NCBI RefSeq assembly: GCF_021568705.1
Contig: NZ_JAKGTH010000006.1
Coordinates: 744,001-808,000, forward strand
Reading direction: 5' to 3'
Length of the DNA: 64,000 nt
Origin: Gillisia lutea
GTDB lineage: Bacteria > Bacteroidota > Bacteroidia > Flavobacteriales > Flavobacteriaceae
Part shown: piece after piece, positions 1-64,000 of the stretch
How the letters are laid out: every line of letters starts with the position of its first letter
Position numbering within the stretch: the first letter of the stretch is position 1
Notes under the pieces: model-generated
The model's database searches: none
What the model saw: only the letters and a program-made list of their open reading frames with translations
What the model was told of the DNA's origin: nothing
Translations under genes and position numbers: made by a program

Positions 1-176
1 CGAAAGATCAGGATCAAAAGCAACCTCAACAACAGCAACCTCAACAGGGGCAATTATCTCCTCAGCAGATAAAAAGCTTGCTTGATGCTATGAACAACGA
101 AGAGAAAAAAGTACAGGATAAGATAAACGCTCAGAAGGCGAAGGGTGCTAAAACCAGAACAGATAAAGACTGGTAG
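1..176 (+). CDS. batC: BatC-type TPR protein, C-terminal fragment (partial)
   Basis: Only the last 57 residues are in the window, read in the frame that ends with TAG at 174-176. The visible part is a Gln-rich low-complexity stretch followed by a Lys-rich tail containing SLLDAMNNEEKKVQDK. The tail and the position directly upstream of batD and batE fit the C-terminus of BatC, a TPR protein of the Bacteroides aerotolerance (Bat) operon. The TPR part lies outside the window, so identity rests on tail style and gene order. The gap to batD is 54 nt, so co-transcription is likely. Confidence 0.6.
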   Translation, partial: KDQDQKQPQQQQPQQGQLSPQQIKSLLDAMNNEEKKVQDKINAQKAKGAKTRTDKDW

Positions 177-230
177 TATTATAAAAGTGAATTCGACTAA
201 CAACAGCGCATAAATAAGTTAATAGTAGGC

Positions 231-1994
231 ATGAATTTAAGAATATTCATACTCAGCATTTTTTTAATGGTCTCCAACCTAGCAATGGCACAGGTTAAAT
301 TTGAGGCACAGGTAAGTAAAAAGAAGCTGGGAGTTAATGAAAGGCTTCGGGTAGATTTTGAAATGAATCAGGACGGAGACGATTTCAAAGCCCCGTCTTT
401 CAACGGGTTTACCGTGGTTGGTGGTCCTAACCAGGCGGTAAGTAACAGCTGGATCAATGGAAAGCGTACTTATTCTAAAACCTATAGTTACTTCCTAGCT
501 CCTACGGCTCGCGGAAAATTCACCATAGGTCAGGCAGAGATCACTATTGATGATGCTGTCTATAAAACGTCCCCTATTCAAGTTGAGGTTACCGCAGCAG
601 TAGATACTCCTAAAGACGGAAATAATTCTGATTTTGTTGCTTCTGAAAATCTGCATCTGGTGGCTGAGATTTCTAATGCCACCCCGTATTTGAATCAGGC
701 AATTACAGTCGTATATAAACTTTGGGTGAGTCCCAGGGTAAGCGTGAGCAATTGGAGGGAACTTGACAGTCCGGTTTATAGCGATTTCTGGAGTCAGAAC
801 ATAGATATCAGGCAATTGAAGATAGAAACAGGAGAATATGAGGGGGAGCCTTATCGCTATGTTATTTTGAGAAAGACGATACTCTATCCTCAAAAAACAG
901 GGAAATTAGAAATAGAACCTTTAACCCTTTCGGTAGCGGTAGATGTGCCTAGTGATAGAAGAGATATCTTTGGTGGAAGGCTGTATACCACCATAGATAA
1001 AACAGTGGCGGCAGGGAAAAGAACCATCGACGTAAAGCCTTTGCCACAAGCTGGAAAACCTTCGGACTTTACCGGTGCAGTAGGGAAGTTTGATTTTAAA
1101 GTAACTGCCGATAAAACAAAACTTGCGGCTACGGAATCGATGAATTTAAAAGTACAGATGAGCGGAAAAGGAAATTTGAAACTCTTTGAATTACCTTCTT
1201 TAGAAGTCCCTGCCTCTTTAGAGAAATATGAGCCTGAACGTATAGAGAATGTGCGTACAGACCTAAATGGAACTCAAGGGAGTCTAACAGATAGCTATAC
1301 CATTGTGCCAGGTCAAAAAGGGAGATTTCCAATTCCTGCAATGTCTTTTTCTTACTTCGACCTGGAAAGCAATTCCTATAAAACAATTACTTCCAAGGAA
1401 ATCCTTCTCGATGTGGATAAAGCTCCTACTGGGGCAGCTTATAGCTCCCAAAATGGCACTGGAGTTACTAAGCAAGCAGTGGGCACAGCTAAAAGTCAGT
1501 TTGAGTATATTAAGCTGGATGCTAATTTAAAAGATATCAATTCAGGGCCATTCTTTGGGTCTTGGATGTTCTGGATATTGCTTTCGTTACCGTTCGCAAT
1601 GGTTATACTGGGAATTCTATTTGGTAAAAAACGTGCAGCAATGGCTGGCGATGTTTCTGGAAACAGGATTAAAAAGGCTGATAAGTTGGCTAGGAAATAT
1701 CTTTCAGAAGCCAAGCGAAGTCTAGGAGATCAAAAAGCTTTTTACATAGCCTTAGAGCGTGCATTGCACAACTATCTAAAAGCTAAATTACATCTTTCTA
1801 CCAGTGAGATGAGCAAAGACAGAATAAAAACGTTGTTAGCTGAAAGAACTGTGGATGGCGCAACCATTACCGATTTTATGGGGCTTTTAGAAAGTTGTGA
1901 ATTTGCAAGATATACTCCATCTTCTAATGTGGCAATGCAGCAGGATTATGAGAGAGCAGCTCGTATAATTTCAGCCTTGGATAAACAGATATAA
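231..1994 (+). CDS. batD: BatD-like protein, aerotolerance operon membrane protein
   Basis: The 587-residue protein has a signal peptide (about residues 1-20, ending AMAQ), a long beta-rich periplasmic region, one membrane segment near residues 445-467 (SWMFWILLSLPFAMVILGI) and a basic, helical cytoplasmic tail. This is the layout of BatD/oxygen-tolerance proteins, which act with the MoxR-BatA-BatB-BatC-BatE system in envelope stress tolerance; their biochemical role is unsettled. batE follows after a single base, so the two genes are certainly one transcription unit. Length is normal for the family. Confidence 0.88.
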   Translation: MNLRIFILSIFLMVSNLAMAQVKFEAQVSKKKLGVNERLRVDFEMNQDGDDFKAPSFNGFTVVGGPNQAVSNSWINGKRTYSKTYSYFLAPTARGKFTIGQAEITIDDAVYKTSPIQVEVTAAVDTPKDGNNSDFVASENLHLVAEISNATPYLNQAITVVYKLWVSPRVSVSNWRELDSPVYSDFWSQNIDIRQLKIETGEYEGEPYRYVILRKTILYPQKTGKLEIEPLTLSVAVDVPSDRRDIFGGRLYTTIDKTVAAGKRTIDVKPLPQAGKPSDFTGAVGKFDFKVTADKTKLAATESMNLKVQMSGKGNLKLFELPSLEVPASLEKYEPERIENVRTDLNGTQGSLTDSYTIVPGQKGRFPIPAMSFSYFDLESNSYKTITSKEILLDVDKAPTGAAYSSQNGTGVTKQAVGTAKSQFEYIKLDANLKDINSGPFFGSWMFWILLSLPFAMVILGILFGKKRAAMAGDVSGNRIKKADKLARKYLSEAKRSLGDQKAFYIALERALHNYLKAKLHLSTSEMSKDRIKTLLAERTVDGATITDFMGLLESCEFARYTPSSNVAMQQDYERAARIISALDKQI

Positions 1995-1995
1995 C

Positions 1996-2745
1996 ATGAA
2001 AAAGATATTCTATTTTATAATGCTATGTTCTTTTCCTGTTCTGGCTCAGAATAATGATTTGTTCAATAAGGGAAATGAAGCATACAATGTGGGGAATTAT
2101 GAAGAGGCCGTTACTTCATATGAAAAGATTTTAAACAGTGGACAGACCTCTGCGGCCTTATACTTCAATTTGGCAAATTCTCATTACAAGCTAAATCATA
2201 TAGCACCAAGTATATTTTATTATGAGAAAGCACTGCAACTTCAGCCTAATGATAAGGAGATTAGGAACAACCTTGAATTTGCAAATAATATGACTATTGA
2301 CGCTATTGAACAGCTTCCCAAAACAGGACTTTCAAAGCTTTTGCAAAACCTTATTTCTGGTTTTAGTTATAATGCCTGGGCATGGATAGCAATTGTGGCT
2401 GCAATAACATTTGCTGTTTTATTTCTACTATATTATTTTAGTGTCTCTTCTAAATTTAAGCGGCTTTTCTTTGTATCGTCTATGGTCTTTTTGCTAGGAT
2501 GTGCTGGAACCCTGATTTTTGCTTATTTGCAGTACAATTATATTCAAAATAGCGAATTTGCTATCATCTTTACTGAAGAGGTTGTGGTGAAGAATGAGCC
2601 TAATGCAAGAGCAAATGAAGTTTTTACATTGCATGAAGGGACAAAGGTAGAGATATTAAATACCTACCAAAATTGGATAGAGATTGAATTGGCTAACAGA
2701 TCTAAGGGTTGGATGTTGGTTCAAGATGCAAAAACACTTAAATAA
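1996..2745 (+). CDS. batE: BatE-like TPR and SH3 domain membrane protein
   Basis: The protein has 249 residues: a signal peptide (1-17), TPR repeats (about 20-110, with NLANSHYKLNHIAPSIFYYE), two membrane segments (about 125-150 and 158-180) and a C-terminal bacterial SH3-like domain (about 190-249, VKNEPNARANEVFTLHEGTK). This order is characteristic of BatE, the last gene of bat operons. The start codon lies one base after the batD stop, showing tight coupling. The TPR and SH3 parts suggest a scaffold or peptidoglycan contact, but that is family inference. Confidence 0.85.
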   Translation: MKKIFYFIMLCSFPVLAQNNDLFNKGNEAYNVGNYEEAVTSYEKILNSGQTSAALYFNLANSHYKLNHIAPSIFYYEKALQLQPNDKEIRNNLEFANNMTIDAIEQLPKTGLSKLLQNLISGFSYNAWAWIAIVAAITFAVLFLLYYFSVSSKFKRLFFVSSMVFLLGCAGTLIFAYLQYNYIQNSEFAIIFTEEVVVKNEPNARANEVFTLHEGTKVEILNTYQNWIEIELANRSKGWMLVQDAKTLK

Positions 2746-2819
2746 AGCTTTCTTTGCTAAACCAATGTTAATTTTTGATTAAAAGTTTAGACTTCGCTTT
2801 ACTAATTACACAGATATAT

Positions 2820-2827
2820 TATTTTTG
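2820..2827 (+). promoter_or_regulatory. -7 promoter element TATTTTTG
   Basis: TATTTTTG matches the Bacteroidota sigma-ABfr -7 consensus TAnnTTTG. It ends only 5 nt before the GTG at 2833, so the transcript would be almost leaderless. I saw no convincing -33 TTG at the usual spacing. Confidence 0.5.
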
Positions 2828-2832
2828 CCGCT

Positions 2833-3123
2833 GTGAAAAAAGCCACTTACATATTAATTTTTCTGTTTGTAACATTTTTAATGTCACCTACTATCGTTAT
2901 TTTGATTGATAGGAATACGGATATTTCATTTGTGTACACTTCTGCGGAAGAAGAACAATCGGTTAAAAATAATATAATAGCTGAATATACTTTGAATGAT
3001 GAGAGCGCTCATCAGGCTAGTATTCAGTTTTTAAAAGAAAAACAGCTTATTTATACTTACGAGAATAAGAATTTTAACTCTCTTTCTAAAGAAGTTCTTT
3101 CTCCCCCGCCAGATTTCATATAA
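2833..3123 (+). CDS. small membrane-anchored protein of unknown function
   Basis: The ORF has 96 residues and starts with GTG. An N-terminal hydrophobic segment (about residues 4-25, ATYILIFLFVTFLMSPTIVI) is followed by a polar, acidic domain and a short Pro-rich C-terminus (SPPPDFI). It could be a type II membrane anchor or an uncleaved signal. The -7 promoter element directly before the GTG supports the start and argues that the gene is real. I do not recognise a functional family. It has its own promoter, so it is probably not part of the bat operon, and the downstream SulP gene is 240 nt away. Confidence 0.6.
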   Translation: MKKATYILIFLFVTFLMSPTIVILIDRNTDISFVYTSAEEEQSVKNNIIAEYTLNDESAHQASIQFLKEKQLIYTYENKNFNSLSKEVLSPPPDFI

Positions 3124-3363
3124 TTTCTCTCTCATTTGGATTCCTTTTTATTGCTGAAACAATAGCAAGTAGAATAGCTGTGTGTTAACCTTAAAAGTTT
3201 AACTAGCATTCAGGAAATCCCCTTATACGTTATTACAAATCGGAAGATCACTTAGTGAGGATCTCTGCTTTTTTAATCAGATAAATCATGGGGTTAAGCC
3301 TTGTTTTTTTTGAATAGGCAGAGTTGTGTTCCTGTGTGATTCTTCTTCATACATATCATATTT

Positions 3364-4947
3364 ATGTTCAAACACATTAAAGCAGATTTACCTGCGAGTT
3401 TAGTTGTATTTTTTGTTGCCTTACCTTTATGTTTAGGAATAGCCTTAGCCAGTGGCGCACCGTTATTTTCAGGAGTTATTGCCGGAATTATAGGTGGAAT
3501 TGTGGTAGGGAGTATTTCCGGATCATCTGTTGGGGTTAGTGGCCCTGCAGCAGGTCTGGCAGTAGTAGTGCTTACCGCTATTGCCGATTTGGGAAGTTAC
3601 GAGTTGTTTCTTGTAGCTGTGGTGCTGGCAGGATTGTTACAAGTGTTATTAGGTGTTCTTAAAGCGGGTGTAATTGGTTACTTCTTTCCCTCTTCAGTAA
3701 TTAAAGGAATGTTGGCTGCAATTGGAATTATTATCTTTTTAAAGCAACTCCCGTTAGCTTTTGGTTACGATGATAGTTCAGAAGGGTTGGTATCTTTCTT
3801 TGAAACTACAGGAAAGGATACCTTTTTTAGTCTGGCTCATATGCTGGATTATATTTCTATTGGAGAGATCGTTATTACTGCTATTTCTTTATTTATTCTA
3901 TTAGTATGGGATAAGGTTCTGGCTAAAAAGAATAAGATATTTAAGCTGGTACCGGGACCTCTTGTAGCTGTAGTAGTAGGTATTTTGTATCAAATATTCT
4001 TTAGTGGAACCGGTTCTATATTTGAAATTAAAGGAAAAAATTTAGTTTCAGTTCCTGTTCCAGATAATGTTAACGACTTTATTGGACAGTTCACTTTTCC
4101 TGATTTTTCTCAATTAGGAAATTCCCAAATTTATATTGTAGCTATTACCATAGCAATTGTGGCTAGTTTAGAGACTTTATTAAGTGTGGAGGCAACAGAT
4201 AAGTTAGATCCGGAGAAAAGAGTTACTCCAACCAATAGAGAGCTTATTGCTCAGGGAGTGGGAAATACCTTTTCTGGAATGGTGGGAGGATTGCCTATTA
4301 CCCAGGTTATTGTACGTAGTTCGGCCAATGCTATGAGTGGAGGAAAAACAAAACTTTCAGCTATCATCCACGGATTTTTCTTGTTGTTCAGTGTGTTGTT
4401 AATCCCGAGATTTCTTAACCTTATCCCGCTGGGAGTACTTGCCGCCGTATTGCTTATAATTGGATATAAACTGGCAAACCCAAAACAGTTTATTACTATG
4501 TTTAAGCTTGGAAAGTCGCAGTTTATTCCTTTTGTAGTTACTGTTATCGCAATTGTAGCAACCGATTTATTGGTGGGAATACTTTTAGGGTTAGCTGTTG
4601 GAATTGTTACTATATTAATTAACAGTTATAAGAATTCACACTTCCTTCATATTGAAGATGCTTCAAATGGTGAGAGCAGAGTGAAAATGGTTCTTGCAGA
4701 AGAAGTAACATTTTTAAATAAGGGCGCAATACAGCGAGAATTGATGAGTTTACCAGAGAACTCCTATGTAACTTTGGATGTAACTAAAACACGATCTTTA
4801 GATCTCGATATTTTAGAAATACTAGACGATTTTGCCGTAACAGCAAAAAATAAAAATATAACCATTAAATTGATCTCAGAGAGAGGTGTGGTTGAAAACC
4901 CCGAGAGTTACCGCCAGTTTTTTGGAGTAACAGCTTTTACTAATTAA
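3364..4947 (+). CDS. SulP family anion (probably bicarbonate) transporter
   Basis: The 527-residue protein starts with the SulP N-terminal pattern (DLPASLVVFFVALPLCLGIA) followed by many membrane helices and the GSSVGVSGPAAGLA motif near residue 60. A C-terminal cytoplasmic STAS-like domain covers about residues 430-527 (SYVTLDVTKTRSLDLDILE). SulP proteins move sulfate, bicarbonate or other anions, usually coupled to Na+ or H+. The gene lies 21 nt upstream of a beta-carbonic anhydrase, and this pairing is common in marine bacteria, so bicarbonate is the likeliest substrate. Family assignment is firm; substrate is inferred from context. Confidence 0.88.
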   Translation: MFKHIKADLPASLVVFFVALPLCLGIALASGAPLFSGVIAGIIGGIVVGSISGSSVGVSGPAAGLAVVVLTAIADLGSYELFLVAVVLAGLLQVLLGVLKAGVIGYFFPSSVIKGMLAAIGIIIFLKQLPLAFGYDDSSEGLVSFFETTGKDTFFSLAHMLDYISIGEIVITAISLFILLVWDKVLAKKNKIFKLVPGPLVAVVVGILYQIFFSGTGSIFEIKGKNLVSVPVPDNVNDFIGQFTFPDFSQLGNSQIYIVAITIAIVASLETLLSVEATDKLDPEKRVTPTNRELIAQGVGNTFSGMVGGLPITQVIVRSSANAMSGGKTKLSAIIHGFFLLFSVLLIPRFLNLIPLGVLAAVLLIIGYKLANPKQFITMFKLGKSQFIPFVVTVIAIVATDLLVGILLGLAVGIVTILINSYKNSHFLHIEDASNGESRVKMVLAEEVTFLNKGAIQRELMSLPENSYVTLDVTKTRSLDLDILEILDDFAVTAKNKNITIKLISERGVVENPESYRQFFGVTAFTN

Positions 4948-4968
4948 AAATATTAAAAAACAGTTATT

Positions 4969-5604
4969 ATGAGTGATTTATATAGCAGCTTAATAGACAA
5001 CAATAAGAAATGGGTGGCTACTAAACTTGAGCAAGACCCGCATTTTTTTGATAAACTGGCCAAAGGGCAACAACCTCCTGTTTTATGGATTGGTTGTGCC
5101 GATAGTAGAGTGCCGGCAAATGAAATTATAGGAGCAGAGCCAGGAGAGGTTTTTGTACACCGTAATATTGCCAATATGGTGGTACATTCCGACATGAATA
5201 TGTTGAGCGTTCTGGATTATGCGGTAAATGTTCTTAAGGTGAAACACGTTATTGTTTGTGGACATTATGGTTGTGGTGGAGTAAAGGCCGCAATGGAAAA
5301 TAATTCTATTGGTTTAATAGACAACTGGATTCGTCATATAAAGGATGTTTATAGACTACACAAAAAGGACTTAGATGCCGTTGATAATAAAGAAGTACGC
5401 TTCAATAAATTTGTTGAATTAAACGTAAAAGAGCAGGTATATGATCTTGCCAAAACGTCGATAGTACAAAACGCATGGGGTAATAATCAGGATCTACACA
5501 TACATGGGTGGGTATATGGAGTAGATAGTGGTATTATCAAGGATCTTGGTGTGAATTTCAGCAACGATTCAGAATTGGACGAAATGTATCAGCTGCATTT
5601 TTAG
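4969..5604 (+). CDS. can: beta-class carbonic anhydrase
   Basis: The 211-residue protein has the zinc and catalytic signature of beta-carbonic anhydrases. CxDSR gives C43, D45 and R47 (WIGCADSRVPANEI), and HxxC gives H99 and C102 (VCGHYGCGGV). It interconverts CO2 and bicarbonate in the cytoplasm. It is the second gene of a likely bicistronic unit with the SulP transporter upstream, so the pair probably supplies and interconverts bicarbonate for carboxylases or pH control. A strong hairpin terminator follows the stop codon. Confidence 0.95.
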   Translation: MSDLYSSLIDNNKKWVATKLEQDPHFFDKLAKGQQPPVLWIGCADSRVPANEIIGAEPGEVFVHRNIANMVVHSDMNMLSVLDYAVNVLKVKHVIVCGHYGCGGVKAAMENNSIGLIDNWIRHIKDVYRLHKKDLDAVDNKEVRFNKFVELNVKEQVYDLAKTSIVQNAWGNNQDLHIHGWVYGVDSGIIKDLGVNFSNDSELDEMYQLHF

Positions 5605-5625
5605 ACTCTAAATAATTAATATAAG

Positions 5626-5657
5626 AAGCCCAATAGTAACATATTGGGCTTTTTTTA
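5626..5657. terminator. bidirectional intrinsic terminator after carbonic anhydrase
   Basis: A perfect 10-bp stem (AAGCCCAATA, 5626-5635, with TATTGGGCTT, 5642-5651) and a 6-nt loop are followed by a T-run. The A-run on the other side lets it serve the convergent cvpA-like gene, whose stop codon sits inside the T-tract. Confidence 0.9.
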
Positions 5658-6176
5658 TGCCTCTTCTTTAGTTTTTATAAGTTCTAGATCTTTTGCTTCC
5701 TCTATAATAGTTGGTAATAGAGCGGGAGCGATCAATTTAATTGGGTTATAAAGTATAGAATCTTCTAAAGTTTGTTTTTCAACAAGGTGAACATCTTCAT
5801 TGGTAGAAATAAAGAACATAATTATTACGCTGGTAATAAATGCAATTTTAATAAAACCAAACCCTGCCCCTGCCAGCTTATTTATGATTCCGAGAGCAGC
5901 AAAATTTGCAACGCTTGTTAAGAATTTTCCAGCTAATGAAATTAAAAATGCCACTAGAATGAAAGTTATAGCAAAAGAAACCAAGTTCACTATATGTGGG
6001 TTCCATGAAACTCTTTCAAATAAATATTGGGCGATAATATGAGAAAAATAAACTGCCGCATATACCCCGGCAATAAAAGCTACTAAGGATGCCAGTTCGG
6101 CAAAAAATCCTCTAAAAAATCCTCTAACAACACCGTATAGTAATATAACGGCCAAAATTATGTCAACAATATTCAT
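5655..6176 (-). CDS. CvpA family membrane protein
   Basis: I place the start at the ATG at 6176 (MNIVDIILAVILLYGVVRGF), giving 173 residues. The ORF extends 18 codons further, but that extension runs through the divergent promoter. Four hydrophobic segments and the N-terminal pattern IILAVILLYGVVRGFFRGF match CvpA/colicin V production family proteins. These are inner-membrane proteins linked to envelope homeostasis, with an unclear molecular role. The C-terminus is Glu/Lys-rich (KDLELIKTKEEA). Confidence 0.82.
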   Translation of the reverse strand: MNIVDIILAVILLYGVVRGFFRGFFAELASLVAFIAGVYAAVYFSHIIAQYLFERVSWNPHIVNLVSFAITFILVAFLISLAGKFLTSVANFAALGIINKLAGAGFGFIKIAFITSVIIMFFISTNEDVHLVEKQTLEDSILYNPIKLIAPALLPTIIEEAKDLELIKTKEEA

Positions 6177-6211
6177 GGTTTTTAAATAGTATTTACATCC
6201 TCCAAGATACG

Positions 6212-6219
6212 TATCTTTG
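6212..6219 (+). promoter_or_regulatory. -7 promoter element TATCTTTG, near-leaderless start
   Basis: TATCTTTG fits TAnnTTTG and ends 4 nt before the ATG at 6224. It is the right half of a small palindrome, CAAGATACGTATCTTTG (6203-6219). The opposite strand reads TATCTTGG, a weaker version facing the divergent cvpA-like gene. Confidence 0.6.
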
Positions 6220-6223
6220 CCAA

Positions 6224-6580
6224 ATGGCAAGAGATGAACAATTAAAAGAACGCTGGAGTAGCCTTCAAACTAAACTTTCTGCTCAATTTGCAGATGGAGA
6301 TTTGTTAGACCTAGATGCAATTATATACTTAGTTGGAGTGCAGGAATTAGGGCAGATTCACAGAAGATTCAAGAAAGACCATAAGTTAGACTTAATGCAT
6401 ATTGCAATTTGCACTTTGTTGGAACCTTATGGATATTATGAATTTGATTATTTTGATGAAGAAGGGTGGCCTCATTTTAAAATGCTGGAAGTTTTACCTA
6501 ATTTAAAAGCCGGAGAACAATCGGTGTTAATGAAGGAAGCCATTGTAAATTACTTCCTGGAAAAGTCTTATATACAATAA
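6224..6580 (+). CDS. conserved flavobacterial protein of unknown function
   Basis: The 118-residue soluble protein is acidic and mostly helical, without signal peptide or membrane segment. It contains GVQELGQIHRRFKKDHKLDLMHIAICTLLEP (split here as GVQELGQIHRRFK and LDLMHIAICTLLEP) and an aromatic-rich stretch YGYYEFDYFDEEGWPHF. I do not recognise a characterised family, although the style is that of a core conserved Flavobacteriaceae gene. It has its own near-leaderless promoter and precedes pheS by 67 nt. Confidence 0.7.
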   Translation: MARDEQLKERWSSLQTKLSAQFADGDLLDLDAIIYLVGVQELGQIHRRFKKDHKLDLMHIAICTLLEPYGYYEFDYFDEEGWPHFKMLEVLPNLKAGEQSVLMKEAIVNYFLEKSYIQ

Positions 6581-6616
6581 GACTTTCAAGATACTGCTCT
6601 AACTGGACAATTTTAG

Positions 6617-6624
6617 TAAATTTG
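6617..6624 (+). promoter_or_regulatory. -7 promoter element TAAATTTG before pheS
   Basis: TAAATTTG matches TAnnTTTG and lies 23 nt before the pheS ATG at 6648. No clear -33 element is seen. Confidence 0.45.
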
Positions 6625-6647
6625 CGCTTCTGTAAAGAAAAGAATTC

Positions 6648-7667
6648 ATGATTGATAAGATTAAGGAATACATTGATAAAGTTGCAGCGTTCCAGGCACA
6701 GAGTTTGGAAGAAGTTGAAGCTTTTCGAATTGAATATTTAGGTAAAAAAGGACATTTGAACCAGTTTTTTGCTGAGTTCAAAAATGTTCCGAATGACCAA
6801 AAGAAGGATTTTGGACAGGCAATAAACACCTTGAAAACAGTTTCTCAGGAAAAAGTAGCAGAATTAAAGGAAACGCTGGAAGGAAAGCAGGAGGAAGAAG
6901 GGGTATACGGCGATCTAACAAGACCTGCAGAACCACTTCAAATAGGTTCCAGACATCCTATTTCAATAGTGAAGAATGAGATTATCAACATCTTTTCAAA
7001 TATAGGATTCAATGTTTCTGAAGGACCGGAAATTGAAGATGACTGGCATAATTTTACGGCACTTAATTTACCTGAATATCACCCTGCGCGAGATATGCAG
7101 GATACATTCTTTATTCAAACCGACCCCGATATTTTATTGCGCACGCATACCTCATCGGTACAGGTGAGATATATGGAGAACAATGAGCCTCCAATTCGTA
7201 CTATTTCTCCGGGAAGAGTTTTTAGAAATGAAGCGATATCGGCGAGATCGCACTGTATCTTTCATCAGGTAGAAGGTTTGTATATAGACAAGGATGTCTC
7301 TTTCGCCGATCTTAAACAGACTTTACTGTATTTTACCAAGCAGATGTTCGGCAAATCTAAAATAAGGCTTAGACCGTCTTATTTCCCTTTTACCGAGCCT
7401 AGTGCTGAGGTTGATATCTATTGGGGACTGGAAACAGAAACCGATTATAGAATTACAAAAGGTACGGGTTGGTTAGAAATTATGGGCTGCGGAATGGTAG
7501 ATCCGAATGTTTTAAAGAACTGTGGAATTGATCCTTCAGAATATAGTGGTTTCGCCTTCGGAATGGGAATAGAACGTATCGCCATGCTACTATATCAAAT
7601 AGGGGATATTAGAATGTTTTACGAAAATGATGTTCGATTTTTAGAACAATTCAAATCTTCAATTTAA
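6648..7667 (+). CDS. pheS: phenylalanine--tRNA ligase alpha subunit
   Basis: The 339-residue protein has the normal length of bacterial PheS. It has an N-terminal coiled-coil arm (about residues 1-90) and the class II catalytic core. Motif 2 is seen at [19 protein letters not shown] and motif 3 at [13 protein letters not shown] near the C-terminus. PheS pairs with PheT to charge tRNA-Phe. pheT is not adjacent in this window, which is usual in Bacteroidota. Two small genes follow with almost no spacing, so they may be co-transcribed. Confidence 0.97.
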
Positions 7668-7668
7668 T

Positions 7669-7836
7669 ATGAAAAAATTCGGATTCTTTATATTGGCGAT
7701 CATCGTATTTGCCATTATTGTTTATGTAACGTTCATAATCGCAGTTATAAAAATTGCAGTTGGAGCGATACTTTTCTTGATTGCAGCGGTTGCCATCTAT
7801 ATACTTTGGAATAAAATTAAACATAACCTGGATTAG
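7669..7836 (+). CDS. 55-residue membrane peptide downstream of pheS
   Basis: The ORF starts with ATG one base after the pheS stop and encodes 55 residues: MKKFGFFILAIIVFAIIV, a second hydrophobic stretch (GAILFLIAAVAIYILW) and a basic tail. It thus forms two short membrane helices. The exact abutment to pheS and to the next gene (TAG, one base, TTG) supports translation. No functional family is recognised. The opposite-strand reading of this region has no supporting signal. Confidence 0.6.
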   Translation: MKKFGFFILAIIVFAIIVYVTFIIAVIKIAVGAILFLIAAVAIYILWNKIKHNLD

Positions 7837-7837
7837 T

Positions 7838-8233
7838 TTGAAGAAGGATATTGAGATACCAGAAGTTAACAACGTATTTATTGCTGCGGTTAGAGAACAG
7901 CATGAAGAATACAAGACGATGGATTGGAACACCTATATCATCAATGATACGAATGAGGCATTAGAAGTGGTTCTAATCGTTTCAAAAGGTTATGATTCTA
8001 AAGATGCTACTGCGATAATGCGGCATACTATAAAGGTGTTGCCTGCAAAATCGTATGCTAAGATAGAGTTCCTGCAGGAGGATGTGTTGAAGCTGAATAA
8101 TGAATTTGCAGTTACTTACTTCGTGGGATCAAAAATGCATGAAAAAACATTTTTATTTAGAGCAAAGAGTATAAAAGAAAGCAAGCTTAGAGAGCTGCCT
8201 ATAATACCAAAGTTGGGGATACTGGCAGAATAA
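7838..8233 (+). CDS. conserved protein of unknown function, probable TTG start
   Basis: The frame is open from 7781, but its only plausible start outside the upstream membrane-peptide gene is TTG at 7838, one base after that gene's stop. This gives 131 residues beginning LKKDIEIPEVNNVFIAAV. The body is beta-rich and soluble (VVLIVSKGYDSKDATAIMR), without signal peptide. The style is of a small conserved flavobacterial protein, but I cannot assign a function. Translational coupling to the upstream peptide is likely. A strong terminator follows. Confidence 0.65.
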   Translation: MKKDIEIPEVNNVFIAAVREQHEEYKTMDWNTYIINDTNEALEVVLIVSKGYDSKDATAIMRHTIKVLPAKSYAKIEFLQEDVLKLNNEFAVTYFVGSKMHEKTFLFRAKSIKESKLRELPIIPKLGILAE

Positions 8234-8250
8234 CATTATTAAAAAGATAT

Positions 8251-8287
8251 AAAAAAGCCCTTTAGATTTTCTAAAGGGCTTTTTTTA
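8251..8287. terminator. bidirectional intrinsic terminator
   Basis: An 11-bp stem AGCCCTTTAGA (8256-8266) / TCTAAAGGGCT (8270-8280) is flanked by A- and T-runs, between the convergent gene ending at 8233 and the EamA gene ending at 8299. Confidence 0.92.
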
Positions 8288-8298
8288 TATCTTAAAAC

Positions 8299-9192
8299 TT
8301 AAGATTTTTTCTTCTTTGGCAAATTCATGAGCACAACAGAGAGAATAATAATCAATATTCCAATCCACTGATAGGTGTTTATTTTTTCATTCAATAAAAC
8401 GTAAGCCATAAGAACGGCCACGGGTAACTCTACTGAAGAAATAATAGCGCCTAAGCCCACGTTTATCTTTGGCATTCCAGCTGTAAAAAGAATAGGGGGT
8501 AGAATTGTTCCAAACAATGCCAATATTAGTCCCCATTTTGCGAATATTTCCAGATTGAATTGTTCTAATAAATAAGGTGCCGATATTACTGCCACTATAA
8601 TGGTGCCTCCTAACATCATCCATAAGCTTCTTCTTAACGAGTTTAATTGCAGTGCTACCGTGTTAGAAGTGTAAATGGTAACCGTGTAAGAAATCGCTGC
8701 TAAAAGACCCCAGCCAATGCCTCTCCAGTCCAATTCAATTTCGCTCATAAGCATGTTTGTGGCTAACACCGTTCCAATTAGTATCACTACTACCGCTGCG
8801 ATCTTGTTAGCTGAAGGTGCTTTTTTTGCGACTATAGCCTCCAGAAATACCCCCATCCATACACTTTGCATTAGAAGCACTATTCCAATTGATACCGGTA
8901 TGTACTGAACAGCCAAATAATAGAAAGTACTGGTAAGACCTAAAGAAGTACCTGCAGCCATCAGTTTAAGAATGCTCTTCAATTTAGGTTCTATGTGAGC
9001 TGTTTTCTTAGCCTTTACAAAAAGAAGATTGATAATTACAAGCCCTACAAGTCCTAAAAGCATTTGAGAAAAGGTTATTTCGTAAGAAGTAAAGCCTTCG
9101 GCATACGCCATTTTTACGAAAGTAGTGAGCATTCCATAGCTGGAAGCTCCTAAGGCAACTAATAAGCTGCCTTTAAGAACAGAATTATTCAT
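8299..9192 (-). CDS. EamA/DMT superfamily transporter
   Basis: The 297-residue protein has about ten membrane helices in two EamA repeats and a short basic C-terminus (LPKKKKS). The N-terminal part LLVALGASSYGMLTTFVKMA and the second-repeat motif ELPVAVLMAYVLLNEKI are typical of drug/metabolite exporters. The substrate cannot be predicted. It follows gpsA on the same strand after 75 nt, so the two may be co-transcribed. A second EamA gene, at 14910, is not closely similar. Confidence 0.85.
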   Translation of the reverse strand: MNNSVLKGSLLVALGASSYGMLTTFVKMAYAEGFTSYEITFSQMLLGLVGLVIINLLFVKAKKTAHIEPKLKSILKLMAAGTSLGLTSTFYYLAVQYIPVSIGIVLLMQSVWMGVFLEAIVAKKAPSANKIAAVVVILIGTVLATNMLMSEIELDWRGIGWGLLAAISYTVTIYTSNTVALQLNSLRRSLWMMLGGTIIVAVISAPYLLEQFNLEIFAKWGLILALFGTILPPILFTAGMPKINVGLGAIISSVELPVAVLMAYVLLNEKINTYQWIGILIIILSVVLMNLPKKKKS

Positions 9193-9267
9193 TTATATTG
9201 CGAATGATTTTGCAGAAATCCTTCTGCGTAATGATTTAACTTTTTAGGTCTTTGTTGAAGTAACTTA

Positions 9268-10263
9268 TTAATCCAGCTTTTCAGCTAATTTTTTAAAGAC
9301 CTTCTTTGGGTTTTTTCCTTCGTAAAGAATATTATACACCGCATTTATAATTGGTGTTTTAGCTCCTTTTTCCTGATTAATCTTATAAGCGCTTTCTGTA
9401 GCGTAATAGCCTTCAGCAATCATACTCATTTCCATTTGAGCACTTTTTACAGTATAGCCTTTACCAATCATATTTCCGAACATTCTATTGCGACTAAATA
9501 CCGAATATCCCGTAACCAGAAGATCCCCCAAATAAGCAGAATCATTAATGTTACGTTTCATTTTATGTACTTTCTTGATGAACTTTTTCATTTCACGAAT
9601 TGCATTGCTCATTAATACACTCTGGAAATTATCCCCATATCCAAGTCCGTGTGCTATTCCAGCTGCAATGGCGTAGATATTCTTAAGCATTGCGGCATAC
9701 TCGGTTCCGGTAACGTCGTCACTGGTCTTGCAGGTTATATAGTCGCTTTGAAGGTGTTTTGCCATGATCTTAGCCTTTTCTTCATCCTGGCAAGCAATGG
9801 TGAGATACGACAGTCTTTCGAGTGCAACCTCTTCTGCGTGGCAAGGTCCCGTAATTACTCCAAAATTTTCATCGGGTACGCCGTATTCTAAATTGAAATG
9901 TTCACCCACAATCAAACTGCTTTCAGGAACAATTCCTTTAATGGCTGAAAAAATAATCTTATCCTTTAGGGAGATCTTTAAGTTATTAAGTTCTTTTTGG
10001 ACAAAGGCAGAAGGAATTGCAAATATTAAATAATCGGCTGCTGCCACAACTTCATTAATGTCGTTGCTTAAATGAAGTTGATTTACATCAAACTCGACAG
10101 AGCTTAAGTAGTTAGGATTATGATCTTGAGTTCTAATATGTTCTATAGAAGATTTACTGCGCATGTACCAGTAAATTTCATCTAGATTTTCACTTAACAT
10201 TTTAACAATGGCCGTTGCCCAGCTACCGCCTCCAATTACAGCAAATTTATACGTGTTCTCCAT
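9268..10263 (-). CDS. gpsA: NAD(P)-dependent glycerol-3-phosphate dehydrogenase
   Basis: The 331-residue protein has the Rossmann motif GGGSWATA at residues 11-18 and a central GPCHAEEVALE. The catalytic-lysine region is EYAAMLKNIYAIAAGIAHGL, followed by SNAIREMKKF. GpsA reduces dihydroxyacetone phosphate to sn-glycerol-3-phosphate for phospholipid synthesis. Length and motifs are complete. A -7 element sits 17 nt upstream of the ATG. Confidence 0.95.
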   Translation of the reverse strand: MENTYKFAVIGGGSWATAIVKMLSENLDEIYWYMRSKSSIEHIRTQDHNPNYLSSVEFDVNQLHLSNDINEVVAAADYLIFAIPSAFVQKELNNLKISLKDKIIFSAIKGIVPESSLIVGEHFNLEYGVPDENFGVITGPCHAEEVALERLSYLTIACQDEEKAKIMAKHLQSDYITCKTSDDVTGTEYAAMLKNIYAIAAGIAHGLGYGDNFQSVLMSNAIREMKKFIKKVHKMKRNINDSAYLGDLLVTGYSVFSRNRMFGNMIGKGYTVKSAQMEMSMIAEGYYATESAYKINQEKGAKTPIINAVYNILYEGKNPKKVFKKLAEKLD

Positions 10264-10280
10264 AAATACTTTAATTGCGG

Positions 10281-10288
10281 CAAAAATA
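10281..10288 (-). promoter_or_regulatory. -7 promoter element for gpsA (TATTTTTG on minus strand)
   Basis: The plus strand reads CAAAAATA, so the minus strand reads TATTTTTG, matching TAnnTTTG, 17 nt upstream of the gpsA ATG. No clear -33 TTG was found. Confidence 0.5.
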
Positions 10289-10569
10289 CGTAATTTTAGA
10301 AGAATGCGAATATTGTGTTATTTTAAGTTTGTTGATAACAATCTTATTCAATTTTCAACGTTATAATCTTGGGAATGAACAACTGCAAGTTTATTTCCAA
10401 AGTTTAATTTAGTTTTTTGGTTGGTTATTTAGTTAAACAGCGTTACTTACATGTAGATGTGGGACGCTGTTTTTCTGTTTGATGGAAGTGCTAACAAAAT
10501 TTTAATAGTTTTCATGTTAAAGATGTAAATGGTATTTCGTACTTTAGAAACACTAATCAATAAATAAAT
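10289..10569 (+). other. intergenic region between divergent gpsA and the LysM gene, with orphan terminator-like hairpin
   Basis: This gap carries a hairpin at 10435-10472 (AAACAGCGT pairing with ACGCTGTTT, loop of about 20 nt) followed by TTTTCTGTTT. The neighbouring genes diverge, so no annotated gene ends here on the plus strand. A TAAGTTTG (10324-10331) upstream fits TAnnTTTG, so a small RNA of roughly 130 nt could run from about 10338 to 10475. A -33 element is not obvious. Otherwise I see only AT-rich DNA leading to the LysM gene. Confidence 0.35.
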
Positions 10570-11070
10570 ATGGGTTTATTTTCATTTATCAAGAACGCAG
10601 GTGCTAAAATTTTTGGGGCAGGTAAAACCACCAAGGATTCTTCAGCAAAAGTAGAAGGAGAAAACGACGAAGCCGAAAAATTTGAAAATGCAAAGGCGGC
10701 ACGAAAACTAGAAGAAACAATTCACGATTTAAATTTAGAAATAGAGAATCTTAAAATTCATATTGAAGGCGAAATGGCCACGGTTTCAGGTTTAGCGAAA
10801 GATCAAGCCACTCGTGAAAAGATTATATTGGTGGTTGGAAATGTTGAAGGTATTGCTCAAGTTGATGATAATATGGATGTGGAGAACAAAGAACCTGAGG
10901 CTGTTTTTCATACCGTAGAAAGAGGAGATACTTTAAGTAAAATAGCTAAAGAGCACTATGGCTCGGCTAATAAGTATCCTGAAATATTTGAAGCTAATAA
11001 ACCAATGCTTACAGATCCAGACAAGATCTATCCGGGACAGGTTTTGCGTATTCCGGTATTAAAGAAATAA
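10570..11070 (+). CDS. BON-LysM domain protein (Kbp/YgaU-like)
   Basis: The 166-residue cytoplasmic-type protein starts MGLFSFIKNAGAKIFGAG, very like E. coli Kbp (YgaU). A Glu/Lys-rich linker follows, then a BON domain (about 50-105, MATVSGLAKDQATREKIIL) and a LysM domain (about 114-164, HTVERGDTLSKIAKEHYG). In E. coli Kbp senses cytoplasmic potassium and is induced by osmotic stress. There is no signal peptide, so despite LysM it is probably not exported. Orthology to Kbp is inferred from the N-terminus and domain order. Confidence 0.85.
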   Translation: MGLFSFIKNAGAKIFGAGKTTKDSSAKVEGENDEAEKFENAKAARKLEETIHDLNLEIENLKIHIEGEMATVSGLAKDQATREKIILVVGNVEGIAQVDDNMDVENKEPEAVFHTVERGDTLSKIAKEHYGSANKYPEIFEANKPMLTDPDKIYPGQVLRIPVLKK

Positions 11071-11074
11071 GATT

Positions 11075-11202
11075 AAGACTGTTTAAAAAATTTGAGGGTG
11101 TTACATTGAGCGCAGTCGAAGTGCTAAGTTAAAGTTCCACCATGAAAAAAGTAGGTTCATTTAACTCTACAGAACGTTCAACAGGATTTTTTAAGCAGTC
11201 TT
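11075..11202. repeat. inverted-repeat element with internal palindromes (REP/MITE-like)
   Basis: Two 17-bp arms (11075-11091 and 11186-11202) are reverse complements at 16 of 17 positions. They enclose about 94 bp containing ACATTGAGCGCAGTCGAAG (11103-11121), a sequence style common in flavobacterial intergenic repeats. Also inside are a nested pair AGTTAAA/TTTAACT (11127-11133, 11160-11166) and the palindrome GAACGTTC (11172-11179). No target duplication is evident. I saw only this copy in the window. Confidence 0.55.
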
Positions 11203-11219
11203 TTTAAAATATATTTATG

Positions 11220-11252
11220 AAAAACCCTGCATGTAATAGTGCGGGGTTTTTA
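11220..11252. terminator. intrinsic terminator
   Basis: The stem AAAACCCTGC (11221-11230) / GCGGGGTTTT (11241-11250) has one G-U pair and a T-run. It lies between the LysM gene and the convergent nadD, so it can end both. Confidence 0.85.
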
Positions 11253-11278
11253 ATGAGATCACATATATCTACGTGGGT

Positions 11279-11860
11279 CTATTTGTAAAAGTTCATAAGG
11301 TCTATATATTCCCAAACTGCAGCCGGTAGCATAGGTTTAATGTTCTTTTTATCTTTGATGGCTTTTCTTATAAATGTAGAAGAAAGTTCTATAATTGGAG
11401 CATCCACTTTATGAATTGCCGGATGATCTTTAAACTGACTTTCCATCAAGCCGTCAGAAATTCTGGGATATACGTATATATGATGCTTTTCGAGAATTAC
11501 CTCATAATTCTTCCACTTATGAAAGCTTTTCAAATTATCTTCTCCCATAATTAAGGAGAATTCCAGTTTTGAATGGTCCTCTTCCAGCTGTATAAGAGTT
11601 TTGACAGTATAGTTTGGTTGAGGTAATTTGAATTCCACGTCACAGGGTTTTAGCTTATCGTAATTTTCACAAGCTTTATAAACCATTTCCAAACGATGAT
11701 GATTATCCAGTAAACTGCTCTTTTTCTTAAAAGGATTATGAGGAGTTACTACCATCCATACTTCATCCAGATCAGAATATTCCACCATATAGTTGGCAAT
11801 TATAAGGTGCCCTATGTGAATGGGATTAAACGTGCCAAAATATAGACCAACCTTTTTCAT
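11279..11860 (-). CDS. nadD: nicotinate-nucleotide adenylyltransferase
   Basis: I use the ATG at 11860 (193 residues); the frame also opens with a GTG one codon upstream. The nucleotidyltransferase motif GTFNPIHIGHL lies near residues 9-19 and SSTFIRKAI (the SSTxxR motif) near the C-terminus. NadD adenylates nicotinate mononucleotide in NAD synthesis. The ATG overlaps the gmk stop codon by one base (TGATG), so translation is coupled. It is the last gene of the yicC-gmk-nadD operon. Confidence 0.95.
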   Translation of the reverse strand: MKKVGLYFGTFNPIHIGHLIIANYMVEYSDLDEVWMVVTPHNPFKKKSSLLDNHHRLEMVYKACENYDKLKPCDVEFKLPQPNYTVKTLIQLEEDHSKLEFSLIMGEDNLKSFHKWKNYEVILEKHHIYVYPRISDGLMESQFKDHPAIHKVDAPIIELSSTFIRKAIKDKKNIKPMLPAAVWEYIDLMNFYK

Positions 11861-12444
11861 CACTTCGTTTTATCTGCTTCAACAAAGTTGGCTACCAAAT
11901 GGTAAGCTTCGTCTAATGCGGTTTGCAGATGATTATTTTCTATGATGAAATCGAATTGTGGAGCAGTGGCCAGTTCAATTGAAGCCTTTGCAACACGCAT
12001 GCTAATTTTATCTTCCGATTCGGTCTTGCGTTTCTTAAGGCGTATTTTTAATTCCTCAATGCTTGGAGGTTTTACAAAAACCGCTAAGGTTTTTTCAGGA
12101 TAAATATTTTTAATGTCTAATCCCCCTACAACATCAATATCAAAAATAACATGCTTCCCATGCGACCAGATTCTTTCAATTTCCGATTTTAAAGTGCCAT
12201 AAAAATTATCTCTATATACCTCTTCCCATTCCAGGAATTCGTCATTCTTTATCTTCTTTTTGAAATCCTCTAAAGAAAGAAAGTAATAATCCTTTCCTTC
12301 TACTTCTTCACCTCTTGCTGCTCTTGAGGTCGCAGAAATAGAGAATTCCAAATTAAGTTCAGGATGAGCTAATAGATGTTGTACGATGGTTGTTTTTCCT
12401 GAACCGGAGGGTGCAGAAAACACAATTAACTTACCGGTATTCAT
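11860..12444 (-). CDS. gmk: guanylate kinase
   Basis: The 194-residue protein has the P-loop APSGSGKT at residues 11-18, the GMP-binding motif TSRAARGEEVEGKDYYF, and a lid region with Arg/Lys-rich RLKKRKTESED. It phosphorylates GMP to GDP with ATP. The start codon overlaps the yicC stop (TAATG) by one base, and its own stop overlaps the nadD start. Confidence 0.97.
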   Translation of the reverse strand: MNTGKLIVFSAPSGSGKTTIVQHLLAHPELNLEFSISATSRAARGEEVEGKDYYFLSLEDFKKKIKNDEFLEWEEVYRDNFYGTLKSEIERIWSHGKHVIFDIDVVGGLDIKNIYPEKTLAVFVKPPSIEELKIRLKKRKTESEDKISMRVAKASIELATAPQFDFIIENNHLQTALDEAYHLVANFVEADKTK

Positions 12445-13301
12445 TACAGTACGTTTAAAAGTTGTTCTTTAATTTTTTCCAGTTCATCTTTCATCTGAAC
12501 CACTAATTGTTGCATTGGGGCATAGTTAGATTTGCTACCAATAGTATTTATTTCACGGCCCATTTCCTGAGAGATAAAAGCAAGCTTTCTCCCATTGGAA
12601 TCTTCAGACGCTATAGTTTCTTTAAAGTAAGAAAGATGATTATCTAAACGAACTTTTTCCTCGGTGATATCAAATTTTTCAATATAAAAAACCAGCTCCT
12701 GCTCGAACCTGTTTTCATCTACACGCTCTTTTAGCTCTTCTACCCCTTTGCGAAGGCGCTCTCTAACACCCGCTATCCTATCGGGGTCCATGGCAATTAT
12801 GTCGCTTAACAGGGTTTCAATATTAGCAATTCGAACATTTAAATCTTTTTCCAAGGCCTTACCTTCATCGGTACGAAACGTGTTTATTTCTTCCAAGGCG
12901 GTCATTACAGCTTTTTCAATGGAAGAAAATTCAGTTTCATCTATTTCTTCTCGCTCCGTTTTCATACTATCAGGCATACGAATAGCCATTTTTAGAAGTT
13001 CATCGTCATCAGCATTTACAATATCGCGTAATTGCTCCATATATGCTTTTACAATAGGAGCATTTACTACAGAGGAGGTCTCTTCCTTTGTAACTTCTAC
13101 ATACAGAGAGAAATCAACTTTTCCACGGGTAAGGGAATTGGCGATGATCTTTCGAAGATCCAATTCTTTTTCGCGGTATTGACCGGGGATTCTTGCGTTA
13201 AGATCCAGATTTTTGCTGTTAAGCGATTTTATTTCTACCGTAATTTTTTTAGTAGGAAGCTGTAAAAGGCTCTTCCCAAAACCGGTCATTGATTGAATCA
13301 T
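12444..13301 (-). CDS. yicC: YicC family endoribonuclease-like protein
   Basis: The 285-residue protein begins MIQSMTGFGKSLLQLPTKKI and ends with GSKSNYAPMQQLVVQMKDELEKIKEQLLNVL (QLVVQMKDELEKIKEQ is the characteristic tail). It has the N-terminal YicC and C-terminal DUF1732 parts; the signature EMGREINTIGSKSN is intact. E. coli YicC is an endoribonuclease involved in small-RNA turnover. Being first in an operon with gmk is the classic arrangement. A well-formed -33/-7 promoter lies just upstream. Confidence 0.92.
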   Translation of the reverse strand: MIQSMTGFGKSLLQLPTKKITVEIKSLNSKNLDLNARIPGQYREKELDLRKIIANSLTRGKVDFSLYVEVTKEETSSVVNAPIVKAYMEQLRDIVNADDDELLKMAIRMPDSMKTEREEIDETEFSSIEKAVMTALEEINTFRTDEGKALEKDLNVRIANIETLLSDIIAMDPDRIAGVRERLRKGVEELKERVDENRFEQELVFYIEKFDITEEKVRLDNHLSYFKETIASEDSNGRKLAFISQEMGREINTIGSKSNYAPMQQLVVQMKDELEKIKEQLLNVL

Positions 13302-13323
13302 GCTTGATTTTTAAAAGGTTGCG

Positions 13324-13352
13324 CAAAGATAAGCAAATCTTCAGCAGGACAA
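13324..13352 (-). promoter_or_regulatory. promoter of yicC-gmk-nadD (TTG-N18-TATCTTTG)
   Basis: On the minus strand TTG (13352-13350) is followed after 18 nt by TATCTTTG (13331-13324). Both match the Bacteroidota -33/-7 elements at the expected spacing. The yicC ATG lies 22 nt downstream. This is one of the best promoter matches in the window. Confidence 0.75.
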
Positions 13353-13374
13353 AGAAACTAGTAAAAAGACTGGT

Positions 13375-14337
13375 TTAAAGAAAAGAGCTTATAAATTCTA
13401 AAGCGCGTTCTTCGGTATAAGTTTGTTTTTTATTTTGAATAAAACCAACATGGCCGCCATATAAAGGGGTTTCAAGGAAGAAGTTTGGACTTCTTTTCGC
13501 TATAGCTTCTGGGTAGCAGGAATCGGAAAGAAATCCGTCATTCTTGGCATTTATCAATAAAGTAGGTGTGGAAATGTATTGCAGAAAGTTAAGCGAACTG
13601 CTTTTCTTGTAGTAATCTAAAGCATCTTTAAAGCCATGAGCTTTACTTGTATATAGATCATCTATGCTTAACAGGCTTTCACATTCCAATATTTGTGACG
13701 GGGATAGTTCCGCTGGAAAATGCTTTCCTCTAAGAATGAGCTGAGATTTCAGTTTTTTAATGAATCGTTTTGTGTAAAGTCGGTTCTTAGGCTCCTCTAA
13801 CTTTTTCAGTGATCCGTGTAAATCACAGGGAGTAGATATAGCTACAGCAGCCTTTAATTGAGGTGGGAGAGCATTTCCTTCGCCAAGATATTTCAAAAGT
13901 AAATTCCCGCCCAAACTAAATCCATTAATTGCAAGGTGAGTATAGTTGTTTTTAGGCAGAACATGAGTCACTATTTCCTGCAGATCTTCACTCGCTCCGG
14001 CATTATACGATCGGTAAAGCCTATTTATCTCTCCGCTACAACCTCTAAAGTTTACCGCTGCAACATTCCAATTATGAATGTTGAAATAATTTGCAAGCCC
14101 TGTAATATATGGCCGTTGAGCATTGCCTTCCAACCCATGAAGAATGACAAGCACTTTTTTTGAAGCGGAGTTAGAATAACTCCAATCGATATCAATAAAA
14201 TCTCCATCTGCAAGTTCTACGCGTTCCCTTATTTGCTTTACCGGAAGTGGCTTTCTGAAAAGAGAGGCATAAACCGTCGAAATGTGATAGTTCTTGAAAA
14301 CAAACGGGGGCTGGTAGGAACTCTTTAATAATGGCAT
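13375..14337 (-). CDS. YheT-type alpha/beta hydrolase
   Basis: The 320-residue protein starts MPLLKSSYQPPFVFKNYHISTVY, typical of the YheT/ABHD1-3 group. The nucleophile motif is GFSLGG (NGFSLGGNLLLKYLGEG, about residues 139-155), an HGLEG oxyanion motif lies near residue 67, an acidic residue follows in NAKNDGFLS and the catalytic His is in YGGHVGF. Family members are esterase-like enzymes with poorly known substrates. It lies upstream of yicC on the same strand, but yicC has its own promoter. Confidence 0.87.
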   Translation of the reverse strand: MPLLKSSYQPPFVFKNYHISTVYASLFRKPLPVKQIRERVELADGDFIDIDWSYSNSASKKVLVILHGLEGNAQRPYITGLANYFNIHNWNVAAVNFRGCSGEINRLYRSYNAGASEDLQEIVTHVLPKNNYTHLAINGFSLGGNLLLKYLGEGNALPPQLKAAVAISTPCDLHGSLKKLEEPKNRLYTKRFIKKLKSQLILRGKHFPAELSPSQILECESLLSIDDLYTSKAHGFKDALDYYKKSSSLNFLQYISTPTLLINAKNDGFLSDSCYPEAIAKRSPNFFLETPLYGGHVGFIQNKKQTYTEERALEFISSFL

Positions 14338-14434
14338 GCTGCGAATTTCGGAAATTATTTTGGGTTTTAGTTAGCTTTAATAATTATGCGCGCATAGTAT
14401 TTATTTGTAGTTTTATAAAAAAAAATTAGGATTT

Positions 14435-14923
14435 ATGTATACAAAAGAATTTGATATAAGATGGAGCGATCTGGATGCCAATCGACACTTGGCTAATTCG
14501 GCTTATATTAATTTCATGAGTCATACCCGCATGGGTTTTCTAATGGAAAATGGATTTGGACAAAGAGAATTGGCTAAGTACAATATTGGTCCGGTGGTCT
14601 TTTATGAGCATATGTATTATTTTAAAGAGGCTTTTGCAGGGAAGCCTGTAAAAGTAAGCTTACAGTTAAAAGGTCTTTCGGAAGACGGGATGTACTTTGA
14701 ATTTGTTCATAATTTTTATGACACCAAGGGAAGAAATTTTGCCAGTTGTGAAATGATGGGAGGTTGGATAGATCTTCAGGAGCGAAAACTGGTAGGTTTG
14801 CCTTCAGAATTATATGAAAATCTCAATCATTTGGGACATACAGAAGATTTCAGAATTCTAACAAAAGAAGATACACGCAGATTTAATAAAAAACCTCTAG
14901 ATGTAGACCCTACCGACTTATAG
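14435..14923 (+). CDS. hot-dog fold acyl-CoA thioesterase family protein
   Basis: The 162-residue protein has the 4HBT pattern: FDIRWSDLDANRHLANSAY near the N-terminus, with Asp in the usual catalytic position, then a central helix (YINFMSHTRMGFLMENG) and beta-strands. It probably hydrolyses an acyl-CoA thioester; the chain is not predictable. Its last 14 nt overlap the 3' end of the convergent EamA gene, so the two transcripts must be antisense at their tails. Confidence 0.85.
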   Translation: MYTKEFDIRWSDLDANRHLANSAYINFMSHTRMGFLMENGFGQRELAKYNIGPVVFYEHMYYFKEAFAGKPVKVSLQLKGLSEDGMYFEFVHNFYDTKGRNFASCEMMGGWIDLQERKLVGLPSELYENLNHLGHTEDFRILTKEDTRRFNKKPLDVDPTDL

Positions 14924-15812
14924 CAGTCGGTTTTTGCTTTTTAGAAACCAGGTAAACTCCCGTGAAAACCAGCATCGCGGCGGTTATCTTTACAATATCT
15001 AACGAATCTGCCCCGGTGGAAACGGCGTAAACAATTGCAATAAGCGGTTGTAAATAGATAAATGCGCTAATTGTGGAGGCGCTTAGTTCTTTTAGTGCGT
15101 AGATATTAAGTAAATAGGTTGAGACAGTTGTACCTAGTACTACAAAAGCCATTTTCCAGATGGCATGTGCAGGTAAATTTATCCACTCCACGGCTGTAAA
15201 CTCAGAAATGGTTATTGGAAGATTTATGAAAATGGCAAATAGAAAGAACCACTTCATCAAGGTTAAAGAATGATATTTTGCGGTTAGCGGCTTTACAAGT
15301 ATTAAATACATTCCATAAGAAAAGGCATTTATTATAAAGAATAAGTTTCCTAAAGGTATATTAGGCGCATTAACAGTCTCTCCGTTGCTAAATAATACTA
15401 AGGTTAAAGCGCCGGCAAGACCAATAGTAATTCCTAAAGTTTTTAAAAATGTTACTTTTTCTTTTATAAGAATAGCAGCCAGAATAAAAACCAAAATAGG
15501 AGACAAAGTAACTATTACCGAACTGTTTATGGGAGTTGATAAACTCAGCCCTTTAAAGAAGAACAGCATGTTAATTGCCATTCCAAAAATGGTACAGCCC
15601 ACAATCCGAAGCCAGTCGCTAGTTGCAATTTTCTCCTTAGGTCCCCAAATACTCAAAATCCAGAATACTACCGCTGCTCCGCTAACTCGTAATAAAATAA
15701 ACCCGAAAGGTTCAATAAACACGGGCATCAAATCTTTTGCTACGGTATGATTTATTCCATAGATGGTACTTGCGCCAATAGCTGCTAATATGGCTAAGAG
15801 CCTCTTACTCAT
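14910..15812 (-). CDS. EamA/DMT superfamily transporter
   Basis: The 300-residue protein has about ten membrane helices in two EamA repeats (ASTIYGINHTVAKDLMPVF at the start; STISAFIYLQPLIAIVYAV in repeat two). The substrate is unknown. The start overlaps the end of the upstream ArsC-like gene by 8 nt, showing an operon. The 3' end overlaps the convergent thioesterase gene by 14 nt. The Ala/Ile-rich first helix may act as a signal anchor. Confidence 0.85.
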   Translation of the reverse strand: MSKRLLAILAAIGASTIYGINHTVAKDLMPVFIEPFGFILLRVSGAAVVFWILSIWGPKEKIATSDWLRIVGCTIFGMAINMLFFFKGLSLSTPINSSVIVTLSPILVFILAAILIKEKVTFLKTLGITIGLAGALTLVLFSNGETVNAPNIPLGNLFFIINAFSYGMYLILVKPLTAKYHSLTLMKWFFLFAIFINLPITISEFTAVEWINLPAHAIWKMAFVVLGTTVSTYLLNIYALKELSASTISAFIYLQPLIAIVYAVSTGADSLDIVKITAAMLVFTGVYLVSKKQKPTAISR

Positions 15813-16158
15813 TCATAGAGGCTTTTGCTGCTTCTACGCTTTTTTTAGAATTACCTATAAAAATTTTGTCGTTATTTATAATAACCGGTCTTTTTAAGAA
15901 GGTATAATGTTCTAAGATAAGGTTCTTGTAGTCTTCCTCTAAAAGGGATTGGCTTTTTAGATCTCTTTCCTTATAAAGCCTGGCTCGCTTGCTAAATAAT
16001 GCTTCATAACTACCAGAAAGATTATACATTTCCTGTAATTGCGGTTCAGTAATTGCCTCCTGCTTAATATCCTGTAAAATATAAGCTGAGGGAAGCTGTA
16101 ATTCCTTTAAAATTTTCTTACACGTGTCGCAGGTAGATAGGTAGTATACTTTTTTCAT
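15805..16158 (-). CDS. ArsC/Spx/MgsR family thioredoxin-fold protein
   Basis: I use the ATG at 16158 (MKKVYYLSTCDTCKKIL), giving 117 residues; an in-frame upstream ATG would add seven. The N-terminal CDTC gives a CxxC pair at residues 10 and 13, and the C-terminal FLKRPVIINNDKIFIG is the conserved ArsC-family stretch. Members include glutaredoxin-coupled arsenate reductases and Spx-type regulators. There are no ars genes nearby, so arsenate reductase activity is unproven. It overlaps the downstream EamA gene by 8 nt. Confidence 0.82.
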   Translation of the reverse strand: MKKVYYLSTCDTCKKILKELQLPSAYILQDIKQEAITEPQLQEMYNLSGSYEALFSKRARLYKERDLKSQSLLEEDYKNLILEHYTFLKRPVIINNDKIFIGNSKKSVEAAKASMNE

Positions 16159-16223
16159 TATAAAATGCTTAAAGTGCAAAGTAAACCACTTTTACCTAAA
16201 ACGTGCTTATTTTTTGATGGGAT

Positions 16224-16976
16224 TTAACGTTTTTTGAGAAAAGGAGTAGCCTGCACCATTGGTATTTCAAGTCGGATTCCGCCTTCTGCGTAAGATGCTA
16301 CCTCGTAGGCATTGTATTGTAGTATAAGCTTATCCTTAGTGAAGCCAATGTTTTGAGGAAGTTGAAATTCATCATTTTCAAAGAAAAAACCGGTACTATT
16401 AATAGATTCACCTTTGCCAATTTCATTTTTCTCCCGAAATAAGGCTTCTGCATACGCTTCAAACTCTTCCGTAAACAAATCTTTATTTAAAAGACGTTGT
16501 CCATTATCGGGATTAATATTAAGATAGCTAACGCTGGTATAGCCATGAGCTCCACCCGTGAAAATAGCTAAATTATATTTTATGGTAATGAGCTCTGGAG
16601 AATTATGGGTGATAACACCTTCAACTGAAGCTTCCCATGGAATGTTGTATTCAGGAAACTCCTTGGCAGTTTGCTCATAATTGTCAATAAAGCTTTGAGA
16701 AAGTGCTTCTAAGCTCTTAAAATCTTCTTCTTCCTGAAAATCTACCAAGTGAATTATATGCTTTTCAATGAGATAATTGACCTCTTTCCCCAAGGTTCCG
16801 GGATCTAAAACCCATGGAGTATGGAGGCTTATAAAAGCGCAATTTTCTTCTTCAGGTTTACAGTTCATTTCTGATACCTGCTCTATAGCAAGTTCTTCAA
16901 AAATTAATTCGGCAGGTTCATTTTTACATCCCACGAACATCACGAAGATGGAGAGGGGCAAAAGCATTTTTTTCAC
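16224..16976 (-). CDS. DUF4163/DUF3298-type lipoprotein (RsiV-like fold)
   Basis: The 250-residue protein starts with GTG (the next in-frame ATG is three codons on). It has a lipoprotein signal with lipobox VGC near residue 17. The body has the DUF4163 then DUF3298 pattern, including YNLAIFTGGAHGYTSVSYLN and NPDNGQRLLNKDLF, as in periplasmic domains related to RsiV/PdaC. It is probably anchored in the envelope facing the periplasm. Its function is unknown. Confidence 0.8.
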   Translation of the reverse strand: MKKMLLPLSIFVMFVGCKNEPAELIFEELAIEQVSEMNCKPEEENCAFISLHTPWVLDPGTLGKEVNYLIEKHIIHLVDFQEEEDFKSLEALSQSFIDNYEQTAKEFPEYNIPWEASVEGVITHNSPELITIKYNLAIFTGGAHGYTSVSYLNINPDNGQRLLNKDLFTEEFEAYAEALFREKNEIGKGESINSTGFFFENDEFQLPQNIGFTKDKLILQYNAYEVASYAEGGIRLEIPMVQATPFLKKR

Positions 16977-17020
16977 AGCAAGAATTCAGTGTTAAATTAG
17001 GGATAAAGGTACATGCTATT

Positions 17021-17051
17021 TTGTCAATCCCCAATACGTTGGTTACATTTG
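17021..17051 (+). promoter_or_regulatory. promoter of the trans-sulfuration gene (TTG-N20-TACATTTG)
   Basis: TTG at 17021-17023 and TACATTTG at 17044-17051 are separated by 20 nt, a good -33/-7 pair. The ATG is 16 nt downstream. Confidence 0.65.
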
Positions 17052-17067
17052 CTTTAAATTATTTTTT

Positions 17068-18210
17068 ATGAAATTCAACACTAAAACTATACATGGAGGG
17101 CAGCATAACGTAGATCCCGCATACGGGTCGGTAATGCCTCCAATCTATCAAACCAGCACCTATTCTCAAACCACTCCCGGAGGGCATAAAGGCTTTGAAT
17201 ATTCTAGAAGCGCAAATCCTACCAGAACAGCTCTGGAAAATTCATTGGCTAGTATTGAAAATGGGAAATTTGGTCTTGCTTTTGGTTCCGGACTTGCGGC
17301 TATAGATGCTGTGATGAAGTTATTTAAGCCGGGTGACGAGATTATCTCTACTAACGATCTTTATGGTGGATCTTACAGGCTTTTTACAAAGATATTTGAA
17401 GGCCTAGGCATAAAATTCCACTTTATTGGAATGCAGGACGCTGAAAAAATAGAAGAATACATTACTGATAAAACAAAGCTTATTTGGGTTGAGACACCAA
17501 CTAATCCAATGATGAATATCATCGATATTGAAGCTGTATCCAAATTAGCTAAAAAGCATAAGGTATTACTTGCAGTAGATAATACATTTGCTACTCCATA
17601 TTTACAACAACCTTTAGATCTTGGAGCAGATATCGTCATGCACAGTGCAACCAAATATCTTGGCGGGCACAGTGACGTGGTGATGGGATCTCTTGTGGTG
17701 AAGGATAAGGATTTAGCCGATAAATTATATTTTGTGCAAAACGCCAGCGGTGCCGTATGTGGGCCACAGGATAGTTTTTTAGTGCTTAGAGGTATAAAAA
17801 CCTTGCATATTAGAATGCAAAGACATTGTGAGAATGGTGAAAAAGTAGCGCGTTTTCTGAAAGATCATCCTAAAGTTGACAAGGTGTACTGGCCAGGTTT
17901 TGAAGACCACCCAAATCACGATATCGCTAAAAAACAAATGTCAGGATATGGAGGGATGATATCCTTTACAACTGCTGAAAACACTTTGGAAAGTGCTGTG
18001 AAAGTGGTCGAAAAATTAAAAGTATTTACCTTGGCGGAATCTCTGGGTGGAGTAGAATCTTTGGCAGGACATCCGGCAAGTATGACGCACGCCTCTATTC
18101 CGAAGGAAGAAAGAGAGAAAACTGGAGTTGTAGACTCATTGATTCGATTAAGTGTTGGAATTGAAGATGATGAAGATCTAATTGAAGATTTAAAACAAGC
18201 ATTGGGTTAA
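17068..18210 (+). CDS. metB: PLP-dependent trans-sulfuration enzyme (cystathionine gamma-synthase/lyase)
   Basis: The 380-residue protein belongs to the Cys/Met metabolism PLP family. It has YSRSANPTRTALE, the PLP-stacking SGLAAIDAVMKL, DNTFATPYLQ, and the PLP lysine K196 in SATKYLGGHSDVVMG. The C-terminal ESLGGVESLAGHPASMTHAS is also typical. Sequence alone does not separate cystathionine gamma-synthase from gamma-lyase, so the symbol is tentative. It is monocistronic, with its own promoter and a strong terminator. Confidence 0.88.
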   Translation: MKFNTKTIHGGQHNVDPAYGSVMPPIYQTSTYSQTTPGGHKGFEYSRSANPTRTALENSLASIENGKFGLAFGSGLAAIDAVMKLFKPGDEIISTNDLYGGSYRLFTKIFEGLGIKFHFIGMQDAEKIEEYITDKTKLIWVETPTNPMMNIIDIEAVSKLAKKHKVLLAVDNTFATPYLQQPLDLGADIVMHSATKYLGGHSDVVMGSLVVKDKDLADKLYFVQNASGAVCGPQDSFLVLRGIKTLHIRMQRHCENGEKVARFLKDHPKVDKVYWPGFEDHPNHDIAKKQMSGYGGMISFTTAENTLESAVKVVEKLKVFTLAESLGGVESLAGHPASMTHASIPKEEREKTGVVDSLIRLSVGIEDDEDLIEDLKQALG

Positions 18211-18232
18211 ACTCTCAGAAAAATAACTATTT

Positions 18233-18265
18233 AAAAGGTTTCAGTTTACTGAAGCCTTTTTTTAT
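18233..18265. terminator. bidirectional intrinsic terminator
   Basis: The 12-bp stem AAAAGGTTTCAG (18233-18244) / CTGAAGCCTTTT (18250-18261) is followed by Ts. It lies between convergent genes ending at 18210 and 18275. Confidence 0.9.
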
Positions 18266-18274
18266 ACAATTAAT

Positions 18275-19051
18275 TTAGAAATCCAGATAATAGATATACC
18301 CTACATTTAACCAAAAGATAAGATCGTTAGCTTTATTTTGTGGCGCATCAATGTTGAGGCCGTCCAGCCAATCGGTGTTGTAATAAGTATACCTTCCTTC
18401 AATGGCCAGATCGCTGGAAGGTGTTAACCGGTATCTTGCTCCCATACTTCCAACGATTCCCCAAGTGGAACCGGAATCCAGATCTATCCCACCCACAAAT
18501 GTTGGAAAGACATTATTTGGATCAGATAAAGGGCCAAAATCGGAATAGGCACTAGGTTGATAATTAACAAAATGAAAACCTAGGCTTATGAACGGGGAAA
18601 AAAGGTAACTGTAAGCGGTGTAATCACGGATGCTTAAAGGATAATATTCCAGAGAAGAGCCAATTTCGAAGACTTGGGATTTTCCATGCATTCCTCTCAA
18701 CAATTTTCCGCCAAGGGTGTTTTTTGAAGCCACCGGGCCAAAATGTTCTAAGGCCGATTGGAAATAATCTATCTCAGTACGTATCTTGAAATGATCATTA
18801 AAGTATTTATCGGTAGTATAGCAGTTGCATTCGGCTCTAAACGCAAAGTTCATATAATGTATTAAGCCTACACCAATCCCGGAGTTACTTATATTATTCT
18901 GTAAATTATAACGTTCGCCATAATCGGTAAAGAAAGAAGTAGGGCCTACTAAAACTCCAATCTCATGAGAAATTCCTAATTGGGCAAAACCGCTTTTTTT
19001 AGTGAAAAAGCAAAGTAAAAAAAAGAATAAAACTATGCGGAAGTTCACCAT
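18275..19051 (-). CDS. THC0290_0291-like outer-membrane beta-barrel protein
   Basis: The 258-residue protein has a signal peptide (about 1-23) and then GISHEIGVLVGPTSFFTDYG, CNCYTTDKYFNDHFKIRTEI and a C-terminal WLNVGYIYYLDF. From memory these match the flavobacterial family named THC0290_0291. Alternating hydrophobic strands and the terminal aromatic residue suggest a small beta-barrel. The function of the family is unknown. The conserved CNC is unusual for an outer-membrane protein. A minus-strand -7 element lies 22 nt upstream. Confidence 0.72.
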   Translation of the reverse strand: MVNFRIVLFFFLLCFFTKKSGFAQLGISHEIGVLVGPTSFFTDYGERYNLQNNISNSGIGVGLIHYMNFAFRAECNCYTTDKYFNDHFKIRTEIDYFQSALEHFGPVASKNTLGGKLLRGMHGKSQVFEIGSSLEYYPLSIRDYTAYSYLFSPFISLGFHFVNYQPSAYSDFGPLSDPNNVFPTFVGGIDLDSGSTWGIVGSMGARYRLTPSSDLAIEGRYTYYNTDWLDGLNIDAPQNKANDLIFWLNVGYIYYLDF

Positions 19052-19073
19052 ACATCACCGGTTGAGGTACAGG

Positions 19074-19081
19074 CAAATATA
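19074..19081 (-). promoter_or_regulatory. -7 promoter element TATATTTG (minus strand)
   Basis: The plus strand reads CAAATATA, giving TATATTTG on the minus strand, 22 nt before the ATG at 19051. The -33 element is not clear. Confidence 0.45.
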
Positions 19082-19196
19082 TAAAATTGAAGTTAATGTA
19101 CTATGAACTATTATAAGTGTGCAATAATCTGTATGATTTTTCACGTTAATTTTGTCTCAAAATGCGATTTTTCAAGGTGGTTCCCCATATTAAATT

Positions 19197-19204
19197 TATA
19201 TTTG
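19197..19204 (+). promoter_or_regulatory. -7 promoter element TATATTTG for gdhA
   Basis: TATATTTG matches TAnnTTTG. The gdhA ATG is 47 nt downstream, a longer leader than for most genes here. Confidence 0.5.
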
Positions 19205-19248
19205 CATAAAATTACGAAAACGTTTTCATTTAATAATAGTAGCACTAA

Positions 19249-20595
<1,347 letters not shown>

Positions 20596-20618
20596 TCTCA
20601 TTTATATATAAGAATAGG

Positions 20619-20645
20619 AAAAGCCGCTGTTTAGCGGCTTTTTTA
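20619..20645 (+). terminator. intrinsic terminator after gdhA
   Basis: The 10-bp stem AAAAGCCGCT (20619-20628) / AGCGGCTTTT (20633-20642) has a 4-nt loop and T-run. A TATCTTCG (20647-20654), close to a -7 element, starts just after it and may drive recO at 20670. Confidence 0.92.
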
Positions 20646-20669
20646 ATATCTTCGAATTAAAATTACGGG

Positions 20670-21389
20670 ATGCAGGTAAACACCAATGCTATTGTAATAA
20701 GTGCTTTAAAATATTCGGAAGCCGACTTGATAGTGAAGTGCTACACTCAAAAAAGCGGTCTTAAGACTTATATGCTTCGTGGAATCCTGAAAAGTAAAAA
20801 AGGAAAGTTTAAAACTTCGCTTTTTCAGCCATTAACCCAATTAGAGCTTGTCGCAAAGCATAAGGATAAAGGAAATCTGGAATATTTGCAGGATGCTAAA
20901 ATCCTTACTACTTATAAAAGCTTGCATACTAATGTGGTAAAATCTTCCATGGTGATGTTTCTTTCAGAAATGCTTCGCAATTCCATTCAGGAGGAAGAGC
21001 AAAATGAAGCTTTATATTACTTTTTGCAGGATGCATTGAACTGGTTGGATAATAGCGAGCATATTGCTAATTTTCATTTGTTATTCCTTTTGAAACTAAG
21101 TAGATATCTGGGCTTTTATCCGGATGATTCTGATACAGAGCATCTCTATTTTAATTTACTAGATGGAGTTTTTCAGGATGTGAAAACAAATGATTACTGC
21201 ATTGAAGGTGATAACCTTGTCCTGTTAAAACAGTTTCTGCACATAAATTTTGAGGAGCTAAAAAACATAAAAATAAATCAATCTCACCGAACAGACTTTC
21301 TTGGAATGCTATTGAACTATTACATGGTTCATATTGAAAATTTCAAGAAGCCGAAGTCATTGTCGGTCTTAAATGAAATCTTTAATTAA
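20670..21389 (+). CDS. recO: DNA repair protein RecO
   Basis: The 239-residue protein has the N-terminal OB-fold pattern of RecO (NAIVISALKYSEADLIVKCY, then TYMLRGILKSKKGKFKTSLFQPL) and a helical C-terminal domain. The zinc-finger cysteines of some RecO proteins are absent, as is common in Bacteroidota. RecO loads RecA with RecR during recombinational repair. The next gene, a TonB receptor, begins immediately after the stop codon (TAAATG), so it is translated from the same message. Confidence 0.9.
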   Translation: MQVNTNAIVISALKYSEADLIVKCYTQKSGLKTYMLRGILKSKKGKFKTSLFQPLTQLELVAKHKDKGNLEYLQDAKILTTYKSLHTNVVKSSMVMFLSEMLRNSIQEEEQNEALYYFLQDALNWLDNSEHIANFHLLFLLKLSRYLGFYPDDSDTEHLYFNLLDGVFQDVKTNDYCIEGDNLVLLKQFLHINFEELKNIKINQSHRTDFLGMLLNYYMVHIENFKKPKSLSVLNEIFN

Positions 21390-23795
21390 ATGCGAATTTT
21401 ATTTTCTGCCCTTTTCACAGTCTTCGTTATTGCAATAAGTTCGGCCCAAGAAATAATAGTGATCGACAAGGATTCAAATCTTCCCATTTCCAATGTAATG
21501 ATACTCAATAAGAGCAGGTCTAAAACTGTTGTTACCAATTCTCAGGGAAAAGCCGATGTTTCTAAATTTGAAACTGAAGAGCTGCTTGTTTTTACGCATG
21601 TTTCTCATTTAACCTATACTATTTCAAAGGCCAGAATTATATCAAATAAGAGCATAGTTTACCTTACTGAAGATCAGAATAACTTACAGGAAGTGGTTCT
21701 TTCAGTGGCTAAATTTGAACAGGACCTAACTTTGGTTCCGCAAAAGATAATAAGTTTAGAAGCTTCTGAAATCCAGTTTTCTAATCCGCAAACGGCTGCC
21801 GATCTTTTAGAGAATTCAGGAAAAGTATTCGTTCAGAAAAGTCAGTTAGGCGGTGGAAGCCCCATGATAAGAGGTTTTGCAACTAACCGGCTCCTAATTA
21901 CTGTAGACGGAGTGCGTATGAATACAGCAATTTTTAGAAGCGGAAACCTTCAAAATGTAATTTCCATAGATCCTTTAATAGTAGATAAAACGGAAGTGCT
22001 GCTTGGTCCTGGTTCTGTTGTCTACGGAAGCGACGCGGTGGGTGGGGTAATGAACTTTTATACGCTTCAACCTAAATTTTCCAGAGAGGAAAATGCCTTA
22101 GTACTTGCAAATGCTTACACTCGATATTCAAGTGCAAATGAAGAGGGAATGGCGCACGCCAATTTTAATATAGGTTTTGAGAAATGGGCATTTTTATCAG
22201 CAGTTACGTATTCAGATTTCGGAAATCTTAAAATGGGGTCTCATGGGCCGAAGGAATACTTAAGGTATGAATACGCTTCCCAGGAAAATGGGGAAGATAT
22301 CACTATTCAAAACCCCGATCCAAAAGTCCAAAAACCAACAGGTTACGAACAAATCAATCTGTTGCAAAAAGTGAAGTTTAAGGCAAATGAAGATTGGGAT
22401 TTCAATTTGGGCCTTCTTTACTCCACCACCTCAAATTACCCGAGATACGATAGGTTATATCGTAAAAAGAATGGAGAGCTGCGTGCTGCCGAGTGGTATT
22501 ATGGTCCGCAATCATGGTTTCTTGGTAATTTGAAGATCAATAAAAAGGGGAATAGTCAACTCTACGACAAGGCCCAATTTACAGCTGCTTACCAATATTT
22601 TGAGGAGAGTAGGCATGACCGGGACTTTGGAAAGGAACTGCGTTATAACACTCAGGAGCAGGTAGATGCCTATTCCATAAATTTGGATTTTGAGAAATCT
22701 ATTGATGAAAACAGCCTTTTTTACGGTGCTGAATATGTTTTAAATAATGTACATTCTTCCGGGAACACTTATAATATTACAACAGAGGAAAAGCAGGAAA
22801 CAGCTTCCAGGTATCCTGACGCTTCCAGCTGGCAAAGCATGGCTGCATATGCTACTTATTTATGGAAAATTCAGGCAAATCTTTCTTTGCAGTCGGGTGT
22901 GAGATATAGTCATATTTTACTGAATGCCAATTTTATTGATGAATTCTATGATTTTCCGTTTCAAAAAGCCGATATCAATACTGGGGCATTGACAGGAAGT
23001 ATAGGAATTAACTGGCAGCAGAACCAGTTTTTTAATTGGCGACTTAATCTTTCTACAGCTTTTAGGGCTCCAAATATAGATGATGTAGGAAAGATTTTTG
23101 ATTCGGAACCCGGGGCTGTAGTAGTACCCAATCCAGATTTAAAACCGGAGTATGCCTATAATTCTGAAATGGGTTTAAAGTGGACTCCTTCAGAAAAAAT
23201 TAAATTGGAATTAGCAGGATTCTATACACTTTTAGATAATGCTATGGTGAGAAGGGATTTCAATTTGAATGGGCTAACGCAAGTAGATTATCAAGGAGAA
23301 CCAAGCAGGGTTCAGGCAATCCAGAATGCCGCAAATGCCTATGTTTATGGATTTGAAGCGGGCGCAGAATTAGATATTATCAAGAGCTTGCAGTTGAAAT
23401 CATACATTACATACACTCAGGGAAAAGAAGAACAGGACGATGGCGCCAAAAAACCATTACGTCATGCCGCACCAATATTTGGGAATACACATTTAGTGTG
23501 GACCAAGAATCGATTGAAACTGGATCTTTTTGGAGAGTATAACGGACAGTTCGATTTTGACGAGTTGGCACCATCAGAACAAAGCAAAGATTACCTATAT
23601 GCCACAGACAGGAATGGAAACCCGTATTCGCCCTCCTGGTACACCTTGAATGTAACAGGGCAATATGAGTTTGATATAAACTGGACTGCTACAGCTTCCC
23701 TCGAAAATATTACCGATCAGCGCTATCGCACTTATTCTTCTGGAATTTCAGCAGCGGGGAGGAATCTTATTTTAGCACTTAAATACAGTTTGTAA
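21390..23795 (+). CDS. TonB-dependent outer-membrane receptor
   Basis: The 801-residue protein has a signal peptide (1-19), a carboxypeptidase-like regulatory domain (about 20-100) and a plug domain (about 110-230, GGGSPMIRGFATNRLLITVD and YGSDAVGGVMNFY). A 22-strand barrel ends at NLILALKYSL. The plug and AFRAPNIDDVGKIFDSE style resemble heme/hemoglobin-type receptors, but the ligand is not established. It abuts recO with no gap, which is odd for an envelope protein and makes its expression depend on the recO message or an internal promoter. Confidence 0.87.
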   Translation: MRILFSALFTVFVIAISSAQEIIVIDKDSNLPISNVMILNKSRSKTVVTNSQGKADVSKFETEELLVFTHVSHLTYTISKARIISNKSIVYLTEDQNNLQEVVLSVAKFEQDLTLVPQKIISLEASEIQFSNPQTAADLLENSGKVFVQKSQLGGGSPMIRGFATNRLLITVDGVRMNTAIFRSGNLQNVISIDPLIVDKTEVLLGPGSVVYGSDAVGGVMNFYTLQPKFSREENALVLANAYTRYSSANEEGMAHANFNIGFEKWAFLSAVTYSDFGNLKMGSHGPKEYLRYEYASQENGEDITIQNPDPKVQKPTGYEQINLLQKVKFKANEDWDFNLGLLYSTTSNYPRYDRLYRKKNGELRAAEWYYGPQSWFLGNLKINKKGNSQLYDKAQFTAAYQYFEESRHDRDFGKELRYNTQEQVDAYSINLDFEKSIDENSLFYGAEYVLNNVHSSGNTYNITTEEKQETASRYPDASSWQSMAAYATYLWKIQANLSLQSGVRYSHILLNANFIDEFYDFPFQKADINTGALTGSIGINWQQNQFFNWRLNLSTAFRAPNIDDVGKIFDSEPGAVVVPNPDLKPEYAYNSEMGLKWTPSEKIKLELAGFYTLLDNAMVRRDFNLNGLTQVDYQGEPSRVQAIQNAANAYVYGFEAGAELDIIKSLQLKSYITYTQGKEEQDDGAKKPLRHAAPIFGNTHLVWTKNRLKLDLFGEYNGQFDFDELAPSEQSKDYLYATDRNGNPYSPSWYTLNVTGQYEFDINWTATASLENITDQRYRTYSSGISAAGRNLILALKYSL

Positions 23796-23877
23796 ACGGG
23801 GTTTGCTTTTAGCTACTCTTTTTTATGGATTTAATGTCTCTTCGGAATTAGGTTAGCATTTTACGGAATAAGCGTAT

Positions 23878-23905
23878 TTGGTTTTGTTAAAAATCGTTAT
23901 TTTCG
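23878..23905 (+). promoter_or_regulatory. promoter of ileS (TTG-N17-TATTTTCG)
   Basis: TTG at 23878-23880 is followed after 17 nt by TATTTTCG (23898-23905), one base off TAnnTTTG. The ileS ATG is 24 nt downstream. Confidence 0.6.
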
Positions 23906-23929
23906 CAACTCATAAGAAATTTCGACAAA

Positions 23930-26900
23930 ATGAGCAGAAAGTTCCCTGAGTATAAAGGACTTGACTTACCAAAAGTAGCAGAGGAGATCTTAAGCTATTG
24001 GAAAGAGAATGATATTTTTGAAAAGAGTGTCTCTACCAGAGATGGGCATGAGCCGTTCGTGTTTTTTGAAGGACCACCTTCTGCTAACGGACTTCCCGGG
24101 ATACACCATGTAATGGCGCGTGCCATCAAAGATATTTTTTGTCGATACAAAACTCAAAAAGGATTCCAGGTAAAACGAAAAGCAGGATGGGATACTCATG
24201 GTTTGCCAGTAGAGCTAGGTGTTGAAAAGGAACTTGGAATTACCAAAGAAGATATTGGAACCAAAATAAGTGTAGAAGAATATAATCAGGCATGTAAGAA
24301 TGCCGTGATGCGCTACACCGATGTTTGGAACGATCTTACTGAAAAGATGGGGTACTGGGTAGATATGGATGATCCATATATTACCTATAAGCCTAAATAC
24401 ATGGAAACTGTATGGTGGTTGTTATCCCAGATCTATAAGAAAGGTCTTATTTATAAAGGATATACCATCCAACCATATTCTCCAAAAGCTGGTACAGGAT
24501 TGAGTTCTCACGAACTTAACCAGCCGGGAACTTATCAGGATGTTACCGATACCACAGTAACGGCCATGTTCAAAGCTAAAGTCGATACTTTACCCGAATT
24601 TCTTGCTGAGGTTTCTAATGAGATCTATTTGGTTGCTTGGACTACTACACCGTGGACCTTACCTTCTAATACTGCGCTAACAGTAGGACCAAAAATTGAA
24701 TATGTACTGGTATCCACCTATAATCAATACACTTTTGAGCCTATCAATGTAATTATGGCGAAAAACCTTGTCGCTAAACAATTTGATAAGAAGTTCAAGA
24801 AATTAGAGAATAAAGAAGCTTTGAAAGCGTATAAACAGGGTGATAAGATCCCTTATTATGTTGAAAAATCTTTCTTTGGAAAAGATCTTGTGGGCTTAAA
24901 ATATGAGCAGTTATTGCCTTATGCGCAGCCTCATAATAATCCGCAAGATGCATTTCGAGTAATTGCCGGAGATTTTGTTACTACTGAAGATGGAACGGGG
25001 ATAGTTCATACCGCACCTACTTTTGGAGCCGATGATGCCATGGTAGCAAAGCAGGCCGTTCCGGAGGTGCCGCCAATGCTAGTGATGGATGAGAATGATA
25101 ATCTTGTGCCATTGGTAGATCTACAAGGGAAATTTAGACCTGAAATGGATGAGCTTGCCGGGAAGTATGTTAAGAATGAATACTATGCCGATGGAGAAGC
25201 TCCTGAGAAATCTGTAGATGTAGAAATTGCTATAAAATTAAAAGAAGAGAATAGAGCCTTTAAGGTTGAAAAATATGTTCACAGTTATCCAAACTGCTGG
25301 AGAACCGATAAGCCTATTCTTTATTATCCATTAGATTCCTGGTTTATTAAAATTACCGATGTTAAGGACAGAATGTTCGAGCTTAACCAAGGAATTAACT
25401 GGAAGCCAAAAGCTACAGGAGAAGGAAGATTTGGAAACTGGCTGGCAAATGCCAATGACTGGAACCTTTCCCGAAGTAGGTATTGGGGAATTCCGCTTCC
25501 AATTTGGAGGACAGAAGATGGAAAAGAGGAAATCATTATTGGGTCTATTGAAGAATTGAAAGCTGAAATGGCTAAAGCCGTAGAAGCAGGATTTATGAAA
25601 GAAGATAAATTCGCCTCTTTTGAAGTGGGGAATATGAGCGAAGAGAATTATGACAAAGTAGATCTTCATAAAAATGTAGTAGATGAAATTACGCTGGTTT
25701 CAGCTTCTGGAAAACCAATGAAGCGCGAAGCCGATCTTATAGATGTATGGTTCGATTCTGGATCTATGCCTTATGCGCAGTGGCATTACCCCTTCGAGCA
25801 GCCAGAAGACAAAGGTTTGATGCAGGCCGATTTCATTGCAGAAGGAGTAGATCAAACCCGCGGATGGTTCTACACATTGCACGCAATTGCTACTACCATT
25901 TTTGATGATGTAGCCTATAAGAATGTTGTTTCTAACGGACTGGTGCTGGATAAAAACGGGCAAAAAATGTCTAAAAGACTAGGGAATGCTGTAGATCCTT
26001 TTGAGACGCTAGCCGCTTTTGGTCCGGATGCAACTCGCTGGTACATGATCTCTAATGCTAACCCTTGGGATAACTTAAAATTTGATATTGAAGGAATTTC
26101 TGAAGTAAGACGTAAGTTCTTTGGAACACTTTATAATACATATTCTTTCTTCATTTTATATGCTAACATCGATAATTTCACTTACGCGGAAGCCGATGTG
26201 CCTCTAGAAGAAAGACCTGAAATTGATAGATGGATACTTTCGGAATTGAACACCTTAGTAGATAAAGTAGATAAGTTTTATGCCGATTATGAGCCAACAC
26301 GTGCTACTCGAGCTATATCTGAATTCGTTCAGGAGAATTTGAGTAACTGGTTTGTGAGATTAAGCAGAAGAAGATTCTGGAAAGGCGATTACGAGCAGGA
26401 TAAGATCTCTGCATACCAAACCTTATATACCTGCCTACTAACAGTAGCTAAATTAGGTGCACCGGTAGCTCCTTTCTTTATGGAAAGACTTTACCGAGAT
26501 TTGAATGCTGCAACTCAAAAAGAAGCTTTTGAGTCGGTTCACCTGGCAGATTTCCCTGTTTTCGATGAGAAAATGGTAGATAAAGAGCTGGAACATAAGA
26601 TGGAAAAGGCCCAGACAATTTCATCGTTAGTGTTATCATTACGTAAAAAAGAGATGATCAAAGTGCGTCAGCCGCTACAAAGAATCATGATTCCTGTGTT
26701 AGATGAACAGCAAAAAGCTGAAATTCTGGCTGTAGAAGATTTGATCAAATCTGAAGTGAATGTGAAAGAAATCCAGCTAATTGACGATGCCTCAGGGATT
26801 TTAGTAAAACAAGTGAAGCCCAATTTCAAAGTTTTAGGCCCCAGATATGGTAAGAATATGAAAACAGTTGTAAATTTAATCAATCAATTTACTTCTGAAG

Positions 26901-27328
26901 ATATTTCAACTATAGAAAGGGACGGGAATATTAGCGTTGATAGTAATGGAAAAATGATTACTTTGGCGGCCGAAGATGTAATAATTAGCTCGCAAGATAT
27001 TGAAGGCTGGTTAGTTGCCAGCAGCGGGACTATTACAGTAGCTTTAGATGTGCATATTTCGGAAGAATTAAAAAAAGAAGGAATTGCCAGAGAATTGGTA
27101 AACAGAATTCAGAATCTTAGAAAGGATTCCGGATATGAAGTTACCGATACCATAGATGTTACCCTACTGAAAGACAGTGTTGTCGAGGAGGCTGTTTTGC
27201 AAAATATAAATTATATCAAGAACGAGACACTAACTGCTCAGCTCGAATTTGCAGAGGTGATAACCGAAGGAATAGATATTGACTTCGATGATGTTACCAC
27301 CAAATTGTGTATCACTAAACATTTATAA
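23930..27328 (+). CDS. ileS: isoleucine--tRNA ligase, eukaryotic-like (IleS2-type), altered HIGH motif
   Basis: The 1132-residue enzyme charges tRNA-Ile. It has the class I N-terminal signature region, but PPSANGLPGIHHVMARAIKD gives GIHH (residues 57-60) where HXGH is normal. The second signature KMSKR is at residues 679-683. An editing domain lies between (AWTTTPWTLPSNTAL; GTGIVHTAPTFGADDAM). Length and the absence of a C-terminal zinc knuckle fit the eukaryotic-like type 2 enzymes, which are typically mupirocin-resistant. A DksA-like gene follows after 3 nt, then lspA, a conserved Bacteroidota order. Confidence 0.96.
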   Translation: MSRKFPEYKGLDLPKVAEEILSYWKENDIFEKSVSTRDGHEPFVFFEGPPSANGLPGIHHVMARAIKDIFCRYKTQKGFQVKRKAGWDTHGLPVELGVEKELGITKEDIGTKISVEEYNQACKNAVMRYTDVWNDLTEKMGYWVDMDDPYITYKPKYMETVWWLLSQIYKKGLIYKGYTIQPYSPKAGTGLSSHELNQPGTYQDVTDTTVTAMFKAKVDTLPEFLAEVSNEIYLVAWTTTPWTLPSNTALTVGPKIEYVLVSTYNQYTFEPINVIMAKNLVAKQFDKKFKKLENKEALKAYKQGDKIPYYVEKSFFGKDLVGLKYEQLLPYAQPHNNPQDAFRVIAGDFVTTEDGTGIVHTAPTFGADDAMVAKQAVPEVPPMLVMDENDNLVPLVDLQGKFRPEMDELAGKYVKNEYYADGEAPEKSVDVEIAIKLKEENRAFKVEKYVHSYPNCWRTDKPILYYPLDSWFIKITDVKDRMFELNQGINWKPKATGEGRFGNWLANANDWNLSRSRYWGIPLPIWRTEDGKEEIIIGSIEELKAEMAKAVEAGFMKEDKFASFEVGNMSEENYDKVDLHKNVVDEITLVSASGKPMKREADLIDVWFDSGSMPYAQWHYPFEQPEDKGLMQADFIAEGVDQTRGWFYTLHAIATTIFDDVAYKNVVSNGLVLDKNGQKMSKRLGNAVDPFETLAAFGPDATRWYMISNANPWDNLKFDIEGISEVRRKFFGTLYNTYSFFILYANIDNFTYAEADVPLEERPEIDRWILSELNTLVDKVDKFYADYEPTRATRAISEFVQENLSNWFVRLSRRRFWKGDYEQDKISAYQTLYTCLLTVAKLGAPVAPFFMERLYRDLNAATQKEAFESVHLADFPVFDEKMVDKELEHKMEKAQTISSLVLSLRKKEMIKVRQPLQRIMIPVLDEQQKAEILAVEDLIKSEVNVKEIQLIDDASGILVKQVKPNFKVLGPRYGKNMKTVVNLINQFTSEDISTIERDGNISVDSNGKMITLAAEDVIISSQDIEGWLVASSGTITVALDVHISEELKKEGIARELVNRIQNLRKDSGYEVTDTIDVTLLKDSVVEEAVLQNINYIKNETLTAQLEFAEVITEGIDIDFDDVTTKLCITKHL

Positions 27329-27331
27329 CCC

Positions 27332-27715
27332 ATGTCAACAGAAATTAAAGAACGTTACAGTGATGCTGACTTAGCTGAATTTAAAGAATTAATTCAAAGT
27401 AAGATCAGAAAAGCTCAGGAACAATTGGAGCTTTATAAAAGCGCGTATGTAAACGATGGGAATAACGGTACAGATGATACTTCCCCCACTTTTAAAGCAT
27501 TTGAAGAGGGAAGCGAGACTCTTAGTAAGGAAGCGAACTCTCAACTAGCGATACGTCAGGAGAAGTTTATTCGTGATCTAAAAAACGCCTTAGTTCGTAT
27601 TGAAAGCAAAACATACGGAATTTGTAGAGTAACCGGAAAACTTATTGCTAAAGAACGCCTTAAGTTGGTTCCACATGCTACGCTAAGTATTGAAGCTAAA
27701 AATTTACAACGCTAA
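27332..27715 (+). CDS. DksA/TraR-like regulator with degenerate zinc finger
   Basis: The 127-residue protein has a long coiled-coil N-terminal part with an acidic central loop (DGNNGTDDTSPTFKAFEEGS). Its C-terminal finger region is YGICRVTGKLIAKERLKLVP. The canonical four-Cys finger is reduced to one Cys (C98): the second Cys of CxxC is Thr (T101) and the later pair is missing. DksA-type proteins bind the RNA polymerase secondary channel and modulate rRNA and stress promoters. It lies 3 nt after ileS and is followed by a terminator. Confidence 0.85.
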   Translation: MSTEIKERYSDADLAEFKELIQSKIRKAQEQLELYKSAYVNDGNNGTDDTSPTFKAFEEGSETLSKEANSQLAIRQEKFIRDLKNALVRIESKTYGICRVTGKLIAKERLKLVPHATLSIEAKNLQR

Positions 27716-27744
27716 GCGTTAGTTATTGCAAAATTCATAATTTA

Positions 27745-27785
27745 AAAACGTTCCATTCTGATTATGTCAAAATGGAGCGTTTTTT
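27745..27785 (+). terminator. intrinsic terminator after the ileS-dksA unit
   Basis: The stem AAAACGTTCCATT (27745-27757) / AATGGAGCGTTTT (27770-27782) has one wobble pair and is followed by Ts. Confidence 0.88.
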
Positions 27786-27800
27786 GTACCCTGGTATTTA

Positions 27801-28418
27801 ATGAAATACATTTGCTCTCTTTTTATATTTTTTATATTTCTATCAGGATATTCTCAAAAGAATACTTCTCAAACATTTAATGCGGAACAAATAAATCAAC
27901 TCTATATTTATACAGAGGAGGTTTTTAAGATAAATGTTCACACTTCAAACACACAGCAGGTTGTTTTAAGCTCACATTCGGAAGGGGAATACTTCAATGA
28001 CATTGCTTTAAACATGGAGTTGCTGGAAGATAAAATGGTGCTAACTTCCAAATTTCGAGAGATCTTGCAAAGTGGCTACGATAAGCTGAGCGCTCATAAA
28101 GTATTTTCTCTAGAAATAGATCTTGAAATTCCGGAAGGCATGGAGGTGTTTATTAGATCAAATAATAGTTCGGTCACTGCCAATGGAAATTTTAAAGCCC
28201 TTAAAGTAGAACTCAAATCCGGTTCCTGCCATTTGCACAATTTTCTAGGGAATGCAATAATAAACACCTATAACGGCCCTATTGAAGTTACTACCCAAGA
28301 TGCTATAATAACCGCCAATTCTAGAAACGGAGAAGTAATTCTGCCAAAATTCGAAACGGGAAAACATGTGTTGAAACTCACTTCTATTAACGGAGATATT
28401 AGGGTGCTGAAAAACTAA
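27801..28418 (+). CDS. secreted beta-rich protein, DUF4097-like
   Basis: The 205-residue protein has a signal peptide (1-18, FIFFIFLSGYSQ). A repetitive beta-strand region follows with NNSSVTANGNFKALKVELKSG and TYNGPIEVTTQDAIITANSRNGEV. Regular short strands ending in NGDIRVLKN fit a DUF4097/putative adhesin beta-helix, so I infer an envelope location, with function unknown. It sits between the ileS-dksA terminator and lspA. Confidence 0.65.
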   Translation: MKYICSLFIFFIFLSGYSQKNTSQTFNAEQINQLYIYTEEVFKINVHTSNTQQVVLSSHSEGEYFNDIALNMELLEDKMVLTSKFREILQSGYDKLSAHKVFSLEIDLEIPEGMEVFIRSNNSSVTANGNFKALKVELKSGSCHLHNFLGNAIINTYNGPIEVTTQDAIITANSRNGEVILPKFETGKHVLKLTSINGDIRVLKN

Positions 28419-28460
28419 ATAATATTAGTATTTTTGAGCCGTTTGTAATACACTCATTTC

Positions 28461-29087
28461 ATGTCTTTAAAAAAAGCCAGTCTTATTATCGTTTTGATCT
28501 TATTGATAGATCAACTTTCAAAAATATATATTAAAACAAATTTCATCCTTGGAGAAGAGGTGAAAGTGCTGGAATGGTTTAGGATCTTGTTTGTTGAAAA
28601 CGAAGGTATGGCTTGGGGAGCGAAAATTCCCGGAGAGTACGGGAAATTGATACTGACACTATTTAGATTAGGGGCTATTGTGGGAATAGGATACTGGCTA
28701 TGGGATTCGGTTAGAAATAACGGTTCCAGGATATTAATTACTGCCATAGCCTTCATTTTTGCAGGAGCCTTTGGAAATATTATAGATTCTGTTATCTATG
28801 GAATAATTTACAGCGATAGTTACGGCCGTGTAGCCGAGTTTTTACCTGAGGGCGGGGGGTATGGAACACTTTTTCATGGAAAGGTGGTAGACATGCTTTA
28901 TTTCCCTTTGTACGATGGGGTGTTGCCGGAATGGATCCCTATTTGGGGAGGGGAAAACTTCACTTTTTTTGAGCCTGTCTTTAATATTGCCGATACAGCA
29001 ATAAGCGTAGGGGTAGGATTGTTATTGCTTTTCAATAAAAAAGCATTTCCGGTTAAAAAAGAAGCTGGTTTAGAAACGGCAGCTTAG
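28461..29087 (+). CDS. lspA: lipoprotein signal peptidase (signal peptidase II)
   Basis: The 208-residue protein has four membrane segments and the conserved motifs of LspA: DQLSKIYIK, VENEGMAWG, GAFGNIIDSVIYG and FNIADTAISVGV. The last two supply the catalytic aspartates. It cleaves diacylglyceryl-modified prolipoproteins in the inner membrane. The periplasmic insertion (EFLPEGGGYGTLFHGKVVD) makes it longer than E. coli LspA, as usual in Bacteroidota. A TATTTTTG (28429-28436) lies 24 nt upstream. The last 4 nt overlap the convergent receiver gene. Confidence 0.95.
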   Translation: MSLKKASLIIVLILLIDQLSKIYIKTNFILGEEVKVLEWFRILFVENEGMAWGAKIPGEYGKLILTLFRLGAIVGIGYWLWDSVRNNGSRILITAIAFIFAGAFGNIIDSVIYGIIYSDSYGRVAEFLPEGGGYGTLFHGKVVDMLYFPLYDGVLPEWIPIWGGENFTFFEPVFNIADTAISVGVGLLLLFNKKAFPVKKEAGLETAA

Positions 29088-29494
29088 GCAACCTTGTCGA
29101 ATATTTTTTCGAATTTCTTAAGCTCTATAGGTTTAATCAGGTAATCGGTAACCAGATTAAAGGATTTTGCTCTTTCCAGATCTCGGGGGTCTATTGAAGA
29201 GGAAACAACATACAGCGTGATCTTCTTGTCAAAATTATTCTTGATTTTGATAAATTCTCCCAAAAATTCCCAACCATCCATAATAGGCATGTTAAGATCT
29301 AAGAATATGATGTCTGGTAATTTATCCTCGGTCATGTTGGAAAGGATTACTTTAAAATAATCCAAGGCTTCCAATCCGTTTTTGAAGATCAGTAAATTTT
29401 CTGATAGTTTTTTAATTTCGATGATTTTTCTAACTAAGTTCACGTATATTTTATCATCATCAATAATACACGCTAGCTCTATTTTTTGCCCCAT
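29084..29494 (-). CDS. stand-alone response regulator receiver protein
   Basis: The 136-residue CheY-like protein has only a receiver domain. The acidic pocket is D12-D14 (CIIDDDKIYV), the phosphoacceptor D66 (IIFLDLNMPIMDGWEF), the switch Ser in VVSSS (97-100) and K121 in LIKPIEL. It lies 10 nt downstream of a PAS histidine kinase on the same strand and is presumably its partner. With no output domain, it must act by protein contact or phosphorelay. Its stop codon overlaps the lspA stop region by 4 nt. Confidence 0.92.
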   Translation of the reverse strand: MGQKIELACIIDDDKIYVNLVRKIIEIKKLSENLLIFKNGLEALDYFKVILSNMTEDKLPDIIFLDLNMPIMDGWEFLGEFIKIKNNFDKKITLYVVSSSIDPRDLERAKSFNLVTDYLIKPIELKKFEKIFDKVA

Positions 29495-29504
29495 TTTTTT
29501 AGAT

Positions 29505-30956
29505 CTAGAATTTAATTTTAAAAGTGGTACCTATATTTATTGTGCTGGTAACCGAAATAGACCCTCCCATTGTTTCCACCTGATTTTTTGTGATAAACAA
29601 GCCTATTCCTTTAGCATCAGGATTTCGATGAAATGTTTTATACATACCAAACATTTTATCGCCGTATTGCTCTAGGTCAATACCCATCCCATTATCGCTT
29701 ACCTCCATAAAACACTGGTCATTAGCCATGTAGGTTTGTATGAAAATTACCGGTTTCCTGCCCGGGTGTTTATATCGGATAGCATTAGTGATTAAATTTA
29801 ATAAAATACTTTCGAGATATTCCGGAATGTAATTAATTTCTTTTAGGGCTGTAAATTCTGAAATTATCTTTGCTCTTTCTCTGTTAATTAAGGAAGAGGT
29901 TGCAGCAACTACTATATCAAGGGCTTTATTAAAGGAAACATTCGATCTTTCTTTGGTAAGAAGTCCGTGGTGGCTTACCATGCTATTCAGTTCTGAGATG
30001 GCATCATCCAGATTATCCGAGATGTCTACCACATTATCCAATAAATTGAGTTTTTCTCTAGCGTCGTTTGATTCGGTTAATAATTGTGCTACTAAACTTA
30101 GATTGCTGCTGTGAGATCTAAGATTGTGTGAAACTACATGTGCAAAATTAAATAGCCTGGAATTTTGTGTTGCAATAATGTCTAACGAATTCTGTAGGTT
30201 AAGTTCATTGCTCTTATTAACATCTATATCCTGAAAAACACCTCTAATTCCAATAATTTCCTGTTCGTCGCTATAAACTGGTTTTCCTGTTGCCACTACC
30301 CAAAACTCTCTTCCGTGATGAGTTAGCATTTTAAGTTCTATTTTAAATGGAATCCCGTATTTTTCACATTTATCGAACATTGAAATTGCCATTTGCTGAT
30401 GTTCGGTTGCGTAAAATCGCATGCGCTCTTCATAGTCTGGCTGAAAATCTTTCGGACAATCAAAAATTCTTTTAGTAACATCATCCCAATAGATGGATTT
30501 TGATAATCCATCAATATACCAACCTCCCGTGGAGGTCATTTCTGCAGTTTCTCTATAATAGAAAAAATTCTCCTCTATGGTATATTGGTCACGCTTGGAT
30601 TGATGGATATTTACAAATAATAATACGGCTATTTCCTTGCTGCTATTTTCTTTGCTTTTTAAGTTTCTACATTCAAACCACCTGTATTTATCGTTTTGTA
30701 TCTTGATTTTTATTTCCTGATTCAAATTATCAGTAGTAGATATCAGGTTGTCAAAAGCAATTCGAAAGTCGTATTTATAATCCTTGTGCAGTACCTTATT
30801 TATGAAAAAATCGAAGATAGGTTCTTCTAGGCTGGGTTTTCCAACTAAAGATTCAAAGTGGTCTGACCAGGTGATTTCCTTCGTGAGGAGGTTGATCTTC
30901 CAATAGGCAATATCAAAATCTTCTAAAATACTATTTAACTGCAGGTCATTAAGCAT
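29505..30956 (-). CDS. PAS-domain sensor histidine kinase, soluble
   Basis: The 483-residue protein has no membrane segment. Two PAS-like regions (about 10-115 and 130-250, including WVVATGKPVYSD and GIRGVFQDID) precede a HisKA-like helix with phosphoacceptor H277 (FAHVVSHNLRSH). The ATPase domain has N391 (NLITNAIRY), DNGMGID at 421-427 and GIGLFITK at 450-457. It is a cytoplasmic sensor, signal unknown, for the adjacent receiver protein. The gap to the upstream cyclo-ligase gene is 58 nt. Confidence 0.92.
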   Translation of the reverse strand: MLNDLQLNSILEDFDIAYWKINLLTKEITWSDHFESLVGKPSLEEPIFDFFINKVLHKDYKYDFRIAFDNLISTTDNLNQEIKIKIQNDKYRWFECRNLKSKENSSKEIAVLLFVNIHQSKRDQYTIEENFFYYRETAEMTSTGGWYIDGLSKSIYWDDVTKRIFDCPKDFQPDYEERMRFYATEHQQMAISMFDKCEKYGIPFKIELKMLTHHGREFWVVATGKPVYSDEQEIIGIRGVFQDIDVNKSNELNLQNSLDIIATQNSRLFNFAHVVSHNLRSHSSNLSLVAQLLTESNDAREKLNLLDNVVDISDNLDDAISELNSMVSHHGLLTKERSNVSFNKALDIVVAATSSLINRERAKIISEFTALKEINYIPEYLESILLNLITNAIRYKHPGRKPVIFIQTYMANDQCFMEVSDNGMGIDLEQYGDKMFGMYKTFHRNPDAKGIGLFITKNQVETMGGSISVTSTINIGTTFKIKF

Positions 30957-31014
30957 TCACGTAGGTATGAAGGGTTAAATGTAAGCGCTTAGCTAAATGT
31001 AATATAAAATTTCA

Positions 31015-31581
31015 TTATTTGTTAAAACTATACACCTTTCTCGGTGTAATGCAAAAATCCAAGGCTATATCACTACTTAGTAGGCCGGGGATTGCTTTTT
31101 CGGCCTCAAAAAGAGATACTCCAACTTTAATAACCTCTTTCTTGCATTCAGCCAAAAATTTATCGTAGAAGCCCTTGCCGTATCCCACGCGATGGCCTTT
31201 TTCATCGAAAGCCAGTAAAGGAACAAATACTACATCAATTTTGGACGCAGGAATCTCTATTCCTCCTGTAGGTTCGGGGATATTCCATTTATTCTTTTTT
31301 ATTACGGTGGTATCTGTAAGAAGAAAATTTGTAAGCGTATTATTGGAAAAATCACTTTTGGATATTACGATGTTCTTATCCTTTCCGTGGAGTATATGAA
31401 GTATAGGCTCTGTGTCGATCTCTTTTTTTTCAGAAATAGTTAGAAAAAGATGGTAGAATTCATGCTCCCACAGAGGTAGTTCTAATAACTTGTTAGCTAT
31501 TTCAAGACTTTTTTCTTCGATCTCTTCTAAAGATAATGAAGTTCGTAATTCCTGATATTTAAGGCGTAATTTATTCTTCAT
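31015..31581 (-). CDS. 5-formyltetrahydrofolate cyclo-ligase
   Basis: The 188-residue protein has an N-terminal basic helix (KNKLRLKYQELRTSLS) and the family signature FDEKGHRVGYGKGFYDKFLA. The enzyme converts 5-formyl-THF to methenyl-THF with ATP. The start overlaps the end of the upstream deacylase gene by 11 nt, so it belongs to the rimB-rimK operon, although a functional link is not obvious. Confidence 0.92.
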   Translation of the reverse strand: MKNKLRLKYQELRTSLSLEEIEEKSLEIANKLLELPLWEHEFYHLFLTISEKKEIDTEPILHILHGKDKNIVISKSDFSNNTLTNFLLTDTTVIKKNKWNIPEPTGGIEIPASKIDVVFVPLLAFDEKGHRVGYGKGFYDKFLAECKKEVIKVGVSLFEAEKAIPGLLSSDIALDFCITPRKVYSFNK

Positions 31582-32557
31582 CTAAAGAGGGAGAAGCTGA
31601 GATATGAAAAATGGCATCTCCCTGATATACTATGGGAGATTCATTTACATTTATGATATATCCGGTGCGTGGGGCAAGCACCTTATGCCTGAACTTTCCA
31701 TAAGGATCTGTAATAGTTGCCATGTACTCGCCTTTTTCAACATGTTTTCCACAGGCTATTTTTACATGTAGCAAGCCACTATACTTTGCGCGCATCCAGG
31801 AGCTACTTTCAATAATAATGCTGTTTACCACAGCTTCAGGACGATCAAACCTTGTCTTAAGCATCCCGAAATGATGCAACACTCTCATTATTCCATCAAC
31901 TCCATGTTTGGCAATTTCCTTATTGCTGTCTAAAGATTTTCCTCCTTCAAACAACAAAACTGTTTTACCCAATTTGGAACAGGTTTCTCTATAAGACTTG
32001 CCTATTGTTTTAGAATACATGGTAAAAGGAGCATTGAAGATATTGGCATATTTCATCCCTTTTTCGTCATCCTTTTGAATTCTTATCTGCGCCACGTTAA
32101 ATCGGCTGGCGCCTCCGGTATGAAAATCCATACAGAAATCGGCTACCGGCAAAATTTTCTTAACGAACTGAAAGGCAAACCTACTGGCCAGAGACCCATT
32201 TTTAGTTCCTGGAAACATTCGGTTAAGATCTCTTCCATCGGGAAATTCACGGGAGAGGTTAAGAAATCCGAACACATTTACTACAGGGATACAAATAACA
32301 GTTCCTATCGCTGGTTTATTAATCTTTTTAGAAATTATCTGGCGTACGATCTCAATTCCGTTAAGTTCATCGCCATGTATTCCTGCCGTAATTAGAACTA
32401 CAGGCCCCGGTTTCACGGCACGCTCTATAATAACAGGAACTTCTACTGAAGTAGTAGTATATAATTTGGCCATGTTCAAATTGATAACAGCTCCTTTTCC
32501 CGGAGGGATCTTTTTGCCTAATATCTCAAGAACATTTTTCTTATCTATATGAGCCAT
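31571..32557 (-). CDS. succinylglutamate desuccinylase/aspartoacylase family (M14-type) zinc hydrolase
   Basis: The 328-residue protein has the zinc motif AGIHGDELNGIEIV (HxxE) and the later ligand in FCMDFHTGG. A C-terminal beta-barrel/lipoyl-like part follows (HKVLAPRTGYIINVNES). Such enzymes hydrolyse N-acyl amino acids or remove C-terminal acidic residues. It lies 3 nt after rimK and two genes after a RimB-type retropepsin, so its substrate may relate to glutamate tails added by RimK. That link is inference from gene order. Confidence 0.85.
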   Translation of the reverse strand: MAHIDKKNVLEILGKKIPPGKGAVINLNMAKLYTTTSVEVPVIIERAVKPGPVVLITAGIHGDELNGIEIVRQIISKKINKPAIGTVICIPVVNVFGFLNLSREFPDGRDLNRMFPGTKNGSLASRFAFQFVKKILPVADFCMDFHTGGASRFNVAQIRIQKDDEKGMKYANIFNAPFTMYSKTIGKSYRETCSKLGKTVLLFEGGKSLDSNKEIAKHGVDGIMRVLHHFGMLKTRFDRPEAVVNSIIIESSSWMRAKYSGLLHVKIACGKHVEKGEYMATITDPYGKFRHKVLAPRTGYIINVNESPIVYQGDAIFHISASPSLDEE

Positions 32558-32560
32558 GAT

Positions 32561-33433
32561 CTATACGTTTCTCTCAATATATCGTATGATGGTCTTAGCA
32601 ATATCTTTTCCAGTTGCCATTTCTATTCCTTCCAAGCCCGGAGAGGAATTAACTTCTAGAATTAGCGGGCCTCTTGAACTTTGAAGCATATCAACACCTG
32701 CTACTCCCAGTCCCATGGCTTTTGCTGCTTTAATAGCGGCAATTTCCTCATCATCTGTAAGTTCTATCACGCTGGCAGATCCTCCACGATGAAGGTTAGA
32801 ACGAAATTCTCCTTCTTTTCCCTGGCGTTTCATGGCTCCAACAACATGTCCATCTACAATAAGAGCACGAATATCTGCACCCCCGGCTTCTTTGATGAAT
32901 TCCTGAACAATAACCCGTGCCTGCAAACCATTAAAGGCTTCTATTACAGATTCTGCTGCGTTCTTGGTTTCTGCCAGAACAACTCCAAGACCTTGGGTGC
33001 CTTCTAATAATTTAATAATTAAAGGTGCGCCACCAACATGATTGATAACTTCTCCAACATCTTTAGAGTAATTGGTGAAAACGGTTTTTGGAAGTCCTAA
33101 CCTGGCGCGGGAAAGCACTTGTAAGCTACGTAGTTTATCTCTACTTCTTACTAAGGCCTGCGACTCGGTAGTAGTAAATACTCCCATCATTTCGAATTGT
33201 CGAACCACTGCAGTACCATAAAAGGTCACTGAAGCTCCAATTCTAGGAATTACAGCATCTACATCATCTATTACTCTTCCTTTATAAAAAATGGAGGGTT
33301 TTCTTTTTTCAATAATCAAATCACATTTTAGCGGATCTATTACCTCTACCGTATGATTTCTTTTTTTTGCAGCTTCAATAAGACGTTGGGTAGAATAGAG
33401 GTTGCTATTTCTAGAAAGAATTTTTATGTTCAT
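32561..33433 (-). CDS. rimK: RimK family ATP-grasp glutamate ligase
   Basis: The 290-residue protein has the ATP-grasp fold with [11 protein letters not shown], the [20 protein letters not shown] core and the Mg-binding [13 protein letters not shown]. The glycine-rich NLHRGGSA loop is typical of RimK. E. coli RimK adds glutamates to the C-terminus of ribosomal protein S6; related enzymes make other peptide bonds. It overlaps the upstream RimB-type gene by 23 nt, and the deacylase gene follows after 3 nt. Confidence 0.93.
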
Positions 33434-33854
33434 TTGATTTTAAATTATATGAGATGTCTATAAACTCGGTGTCTACAATAAACTTTTTGGTAAGGAATTT
33501 CCGTCCTATTAAAACGGGATATCGCATCTCCTGTCTAGCCGACAAAGAAAGTGAAATTTTGAAAACCTTGTTAAAAATTTTTATAGTGGATTGTACCTGA
33601 TAGCGTTTTTGAATTATCCCGTTACTACTCTTTACAAAAACAATATCATACTCTTTGAAAATAAATTCTTTTCCGTTGTACAATGGGTGTTCATCGTCTA
33701 AAAATGTACAGTGGAGCGCGTCATCCTTTTCAATAATATTGTTACAGTGTATGGAAGAAGTATATGCGCCAGTATCAATTTTAATAGCAATATCTTCCAA
33801 ATCTAATAAGGGAAAGTCGGCTTTATCAAAGCGACCAATTACTTTTTTTTCCAT
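33411..33854 (-). CDS. RimB-type retropepsin-like protease (RimK-associated, DUF785)
   Basis: The 147-residue protein starts [20 protein letters not shown] and has [13 protein letters not shown], with the D-T-G-A motif of retropepsin-like aspartic proteases (residues about 27-30). It also has the C-terminal [20 protein letters not shown]. Databases often call the family ATP-dependent zinc protease, although the motif is aspartic. Pseudomonas RimB removes the glutamates that RimK adds. The 23-nt overlap with rimK supports a shared pathway. Confidence 0.85.
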
Positions 33855-34000
33855 GGCGCAAGTTACTAAATTGAAGTGTAAAGCTTTAGTGCTCTATTAA
33901 TATAACAAATTCCTAACATATAGAAGGTTTCCTGTTTTTAAAATATGGCTGCTGTAAATTTTACTTGCAGTTCTTTTTTTATGCTACCAAGAATATGTAA

Positions 34001-34008
34001 TATCTTTG
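34001..34008 (+). promoter_or_regulatory. -7 promoter element TATCTTTG that fixes the uvrC start
   Basis: TATCTTTG ends 5 nt before the ATG at 34014. It lies inside the upstream in-frame extension of the ORF (open from 33945), so that extension would not be transcribed. The message is expected to be near-leaderless. Confidence 0.6.
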
Positions 34009-34013
34009 AAGTA

Positions 34014-35807
34014 ATGGATACACCCGCTTTAAAAGTACAGTTACAAACCTTGCCTAACAGCCCCGGAGTTTATCAGTATTATGATAAAAATGGAAAGATA
34101 CTTTATGTAGGGAAGGCAAAAAATTTAAAAAAACGTGTTTCGTCGTATTTTACCAAACGGCATGATTCGCACAGGATTGATGTAATGGTGAAGAAGATAC
34201 ACGATATCAAGCATATTGTAGTAGCTTCAGAAACCGATGCGTTGCTGCTCGAGAATAATCTTATTAAAAAGCTACAGCCACGTTTTAATGTAATGCTTAA
34301 GGATGATAAGACTTATCCCTGGATATGCATTAAAAATGAACGTTTTCCAAGAGTTTTTCCTACTCGTCGATTAATAAAAGATGGAAGTGAATATTACGGC
34401 CCCTTTACCAATTTTAAAACAGTGAACACACTGTTAGATCTTATTAAAGGCTTGTATCAATTAAGAACCTGTAATTATGACCTTTCAGAAGAAAAGATAA
34501 AACATGGGAAATATAAGGTATGCCTGGAATATCATTTGGGGAACTGTAAAGGTCCTTGTGAAGCTTATCAAAGCGAACAGGAATACAATGAGAACATTAA
34601 TGCCATTAGGCAAATTGTAAAGGGGAATTTTAAGGATTCTCTCCATCAGTTCAGGGAGCAAATGAAAAGGCATGCCGAAAAGATGGAATATGAAGATGCA
34701 CAGCGTATTAAAGACAAGATACATGTGCTGGAGAATTATCAATCTAAATCTACGGTGATCAACTCTAAAATATCTAACGTAGATGTATTTTCTATTGTGA
34801 GTGACGAGGGGTATGGTTATGTAAACTTTCTTCAAATTTCTCATGGAGCCATCATCAGGTCGCATACTATTGAATTGAAGAAAAAACTTGACGAAACAGA
34901 TAAAGAATTACTGGAACTTGGAATAGTAGAAATTAGACAGCGATTCAATTCCACTTCCAAAGAAATATATGTTCCTTTTAAAGTAGATGTGGGGGAAGAT
35001 GTGAAGATTACCGTTCCGAAATTGGGAGACAAAAAAGGAATAGTAGACTTGTCTCTTAGAAATGCGAGATATTACAGGCAGGAGCAGTTCAAGCAAATGA
35101 AAATTGTAGATCCCGACAGGCATGTGAAGAGAATCATGGCTCAAATGAAGGAAGATCTTAGGTTAAATGTAGAACCAAGACATATAGAATGTTTTGACAA
35201 CTCTAATATCCAGGGAACCAATCCTGTGGCGGCTTGTGTGGTTTTTAAGAATGGGAAAGCCAGCAAGAAAGACTATAGAAAATTCAATATTAAAACTGTA
35301 GAAGGTCCCGATGACTTTGCCTCTATGGAAGAAGTTGTATTTAGAAGATATAGAAGATTATTGAATGAAGACCAGCCACTTCCACAACTAATAATTGTGG
35401 ATGGTGGTAAAGGGCAGCTTTCCTCTGGAGTGAAAGCTTTAGAAGAATTAGGTTTGAGAGGGAAAATTGCCATTATTGGGATTGCTAAAAGGTTGGAAGA
35501 AATCTATTATCCGGGAGATTCCATCCCACTCTATTTAGATAAGAAATCGGAAACATTGAAGATCATTCAGCAATTACGAAATGAAGCTCACCGATTTGGG
35601 ATTACTTTTCACCGAAATAAGCGAAGTAAAACCGCTTTGAATACCGAACTTGAATCTATTCCAGGAATAGGAGACAAAACAGTAGTAGAATTGCTTACAA
35701 ATTTTAGATCTTTAAAGAGAATAAAAGAATTGCCTTTGGCCGATTTGGAGCAGGTGATAGGAAAATCAAAAGCCGCAATAATCTATAATCATTATCATAA
35801 AGATTAA
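34014..35807 (+). CDS. uvrC: excinuclease ABC subunit C
   Basis: From the ATG at 34014 the protein has 597 residues. It has an N-terminal GIY-YIG nuclease (SPGVYQYYDKNGKILYVGKA), a UVR motif (EKMEYEDAQRIKDKIHVLE), the RNase H-like C-terminal nuclease (HIECFDNSNIQGTNPVAACV) and tandem HhH motifs (LESIPGIGDKTVVELL). It makes both incisions in nucleotide excision repair with UvrA and UvrB. The 23-codon upstream extension is Cys/Phe-rich and not UvrC-like. The next gene starts directly after the stop codon. Confidence 0.96.
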   Translation: MDTPALKVQLQTLPNSPGVYQYYDKNGKILYVGKAKNLKKRVSSYFTKRHDSHRIDVMVKKIHDIKHIVVASETDALLLENNLIKKLQPRFNVMLKDDKTYPWICIKNERFPRVFPTRRLIKDGSEYYGPFTNFKTVNTLLDLIKGLYQLRTCNYDLSEEKIKHGKYKVCLEYHLGNCKGPCEAYQSEQEYNENINAIRQIVKGNFKDSLHQFREQMKRHAEKMEYEDAQRIKDKIHVLENYQSKSTVINSKISNVDVFSIVSDEGYGYVNFLQISHGAIIRSHTIELKKKLDETDKELLELGIVEIRQRFNSTSKEIYVPFKVDVGEDVKITVPKLGDKKGIVDLSLRNARYYRQEQFKQMKIVDPDRHVKRIMAQMKEDLRLNVEPRHIECFDNSNIQGTNPVAACVVFKNGKASKKDYRKFNIKTVEGPDDFASMEEVVFRRYRRLLNEDQPLPQLIIVDGGKGQLSSGVKALEELGLRGKIAIIGIAKRLEEIYYPGDSIPLYLDKKSETLKIIQQLRNEAHRFGITFHRNKRSKTALNTELESIPGIGDKTVVELLTNFRSLKRIKELPLADLEQVIGKSKAAIIYNHYHKD

Positions 35808-38033
35808 ATGAAAAAAATACTCTTCATCCTCATTTTACTTCTTCCATTTTTGGGTATTTCCCAGCAGCAGGAAGATGTGAAAGTGGGCTTGGTGCTAAGC
35901 GGGGGTGGGGCAAAAGGTCTTGCTCATATAGGGGTTCTAAAGGTTATTGAGGAGTCGGGAATAAAGATAGATTATATTGGAGGGAGCAGTATGGGAGCCA
36001 TAGTGGGTGCGCTCTATGCTTCGGGTTATACCTCACACCAATTGGATTCTATTTTTCATGAGATCAATTTCAACATTCTTATTCAAGATGATATTCCGCG
36101 GAGTTCTAAGACCTTTTATGAAAAGGAGGATACCGAGAAATATGCTCTCACACTGCCTTTCGATAATTTTAAAGTGGGTTTTCCTTCAGGCCTTTCTAAA
36201 GGTCAGAACATTTATAACCTCATTTCCAGACTCACGATGCATTTAGGAGATGTGCGGGATTTCAGCAAATTACCGATTCCTTTCTTTTGTATTGCTTCTA
36301 ATATTGAAACAGGGGAACAAGTTGTGCTTGATCACGGCTCTCTGGCAAAGGCGGTTTCTGCAAGTGGAGCCATTCCATCTATATTTAGCCCTATTAAGAT
36401 AGAAGGAAAATTACTTACCGATGGCGGGGTGACAAATAATTACCCTGTTAAGGAACTCAGGGATCGGGGAGCAGAATTGATTATTGGGGTGGATGTGCAG
36501 GATAGTTTAATGGATAGAAAACAATTAAGAGGTGTTTTCGATATTTTAACTCAAATCAGCAATTTTAGAACGATTAGCGATATGAGGGAGAAGATCAAAC
36601 AAACCGATATTTATATAAAACCAAATATTAAAGGTTTTAGCGTGCTCTCTTTTGAAAAGGGGTCGGCCATTATAGACTCTGGTGAGGTAGCCGGAAAGTT
36701 GAAAATAGAAAGGTTCAAAGAAATAGCCTTAAAGCAAAAGAATAGGAAAGAAGAGGTGAAGAAGATACCTTTAATAGATAGTATCAACATTAATGCGTTA
36801 ACTATTGAAGGCAATAACAGCTATCCCAGAGCTTATATTTTGGGAAAGCTGAAATTGAAATACAATTATAATTATTCTCAACTGGATCTCAATAAAGGGA
36901 TCAATCAACTTGCTGCAACCGGGAATTTCGACAGGATAAATTACAGTTTGATCCCTAATAATAACGCTTATACTTTGGCAATGCAATTAGAGGAAAGCCA
37001 GAATAAGACTTTTTTGCGTCTGGCGTTGCATTATGATGATGTCTATAAGAGTGGTGCCTTAGTCAATCTTACGAAAAAGAGTAGCATTTTCACGAATGAC
37101 GTAGCTTCTTTGGATATTATTTTGGGAGACAATTTCAGGTATAATTTTCAATATTATGTAGATAAAGGTTATTACTGGAGTGTGGGTGTCAAATCCAGAT
37201 ATAATTCCTTTACCAAAGGGGTGCCTTTCGATTTTATAAATGAAAATCTTGGTGTAGAAGGGAGCGGTATTAATAAAATAGAAGTAGACTATCAGGATTA
37301 TACCAATCAGGTATATGTAGAAACGCTCTTTCAGCAGATATTTTCCTTTGGAATGGGATTGGAGCAAAAATATTTGAAAGTAACCTCGGAAACTTTAGGA
37401 GATTTCGATGAGAACGAACGGCCATCTTCTGTTTTTGATAAAAGTCATTACTATAGCGCATTTGGATATTTAAAACTGGATAGCTTCGATAATAAATACT
37501 TCCCAACCAAAGGGTTGTTTTTTGATGGCGATTTTCATTTGTACCTGTTTTCTTCAGATTATAATGAGAATTTTTCAGAATTTTCCATAGCAAAGGGGGC
37601 AGTTGGCTATGTAGTGAGCCCTTTTAATAGATTTACCACTAAGATATCTTCAGAAGTGGGCTTTAGAGTTGGGAATGAGAGTACGAACATTCTTAATTTC
37701 TCTCTTGGAGGTTATGGAAATGACTTCATTAATAATTTCGTTCCATTTTACGGGTACGATTATATAAGCATTTCAGGAGATAGTTATATTAAAGGCTTGG
37801 TAGAGTTAGATTATGAGATCTTTCATAAAAACCATATTACCGGAAGTTTTAATTTCGCTAATGTTGGTAACAGATTGTTTTCTACCGGCGACTGGTTTAC
37901 AGCGCCAGATTATACTGGTTATGCGTTGGGTTATGGTATCGAAACCTTGTTAGGGCCTCTGGAAGCAAAATATTCATTTTCTCCAGAAAATAAAAAAGGC
38001 AACTGGTTCTTTAGTATTGGTTTCTGGTTCTAG
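35808..38033 (+). CDS. patatin-like phospholipase with POTRA and outer-membrane barrel (PlpD-type)
   Basis: The 741-residue protein has a signal peptide (1-19) and a patatin domain (about 25-230). The oxyanion motif is SGGGAKGLAHIG, the nucleophile S61 lies in GGSSMGA and the DGG motif is in LLTDGGVTNNYP. A POTRA-like segment follows (about 325-400, INALTIEGNNSYPR), then a C-terminal BamA/Omp85-type barrel ending WFFSIGFWF. This is the architecture of type Vd autotransported phospholipases. It abuts uvrC (TAAATG) with no gap, an unrelated partner. Confidence 0.9.
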   Translation: MKKILFILILLLPFLGISQQQEDVKVGLVLSGGGAKGLAHIGVLKVIEESGIKIDYIGGSSMGAIVGALYASGYTSHQLDSIFHEINFNILIQDDIPRSSKTFYEKEDTEKYALTLPFDNFKVGFPSGLSKGQNIYNLISRLTMHLGDVRDFSKLPIPFFCIASNIETGEQVVLDHGSLAKAVSASGAIPSIFSPIKIEGKLLTDGGVTNNYPVKELRDRGAELIIGVDVQDSLMDRKQLRGVFDILTQISNFRTISDMREKIKQTDIYIKPNIKGFSVLSFEKGSAIIDSGEVAGKLKIERFKEIALKQKNRKEEVKKIPLIDSININALTIEGNNSYPRAYILGKLKLKYNYNYSQLDLNKGINQLAATGNFDRINYSLIPNNNAYTLAMQLEESQNKTFLRLALHYDDVYKSGALVNLTKKSSIFTNDVASLDIILGDNFRYNFQYYVDKGYYWSVGVKSRYNSFTKGVPFDFINENLGVEGSGINKIEVDYQDYTNQVYVETLFQQIFSFGMGLEQKYLKVTSETLGDFDENERPSSVFDKSHYYSAFGYLKLDSFDNKYFPTKGLFFDGDFHLYLFSSDYNENFSEFSIAKGAVGYVVSPFNRFTTKISSEVGFRVGNESTNILNFSLGGYGNDFINNFVPFYGYDYISISGDSYIKGLVELDYEIFHKNHITGSFNFANVGNRLFSTGDWFTAPDYTGYALGYGIETLLGPLEAKYSFSPENKKGNWFFSIGFWF

Positions 38034-38226
38034 CAAGTTTAAATAAAATAGGCTTTTTTGACAATGAATTTTATAAATGATATTATGACTTCTGCGCCGA
38101 CTTTTAATTCTTCTTTAAGGGCTTTTCCGTAAAAATTATCGATATTTGTTATAGAAGACTAAGAAACTCCAGTCTTATTGAGGATTTGATTTTTTTATCT
38201 GTATTTAATATAAAAATCTTAACAAT

Positions 38227-39387
38227 ATGCCTTTTTATCATAAATTAGGAAATATACCCCATAAGCGCCATACCATCTTTAAAAAACCGGATGGAAGTTT
38301 ATATTATGAGCAGCTATTTGGAACAATCGGGTTTGATGGAATGTCTTCCAATCTATATCATGAGCATAGGCCAACACAGGTTAAAGAAATAAAAGATAGT
38401 TATAGTGTAAAGCCAAAAGTTGCCATAGGAAATAATATAAAATCATACAGACTTCGTGGGTTTCAGGTAATCCCACATCCAGATTATTTGGAAAGTCGAA
38501 AAGTGATGCTTACCAATAGTGATGTGGATATTGCTTTAGCGGCTCCACAACAATCTACCTCAGATTATTTTTATAAGAATACCGATGCCGACGAGCTTTT
38601 GTTTATTCACAAGGGAAGCGGAAAGCTGAGAACTCATTTAGGAAATCTCGATTTTAAATACGGCGATTATCTATTGATTCCCCGAGGAACGATATATAAA
38701 CTGGATTTTGACGATGAGGTTAACCGATTATTTATTGTAGAGTCTAGAAGACCAATATATACGCCTAAAAGATATAGAAACTGGTTTGGCCAGTTGTTGG
38801 AACATTCTCCATTTTGTGAGCGAGACCTTAGGCAGCCATATGAGTTAGAAACGAATGATGAAAAAGGCGATTTCCTTATCAAAGTAAAAAAGCAAGGTGA
38901 GATTTTCGATATGGTGTACGCGACGCATCCTTTTGATGTGGTTGGATATGACGGGTATAACTATCCTTATGCTTTTTCAATCCACGATTTTGAACCTATA
39001 ACTGGTAGAATCCATCAACCGCCACCCGTGCATCAAACATTTGAGACCGATGCTTTTGTGGTTTGCAGTTTCTGTCCTAGAAAATATGATTATCATCCAC
39101 AAAGTATTCCTGCGCCATACAGCCATAGTAATATAGATAGTGATGAGGTGCTTTATTATGTAGATGGTGATTTTATGAGTAGGAATGACATTGAAGCAGG
39201 ACATATTTCCTTGCATCCTGCAGGAATTCCTCACGGGCCACACCCGGGAGCTGTAGAGCGTAGTATTGGTCAGACAGAGACTGAAGAGCTTGCTGTAATG
39301 GTAGACACATTTAAACCTTTAATGCTAACCGAGGAGGCTATGAAAATTGCCGATGAGTCCTATTATAAATCATGGTTGGATCATTAA
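38227..39387 (+). CDS. hmgA: homogentisate 1,2-dioxygenase
   Basis: The 386-residue protein starts MPFYHKLGNIPHKRHTIFKK and has the cupin-type core with HEHRPTQVKE, FIHKGSGKLRTHLGNLDF and the C-terminal iron-site region SLHPAGIPHGPHPGA. It opens the ring of homogentisate to maleylacetoacetate. The next gene, hppD, makes its substrate. The 193-nt upstream gap holds a GATATTTG that is one base off a -7 element. Confidence 0.93.
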   Translation: MPFYHKLGNIPHKRHTIFKKPDGSLYYEQLFGTIGFDGMSSNLYHEHRPTQVKEIKDSYSVKPKVAIGNNIKSYRLRGFQVIPHPDYLESRKVMLTNSDVDIALAAPQQSTSDYFYKNTDADELLFIHKGSGKLRTHLGNLDFKYGDYLLIPRGTIYKLDFDDEVNRLFIVESRRPIYTPKRYRNWFGQLLEHSPFCERDLRQPYELETNDEKGDFLIKVKKQGEIFDMVYATHPFDVVGYDGYNYPYAFSIHDFEPITGRIHQPPPVHQTFETDAFVVCSFCPRKYDYHPQSIPAPYSHSNIDSDEVLYYVDGDFMSRNDIEAGHISLHPAGIPHGPHPGAVERSIGQTETEELAVMVDTFKPLMLTEEAMKIADESYYKSWLDH

Positions 39388-39575
39388 TGCCAAGTTTAAG
39401 GTTGCGTGTTGAAAATTAATCTTTGAATTATTTAATTAGTTGAATTTTTTTATAATCCATAACAAACTAGAAATGAATAAAAGGGTGGATACCTCGGTAA
39501 GTGCAAGGGCAATGTGGTGATCTTTTAATTCATGTAGAGGCAGAAACTTGATTATAAAATTTTAAAAAAGAAATA

Positions 39576-40715
39576 ATGAGCACAGATAACACATCTCTAA
39601 ATTTAGAAAAAGTAATTCCCGGAACTGAAGACTTTCTTCCCCTTCTAGGAACAGATTTCGTAGAACTATATGTAGGGAATGCCAAGCAGGCAGCCTTTTA
39701 CTATCAGCAAGCCTGGGGTTTTCAGCCTGTGGCATATTCAGGATTAGAAACGGGTAGAAAAGACAGTGTTTCTTATGTCCTTCAGCAAGATAAAATTCGA
39801 TTGGTGCTAACATCACCTTTGCAGCCGGAAGGAGAGATCAATGCACACATTAATAAGCACGGCGATGGTGTAAAGGTTGTGGCGCTTTGGGTAGACGATG
39901 CAAGAAAGAGTTATGAAGAAACAACCAAACGCGGAGCAAAATCATATAAAGAACCTTATGTGATGGAAGATGAACACGGAACCGTAGTTATTTCAGGAAT
40001 TCATACCTATGGCGAGACGGTACACTTATTTGTAGAGCGTAAAAATTATTCAGGTCCTTTCTTGCCGGGATACAGAAAATATGAGCCAAGATTCAAATCG
40101 GCACCGGTTGGTCTTAAATATATAGATCACATGGTAGGGAATGTAGGTTGGAATGAAATGAATAAATGGTGTGAGTTCTACGCCAATGTAATGGGCTTTG
40201 CTCAAATGGTGTCTTTTGATGATAAGGATATTTCTACAGATTACACTGCTTTAATGAGCAAAGTAATGAGCAACGGAAATGGTAGAATCAAGTTTCCTAT
40301 CAACGAGCCTGCAGAAGGTAAGAAAAAATCACAAATTGAAGAGTATATAGATTTCTATAATGGAGCTGGAGTGCAGCATATAGCACTTGCTACTGATAAT
40401 ATTATTGAAACGGTAACTAACTTGAGAGATCGCGGGGTTGAATTTTTATATGTGCCGGAAACTTATTATGACACCGTTCTTGAAAGAGTAGGAGAAATAG
40501 ATGAAGAATTAGCACCCCTAAAAGAATTGGGAGTTTTAATTGACAGAGATGATGAAGGGTATCTTTTACAGATTTTTACGAAGCCAGTTTTAGACCGACC
40601 TACCATGTTCTTTGAGATTATTCAGCGAAAAGGAGCTCAGTCTTTTGGAAAAGGGAACTTTAAAGCGCTTTTTGAAGCTATAGAGAGAGAGCAGGAAATG
40701 AGAGGAACATTGTAA
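39576..40715 (+). CDS. hppD: 4-hydroxyphenylpyruvate dioxygenase
   Basis: The 379-residue protein has two VOC-type halves. Iron ligands are visible as His in IDHMVGNV and VQHIALATDN, and Glu in MFFEIIQRKGAQSFGKGNFK. It converts 4-hydroxyphenylpyruvate to homogentisate, the step before HmgA. The 188-nt gap to hmgA has no terminator that I could see, so the two are probably one unit in tyrosine catabolism. Confidence 0.95.
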   Translation: MSTDNTSLNLEKVIPGTEDFLPLLGTDFVELYVGNAKQAAFYYQQAWGFQPVAYSGLETGRKDSVSYVLQQDKIRLVLTSPLQPEGEINAHINKHGDGVKVVALWVDDARKSYEETTKRGAKSYKEPYVMEDEHGTVVISGIHTYGETVHLFVERKNYSGPFLPGYRKYEPRFKSAPVGLKYIDHMVGNVGWNEMNKWCEFYANVMGFAQMVSFDDKDISTDYTALMSKVMSNGNGRIKFPINEPAEGKKKSQIEEYIDFYNGAGVQHIALATDNIIETVTNLRDRGVEFLYVPETYYDTVLERVGEIDEELAPLKELGVLIDRDDEGYLLQIFTKPVLDRPTMFFEIIQRKGAQSFGKGNFKALFEAIEREQEMRGTL

Positions 40716-41023
40716 TAATTATTAAATTAATAAATAATCACACGAATAATTAATCAATTTTTAATATTATGGAAAATATTTAGTTAAAGTTAAAAATTGA
40801 CTTGTTTATAAGCTTCAATCTTAGGACTTTTGCACCGCATTTTTGGAGTGGTTACCAAAATGTTTAATTTTTTTTCATAATTTAAGTTTTAGTTGGTTAA
40901 TAAGATAAAAACCCCATCATTAATTTGATGGGGTTTTTTGTTTTAATACATTTGGAATAGAAATTGTAATTCTTTCATTCAAGAATATATAACCTACTAA
41001 GTGTTAGTTAAATCCTTATTATT
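40716..41023 (+). other. intergenic region after hppD with terminator and possible small RNA
   Basis: This 308-nt gap is very AT-rich. A strong hairpin terminator lies at 40907-40939. Upstream, TTG (40802-40804) and GACTTTTG (40825-40832) are spaced 20 nt, one base off a -33/-7 promoter. A small hairpin follows (TTTTGG, CCAAAA, about 40841-40861). Together they could define an RNA of about 100 nt ending at the terminator. The rest holds only the short leader of the gene at 41024. Confidence 0.35.
40907..40939 (+). terminator. intrinsic terminator
   Basis: The 13-bp stem AAAAACCCCATCA (40907-40919) / TGATGGGGTTTTT (40926-40938) is followed by a T. It can end the hmgA-hppD message. Confidence 0.93.
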
Positions 41024-41800
41024 ATGAACAACAGATTTGCAATTCTATACCTGCTCATATTTTTATTACCACTAAGCTCTTTTTCTCAAAAAGCTTTTCA
41101 GCATGGCGAGTGGTTTAAATTCAGGATTCATTATGGCCCTTTCAATGCCAGCTTCGCCACAATTGCCGTGAATGAGACCAACCTAAATAATAAAAAAGTC
41201 TTTCATGTTGTTGGAAAAGGGAAATCTACTGGCTTATTGCATTTGTTCTTTAAAGTAGACGACAATTATGAAACCTATATAGATAAGCATAGTGGTTTGC
41301 CGTATAGGTTTGTGCGCCAGATAGATGAAGGTGGACACACAAAAGACTTGCAAATAGATTTTGACCATCCTCAAAGCAAGGCTTATGTATTTGACAAAAA
41401 ACATAACGAAAACCGCACTTATACTACAGAAAAGGAGGTGCATGACATGCTTTCTGCGTTCTATTTTGTTCGTAACGATTTAAATAATAAGAAGTTGCAG
41501 GAAGGGGCAGAGTTTCATTTAAATATGTTCTTCGATAAAGAAAATCACGATTTTAAATTAAAGTTCCTTGGAAGGGAGGTTTTAAACACAAAATTTGGTA
41601 AAATTGCGACTTTAAAATTTCGTCCTTACGTGATGGCGGGAAGAGTTTTTAAGGAGCAGGAAAGTCTTACGTTCTGGGTTAGTGACGATCATAACAAAAT
41701 GCCGGTAAAAATCACTGCCGATCTTGCCGTAGGATCTCTTGATGCCGATTTGGAACAGTTTAAGGGATTAAAGCACCCGCTTAAAATAATAATGGATTAG
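41024..41800 (+). CDS. DUF3108 family secreted protein
   Basis: The 258-residue protein has a signal peptide (about 1-22, LLPLSSFSQ). A beta-rich domain follows, with GEWFKFRIHYGPFNASFATI near the start and VSDDHNKMPVKITADLAVGS near the end, matching the DUF3108 pattern of envelope proteins of unknown function. It is the first gene of a very tight set: tryptophan dioxygenase starts 3 nt after its stop, then the M23 peptidase and pgi. Confidence 0.85.
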   Translation: MNNRFAILYLLIFLLPLSSFSQKAFQHGEWFKFRIHYGPFNASFATIAVNETNLNNKKVFHVVGKGKSTGLLHLFFKVDDNYETYIDKHSGLPYRFVRQIDEGGHTKDLQIDFDHPQSKAYVFDKKHNENRTYTTEKEVHDMLSAFYFVRNDLNNKKLQEGAEFHLNMFFDKENHDFKLKFLGREVLNTKFGKIATLKFRPYVMAGRVFKEQESLTFWVSDDHNKMPVKITADLAVGSLDADLEQFKGLKHPLKIIMD

Positions 41801-41803
41801 TCT

Positions 41804-42763
41804 ATGGAAATAAAGCCTGAAATTGCTGAACGTATTTTATTATTAGAGGAAAAGTTCAAAAATTCCGGGCAGGATATGGGCTCTTATTTAGATGGTCTTC
41901 TGTATGATAAGTATTTAACTTATTGGGATTATATAAGTTTAGATACTCTTTTGAGTTTACAAAATCCTAAAACGCATTTCCCTGATGAAGAGATTTTTCT
42001 TACATACCATCAAATAACCGAACTTTATTTCAAGCTTATTCTTCATGAGCAACAGCAAATTATTAATTCCGAAAATTTAACTGCTGCATTCTTTGTTGGA
42101 AAACTCGAGCGCTTAAACAGATATATTCGAATCCTTATTAATTCCTTCGATGTAATGATAAAAGGGATGGACAGAGAGCAGTTCCTTCAATTTAGAATGG
42201 CGCTTCTTCCTGCCAGCGGATTTCAGTCTGCTCAATTTAGAATGATTGAAATTAATGCAACCCCTTTACAACATCTAGTTCCTTTTAAGCAAAGAAACAA
42301 TTTTAGTGAGTATAACAGTATTGAAGAATTGTATGAGAATATTTACTGGAAACAAGGGGGGATTGATCTGGTTACTGGTGAAAAAACTCTTACTCTTAAG
42401 CAATTTGAATTAAGATATACTCCAAGATTTTTGCGAATAGCCAATAGTGTAAAAGAGAGAACGCTTTATCATAGATATCTTCAGCTTCCGGAATCAGAAA
42501 GGAACAATAAAACGCTAATAGAAGCGTTGCGTAGTTTTGATACTAATGTAAATGTGAATTGGTTGTTGATGCATATGGGGGCTGCACATAGGTATTTGAA
42601 TAAGGACAATAAAACAATTGCTGCAACAGGAGGCACCAACTGGAAGGAATTTTTACCTCCAAGTTTTCAGAAAAATAGTTTTTTTCCAAATTTATGGTCA
42701 GAAGAAGAGTTTAATAACTGGGGTAAAGAATGGGTCACCCATTTGTTTAATACAGAAAAATAA
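41804..42763 (+). CDS. tryptophan 2,3-dioxygenase family protein
   Basis: The 319-residue helical protein has the family motif LTYHQITELYFKLILHEQQQ (substrate region, split across residues about 66-85), FRMALLPASGFQSAQFR and the C-terminal NWLLMHMGAAHRYLN with THE heme-ligand-type His, followed by GGTNWKEFLPP. TDO oxidises tryptophan to N-formylkynurenine. No other kynurenine-pathway gene lies next to it, but tyrosine-catabolic genes are just upstream. Spacing to both neighbours is 3 nt. Confidence 0.87.
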   Translation: MEIKPEIAERILLLEEKFKNSGQDMGSYLDGLLYDKYLTYWDYISLDTLLSLQNPKTHFPDEEIFLTYHQITELYFKLILHEQQQIINSENLTAAFFVGKLERLNRYIRILINSFDVMIKGMDREQFLQFRMALLPASGFQSAQFRMIEINATPLQHLVPFKQRNNFSEYNSIEELYENIYWKQGGIDLVTGEKTLTLKQFELRYTPRFLRIANSVKERTLYHRYLQLPESERNNKTLIEALRSFDTNVNVNWLLMHMGAAHRYLNKDNKTIAATGGTNWKEFLPPSFQKNSFFPNLWSEEEFNNWGKEWVTHLFNTEK

Positions 42764-42766
42764 AAT

Positions 42767-44005
42767 TTGAAATTGAAAAAGTTAAGTTGCTTACTAATCA
42801 TTGCGCTGGCATTTGCTGCCTGTAATAATGACGAAAAAAATCAGGATCTAGTTGAAGTTAAAAAAGTTGAAAAAGCTCCTATTTTAAAAGAATATGGATT
42901 CGTTCTGAATAATTATGAAGTTGTTAGAGATACCATTCAGTCAGGAGATAGTTTTGGAGAGCTATTAGATAGACAGGGAGTTAGCAGGTCTAAAGTATTT
43001 GATATTACTCAAAAGGTAAGTGAAACTTTTAATCCAACCCGCTTGGTTGTGGGAAAACCTTATGTAATATTAAAGGCAAAAGACTCCGCCAGAACCCCTC
43101 AGTTCTTCATTTACGAAAATGATAAAATAGATTATACTGTAGTGAACGTGGCCGATGATATTGCTGCATATAAAGCTCAGAAACCTGTAAGTATAAAGCG
43201 TAGAACTGTTTCTGGGGTAATTGTGAACAATCTGTCGGAAGCAATGCAGAATCAAGGATTAAGTGTGTTGCTTTCTCATAAATTGAGCAGTATCTATCAA
43301 TGGAGTATTGACTTCTGGAAACTTCAGAAAGGTGATCAGTTCAAAATGGTATATAATGAACGATATATAAACGATACTATATACGCCGGCGTAGAGAATA
43401 TTGAAGGTGCAGTTTTTGTACATCAGGGTAGGCCTTATTATGCCTTTAGTTATTTGGCCGACCCGGAAATGTCAGGATCTGATTTCTATGATGAGGAAGC
43501 CCGTCCCTTAGAAAGCTTCTTTTTAAAAGCACCCTTAAATTTTAGCCGAATTTCATCCAGGTATTCCGGAAACAGGTATCATCCTGTTCAAAAGAGATGG
43601 AAAGCTCACAAGGGTACAGATTATGCAGCTCCGCACGGAACCCCAATCTGGAGTACGGCGAATGGAACGGTAATCGCTTCCAGTTATACTTCCGGAAATG
43701 GAAATTATGTAAAAGTGAAACATAATGAAACCTATACTACGCAATATTTGCATATGTCCAAACGCAATGTTAGAGTTGGGCAACGAGTTAGGCAAGGAGA
43801 TGTAATTGGGTATGTGGGAAGTACTGGGTTAGCAACGGGCCCGCATGTTTGTTACAGATTTTGGGTTAGGGGGAAACAGGTTGATCCTTTCAGGCAAAAC
43901 CTTCCTGCGGCCGAGCCTATAGCAGATAACTTAAAAGAAGACTATTTTGCCGCAATTAAGCCAGTAAAAATCAAATTAGATAAAATTCCGTTTAAAGAAA
44001 TATAG
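42767..44005 (+). CDS. M23 family metallopeptidase lipoprotein with H-x-C zinc motif
   Basis: The gene appears to start with TTG, 3 nt after the TDO stop; there is no nearby ATG. The 412-residue protein has a lipoprotein signal (FAACNN, lipobox Cys near residue 19), a LysM/OapA-like region ([17 protein letters not shown]) and a C-terminal M23 domain. Zinc ligands H281 and D285 are seen in HKGTDYA. The usual HxH is H360-V361-C362 (GPHVCYRFW), replacing a zinc-ligand His with Cys. It is probably a peptidoglycan endopeptidase or an activator-type relative. Confidence 0.87.
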
Positions 44006-44006
44006 C

Positions 44007-45638
44007 ATGAAGAATATCAATCCTACTCACACCACATCTTGGAAAAAATTGACCGCTCATTTTGAAAAGATGAAATCTTCTCAAATGAAAGATCTCTTTG
44101 AGGAAAATACTGAGAGAGCCAAAGATTTTACGATTGATTGGGAGGACTTTTATGTAGATTTCAGTAAGAATAGAATTAATGAGGAAACACAAACTCTTCT
44201 TCTTGATCTGGCTCATGAATGTGGACTAGAAGAGGCTACTGCTTCCTATTTTAATGGAGAGGTGATTAATAGAACTGAAAACAGACCAGTGCTTCATACA
44301 GCTTTAAGGGGGCGTGAAGATGATAAGGTTTTGGTTGAAGAGAATAATGTGATGCCAGAGGTCTATCAGGCTAAAAAGAAAATGCAGGAATTTTCTGAAG
44401 CGATTATAAATGGAGCCAAGAAAGGTTATACCGGAAAAGCCTTTACCGATGTTGTGAATATAGGGATTGGTGGCTCAGATCTTGGTCCGGCAATGATTAC
44501 AGAGGCTTTAAAATTCTATAAGAATCATTTAAATGTTCATTATATTTCAAATGTCGATGGAGATCATGTACATCAAACCCTGAAAGATCTACATCCGGAA
44601 ACTACATTATTCGTGGTGGTATCTAAAACCTTTACCACCCAGGAAACCTTATCCAATGCAAATACAGCAAGAAACTGGTTCAATAAGACGGCTCCTGCCA
44701 ATGCAGTAGCTTCTCATTTTGTTGCTGTTTCAACCAATCTTACTAAAGTGGAAGAATTTGGTATTGCTTCTGAAAATATCTTCCCCATGTGGGATTGGGT
44801 TGGAGGGAGATTTTCTCTATGGAGTGCAGTAGGTCTTTCGGTAAGCTTGGCGGTAGGATTTAATCAATTCAATGAATTGCTAGAAGGAGCTCATGCTATG
44901 GATCTTCATTTTAGAAATGAAGATTTTAGGAAAAACATTCCTGTGCAGCTTGCTTTATTGAGTATTTGGTATAACAATTTCTTTAATGCTGAAAGTGAAG
45001 CAGTAATCCCTTATACGCAATATTTGCAGAAACTCCCATCTTACTTGCAACAGGCAATCATGGAGAGTAATGGAAAAAGCGTTGATAGGAATGGGGAGGA
45101 AGTAAATTACCAAACTGGTAATATTATTTGGGGTGAGCCGGGAACCAATTCTCAGCATGCATTTTTCCAGCTAATTCATCAAGGAACTAAATTAATTCCT
45201 GCCGATTTTATTGGTTTCAAGGAATCTTTATTTGGAGATAACGACCATCATGATAAATTAATGGCTAATTATTTCGCACAAACCGAGGCTCTTTTAAAAG
45301 GCAAAACTTCAGAAGAGGTTCGTAAGGAATTAGAGAATGGAGATCTATCTGAAGAAGAAATAGCATCATTGCTTCCATTCAAGATCTTCAAGGGAAACAA
45401 TCCTACCACTTCAATGTTAATAAAACGTCTTACTCCCAAAAGTCTTGGGAAATTGGTTGCGATGTACGAACATAAAATATTCGTGCAAGGGGTTATCTGG
45501 AATATTTATAGTTACGATCAATGGGGTGTGGAGTTAGGAAAGCAATTAGCGTCCAAAATATTGTCTGAAATTCAACAAACTGACGTTCAATCTCATGACA
45601 GTTCTACCAAAAATCTCTTAAATTCCTATTTAAATTAA
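44007..45638 (+). CDS. pgi: glucose-6-phosphate isomerase
   Basis: The 543-residue protein has the PGI signatures [14 protein letters not shown] and [12 protein letters not shown]-like C-terminus ([13 protein letters not shown]). The sugar-binding [13 protein letters not shown] motif and the catalytic [16 protein letters not shown] are also present. It interconverts glucose-6-phosphate and fructose-6-phosphate. The ATG follows the M23 stop by one base, so it is the last gene of the DUF3108-TDO-M23-pgi unit. Confidence 0.97.
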
Positions 45639-45827
45639 ACATTTCGGTATTGTTAATTAATTGTTAGTAGTTTTAAACTCTTTGTTTTCAAGGGCTTGTG
45701 TAATTGTGCTAAGTTTGTTTTGGTGAAATTGTTAAAACCTGAAACCTTAACATTGTGTTAAACTAGGGTGTTGGTTATTTCACTTCTTTTGCCGTGAATT
45801 ATAAACAAAACTCAAACAAATTAAAGC

Positions 45828-48377
45828 ATGAGGAAATTATTAGCTCTAGCATTGTTTTTAACAACTGCTACAATTTTTGCTCAAGGAACACTTACCGGTA
45901 CGGTAATGGATTCCGACATGAATGCTCCATTACCTGGCGCAACAGTGATGGTTGTGGGCACCAACACCGGGACTACTACCGATTTTGACGGAAATTTTTC
46001 ACTTAATGTTCAAAGTGCAACCGGAACTATCGAAATCAGTTTTATTGGATTTACAAAACAAACTTTAGCGTTCTCTGTAACGAATGGCGAAGTAAAAAAA
46101 TTAGGTCAGATCAACTTGACACCAGATGCAAATGCATTGGATGAGATTGTAGTAACTAGTTTTTCTCTTGCAATAGATCGTAAAACTCCTGTTGCTGTTT
46201 CTACAATTAGTGCAGAGAAGATTGACACTAAATTGGGAAACCAAGAGTACCCTGAAATTCTTAAAACCACTCCTGGTGTTTATGCGACTAAATCTGGAGG
46301 TGGGTTTGGAGATGCTGAATTAAGATTAAGAGGTTTTAACTCAGAGAATATTGCTGTTATGATTAACGGTGTTCCAGTAAACGATATGGAAAACGGTCGT
46401 GTATATTGGAGTAACTGGGCAGGTCTTTCTGATGTTACAAGAACCATGCAAGTTCAAAGAGGTTTAGGTGCTTCAAAAGTTGCGGTTCCCTCTATTGGAG
46501 GAACTGTTAACATAGTTTCTAAATCTACTGATGCTGAAATGGGTGGAAGTGTAATAGCTTCTACTGGTAACGATGGTCTTCAAAAATTTGGAGCTACTGT
46601 TTCTACAGGAATAAGTGAAAATGGATGGGCTGCTACAGTATCGGCTTCTAAAACATCTGGAGAACGTTTTGCTGATGGTCTTCAATTTGAAGGTTATAAC
46701 TATTTTTTAAATATTTCAAAAGAGTTTAATGAAAACCATACTTTATCGTTAACTGCTTTTGGAGCGCCACAGCGCCACGGTCAACGTGAAACACGTTACT
46801 CTATAGAAGATTACCAGACTAGTGATAGAGGTATCAAATTCAATGGAGACTGGGGTTACAAGAATGGGCAAGTGGTTAATGTACAAGACAATTTCTACCA
46901 CAAACCGCAAATATCTCTAAATCACTACTGGAATATTTCAGACAAAACAAGCTTATCCACTGCTGCTTATGTTTCTTTCGGAACTGGTGGAGGTGGTGGT
47001 TACTCAGGATCTGCTAACTTGAGAAATGTAAATTCTCCTTACAGATCAGCAGATTATCAGCCATTAGATTTAGATAGAGTTGTTGATGAAAATGCAGCTA
47101 ACGGTGCTGATGGATCTGGAACTATTCTTTACAATTCTAGAAACGACCATAACTGGTATGGGGTATTATCTACGTTGTCTACAGAGATTACTGAAGATAT
47201 CGACCTTGTGGGAGGTATTGATTTGAGATATTATAAAGGAAAACACTTCCAAGAGGTAAAGGATCTTTTAGGAGGTCAGTATTGGGCAGATGACAGTAAT
47301 GAGAACGACCCTGTAAATCTTGCAAGAGTAGGGGATAAAATTAACTATTACAACGATGGAGTTGTACTATGGGAAGGTGTGTTTACTCAAGCTGAATACT
47401 CTAAAGATGACCTTTCTGCATTTATATCTTTATCAGCTTCTAATACTTCCTATAAAAGAGTTGATTATTTTAACTATTTAGATAGTGATCCAGAGCAGGA
47501 AACAGATTACCAAAATTTCTTTGGTTATAGTGCAAAAGGAGGTCTTAACTACAACATAGATAATAGTCACAACATTTTTGCTAATGTTGGGTATTTTGAA
47601 AAGGCACCTTTTTTCGGAGCAGTTTTCCAAAACTTCCAAAATGATATAAATGAAGATGCAGAAAATCAAAAGATTTTTAGTGCAGAACTTGGATATGGTT
47701 TCAGAACAGCTAATTTTAGAGCTAATGTGAATGTATACAGAACACTTTGGCAGGATAGAACTTTTGTTCAGTCTTTCAGAGATCAAGATGGAGAACAGTT
47801 TTTCGCTAATATCTTGGGAGTAGATGCTCTTCACCAAGGTCTTGAAATTGATGTAGACTACAGAGCTACGGATAAGTTAACTTTAACTGGTATGATATCA
47901 CTTGGAGATTGGAAATGGAACAACAATGTTGATAACGTATTCTTATATGATCAGGATCAAAATATTTTGAATCCAGATAGTCCAATTAACGTAATTATAG
48001 AAGACACTCCTGTGGGAGATGCTGCTCAAACTACTGCTGCTTTAGGTTTAAACTATCAGGTGTTTGAGAAGACTTTTGTAAGAGCGGATTATACTTACTT
48101 TGATAGATACTTTGCAGATTTTGAACCAACAGATAGAACTGTAGAAGGTCTTCCTGATCCATGGGAAGCTCCAGATTATGGTTTAATAGACCTTGGTTTA
48201 ACACACGGTTTTAGTTTTGGATCTTTTGATGCGACCATTAATGCTAACGTATTTAATGTGTTGGATACTGAATATATTTCAGATGCTCAAGATGGATCTA
48301 GCTACGATGCTAATTCTGCATCTGTGTGGTACGGGTTTGGTAGAACTTATACCGTTGGTGCTAAAATTAAATTCTAA
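45828..48377 (+). CDS. TonB-dependent receptor with carboxypeptidase-like domain
   Basis: The 849-residue protein has a signal peptide (1-19, ATIFAQ) and a CarboxypepD-reg-like domain (about 22-100, GTVMDSDMNAPLPGATVMVV). The plug is at about 110-235 (ELRLRGFNSENIAVMINGVP, VPSIGGTVNIVSKS), and the barrel ends GRTYTVGAKIKF. It is shorter than SusC proteins and lacks a SusD partner. The gene after it (12 nt gap) encodes a repeat-containing lipoprotein, probably its surface partner. The ligand is unknown. Confidence 0.88.
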   Translation: MRKLLALALFLTTATIFAQGTLTGTVMDSDMNAPLPGATVMVVGTNTGTTTDFDGNFSLNVQSATGTIEISFIGFTKQTLAFSVTNGEVKKLGQINLTPDANALDEIVVTSFSLAIDRKTPVAVSTISAEKIDTKLGNQEYPEILKTTPGVYATKSGGGFGDAELRLRGFNSENIAVMINGVPVNDMENGRVYWSNWAGLSDVTRTMQVQRGLGASKVAVPSIGGTVNIVSKSTDAEMGGSVIASTGNDGLQKFGATVSTGISENGWAATVSASKTSGERFADGLQFEGYNYFLNISKEFNENHTLSLTAFGAPQRHGQRETRYSIEDYQTSDRGIKFNGDWGYKNGQVVNVQDNFYHKPQISLNHYWNISDKTSLSTAAYVSFGTGGGGGYSGSANLRNVNSPYRSADYQPLDLDRVVDENAANGADGSGTILYNSRNDHNWYGVLSTLSTEITEDIDLVGGIDLRYYKGKHFQEVKDLLGGQYWADDSNENDPVNLARVGDKINYYNDGVVLWEGVFTQAEYSKDDLSAFISLSASNTSYKRVDYFNYLDSDPEQETDYQNFFGYSAKGGLNYNIDNSHNIFANVGYFEKAPFFGAVFQNFQNDINEDAENQKIFSAELGYGFRTANFRANVNVYRTLWQDRTFVQSFRDQDGEQFFANILGVDALHQGLEIDVDYRATDKLTLTGMISLGDWKWNNNVDNVFLYDQDQNILNPDSPINVIIEDTPVGDAAQTTAALGLNYQVFEKTFVRADYTYFDRYFADFEPTDRTVEGLPDPWEAPDYGLIDLGLTHGFSFGSFDATINANVFNVLDTEYISDAQDGSSYDANSASVWYGFGRTYTVGAKIKF

Positions 48378-48389
48378 AAAAAATTAGAT

Positions 48390-49550
48390 ATGAATAAGAC
48401 AATTTATTATTTAGCGATTTTCCTTGGTTTAGCTCTAACAAGTTGTGAGCCAATGGAGGAAATTCATGATGACATCAACAATAAGCTTGATAATAGCCTT
48501 GCTGTTGGTAATATAGAGTATACACTAACTTCAGATGATTATTCTGATCTTGGATTGAGTTTTCCAAACTTTAATTCAGTAGAGGATGCAAAGAATTTGT
48601 TACCTGCTTTCTTAGAAGATAACTATCCATATTACGGTGCAGAATCTCAGGCGAATTTAACTTTTGATATCTACGCTCCTCAGTCTACAGAAAAAAGCTT
48701 AATAGTTTATACTGTAACTACTGAAGATTACGATTCAAATCCTGAAACTGCGCAATATGATAATTTTGATGATGAAAGTCAGATCTATGCTCTATTGAAC
48801 AAAAAGTTTCCAAACTTGGCAAACAGAACGTTAGTTTCTTTGACATACAAGTATTATGATGGTCAAGCAAAAACTCTTAACAACGGTTTTCTTTATGTAA
48901 ATGGAGAATTTATGTTAATTGAAGGTTTAACAGACGCTGAGTATATTGCTACTGGGGAATCTTACCCTAACTTCTCAAGTGCAGATGAAGCTAATCAAAA
49001 ACTGCCTATTTTCTTAAAGGAAAAGTATAAGTACAGAACTTTTGAAGCGGGAGATTTAGTGTCGGTTCTTTATAAGTTGTATACTAAAGATGTACAAGAT
49101 GTTGATGGAGATGGTAGTACAGAAGATAACGCTACCTATAGCTATGTAAAGTATTTCAGTTGGAATGGTGAAGCATTTGAGCCTTACAACAATACTGTTG
49201 CTCAGACTCTTCAATTTGGTAATATTGATGGAACTTGGATTCCAGATAATACCATTAGATACACTCTTTCTGGAACAGATTTCGCTTATATTGGAACTCA
49301 ATTTGCAGATGCTTATCCAACCCCTGCAAGTAGCGCGGGTAGATATGGAAACTTTGATCGTAGATCAAGTAATACTGCTTACTGGAGTGATGCAATGATC
49401 CTTGAGGCTGTAAATGCTGTATTAGATAACATCAATCCGAATGCTGAAGAAGGTCAGAAATATGTAATTACTTATGATGTTTATAACGGTTCAAATACAA
49501 CTGAAGTTATAAGTGTTATTAAAGAAGGTGGTTCTTGGATACTTAACTAA
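48390..49550 (+). CDS. lipoprotein of unknown family with about three internal repeats
   Basis: The 386-residue protein has a lipobox at TSC (Cys about residue 18) and an acidic linker, then three units with a common pattern. These are EYTLTSDDYSDLGLSFPNF with AKNLLPAFLEDNYPYYG; EYIATGESYPNFSS with NQKLPIFLKEKYKY; and RYTLSGTDFAYIGTQF with a related helix-strand tail. Each joins a strand, a (D/S)xxYxx motif, a helix and an FDIY/YKLY/YDVY strand. I do not recognise the family; it is not SusD. Coupled to the TonB receptor 12 nt upstream, it is probably surface-exposed. Confidence 0.75.
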   Translation: MNKTIYYLAIFLGLALTSCEPMEEIHDDINNKLDNSLAVGNIEYTLTSDDYSDLGLSFPNFNSVEDAKNLLPAFLEDNYPYYGAESQANLTFDIYAPQSTEKSLIVYTVTTEDYDSNPETAQYDNFDDESQIYALLNKKFPNLANRTLVSLTYKYYDGQAKTLNNGFLYVNGEFMLIEGLTDAEYIATGESYPNFSSADEANQKLPIFLKEKYKYRTFEAGDLVSVLYKLYTKDVQDVDGDGSTEDNATYSYVKYFSWNGEAFEPYNNTVAQTLQFGNIDGTWIPDNTIRYTLSGTDFAYIGTQFADAYPTPASSAGRYGNFDRRSSNTAYWSDAMILEAVNAVLDNINPNAEEGQKYVITYDVYNGSNTTEVISVIKEGGSWILN

Positions 49551-49571
49551 GAGAAACCTATAATATTGAAC

Positions 49572-49606
49572 AAACCCCTTTTCCAAACTGGATTAGGGGT
49601 TTTTCT
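49572..49606 (+). terminator. intrinsic terminator after the lipoprotein gene
   Basis: The stem AAACCCCT (49572-49579) / AGGGGTTT (49595-49602), with loop of about 15 nt, is followed by TTTC. It separates the receptor-lipoprotein pair from the endonuclease gene. Confidence 0.85.
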
Positions 49607-49683
49607 TTTGTTATAATCAACTGAAATTTAAGATATTTGCAAACTGAAAATATGAATTGGCAGTTCTGCTAGAAATTTACCTT

Positions 49684-51030
49684 ATGAAAAAGTTTTTAAT
49701 ATGTATTTTAAGTCTTCTTGTACTTTCTTGTAGTAAAGAAGATACCCCGTCAACCCCAGATCCAACCCCTCCTACTACCTCAGAAAAACCAAAGGCAGTA
49801 AATGATGCTTCATCAACTATTGAGGATGAAGAGTTAATCATATCAAACCTATTAAGTAATGATGTTGTAGTAACTGGTTCTCGAATAACTTCTATTGATG
49901 TTTCCTCGCAAAATGGAGCTAGTATTACCGATAATAGAAATGGGACCTATACGTATGTGCCTGCTAAGAATTTTACCGGTGAGGATACCTTTTCTTATAG
50001 TTTATGTGATCTTGATGAGAACTGCTCGTCGGCTACCGTAACGGTAACTGTAACTGATGCCGGATTTCCAACTGCTGAAGATGATACCGTGAACACGGTT
50101 GTTTCGGTAGAGGTTAATATAAGTGATCTAGCCGCTAACGATGATATCTCCGATGAAGCTACAATTTCATCTGTTGATGATTCCGAATCTACTGGAACGG
50201 TGGTTTTAAATAATGATGGTAGTGTTACCTACACACCAAAAGACGGTTTTCAAGGTGTTGATACATTTACTTATACATTATGTGATGATGATGAAGAAGC
50301 CACCTGTTCTGCAGCTACTGTAACAGTAAATGTTTTGGATCCAGTTGCATTTAATATTCCTTCTGAACTTCAAGAATATTATGCTGATCTTGCCATTACT
50401 ACAAGTGCAGATCTCAATTTTAAATTTGTTTCGGCTCATACTTCCGTAAATCATACCACTATTCTTTCTTACGGACAAAGACATGAGTTCTTATATAATG
50501 CTGATCAGGATTTAGATAATGTAGATAATGTGATTTTAATGTACACGGGGCAAAGTAGATATTGGAAAGAATATACTTCGGGTTCGAACTCTTATTCTCC
50601 TCAAACCTTTAATACAGAGCATATCTATCCGCAGTCTAAGTTAGCATCAGATCTGGCGGTATCAGATCTTCACCATTTGCGTTCTGCTGATGCTGATATC
50701 AATTCATTAAGAAGTAATTATCCGTATACCGACGGAAGTGGAGGCTATGCTTTAATAGATGGTTCCAAATGGTTTCCAGGAGATGAGTGGAAAGGGGATG
50801 TTGCGAGAATGGTTTTATATTTAAATGTTCGTTATGGAGAGGAATTTAGCAAGGTTGGAAATTTAGATATCTTCCTTAAATGGAATAAAGAGGATCCTGT
50901 TTCTGCATTTGAAATTCAAAGAAATAATGTTATTTATTCGGCTCAGGGAAATAGAAACCCTTTTATAGATAATCCATATATTGCAACATTAATTTGGGGT
51001 GGTACTCCAGCAGAAAATAAATGGGAATAG
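49684..51030 (+). CDS. secreted endonuclease I with two Ig/cadherin-like repeats
   Basis: I use the ATG at 49684 (MKKFLICILSLLVLSCSKED), whose lipobox LSC makes sense; an upstream in-frame ATG adds nine odd residues. After a Pro/Thr linker come two tandem-95/cadherin-like repeats (about 35-215, each with NGTYTYVPAKNFTGEDTFSY-like ends). The endonuclease I domain follows (about 220-448) with FNTEHIYPQSKLAS, DLHHLRSADADINSLR and GNRNPFIDNP. It probably degrades extracellular DNA or RNA at the cell surface. It has its own unit after a terminator. Confidence 0.88.
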   Translation: MKKFLICILSLLVLSCSKEDTPSTPDPTPPTTSEKPKAVNDASSTIEDEELIISNLLSNDVVVTGSRITSIDVSSQNGASITDNRNGTYTYVPAKNFTGEDTFSYSLCDLDENCSSATVTVTVTDAGFPTAEDDTVNTVVSVEVNISDLAANDDISDEATISSVDDSESTGTVVLNNDGSVTYTPKDGFQGVDTFTYTLCDDDEEATCSAATVTVNVLDPVAFNIPSELQEYYADLAITTSADLNFKFVSAHTSVNHTTILSYGQRHEFLYNADQDLDNVDNVILMYTGQSRYWKEYTSGSNSYSPQTFNTEHIYPQSKLASDLAVSDLHHLRSADADINSLRSNYPYTDGSGGYALIDGSKWFPGDEWKGDVARMVLYLNVRYGEEFSKVGNLDIFLKWNKEDPVSAFEIQRNNVIYSAQGNRNPFIDNPYIATLIWGGTPAENKWE

Positions 51031-51063
51031 TTAGCATCTAATAATATTTACAATACTTTAATT

Positions 51064-51501
51064 ATGTATCAAACAGTTCAATTTATACACTCTTACTGGG
51101 CGTATTTAGTGGTAATCATGTTAGCTATCGCATCAATAAGTGCTATTATTGGTTTTATTAGTAATAAGGAATATACCGCCAATAATTTCAGGATTTCTTT
51201 ATTCACCTTAATAACCACGCATATCCAGTTATTAATTGGTATCGTATTATATTTTACAACTCCTTATTTCAAAATGTTTAGTGAAGTGGGAATGAAAGGT
51301 GTTATGCAGGATCCTATTTTGAGATTGTATAATGTAGAGCATCCAATGGTGATGATTCTTGCTATTGTTTTTGTGACAATTGGTTACTCAAAACATAAGA
51401 AAAAGCTGACCTCTAAATCTAAGTTCAAAATGCTGGCTATATTTTATACGCTCGCGCTATTATGTGTGCTTTCAAGGATTCCTTGGAGTGCATGGTTTTA
51501 A
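51064..51501 (+). CDS. small four-helix membrane protein, cytochrome b-like
   Basis: The 145-residue protein has four hydrophobic segments (about 10-30, 45-65, 95-112, 120-138) with conserved His residues in FIHSYWAYL, LITTHIQLL and VEHPMVMILAI. The pattern suggests a small di-heme or heme-associated membrane protein. Related flavobacterial proteins are often annotated inconsistently. The function is not known. It follows the endonuclease gene by 33 nt and is ended by a strong terminator. Confidence 0.7.
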   Translation: MYQTVQFIHSYWAYLVVIMLAIASISAIIGFISNKEYTANNFRISLFTLITTHIQLLIGIVLYFTTPYFKMFSEVGMKGVMQDPILRLYNVEHPMVMILAIVFVTIGYSKHKKKLTSKSKFKMLAIFYTLALLCVLSRIPWSAWF

Positions 51502-51521
51502 TGTAGAAAAGTAACAATTTT

Positions 51522-51559
51522 AAAAAAGGTGCAATTACTATAGTAGTTGCACCTTTTTT
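51522..51559. terminator. bidirectional intrinsic terminator
   Basis: The 13-bp stem AAAAAAGGTGCAA (51522-51534) / TTGCACCTTTTTT (51547-51559), with inner dyad ACTATAGT, lies between convergent genes ending at 51501 and 51564. Confidence 0.93.
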
Positions 51560-51563
51560 GGCA

Positions 51564-52217
51564 TTATGATTTACCGTTCCATTCATCATAAAACTGATCT
51601 AGGAAAGAATTCATATAACTGCTTCTTTTTATAGCAAGAGCTTTACCTGTCTCGGTATTCATTCTATCTTTTAATAGAAGTAATTTCTCGTAGAAATGAT
51701 TAAGGGTAGGAGCAGAGGAAGTTTTATATTCCTCTTTGGTCATATGAAGGTTAGGTTTAATTGCCGGGTCATAGAGGCCTCTGCCTTTAAATCCCCCGTA
51801 ATTAAAAGCTCTGGCAATGCCTATTGCTCCAAGAGCATCCAATCTATCGGCATCCTGAATAACATTAAGTTCAGGCGATTTGAATTTTTGAGCTTCCTTA
51901 CCGCCTTTAAAGGATATGTTCTCAATAATATGGATAACGTGCATAATAACTTCTTCCGAAACTTCTTGTTGTAACAGGAAACTTCGAGCTGTTTCTGGCC
52001 CTATGTATTCATCTCCATCGTGAAATTTAGAATCGGCAATGTCATGAAGTAAAGCACCCAGCTTCACAATAAACATATTTACTTCCTCAGAGGCCGCTAT
52101 CAACTCTGCATTATTCAAAACTCTTTGGATATGAAACCAATCATGCCCTCCTTCAGCATCTTTCAAAGTATCTTTTACGAAACGTATGGTATTTTGGATA
52201 ACCTCTTCTTGGAGCAT
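51564..52217 (-). CDS. HD domain phosphohydrolase
   Basis: The 217-residue protein has the metal-binding HD motifs: H in GHDWFHIQRVL, HD in GALLHDIADSKFHDGDE and D in IQDADRLDALGAIGIAR. The style is of YedJ/YpgQ-like phosphohydrolases acting on nucleotides or similar. The substrate is unknown. It is followed by the strong bidirectional terminator. The acyltransferase gene on the same strand ends 42 nt upstream of its start. Confidence 0.87.
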   Translation of the reverse strand: MLQEEVIQNTIRFVKDTLKDAEGGHDWFHIQRVLNNAELIAASEEVNMFIVKLGALLHDIADSKFHDGDEYIGPETARSFLLQQEVSEEVIMHVIHIIENISFKGGKEAQKFKSPELNVIQDADRLDALGAIGIARAFNYGGFKGRGLYDPAIKPNLHMTKEEYKTSSAPTLNHFYEKLLLLKDRMNTETGKALAIKRSSYMNSFLDQFYDEWNGKS

Positions 52218-52258
52218 TTGTATTTTATTATAAAATGAATTAGAATCGATTTAATGAC

Positions 52259-52990
52259 CTAAATAATATCTTCAGTAATAATTCGCTCTACTTTTTCAAT
52301 AAGAACTTCAGTGCCCTCCCCTGTGTTTGTAATTGGCTCGTGAACCTTCACTTTTAAATGAACGCCAACATCCAAAGGAAAAGTGCCATATCTAAACAAT
52401 TTCCATGAATTGTTGATGGTGACAGGTACAATGAGCGCATCAGGCATTTTTTTGATCATTAATTGGAGTCCGCTTACGGCGAATTTTTTAGGTTGCCCGT
52501 TACGGCTTCGGGTTCCTTCCGGGAAGATAACGGCAGAGTGCCCGGTGTTATTTAAATCTTTTGCAAATGCTGCCAGAGTAGCAATTGCCTGTTTAGGGTT
52601 TTTCCTATCGATTAATGCCGCGCCGCCATGCCTCAAATTGAAGGATATCCCGGGGATTCCCTTGCCTAATTCTATTTTGCTTATAAATTTTGGATGATGT
52701 TTCCTTAAATACCAGATAAGTGGAGGGATATCGAACATTCCCTGATGGTTCGCAACAAAAATACATGGTCTATCAGCCGGAATATTATGTGTGTTATCAA
52801 AACTGAATGTTGTTCCCAAAACGTTCAGGCAGCGCATAATGGCAAGGTTAAAAACATCAACCGATTTTTTATGTGCTTCATACCCGCCTAGTTTAAGTGA
52901 AATCCATTGAATAGCATGAAAAATTAAAAGACATGGAAAAAATAGTAAAGCAAAAAGAATAGTAAGCGGATAAGCGATTAGTTTTTTCAT
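52259..52990 (-). CDS. 1-acylglycerol-3-phosphate O-acyltransferase family protein
   Basis: I use the ATG at 52990 (243 residues), because the longer reading starts with TTG at 53011 inside a -7 promoter element. There is an N-terminal membrane helix (YPLTILFALLFFPCLLIF). The catalytic HX4D is NHQGMFD, and the second motif FPEGTRSRNG is intact. It is PlsC-like and should acylate lysophosphatidic acid at the inner membrane. Confidence 0.92.
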   Translation of the reverse strand: MKKLIAYPLTILFALLFFPCLLIFHAIQWISLKLGGYEAHKKSVDVFNLAIMRCLNVLGTTFSFDNTHNIPADRPCIFVANHQGMFDIPPLIWYLRKHHPKFISKIELGKGIPGISFNLRHGGAALIDRKNPKQAIATLAAFAKDLNNTGHSAVIFPEGTRSRNGQPKKFAVSGLQLMIKKMPDALIVPVTINNSWKLFRYGTFPLDVGVHLKVKVHEPITNTGEGTEVLIEKVERIITEDII

Positions 52991-53008
52991 CTCAAATATT
53001 GAATATCG

Positions 53009-53016
53009 CAAAAATA
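53009..53016 (-). promoter_or_regulatory. -7 promoter element TATTTTTG (minus strand)
   Basis: The plus strand reads CAAAAATA. It lies 18 nt upstream of the ATG at 52990 and overlaps the alternative TTG start at 53011, which it therefore argues against. Confidence 0.55.
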
Positions 53017-53106
53017 CATTTTTGTGGGAATATTACATATAATCTAAACGTAATCCAATTTCCTGTTATTTACTAATTATAACTATTCCTTCATTGTTAA
53101 AAATAA

Positions 53107-53134
53107 AAAAGCCGATTCATATGAATCGGCTTTT
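53107..53134. terminator. bidirectional intrinsic terminator (perfect palindrome)
   Basis: AAAAGCCGATTCAT joined directly to ATGAATCGGCTTTT forms a perfect 28-nt palindrome with A- and T-runs, just downstream of the bacilliredoxin stop. Confidence 0.9.
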
Positions 53135-53155
53135 AAACTGATTGCTAAAATCTGA

Positions 53156-53566
53156 TTAGCAAAATTCGTTATAAGCGGCAGTAAGATTTTCTGCGATCAT
53201 TTCAGCCGGACGTCCTTCAATGTGATGACGCTCTAGCATATGAACTAATTCTCCGTCTTTAAAAAGAGCCATACAAGGAGAAGATGGAGGGAAAGGAATC
53301 ATAAATCCTCTCGCCTTATCGGTTGCTTCTCTGTCTACTCCTGCAAAAACAGTTACCAGGTTATCCGGAGTTTTTGCGTTTTGTAAAGAAATTCTAGCCC
53401 CGGGACGTGCATTTGCTGCTGCACAACCACAAACTGAATTAACAACAACTAAAGTTGTTCCTTCTTTTTCCATTGCCGCATCTACATCTGCCTCAGTGTG
53501 TAATTCCTGAAAACCAATATTAGTAAGGTCTTCTCTCATAGGTTTTACTAATTCTGCTGGATACAT
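53156..53566 (-). CDS. BrxA/BrxB family bacilliredoxin
   Basis: I use the ATG at 53566 (MYPAELVKPMREDLTNIGF), giving 136 residues; a longer reading would begin inside a -7 element. The active-site VVNSVCGCAAANARPG has the characteristic CGC of bacilliredoxins (YphP/YqiW, DUF1094). In Firmicutes these remove bacillithiol from proteins; in Bacteroidota, which also make bacillithiol in part, the same role is plausible. Length is normal. Confidence 0.93.
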   Translation of the reverse strand: MYPAELVKPMREDLTNIGFQELHTEADVDAAMEKEGTTLVVVNSVCGCAAANARPGARISLQNAKTPDNLVTVFAGVDREATDKARGFMIPFPPSSPCMALFKDGELVHMLERHHIEGRPAEMIAENLTAAYNEFC

Positions 53567-53599
53567 ATATTGAGTTTTTATTAAACATTTATTTTGCTG

Positions 53600-53607
53600 C
53601 AAAGATA
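53600..53607 (-). promoter_or_regulatory. -7 promoter element TATCTTTG (minus strand)
   Basis: The plus strand reads CAAAGATA, 33 nt upstream of the bacilliredoxin ATG at 53566. Confidence 0.5.
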
Positions 53608-53756
53608 CTGAATTAAGTTTACCTAAACTTATCGCATCTTCTTATCAATTCATAGTTTCAATTTATTGTTTTACTTCCGCTTAACTTTATAAAGAGGATA
53701 GCATTTTAAACTTTTTCAAAATGCTATCTTTACCCTTTAATTAGAAGGTTTTTTGA

Positions 53757-54488
53757 ATGTTTAAATGGATACTGGCCGTTTTGGGCTACGCTTTTATGAG
53801 ATACCCCGGAGCTATTCTTGGGTTTATTGTTGGTACTCTTATAGATAACTGGAACAGGTCTTCAGGCGGATTTAAAACTGTTTTTGGAGCCGAAGAAAGC
53901 AGGGTCTCTCCTGGAGATTTTGAGCTTAATTTACTTTCGCTGGCCTCCATTGTTATAAAAGCCGATGGAAAGGTGTCTCAAACTGAATTAGATTATGTGC
54001 GTGCTTATTTTGTACAATCTTATGGCAAGGAAAGAGCTAATGCTACATTTAGAACGTTTAATGAGGTTATTAAGAAACGCGAAATATCGGCCCAGCGAAT
54101 AGGACTCTATCTTCAACAACGTACAAGATATGAGGTGCGACTTCAAATTCTACATTTTTTATTCAGCATCGCTCAGGCTGATGGGAATATTTCTGATTCT
54201 GAATTGGGCAGCCTTTCGGAGATAGCGCGATATTTAAAGCTTACTAACAGGGATTTTGAGAGTATTAAAGCTATGTTCTTCAAATCGGCTGATAATGCCT
54301 ATAAAATTCTTGAAATCGATAAATCGGCTACCGATGCCGAAGTGAAAAAAGCTTTTAGAACCATGGCTAAAAAATATCATCCCGATAAACTTCAGCATAT
54401 GGATGAAGCTTACCAGAAAGGTGCCCAGGAAAAATTTACCAAGGTGCAGGAAGCATATGAGCAAATTCAGAAAGAAAGAGGTTTGTAG
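53757..54488 (+). CDS. TerB-like and DnaJ domain protein (DjlA-like)
   Basis: The 243-residue protein has an N-terminal hydrophobic anchor (FKWILAVLGYAFMRYPGAILGF) and a TerB-like helical domain (about 55-170, LASIVIKADGKVSQTELDYV). A C-terminal J-domain (about 180-240, ILEIDKSATDAEV) carries the HPD in KKYHPDKLQ. The order matches DjlA, a membrane-anchored DnaK co-chaperone. A TATCTTTA (53725-53732), one base off a -7 element, lies upstream. It converges on the TonB receptor gene with an 8-nt gap spanning the palindrome CTGCTTTAAAGCAG (54492-54505). Confidence 0.88.
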   Translation: MFKWILAVLGYAFMRYPGAILGFIVGTLIDNWNRSSGGFKTVFGAEESRVSPGDFELNLLSLASIVIKADGKVSQTELDYVRAYFVQSYGKERANATFRTFNEVIKKREISAQRIGLYLQQRTRYEVRLQILHFLFSIAQADGNISDSELGSLSEIARYLKLTNRDFESIKAMFFKSADNAYKILEIDKSATDAEVKKAFRTMAKKYHPDKLQHMDEAYQKGAQEKFTKVQEAYEQIQKERGL

Positions 54489-54496
54489 ACCCTGCT

Positions 54497-56779
54497 TTAA
54501 AGCAGTTTATTTCCGAATTTTAAACCTATGTAAAAAGAACGAGGTCTTGAGGGACCATAAACATAGGTAGCATCCCTATTCACACCACGATCAAAATCAC
54601 TCTGATAGCTGTTGAAGATATTTTGAATTCCGCTATTTATTTCCAATTGAAAATCGCTGGAAATACTAAAAGTATAAGCGGTTTTAAAGTTGAGTTCAAA
54701 GAAGTCAGGACTTTTTTCTAACACATCTTTTTCTATATATCCAGCTAAGTGCGGCACATACATACGTCCTGTGTAAACACCCGATAAATTATTTTGCCAG
54801 GCTTTAATTGGGGCATAGGTAAGAATAAAATTCCCATAGATATTAGGAGATTTAAAAAAATTGCGCGCATTTTTCAAGGAAACACTGGGATCATCACTAT
54901 AGCTTACAGGTTTGTCATATAAGGCTTTTTGTAAAGTTCCGCCCACCTGCAGGATCCAATCCTGATTTGGCGCATACACAGCATCCATATTTATACCCTG
55001 TACATTAGCTCCCGTTCCATTGCGTTTTTCAAAAATGGTAGCCGAAGTTCTTTCCAAGATGAAGGGGTTATTTAGCCGGGTGTAAAATGCTTCTAAACTA
55101 AATCGATAATTTTCATCTAAGGTGGTTTTATTCCAATCTGCTGAAATTAAAAAACTATGGGAGGTCTCCGATTTGAGGTTATCCGGGATTTGAACCAGGC
55201 TTACCTCACCTGCAGCTATTCGTGCATGAATATCTTCAGTAAATACTTGTGGAGCTCTAAAGCCTTTAGCATAACTTGTTCTAAATTGAAGATTATCATT
55301 TAAACTGTATAAAATATTAAGTCGTGGGTTAAGCACCACTTTCTCTTCAGCAATATTGTGAATATCGGCGCGTAACCCACCTAATACTTTGAGTTTTTCG
55401 GTGGCTTGCCACTCCTCTTGAGCATATATCCCAAAGATATTTAAAACCTGATGGATGTATGCATTATAGCCCGGCTTTTCATCGCTCATTTCACTGTGTT
55501 TGAATTCCGTACCAGTGGTAAAAATTCCTGTATTTCCAAGGAATTTTTTCTGGTTAATAGAAATCTGCCCTCCGGCAACATAGGTGTTATCTTTAGTTTT
55601 TCCGTAACCTTGTAAACTCTCCTCTAGTGTATCGCCCTTTCCTCCATAAAAATTATCGTTTTTTGAAAGCTGTGCGGTTGTATATACGGAGTACTTTATG
55701 TCTTTGTTTGCGGTGTATGCTTCGTAGCTTATTCCACCTCCCACAACATTACTAGTTATTTGTTCAGTAATATCGGCTTCAAAAGGGAGAAGAGATAGGT
55801 TGTTACCTCCACGTCTAAATTCGTTAGTAGCATGGAAATCTAATGTTATTTTATTTTGGTTTCCAGGTTTGTAAAAAGTTTTTAGGCCGATGGTTTTATT
55901 ATCAATTTTGGTGATCTCGGTAAAGCCATCGCCATTGGCATCAAAGGGATTTCTATTCCGGTACATTCCCGACACGCTTAGACCAGCCGAATAATCTTCA
56001 CTTAAAATAGTACCATTTAAAGTAAGGGCTTGATCTGTAGAAGTTCCATCAACTAGGGCAAGGTTTGATGCCACTTCAAAAATATTCTCTATAGGTTCTT
56101 TTGTAATGATATTAATTGTTCCGGCAATAGCATTACTTCCGTAAAGGGCAGAGCCACCCCCTCTAACTACTTCTACACGTTCAATGGAGTTAGCAGGAAT
56201 TTGATCCAAACCGTAAACCCCGTTCAGCGCACTAAATACTGGCCTGCTATCAATGAGTATTTGGGAGTAAGCACCGTCCAGACCATTCATTCTCACTTGC
56301 GAAAATCCACAATTTTGGCAGTTCGTTTCCATTCTCAATCCAGGTTGGAAGTTTAAACCTTCGCTTAAGCTTATAGACTGTGTAGCATCAAAATCTTTAG
56401 CAGTAGTAACCGATACTATAACAGGAGCAGTTTGTCTAATTTGTCCGGTTCGGCTGGCAGAAACTACAACTTGATTGAGGCCAAGAACATCTTCTTCCAG
56501 TTGAAGATCCAGTTGAATGTTTTCACTGAAAAGCGCATCTAAATGTTTTTTAACTTGCTTAAAACCAATAGCCTGTACAATTAGCTCGTGATGCCCTAAA
56601 GGAATGTTTAATTGATAGTTGCCGTCTTCATTAGATGTTGTTCCTATATTCGTTTTCTCTAAATAGATATTCGCAAATGCAACTGATTTCCCGTTAGAGG
56701 TTACTTGGCCTGATACTTCAATTGTTTGTGCGCTAGCCCATGTGGTTAGTAAGGAGAAAACGATAATAAAGACTTTCAT
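54497..56779 (-). CDS. TonB-dependent receptor, probable metal/metal-chelate uptake
   Basis: The 760-residue protein has a signal peptide (1-18), a carboxypeptidase-like domain (about 20-95), a plug (about 105-230) with GGGSALYGSNAIAGTINII, and a barrel ending SFYIGLKFGNKLL. The plug contains CQNC (C154, C157), unusual for this fold and perhaps a disulfide or metal site. It is divergent from a DtxR/MntR-type regulator with a palindromic operator between them. This suggests iron- or manganese-linked uptake; the ligand is inferred only from context. Confidence 0.88.
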   Translation of the reverse strand: MKVFIIVFSLLTTWASAQTIEVSGQVTSNGKSVAFANIYLEKTNIGTTSNEDGNYQLNIPLGHHELIVQAIGFKQVKKHLDALFSENIQLDLQLEEDVLGLNQVVVSASRTGQIRQTAPVIVSVTTAKDFDATQSISLSEGLNFQPGLRMETNCQNCGFSQVRMNGLDGAYSQILIDSRPVFSALNGVYGLDQIPANSIERVEVVRGGGSALYGSNAIAGTINIITKEPIENIFEVASNLALVDGTSTDQALTLNGTILSEDYSAGLSVSGMYRNRNPFDANGDGFTEITKIDNKTIGLKTFYKPGNQNKITLDFHATNEFRRGGNNLSLLPFEADITEQITSNVVGGGISYEAYTANKDIKYSVYTTAQLSKNDNFYGGKGDTLEESLQGYGKTKDNTYVAGGQISINQKKFLGNTGIFTTGTEFKHSEMSDEKPGYNAYIHQVLNIFGIYAQEEWQATEKLKVLGGLRADIHNIAEEKVVLNPRLNILYSLNDNLQFRTSYAKGFRAPQVFTEDIHARIAAGEVSLVQIPDNLKSETSHSFLISADWNKTTLDENYRFSLEAFYTRLNNPFILERTSATIFEKRNGTGANVQGINMDAVYAPNQDWILQVGGTLQKALYDKPVSYSDDPSVSLKNARNFFKSPNIYGNFILTYAPIKAWQNNLSGVYTGRMYVPHLAGYIEKDVLEKSPDFFELNFKTAYTFSISSDFQLEINSGIQNIFNSYQSDFDRGVNRDATYVYGPSRPRSFYIGLKFGNKLL

Positions 56780-56793
56780 AACTATATTTTTGG

Positions 56794-56801
56794 CAAATGT
56801 A
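56794..56801 (-). promoter_or_regulatory. -7 promoter element of the TonB receptor gene (TACATTTG, minus strand)
   Basis: The plus strand reads CAAATGTA. The element is 14 nt upstream of the ATG at 56779; the operator at 56809-56828 lies in its spacer/-33 zone. Confidence 0.6.
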
Positions 56802-56808
56802 AATAATA

Positions 56809-56828
56809 TTTTTAGATTAGTCTAAAAA
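56809..56828. promoter_or_regulatory. palindromic operator, probable DtxR/MntR box
   Basis: TTTTTAGA (56809-56816) and TCTAAAAA (56821-56828) form a perfect 8-bp inverted repeat with a 4-bp spacer, 18 of 20 positions symmetric. The shape resembles DtxR/MntR-family sites. It lies between the two divergent promoters, where a bound repressor would block the receptor promoter and could affect the regulator's own promoter. Confidence 0.7.
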
Positions 56829-56832
56829 AGAA

Positions 56833-56861
56833 TTGTTGTTTCAATTAAAATTGTATTTTTG
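56833..56861 (+). promoter_or_regulatory. promoter of the DtxR/MntR-type regulator (TTG-N18-TATTTTTG)
   Basis: TTG at 56833-56835 and TATTTTTG at 56854-56861 are spaced by 18 nt, a full -33/-7 match. The ATG at 56880 follows 18 nt later. Confidence 0.72.
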
Positions 56862-56879
56862 TTCTAATTAAAAATCATT

Positions 56880-57533
56880 ATGATCACATTTTCAGAAGAG
56901 AATTACTTAAAAGCTATTTTTCATCTTGAGAAATTACATGTTAAAGGAGTTCCTACAAATGCCGTGGCAGAGTCTATGGATACAAAGGCTTCTTCTTCAA
57001 CCGATATGATAAAGAGGTTATCAGAGAAAAAGTTATGTGTTTATAAGAAGTATCAAGGTGTAAAGCTAAGTGCGCTGGGGAGGTCCCATGCTGTGAACGT
57101 GATTAGAAAACATCGATTATGGGAATGTTTTTTAGTAGAAAAACTGGATTTTTCCTGGGATGAGGTCCATGAAATTGCGGAACAGCTGGAGCACATTGAA
57201 TCTGAAAAGTTGATCGATAAGCTTGATGAATTTTTAGGTTATCCTAAGACCGACCCGCATGGAGACCCAATACCTGATGAGCAAGGAAATTTCAGTAAGA
57301 TCGATAAAGTTTTATTGCTGGAATGTGGTGTGGATGAATCAGGGGTGTTTGTAGGGGTGCGAGATTCTTCTCCGGCCTTTTTGCAATATCTGGATAAAAA
57401 TAATATTAGTCTGGGTGTAAAAATAAAGGTATTACATAAGGAGGAATTCGATCAATCGGTTCAAATAGAGGTTGAAGGAAATGAAGTTACAGTTTCGAGT
57501 AAAACTGCTTCCAATATATTTATTAAGTTATAG
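56880..57533 (+). CDS. DtxR/MntR family metal-dependent transcriptional regulator
   Basis: The 217-residue protein has an N-terminal winged helix (about 1-62, AVAESMDTKASSSTDMIKRL), a dimerisation/metal domain (63-140) and a C-terminal FeoA/SH3-like domain (about 150-217). Putative ligands are H78 and E82 (RKHRLWEC), and H97, E101, E104 and H105 (VHEIAEQLEHIE). E101 aligns with the Cys of DtxR/IdeR and the Glu of MntR; N8 replaces Asp (MntR) or Met (DtxR). It probably represses the divergent receptor and perhaps feoAB in response to Fe or Mn. Confidence 0.92.
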   Translation: MITFSEENYLKAIFHLEKLHVKGVPTNAVAESMDTKASSSTDMIKRLSEKKLCVYKKYQGVKLSALGRSHAVNVIRKHRLWECFLVEKLDFSWDEVHEIAEQLEHIESEKLIDKLDEFLGYPKTDPHGDPIPDEQGNFSKIDKVLLLECGVDESGVFVGVRDSSPAFLQYLDKNNISLGVKIKVLHKEEFDQSVQIEVEGNEVTVSSKTASNIFIKL

Positions 57534-57668
57534 GTATAGGAATTTTGAAAAATAGGTAGTTCGTAATTGACTATGAATTCTTTATTCTATTATGGAAGCA
57601 CGTTAAGTCCAGTTGTTAAAATTTAGGATAGTAGTATTTATTATATAATTAAACACAATTAATTTAAG

Positions 57669-58490
57669 ATGAAGGATATTGTAGAATATATGGGGTCTAT
57701 AGACCCAATTTTAGCCGCATTTTACGCTACTTTGTTTACATGGGGTGTAACAGCATTGGGTGCCTCTTTAGTATTCTTCTTTAAGAAGATGAATCGAGCC
57801 TTTTTTGATGGAATGCTTGGGTTTACAGGGGGAGTGATGGTGGCTGCCAGTTTTTGGAGCTTACTTGCTCCCGGAATAGAGATGAGCAAAGGGGAAGGCT
57901 TCGTAAAGGTGATACCGGCAGTTGTGGGCTTTTCACTGGGGGCGCTGTTTATATTTGCTTTAGATAAAGTATTACCGCATTTACATGTTAACTTCAAAGA
58001 AACCGAAAAAGAAGGAATTAAAACTCCCTGGCACAAATCGGTCCTTTTAACTTTAGCAATCACCTTACATAATATCCCGGAAGGACTTGCTGTGGGGGTT
58101 CTTTTTGGTGGAGTTGCAGCAGGATTTGAAGGAGCATCTATTGGAGGTGCAGTAGCGCTAGCAATAGGGATCGGACTTCAAAATTTTCCCGAAGGTTTTG
58201 CCGTAGCTATGCCTTTAAGAAGACAGGGGCTAAGTAGATGGAAAAGTTTCAATTACGGGCAGCTCTCTGCTATAGTAGAGCCTTTTGCTGCTGTTTTAGG
58301 TGCTTGGGCAGTAATGACGTTTCAGCCTATTTTGCCTTATGCCTTATGTTTTGCAGCCGGAGCAATGATATTTGTGGTAGTGGAAGAAGTCGTGCCCGAA
58401 TCTCAACAGGATAAATTCACCGATATTTCTACTATGGGCTTTATAGGCGGATTTATTTTGATGATGACCCTAGATGTAGGTTTGGGGTAA
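57669..58490 (+). CDS. ZIP family metal transporter (GufA/ZupT-like)
   Basis: The 273-residue protein has about eight membrane helices. Two metal-binding motifs are on helices 4 and 5: HNIPEGLAVGVLFGG and QNFPEGFAVAMPLRRQG, and a third acidic cluster is VVEEVVPESQQ. A cytosolic linker holds a His pair (PHLHVNFKE). It imports divalent metals (Zn, Fe or Mn). It follows the metal regulator by 135 nt on the same strand and may be co-regulated; I saw no operator in the gap. Confidence 0.92.
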   Translation: MKDIVEYMGSIDPILAAFYATLFTWGVTALGASLVFFFKKMNRAFFDGMLGFTGGVMVAASFWSLLAPGIEMSKGEGFVKVIPAVVGFSLGALFIFALDKVLPHLHVNFKETEKEGIKTPWHKSVLLTLAITLHNIPEGLAVGVLFGGVAAGFEGASIGGAVALAIGIGLQNFPEGFAVAMPLRRQGLSRWKSFNYGQLSAIVEPFAAVLGAWAVMTFQPILPYALCFAAGAMIFVVVEEVVPESQQDKFTDISTMGFIGGFILMMTLDVGLG

Positions 58491-58538
58491 TATCTGCAAC
58501 TTGTTGGAAGAAAAGAAGTCTTTAAATAAAACTATGTT

Positions 58539-58952
58539 ATGAAGATAGTACTAGTATTGTTGTGTCTTTTGGGGCTTTCAGTAAATGCTCAAGTAGATAG
58601 CGATGGGGATATAATATCGCTTAAGACTGGGGAAGGCTTTCAAATGAAGAGCACAGCAGTAATATTTAAAGAGGTGATTTCCGATTCCAGGTGTCCCCAG
58701 AATGTGACGTGTATATGGGCGGGGGAAGCTAAAATTCTAATAGAAATAACAAACTGTGGAAAACTCGTAACTGCTGAAGAGATCGTAATTTTTGGCGCTG
58801 GAATAGGTTTTACATCTTCTCCGCTACATCTACTTGGAGAATATTTTAACATGTCGATTACTGAAGTTTACCTGTCTCCCAATGTTGAAACGGTAAATGA
58901 GAGCGAGAAGGAATATTATCTCCGCTTTAAACTTAAGAATATCAAGGTTTAA
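58539..58952 (+). CDS. small secreted protein with CPxxxxCIWAGE motif, function unknown
   Basis: The 137-residue protein has a signal peptide (1-17, LLGLSVNAQ) and a beta-rich body. The motif DSRCPQNVTCIWAGEAKI occurs in many small bacterial secreted or lipoprotein-like proteins of unknown function. Two Cys of the motif plus one in EITNCGKL may form disulfides. It follows the ZIP gene by 48 nt and is convergent with the Feo genes, so a role in the metal locus is possible but not shown. Confidence 0.72.
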   Translation: MKIVLVLLCLLGLSVNAQVDSDGDIISLKTGEGFQMKSTAVIFKEVISDSRCPQNVTCIWAGEAKILIEITNCGKLVTAEEIVIFGAGIGFTSSPLHLLGEYFNMSITEVYLSPNVETVNESEKEYYLRFKLKNIKV

Positions 58953-58960
58953 TAAGTTTC

Positions 58961-59110
58961 TTAATGGCAACCGCAATCGGAAGAACCACAGGCCTTATCT
59001 GTTTTTTTGCTAAAATTCAAAAAGGCAGGCTTCCAGATAAATTTTGTAATAATATATCCTATAGCCATCAAAAAGGTGATAAATACTAATATTTCTTGTA
59101 ATGTATTCAT
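58961..59110 (-). CDS. FeoB-associated Cys-rich small membrane protein
   Basis: This short ORF encodes 49 residues: MNTLQEILVFITFLMAIGYI (one membrane helix), then a linker with IWKPAFLNF, ending in CGSSDCGCH. The architecture, one N-terminal helix and a C-terminal Cys cluster, is that of the FeoB-associated Cys-rich proteins, small accessory factors that may replace FeoC. It lies 34 nt downstream of feoB on the same strand. It is too short to appear in most automatic gene lists. Confidence 0.85.
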   Translation of the reverse strand: MNTLQEILVFITFLMAIGYIITKFIWKPAFLNFSKKTDKACGSSDCGCH

Positions 59111-59144
59111 ATCGATTAAGTCGATTTAATATTAGAGTGCTTAC

Positions 59145-61244
59145 TTATTTTAATACTTGAAATGCTATAAGGGCAACCACATAAGCAAAACCACTCATAA
59201 TTACTAATTGTAAAATAGGCCATTTCCAAGTGTTGGTTTCTTTTTTTACGATGGCCAATGTACTCATGCATTGCAGGGCAAAGGCATAGAATAACAGTAA
59301 GCTAACTCCACTTGCAAATGTAAATAAAGGCCCTCCCAGAACAGGGTTCACCTCTGCAGCCATTCTATTTTTAATGGTTTCCTCTTCATCGTTACCAACA
59401 CTATAGATAGTGGCTAAGGTTCCTACAAATACCTCTCTCGCGGCAAAGGAGCTTACAATGGCAATTCCAATTTTCCAGTCGTATCCCAAAGGTGTTACTA
59501 CGGGTTCGATCCCTCGGCCTATAATTCCAATATATGAGTGCTTCAGTTTATAAGCTGCGATCTCCTGTTCAAGTCCTGTTTCAGAATTGACGGTTTGTGT
59601 ATGCTGGGCACTTACAATTTCTTCAGCATTACTAAAGTTCTCTCCTGGGCCATAACTTGCCAATACCCAAAGAATTATAGAAATGGCCAGGATGATTTTC
59701 CCTGCGCCAAAGACAAAAGATTTTGTCTTTTCTATCACATTTATTGCTACATTCTTTACTAAGGGGACTTTGTAATTTGGCATTTCTATTACAAAATAAC
59801 TCTTCGATTTTATTTTTAATACCTGATTAAGGATCCATGCTGAAAATATAGCGGTTCCAAAACCTATAAGATATAATAGCATTAATGTTAGTCCTTGCAG
59901 GTTAAGGCCAAAATAGGTTTCATCTGGAATAACAAGTGCAATAATGATCAGGTATACCGGGAGCCTGGCAGAGCAGGTAGTAAATGGAATTACTAATATG
60001 GTAATAAGTCGCTCTTTCCAATTTTCGATATTTCTCGCTGCCATCACAGCCGGAATAGCACATGCTGTACCTGAAACAAGGGGAACAACACTTTTTCCGC
60101 TCAAGCCAAATCTTCGCATGATCCTATCCATAAGGAAAACAACCCGGCTCATGTATCCGCTTTCTTCCAGAATAGAAATGAAGAGGAATAGAAAAGCAAT
60201 TTGAGGTATGAAAATTACAATCCCCCCTAATCCGGGAATAATCCCTTCTGAAATTAAATTGGTAAAAGGTCCTACGGGCATCACATTTTTTGCCCATTCA
60301 CTTAATGAAGCGAAGGTGGAATCTATAAAATCCATTGGATAACTGGACCAATTATAGATAGCCTGAAAAATAATGAGAAGTATAAAAAAGAAGATGAGAT
60401 ATCCCCAAACACGGTGGGTTAGAATTCTATCAAATCTAATTCTAAGATCGGTAGCTGAATTCAGGTCTATGCTAAGTCCTTCTTTTAAAAGTCCGTTTAT
60501 GAACTGGTATCTTAAAATGGTCTCTTTTTGCTGAAGCCTTTTAAGGTCTCCTGTACTCTTGGTGTGAAAATTAGTAGTGGAGTTCAGCGCATGCCTATTC
60601 ACATTTCCAAAATTGACATCCTGGGTAATTACCAGCCATAATTTATATAGCGACTGATTTGGAAATGCCTTTCGTAATCTTCCAAAATATTCAGGATCCA
60701 TGATAGATGCATGCAAACATGGCTCGGTAGATAGATTTTTATAATTCAAAATCAATTCCTTCAGCTCATCTATTCCGGTATTCTTTCTGGCGCTTACTAA
60801 AGCGATCTTGGTATTTAGCTTTTCCTCGAGCACATCAATATCCAGTGTGATTCCTTTGCGCTTCATTCTATCGGCCATATTGATAACCAGAATGGTAGGA
60901 ATTTCTAGATCCTTAATTTGTGTAAAGAGCAGTAAATTTCTTTTCAAATTCTCCACATCGCTCACTACTACGGCAACATCAGGAAAATCTTTATCGTTTT
61001 TATTGAGTAGAAGTTCTATAACGACATTCTCATCTAAAGAAGAAGCGTTTAAACTGTAGGTGCCGGGTAAATCCAGGATATGCGCCTTCAATCCGCGTGG
61101 TAATTTACAGATTCCCTCCTTCTTTTCTACAGTAATTCCCGGGTAGTTCCCTACTTGTTGATTAAGGCCGGTAAGCTGATTAAAAACCGAGGTCTTACCA
61201 GTATTTGGGTTTCCAATTAACGCAACATTAATCTGTTTCCCCAT
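59145..61244 (-). CDS. feoB: ferrous iron transporter B
   Basis: The 699-residue protein has a cytosolic G-domain: P-loop GNPNTGKTS at 11-19, G3 DLPGTYSLN and G4 NMAD. A helical GDI-like region follows, then the membrane part with GISRVV-type gate motifs (SGYMSRVVFLMDRIM; PFTTCSARLPVYLII). It imports Fe2+ across the inner membrane. feoA lies 5 nt upstream and the Cys-rich partner 34 nt downstream, a complete feoA-feoB-small-protein operon. Confidence 0.96.
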   Translation of the reverse strand: MGKQINVALIGNPNTGKTSVFNQLTGLNQQVGNYPGITVEKKEGICKLPRGLKAHILDLPGTYSLNASSLDENVVIELLLNKNDKDFPDVAVVVSDVENLKRNLLLFTQIKDLEIPTILVINMADRMKRKGITLDIDVLEEKLNTKIALVSARKNTGIDELKELILNYKNLSTEPCLHASIMDPEYFGRLRKAFPNQSLYKLWLVITQDVNFGNVNRHALNSTTNFHTKSTGDLKRLQQKETILRYQFINGLLKEGLSIDLNSATDLRIRFDRILTHRVWGYLIFFFILLIIFQAIYNWSSYPMDFIDSTFASLSEWAKNVMPVGPFTNLISEGIIPGLGGIVIFIPQIAFLFLFISILEESGYMSRVVFLMDRIMRRFGLSGKSVVPLVSGTACAIPAVMAARNIENWKERLITILVIPFTTCSARLPVYLIIIALVIPDETYFGLNLQGLTLMLLYLIGFGTAIFSAWILNQVLKIKSKSYFVIEMPNYKVPLVKNVAINVIEKTKSFVFGAGKIILAISIILWVLASYGPGENFSNAEEIVSAQHTQTVNSETGLEQEIAAYKLKHSYIGIIGRGIEPVVTPLGYDWKIGIAIVSSFAAREVFVGTLATIYSVGNDEEETIKNRMAAEVNPVLGGPLFTFASGVSLLLFYAFALQCMSTLAIVKKETNTWKWPILQLVIMSGFAYVVALIAFQVLK

Positions 61245-61249
61245 AAAAA

Positions 61250-61477
61250 TTATATTAATTCTATTTCAATTAGAAGCGCTGTTTCCTTTCTTATTGCTAA
61301 GTGACTCCCATTAATATTTAGATACATAGGGTCTCTAAAAGGGGCGGTTTGTACCAGCTCTACTTGATTACCCGGAAGGCAACCCATCTCTAGCAATTTT
61401 AATGGCACATTATCTACCGAGAATTCTTTTATAATTCCCCGCTGTCCGCGTTTTAGATGAGCAACAGTTAGCTTCAA
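61250..61477 (-). CDS. feoA: FeoA family protein
   Basis: The 75-residue SH3-like protein begins MKLTVAHLKRGQRGIIKEF and has LLEMGCLPGNQVELVQTAPF and GSHLAIRKETALLIEIEL, the complete FeoA pattern. FeoA is a small cytosolic partner of FeoB. Its stop is 5 nt before the feoB start. Confidence 0.93.
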   Translation of the reverse strand: MKLTVAHLKRGQRGIIKEFSVDNVPLKLLEMGCLPGNQVELVQTAPFRDPMYLNINGSHLAIRKETALLIEIELI

Positions 61478-61482
61478 TTTTA

Positions 61483-61551
61483 TTTAGATTGATTTTAAAC
61501 AAGGCAAAAATAACGTAAAATAAAGTCTTATGAAAAGTTTAGACCTTAAAA
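61483..61551. promoter_or_regulatory. possible weak DtxR/MntR half-sites flanking the feoAB promoter
   Basis: TTTAGATTGATTTTAAA (61483-61499) lies just downstream of the -7 element and TTTAGACCTTAAAA (61538-61551) in its -33 zone. Both share the TTTAGA half-site of the strong operator at 56809-56828 but are imperfect palindromes. Confidence 0.3.
61505..61512 (-). promoter_or_regulatory. -7 promoter element of feoAB (TATTTTTG, minus strand)
   Basis: The plus strand reads CAAAAATA. It is 27 nt upstream of the feoA ATG at 61477. Confidence 0.55.
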
Positions 61552-61554
61552 CTG

Positions 61555-62229
61555 TCAATTCTGATATTCAGCCTTCAGGATTTTTAGATCATGCACAAGA
61601 TCATCTATTGCTTCGGGATTGGTACCGTCGTAAAACCCGCGAATTCTTTTTTCTTTATCAACCAGGATAAAATTCTCGGTATGAATCATATCGTAAGGTC
61701 CCCCGTCTCCATCAGTTTTGGTTGCTAAATATGACTTTCTTGCAAGTTCATAGATCTGTTTTTTATCTCCAGTAACCAGATTCCATTTAGAATCATTCAC
61801 TCCTTTTTCTATGGCATATTTTTTAAGTTGTGGTACGCTATCTGCTTCAGGTATTACGCTATGTGAAAGTAATAATACATCAGAATCATTTTGAATGAGT
61901 TCCTGAATTTTAAGCATATGGTCTGTCATAATAGGACATATGGTTACACAGGTTGTAAAAAAGAAGTCGGCCACATAAATCTTGTCCTTATAAAAATCTT
62001 GAGTTATAGTGTCCCCATTTTGATTCACTAATTTGAAATCTGCAATTCTATGATATTTTCTTACATACTGAATAGTGGTATCCACCAACTCGGCATTTAC
62101 CATATCTGGCTGGAATACCTGCAATTTTTCCTTAGGCTTTAACAAAGAGTAAATTGAGAAAATAATTATTACTGAAAGTATGGATAATACTATGGCAAGA
62201 AATTTGAATTTTGCAAAGAACCGAAGCAT
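61555..62229 (-). CDS. SCO1/SenC family copper-binding thioredoxin-like protein
   Basis: The 224-residue protein has an N-terminal membrane anchor (about 7-30, KFLAIVLSILSVIIIFSIYSL). A thioredoxin fold follows with the copper motif FTTCVTICPIM (CxxxC) and the conserved His in MIHTENFILVD. SCO proteins insert copper into the CuA site of cytochrome oxidase or act as periplasmic thiol proteins. It is upstream of feoA on the same strand with a 77-nt gap carrying a separate -7 element. Confidence 0.93.
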   Translation of the reverse strand: MLRFFAKFKFLAIVLSILSVIIIFSIYSLLKPKEKLQVFQPDMVNAELVDTTIQYVRKYHRIADFKLVNQNGDTITQDFYKDKIYVADFFFTTCVTICPIMTDHMLKIQELIQNDSDVLLLSHSVIPEADSVPQLKKYAIEKGVNDSKWNLVTGDKKQIYELARKSYLATKTDGDGGPYDMIHTENFILVDKEKRIRGFYDGTNPEAIDDLVHDLKILKAEYQN

Positions 62230-62245
62230 ACATTTTATTTTAACA

Positions 62246-62253
62246 CAAAATTA
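62246..62253 (-). promoter_or_regulatory. -7 promoter element of the SCO gene (TAATTTTG, minus strand)
   Basis: The plus strand reads CAAAATTA, 16 nt upstream of the ATG at 62229. Confidence 0.45.
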
Positions 62254-62349
62254 AAGCCTAAGAATCAATTAGAAGGCCTTTCTCTGGTAAAATTTTTTAT
62301 TCAGGAAAGCTTGGAAAGATTTATACTTTTTTAGGAGCTTTTAAAAGGT

Positions 62350-62357
62350 TACTTTTG
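62350..62357 (+). promoter_or_regulatory. -7 promoter element TACTTTTG for rseP
   Basis: TACTTTTG fits TAnnTTTG, 26 nt before the ATG at 62384. No clear -33. Confidence 0.45.
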
Positions 62358-62383
62358 TGCGATTAAAAACCGAAGTTTAAAGA

Positions 62384-63700
62384 ATGGATCCATTTATAAT
62401 TAAAGCAATACAGTTAATTCTAAGTTTGTCGTTGCTTATAGTTTTACACGAATTAGGGCATTTTATTCCCGCCAAATTATTTAAAACCCGAGTAGAAAAA
62501 TTCTTCTTGTTCTTTGATGTGAAGTTTGCACTTTTCAAGAAGAAGATAGGAGAGACAGAGTATGGAATTGGGTGGCTTCCATTAGGTGGCTATGTGAAAA
62601 TTTCAGGAATGATTGATGAGAGCATGGACAAGGAGCAAATGGCGCTACCTCCACAGCCTTGGGAATTTAGATGTAAGCCGGCATGGCAGCGTTTAATAAT
62701 AATGCTTGGAGGGGTAACCGTGAATTTAGTTTTAGGTTTCCTTATTTATATGATGGTATTATTTGTTTGGGGAAGTAATTATGTGGGAGCAAACGATATG
62801 CCTCGAGGGTTTGCAGTAGCCGAACAATTCAAGGAGTTTGGATTTCAGGATGGCGACAGGATACTGGAAGTGAATGGTGAGGACATGAAAAACTCTATTG
62901 ATATAAACCGTTTTCTTTTTATGCGTGATGTGAAGAACATCACAGTGTTACATCAGGATGGCTCAAAAGAAACAGTGAATGTTCCGGATGAGATAGGTTC
63001 TAAAATGTTTCAGGAGGGAATTATGCAGCCATTTATCCCTATTCAAAATGCAATTTTAGATAGTGTGGTTATAGATTATGCTGCGGCTAACGCCGGACTT
63101 CAAAAGGGAGATAGTCTTATTTCCTTGAATAATCAGGAAATAGGGTATTGGCATGAGCTTGCTCCTATCTCTGTTGAGAATGCAAATAAGGAAGTAGAGT
63201 TGGTTTTTGCTCGTGATGGGAAAATAATGAGTACAAAAATCACTCCTAATGAAGAAGGAAAATTAGGGGTAACAAGTAGAAGAGATTGGGAAATACAACA
63301 CAAAGATTATAGCGTTTCCGAAAGTATTAAAGAAGGTTTTGATTATGGGTATTGGACCTTACGCGATTATGTGGCGCAATTCAAATACGTGTTTACGGCT
63401 AAAGGCGCAACACAAGTTGGTGGATTTGGGGCTATTGGAGGCTTGTTTCCGGACGCTTGGAACTGGCAAGGTTTCTGGTTAGCAACCGCTTTGATCTCCA
63501 TTATATTGGCTTTTATGAATATACTTCCAATTCCGGCTTTAGATGGAGGGCATGTTATGTTTTTGCTTTATGAGATTATTACAGGAAGAAAACCGAACGA
63601 TAAATTTATGGAGTATGCTCAAATGGTAGGATTCTTTATTCTTATTGCTTTAGTGCTCTTTGCAAATGGAAATGATATTTATCGCTGGTTATTTGAATAG
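62384..63700 (+). CDS. rseP: RIP metalloprotease RseP (site-2 protease)
   Basis: The 438-residue protein has the zinc motif HELGH at residues 22-26 in the first membrane helix (LIVLHELGHFIPA). PDZ-like domains follow (about 130-210 and 215-300), and the third-ligand motif LDGGH is near residue 386 (IPALDGGHVMFLL). It cleaves transmembrane anti-sigma factors and leftover signal peptides. Helices near 100-125, 355-380 and 415-435 complete the topology. It is followed by a strong terminator. Confidence 0.95.
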   Translation: MDPFIIKAIQLILSLSLLIVLHELGHFIPAKLFKTRVEKFFLFFDVKFALFKKKIGETEYGIGWLPLGGYVKISGMIDESMDKEQMALPPQPWEFRCKPAWQRLIIMLGGVTVNLVLGFLIYMMVLFVWGSNYVGANDMPRGFAVAEQFKEFGFQDGDRILEVNGEDMKNSIDINRFLFMRDVKNITVLHQDGSKETVNVPDEIGSKMFQEGIMQPFIPIQNAILDSVVIDYAAANAGLQKGDSLISLNNQEIGYWHELAPISVENANKEVELVFARDGKIMSTKITPNEEGKLGVTSRRDWEIQHKDYSVSESIKEGFDYGYWTLRDYVAQFKYVFTAKGATQVGGFGAIGGLFPDAWNWQGFWLATALISIILAFMNILPIPALDGGHVMFLLYEIITGRKPNDKFMEYAQMVGFFILIALVLFANGNDIYRWLFE

Positions 63701-63720
63701 CGAATACTTTAAAATATAAA

Positions 63721-63751
63721 AAACGGCCACTTGTTCAAGTGGCCTTTTTTT
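63721..63751 (+). terminator. intrinsic terminator after rseP
   Basis: GGCCACTTG (63725-63733) / CAAGTGGCC (63736-63744), preceded by As and followed by a T-run. Confidence 0.92.
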
Positions 63752-63787
63752 ATGAATATTATTATAAAGTGAGTTTCTTAAAAACAA

Positions 63788-63842
63788 GAAAGCCTGATAT
63801 TGCTATCAGGCTTTCTGCTCCTCTCCTGATAGCTATCGGGAG
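63788..63842. repeat. two adjacent hairpins 3' of the GIY-YIG gene
   Basis: Hairpin one is GAAAGCCTGATA (63788-63799) / TATCAGGCTTTC (63804-63815), a 12-bp perfect stem. Hairpin two is the near-palindrome CTCCTGATAGCTATCGGGAG (63823-63842). The core GATAGCTATC type is common in flavobacterial intergenic DNA. Read on the minus strand, they follow the stop of the nuclease gene and could terminate it. Confidence 0.7.
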
Positions 63843-63854
63843 GGCTCGAACATT

Positions 63855-64000
63855 TTAATATTTGGATAGGAGTTTTTCTGTCATTTCTGGATATTTTGAA
63901 AGATTGATGAAATAGCTTTTACTTTTCATAGATTTTATATGTTTTTCAATTTTGCGAGCTTGTATTGAATTTTCACAGGAAATCAGATGAAAATAAATCC
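63855..64000 (-). CDS. GIY-YIG endonuclease family protein, C-terminal part (partial)
   Basis: The minus-strand frame open to the window edge encodes the last 47 residues before TAA at 63857-63855. It contains YFHLISCENSIQARKIEKHI and KSMKSKSYFINL. The pattern of aromatic strand, helix with ARKIEKHIK and the final MKSKxYxxxL is the C-terminal half of single-domain GIY-YIG nucleases abundant in Bacteroidota. The catalytic N-terminus lies outside the window. Function is unknown; some relatives behave as mobile genes. Confidence 0.75.
   Translation of the reverse strand, partial: IYFHLISCENSIQARKIEKHIKSMKSKSYFINLSKYPEMTEKLLSKY

Follow-up and report, generated by a model that had tools for sequence, protein, structure and literature searches.

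Exchange of the first and third positions in the class I signature, and its connection to mupirocin, are already known in isoleucyl-tRNA synthetases, since the G/AXHH motif and its meaning were described by Brkic et al. in 2023 (PMC10485003). The swap changes the best-conserved motif of the class I synthetases and is an elegant example of a drug target that is itself insensitive to an antibiotic. In the tree of that paper, 163 type 2 enzymes (IleRS2) divide into 77 with HXGH and 86 with G/AXHH, and none of the type 1 enzymes (IleRS1) carries G/AXHH. Its measurements show the swap lifting the mupirocin Ki up to about 1000-fold: the natural DrIleRS2 (ALHH) has a Ki of 6.6 mM that falls 823-fold on change to HVGH, while the opposite change, HVGH to GVHH, raises the Ki to 460 µM in PmIleRS2 and to 35 µM in TtIleRS2. 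In the structures of the same work the third His does the catalytic job of the first, which is possible since the tip of the helix is displaced in IleRS2, and modelling has this third His clashing with mupirocin. A further example is the Streptomyces griseus enzyme SgIleRS, an IleRS2 with a Ki of 10 mM (PMC4861432), which carries the same non-canonical motif according to PMC10485003. Taken across natural and engineered G/AXHH enzymes, the Ki spans 35 µM to 10 mM (PMC10485003, PMC4861432).

The enzyme of interest here, IleS, is encoded in the window, by which we mean the whole analysed stretch of 64,000 nucleotides from Gillisia lutea, and its features and neighbours are collected in Table 1. 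In our view, at a probability of roughly 95%, IleS is a normal housekeeping IleRS2 of the Bacteroidota, with a GIHH signature and a target expected to be insensitive to mupirocin. The original prediction read G-I-H-H at residues 57–60, and translation of the open reading frame returns exactly these residues and coordinates, from the codons GGG ATA CAC CAT, within the context ...EGPPSANGLPGIHHVMARAIKD... Thus the first signature of IleS is GIHH and departs from the canonical HXGH, with Gly in the first position and His in the third, precisely as in the G/AXHH enzymes. As GIHH corresponds to a published, tolerated variant of IleRS2 (PMC10485003), the missing HXGH does not exclude the protein from the isoleucyl-tRNA synthetase family. 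The second signature, which had been predicted to be intact, is indeed of the KMSKS type.

Table 1. Features of the ileS locus, in positions of the window
Feature	Position	Strand	Evidence
ileS, type 2 isoleucyl-tRNA synthetase of 1132 aa	23930..27328	+	TIGR00392; best PDB matches are IleRS2 chains; single copy
Non-canonical class I signature G57-I58-H59-H60 (GXHH for HXGH)	24098..24109	+	Translation; phmmer alignment
Second signature KMSKR, residues 679–683	25964..25978	+	Residue counts across relatives
C-terminal domain DUF5915 (PF19302), residues 936–1130	26735..27319	+	Pfam scan
DksA/TraR-like gene, a frequent neighbour of ileS in relatives	27332..27715	+	NCBIfam TIGR02890, 53 of 134.4 bits; TIGR02420, 46.6 of 115.5 (weak, below cut-offs)
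lspA, lipoprotein signal peptidase	28461..29087	+	NF011369, 303.4 bits (cut-off 200)

One might object that GIHH is a chance string, or an artefact of frame or annotation, and that the real HXGH sits elsewhere in the protein. We regard this as vanishingly improbable, having found no point in its support, and the alignments to solved IleRS2 structures refute it: in phmmer, GIHH falls without gaps on the signature of the IleRS2 chains, opposite PGVHH in 8c8w and PHVGH in 8c8u, so that another location for the motif is excluded. The frame itself is open over 1132 residues, G57, H59 and H60 are invariant among 16 aligned relatives, and in the wider survey set out below the motif is constant in all 165 loci read. 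Over those loci G57, H59 and H60 never change, whereas their codons vary synonymously (for Gly57, GGG 17, GGA 44, GGT 49, GGC 55), which argues that GIHH is not there by chance.

The family to which IleS belongs is clear from its scores. It reaches 992 bits against TIGR00392 (isoleucine--tRNA ligase, NCBIfam; cut-off 621.4), placing it in the class I family, and in the PDB it scores highest against the IleRS2 chains of 1032 aa, 8c8w, 8c8u, 8c8v and 8c9d, at 758–770 bits, as against at most 312 bits for chains of 917–921 aa. We take the former to be PmIleRS2 and the latter IleRS1 from their lengths together with PMC10485003, both being labelled isoleucine-tRNA ligase or isoleucyl-tRNA synthetase in the PDB table. 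The likeness to P. megaterium IleRS2 (HVGH) and to its GVHH variant extends over nearly the full length, with both signatures gap-free, and the bit score is slightly higher for the GVHH chain 8c8w (769.7) than for the HVGH chain 8c8u (764.9); the natural P. megaterium enzyme, however, has HXGH and 1032 residues, whereas IleS has GIHH and 1132. IleS is 100 residues longer than these chains and has additional residues between the two signatures, and the complete relatives read (n = 96) range from 1041 to 1163 aa. In Pfam, IleS shows a class I core and an anticodon-binding domain, followed at the C-terminus by DUF5915, with no zinc-finger family at E 0.001; by its position, PF19302 may be a mark of type 2. 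The hyper-resistant G/AXHH enzymes of S. griseus and D. radiodurans (ALHH; PMC10485003, PMC4861432) resemble IleS in type, in the first/third swap, in an intact KMSK and in their housekeeping role, but IleS has Arg as the fifth residue of KMSKS. The original prediction of an IleS2-type enzyme with this swap, a swap that it linked to published mupirocin hyper-resistance, is therefore borne out by the family scores and the phmmer alignment, and for the published link by PMC10485003.

Could this instead be an acquired, strain-specific resistance gene of the mupA/mupB kind, standing beside a sensitive housekeeping enzyme or replacing it? IleS is, after all, an IleRS2, and it scores 773.6 bits against the MupB model and 729.3 against MupA. 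These values are nonetheless far under the NCBIfam exception cut-offs of 1900 and place IleS outside MupA/MupB, and while the acquired enzymes are related isoleucyl-tRNA synthetases, IleS is the sole ileS of its genome and no accessory gene. That the window holds no second ileS had been noted before, and the search has now been extended to the whole genome (3.18 Mb, 14 contigs, 99.99% complete), in which a single match exceeds the TIGR00392 cut-off, a protein search gives one full-length IleRS match, and everything else found by either search is weaker and below the cut-off. Three of these weaker matches carry the motif regions IPPPNVTGVLHMGH (ValRS), YPSGAGLHVGH (LeuRS) and YTNGPIHIGH (MetRS), and NCBIfam identifies the proteins as valine--tRNA ligase (1010.2 bits against a cut-off of 704), leucine--tRNA ligase (735.1 against 548.4) and methionine--tRNA ligase (740.7 against 587). 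Their motifs are canonical (HMGH, HVGH and HIGH, respectively), so among the four class I enzymes compared in this genome the swap is limited to IleRS.

The surroundings of the gene speak to the same question. In the window, ileS is followed by the DksA/TraR-like gene, one further gene and lspA, and among the best 80 of 587 relatives the flanks of ileS hold a DksA-like gene in 53, lspA in 52 and both in 46, with some of the loci truncated where their contig ends. To be counted here, a neighbour had to give a tblastn match with E 1e-6 at any place in the locus, which extends up to 4 kb to each side of ileS; printed positions were inspected for 22 of the 80. This housekeeping context, together with MupB and MupA scores so far below 1900, counts against the idea that ileS was acquired as a resistance gene. 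So does the occurrence of this kind of enzyme in all same-phylum genomes read (n = 165), with a distribution that, in the loci read, is not patchy within Bacteroidota; we consider acquisition very improbable. Directly upstream of ileS lies a TonB-dependent receptor resembling haem/haemoglobin receptors (21390–23795; TIGR01786, 216.3 bits, below the cut-off of 323.75).

How far, then, does the swapped motif extend? A match to the IleRS N-terminus was found in 295 of 296 same-phylum genomes, the one genome lacking any IleRS-like match (G291) being 88% complete. Among the 296 genomes searched, 165 loci were read, one per genome and with the window's own included, starting from the 30 best-scoring and then mostly taking one per genus, and every one has GXHH (GIHH in 144, GVHH in 17, GLHH in 3 and GMHH in 1), with no HXGH in any. 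Likewise, among the best 80 of 587 confirmed relatives, all 78 loci that reach the motif have GXHH (GIHH 75, GVHH 3), two others (L245 and L256) stopping short of it. These 80, taken from public genomes and with a best identity of 84% (Salegentibacter tibetensis), include Salegentibacter, Mesonia, Flavobacterium, Chryseobacterium, Bacteroides, Prevotella, Alistipes, Hymenobacter, Mucilaginibacter and Saprospiraceae, and their titles are those of Bacteroidota save for one 'uncultured bacterium' (L255). For both sets, the ranking or choice of loci depended on similarity to a GXHH query, and species may overlap between them. In addition, each of 109 genomes has exactly one ileS match to TIGR00392, counting matches at E 1e-100 or better only, with those of G057 and G103 spanning profile positions 262–857 and 257–858; the 14 control genomes, E. 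coli and archaea among them, all give a match to the model, which would therefore have revealed other types of IleRS.

The swapped-motif IleRS is thus the standard IleRS of Bacteroidota as far as sampled, and GXHH is, judged from these sequences, an old and constant feature of the sampled phylum and not a resistance mutation of one strain. The original prediction was right in kind, in recognizing a swapped IleRS2, as the sole enzyme, with a published link to hyper-resistance; the exceptional status that it implied falls away with GXHH at 165 of 165 and 78 of 78 loci. Indeed, with GXHH in every relative read and one ileS per genome there is neither a peculiarity of the strain nor an acquired gene, and to label this ileS a strain-level 'mupirocin resistance gene' is misleading. 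Our own addition is a modest one, namely that the swapped motif is constant across the sampled Bacteroidota and seated in the only IleRS found, from which it follows that mupirocin should inhibit the target poorly.

As to mechanism, H59 in the third position would take over the stabilization of the transition state that the first His performs in HXGH, with Gly57 presumably occupying the signature's first place, and IleRS2 would tolerate the exchange thanks to a helix tip that lies further from the adenine. The third His, being bulky, would in turn collide with bound mupirocin, so that the target should be insensitive, with a Ki expected in the range of tens of µM to mM. We infer by homology that both catalysis and resistance carry over to IleS in this way, and insensitivity at the level of the target is a well-founded prediction on the same grounds. 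High resistance of the strain is likewise a prediction, from homologues none of which belongs to Bacteroidota; the whole-cell MIC of mupirocin depends on uptake too. GXHH is in any case no guarantee of the mM range, the Ki of TtIleRS2-GVHH being only 35 µM. A further contact differs: His582 of PmIleRS2, the counterpart of the Phe that stacks on mupirocin in IleRS1 (PMC10485003), corresponds to Leu671 in IleS when counted on the phmmer alignment, and among 160 relatives the column holds Leu 149 times, His 8 times and Met 3 times. One would not expect Leu at this position to promote stacking.

In the papers that we consulted, our literature search found no MIC for the organism and no Ki for an IleRS from Bacteroidota, and in a word search the main text of PMC10485003 contains neither 'bacteroid' nor 'flavobacter'. 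A survey of 100 gut strains, as described in PMC8128205, places predicted mupirocin-resistance genes in Actinobacteria exclusively, and we count this against an insensitive target in Bacteroidota, noting that it deals in gene prediction and not in phenotype. Elsewhere, PMC7564983 lists mupirocin among drugs tested for Staphylococcaceae only; the model in PMC13085705 predicts a higher diversity of Bacteroidaceae isolates with mupirocin in the media, which is compatible but weak; and in PMC10835994 the isoleucyl-tRNA synthetase of a Flavobacteriaceae genome is entered under mupirocin purely on the basis of annotation.

We offer, as a tentative idea that may well be wrong, that GXHH is fixed in the sole IleRS throughout Bacteroidota, that insensitivity at the level of the target is ancestral and phylum-wide, and that it has been kept by ancient selection from mupirocin- or thiomarinol-class compounds or, in a bolder version, by a catalytic or editing lock-in of the active site. 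It is also conceivable, though we rather doubt it, that the swap was fixed for reasons unrelated to antibiotics, in the architecture of the active site or of editing, and that insensitivity is a by-product. This would agree with the absence of HXGH from the 165 and the 78 loci, whose titles, where given, suggest origins in the gut, on roots, in fresh water and in the sea. It would also agree with the column of S51, a residue that we take to align with Tyr59 of EcIleRS, which holds Thr in 98 and Ser in 65 of 163 sequences. Tyr59 has been tied to tRNA-dependent pre-transfer editing, an activity absent from SgIleRS with its non-canonical motif (PMC4861432). Against a purely non-antibiotic origin, the change to GVHH costs the engineered enzymes up to about 10-fold in kcat and KM (PMC10485003), a loss that favours some selective benefit such as resistance, and compounds of the mupirocin class occur at sea too (thiomarinol, PMC3069032).

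Some details of the residue counts deserve mention. Two loci, from G176 and G280, are fragmentary (73 and 347 aa); they cover the motif and were left out of the 163-sequence counts, and three further sequences are gapped at the KMSKS columns, leaving 160 there. Among these 160, the fifth residue of the second signature is Ser in 88, Arg in 60, Thr in 8, Lys in 2, and His and Asn in 1 each. Finally, the ileS match of genome G067 (contig C5:3383-5968) contains one in-frame TAG, which may reflect a sequencing error, a broken gene or recoding.
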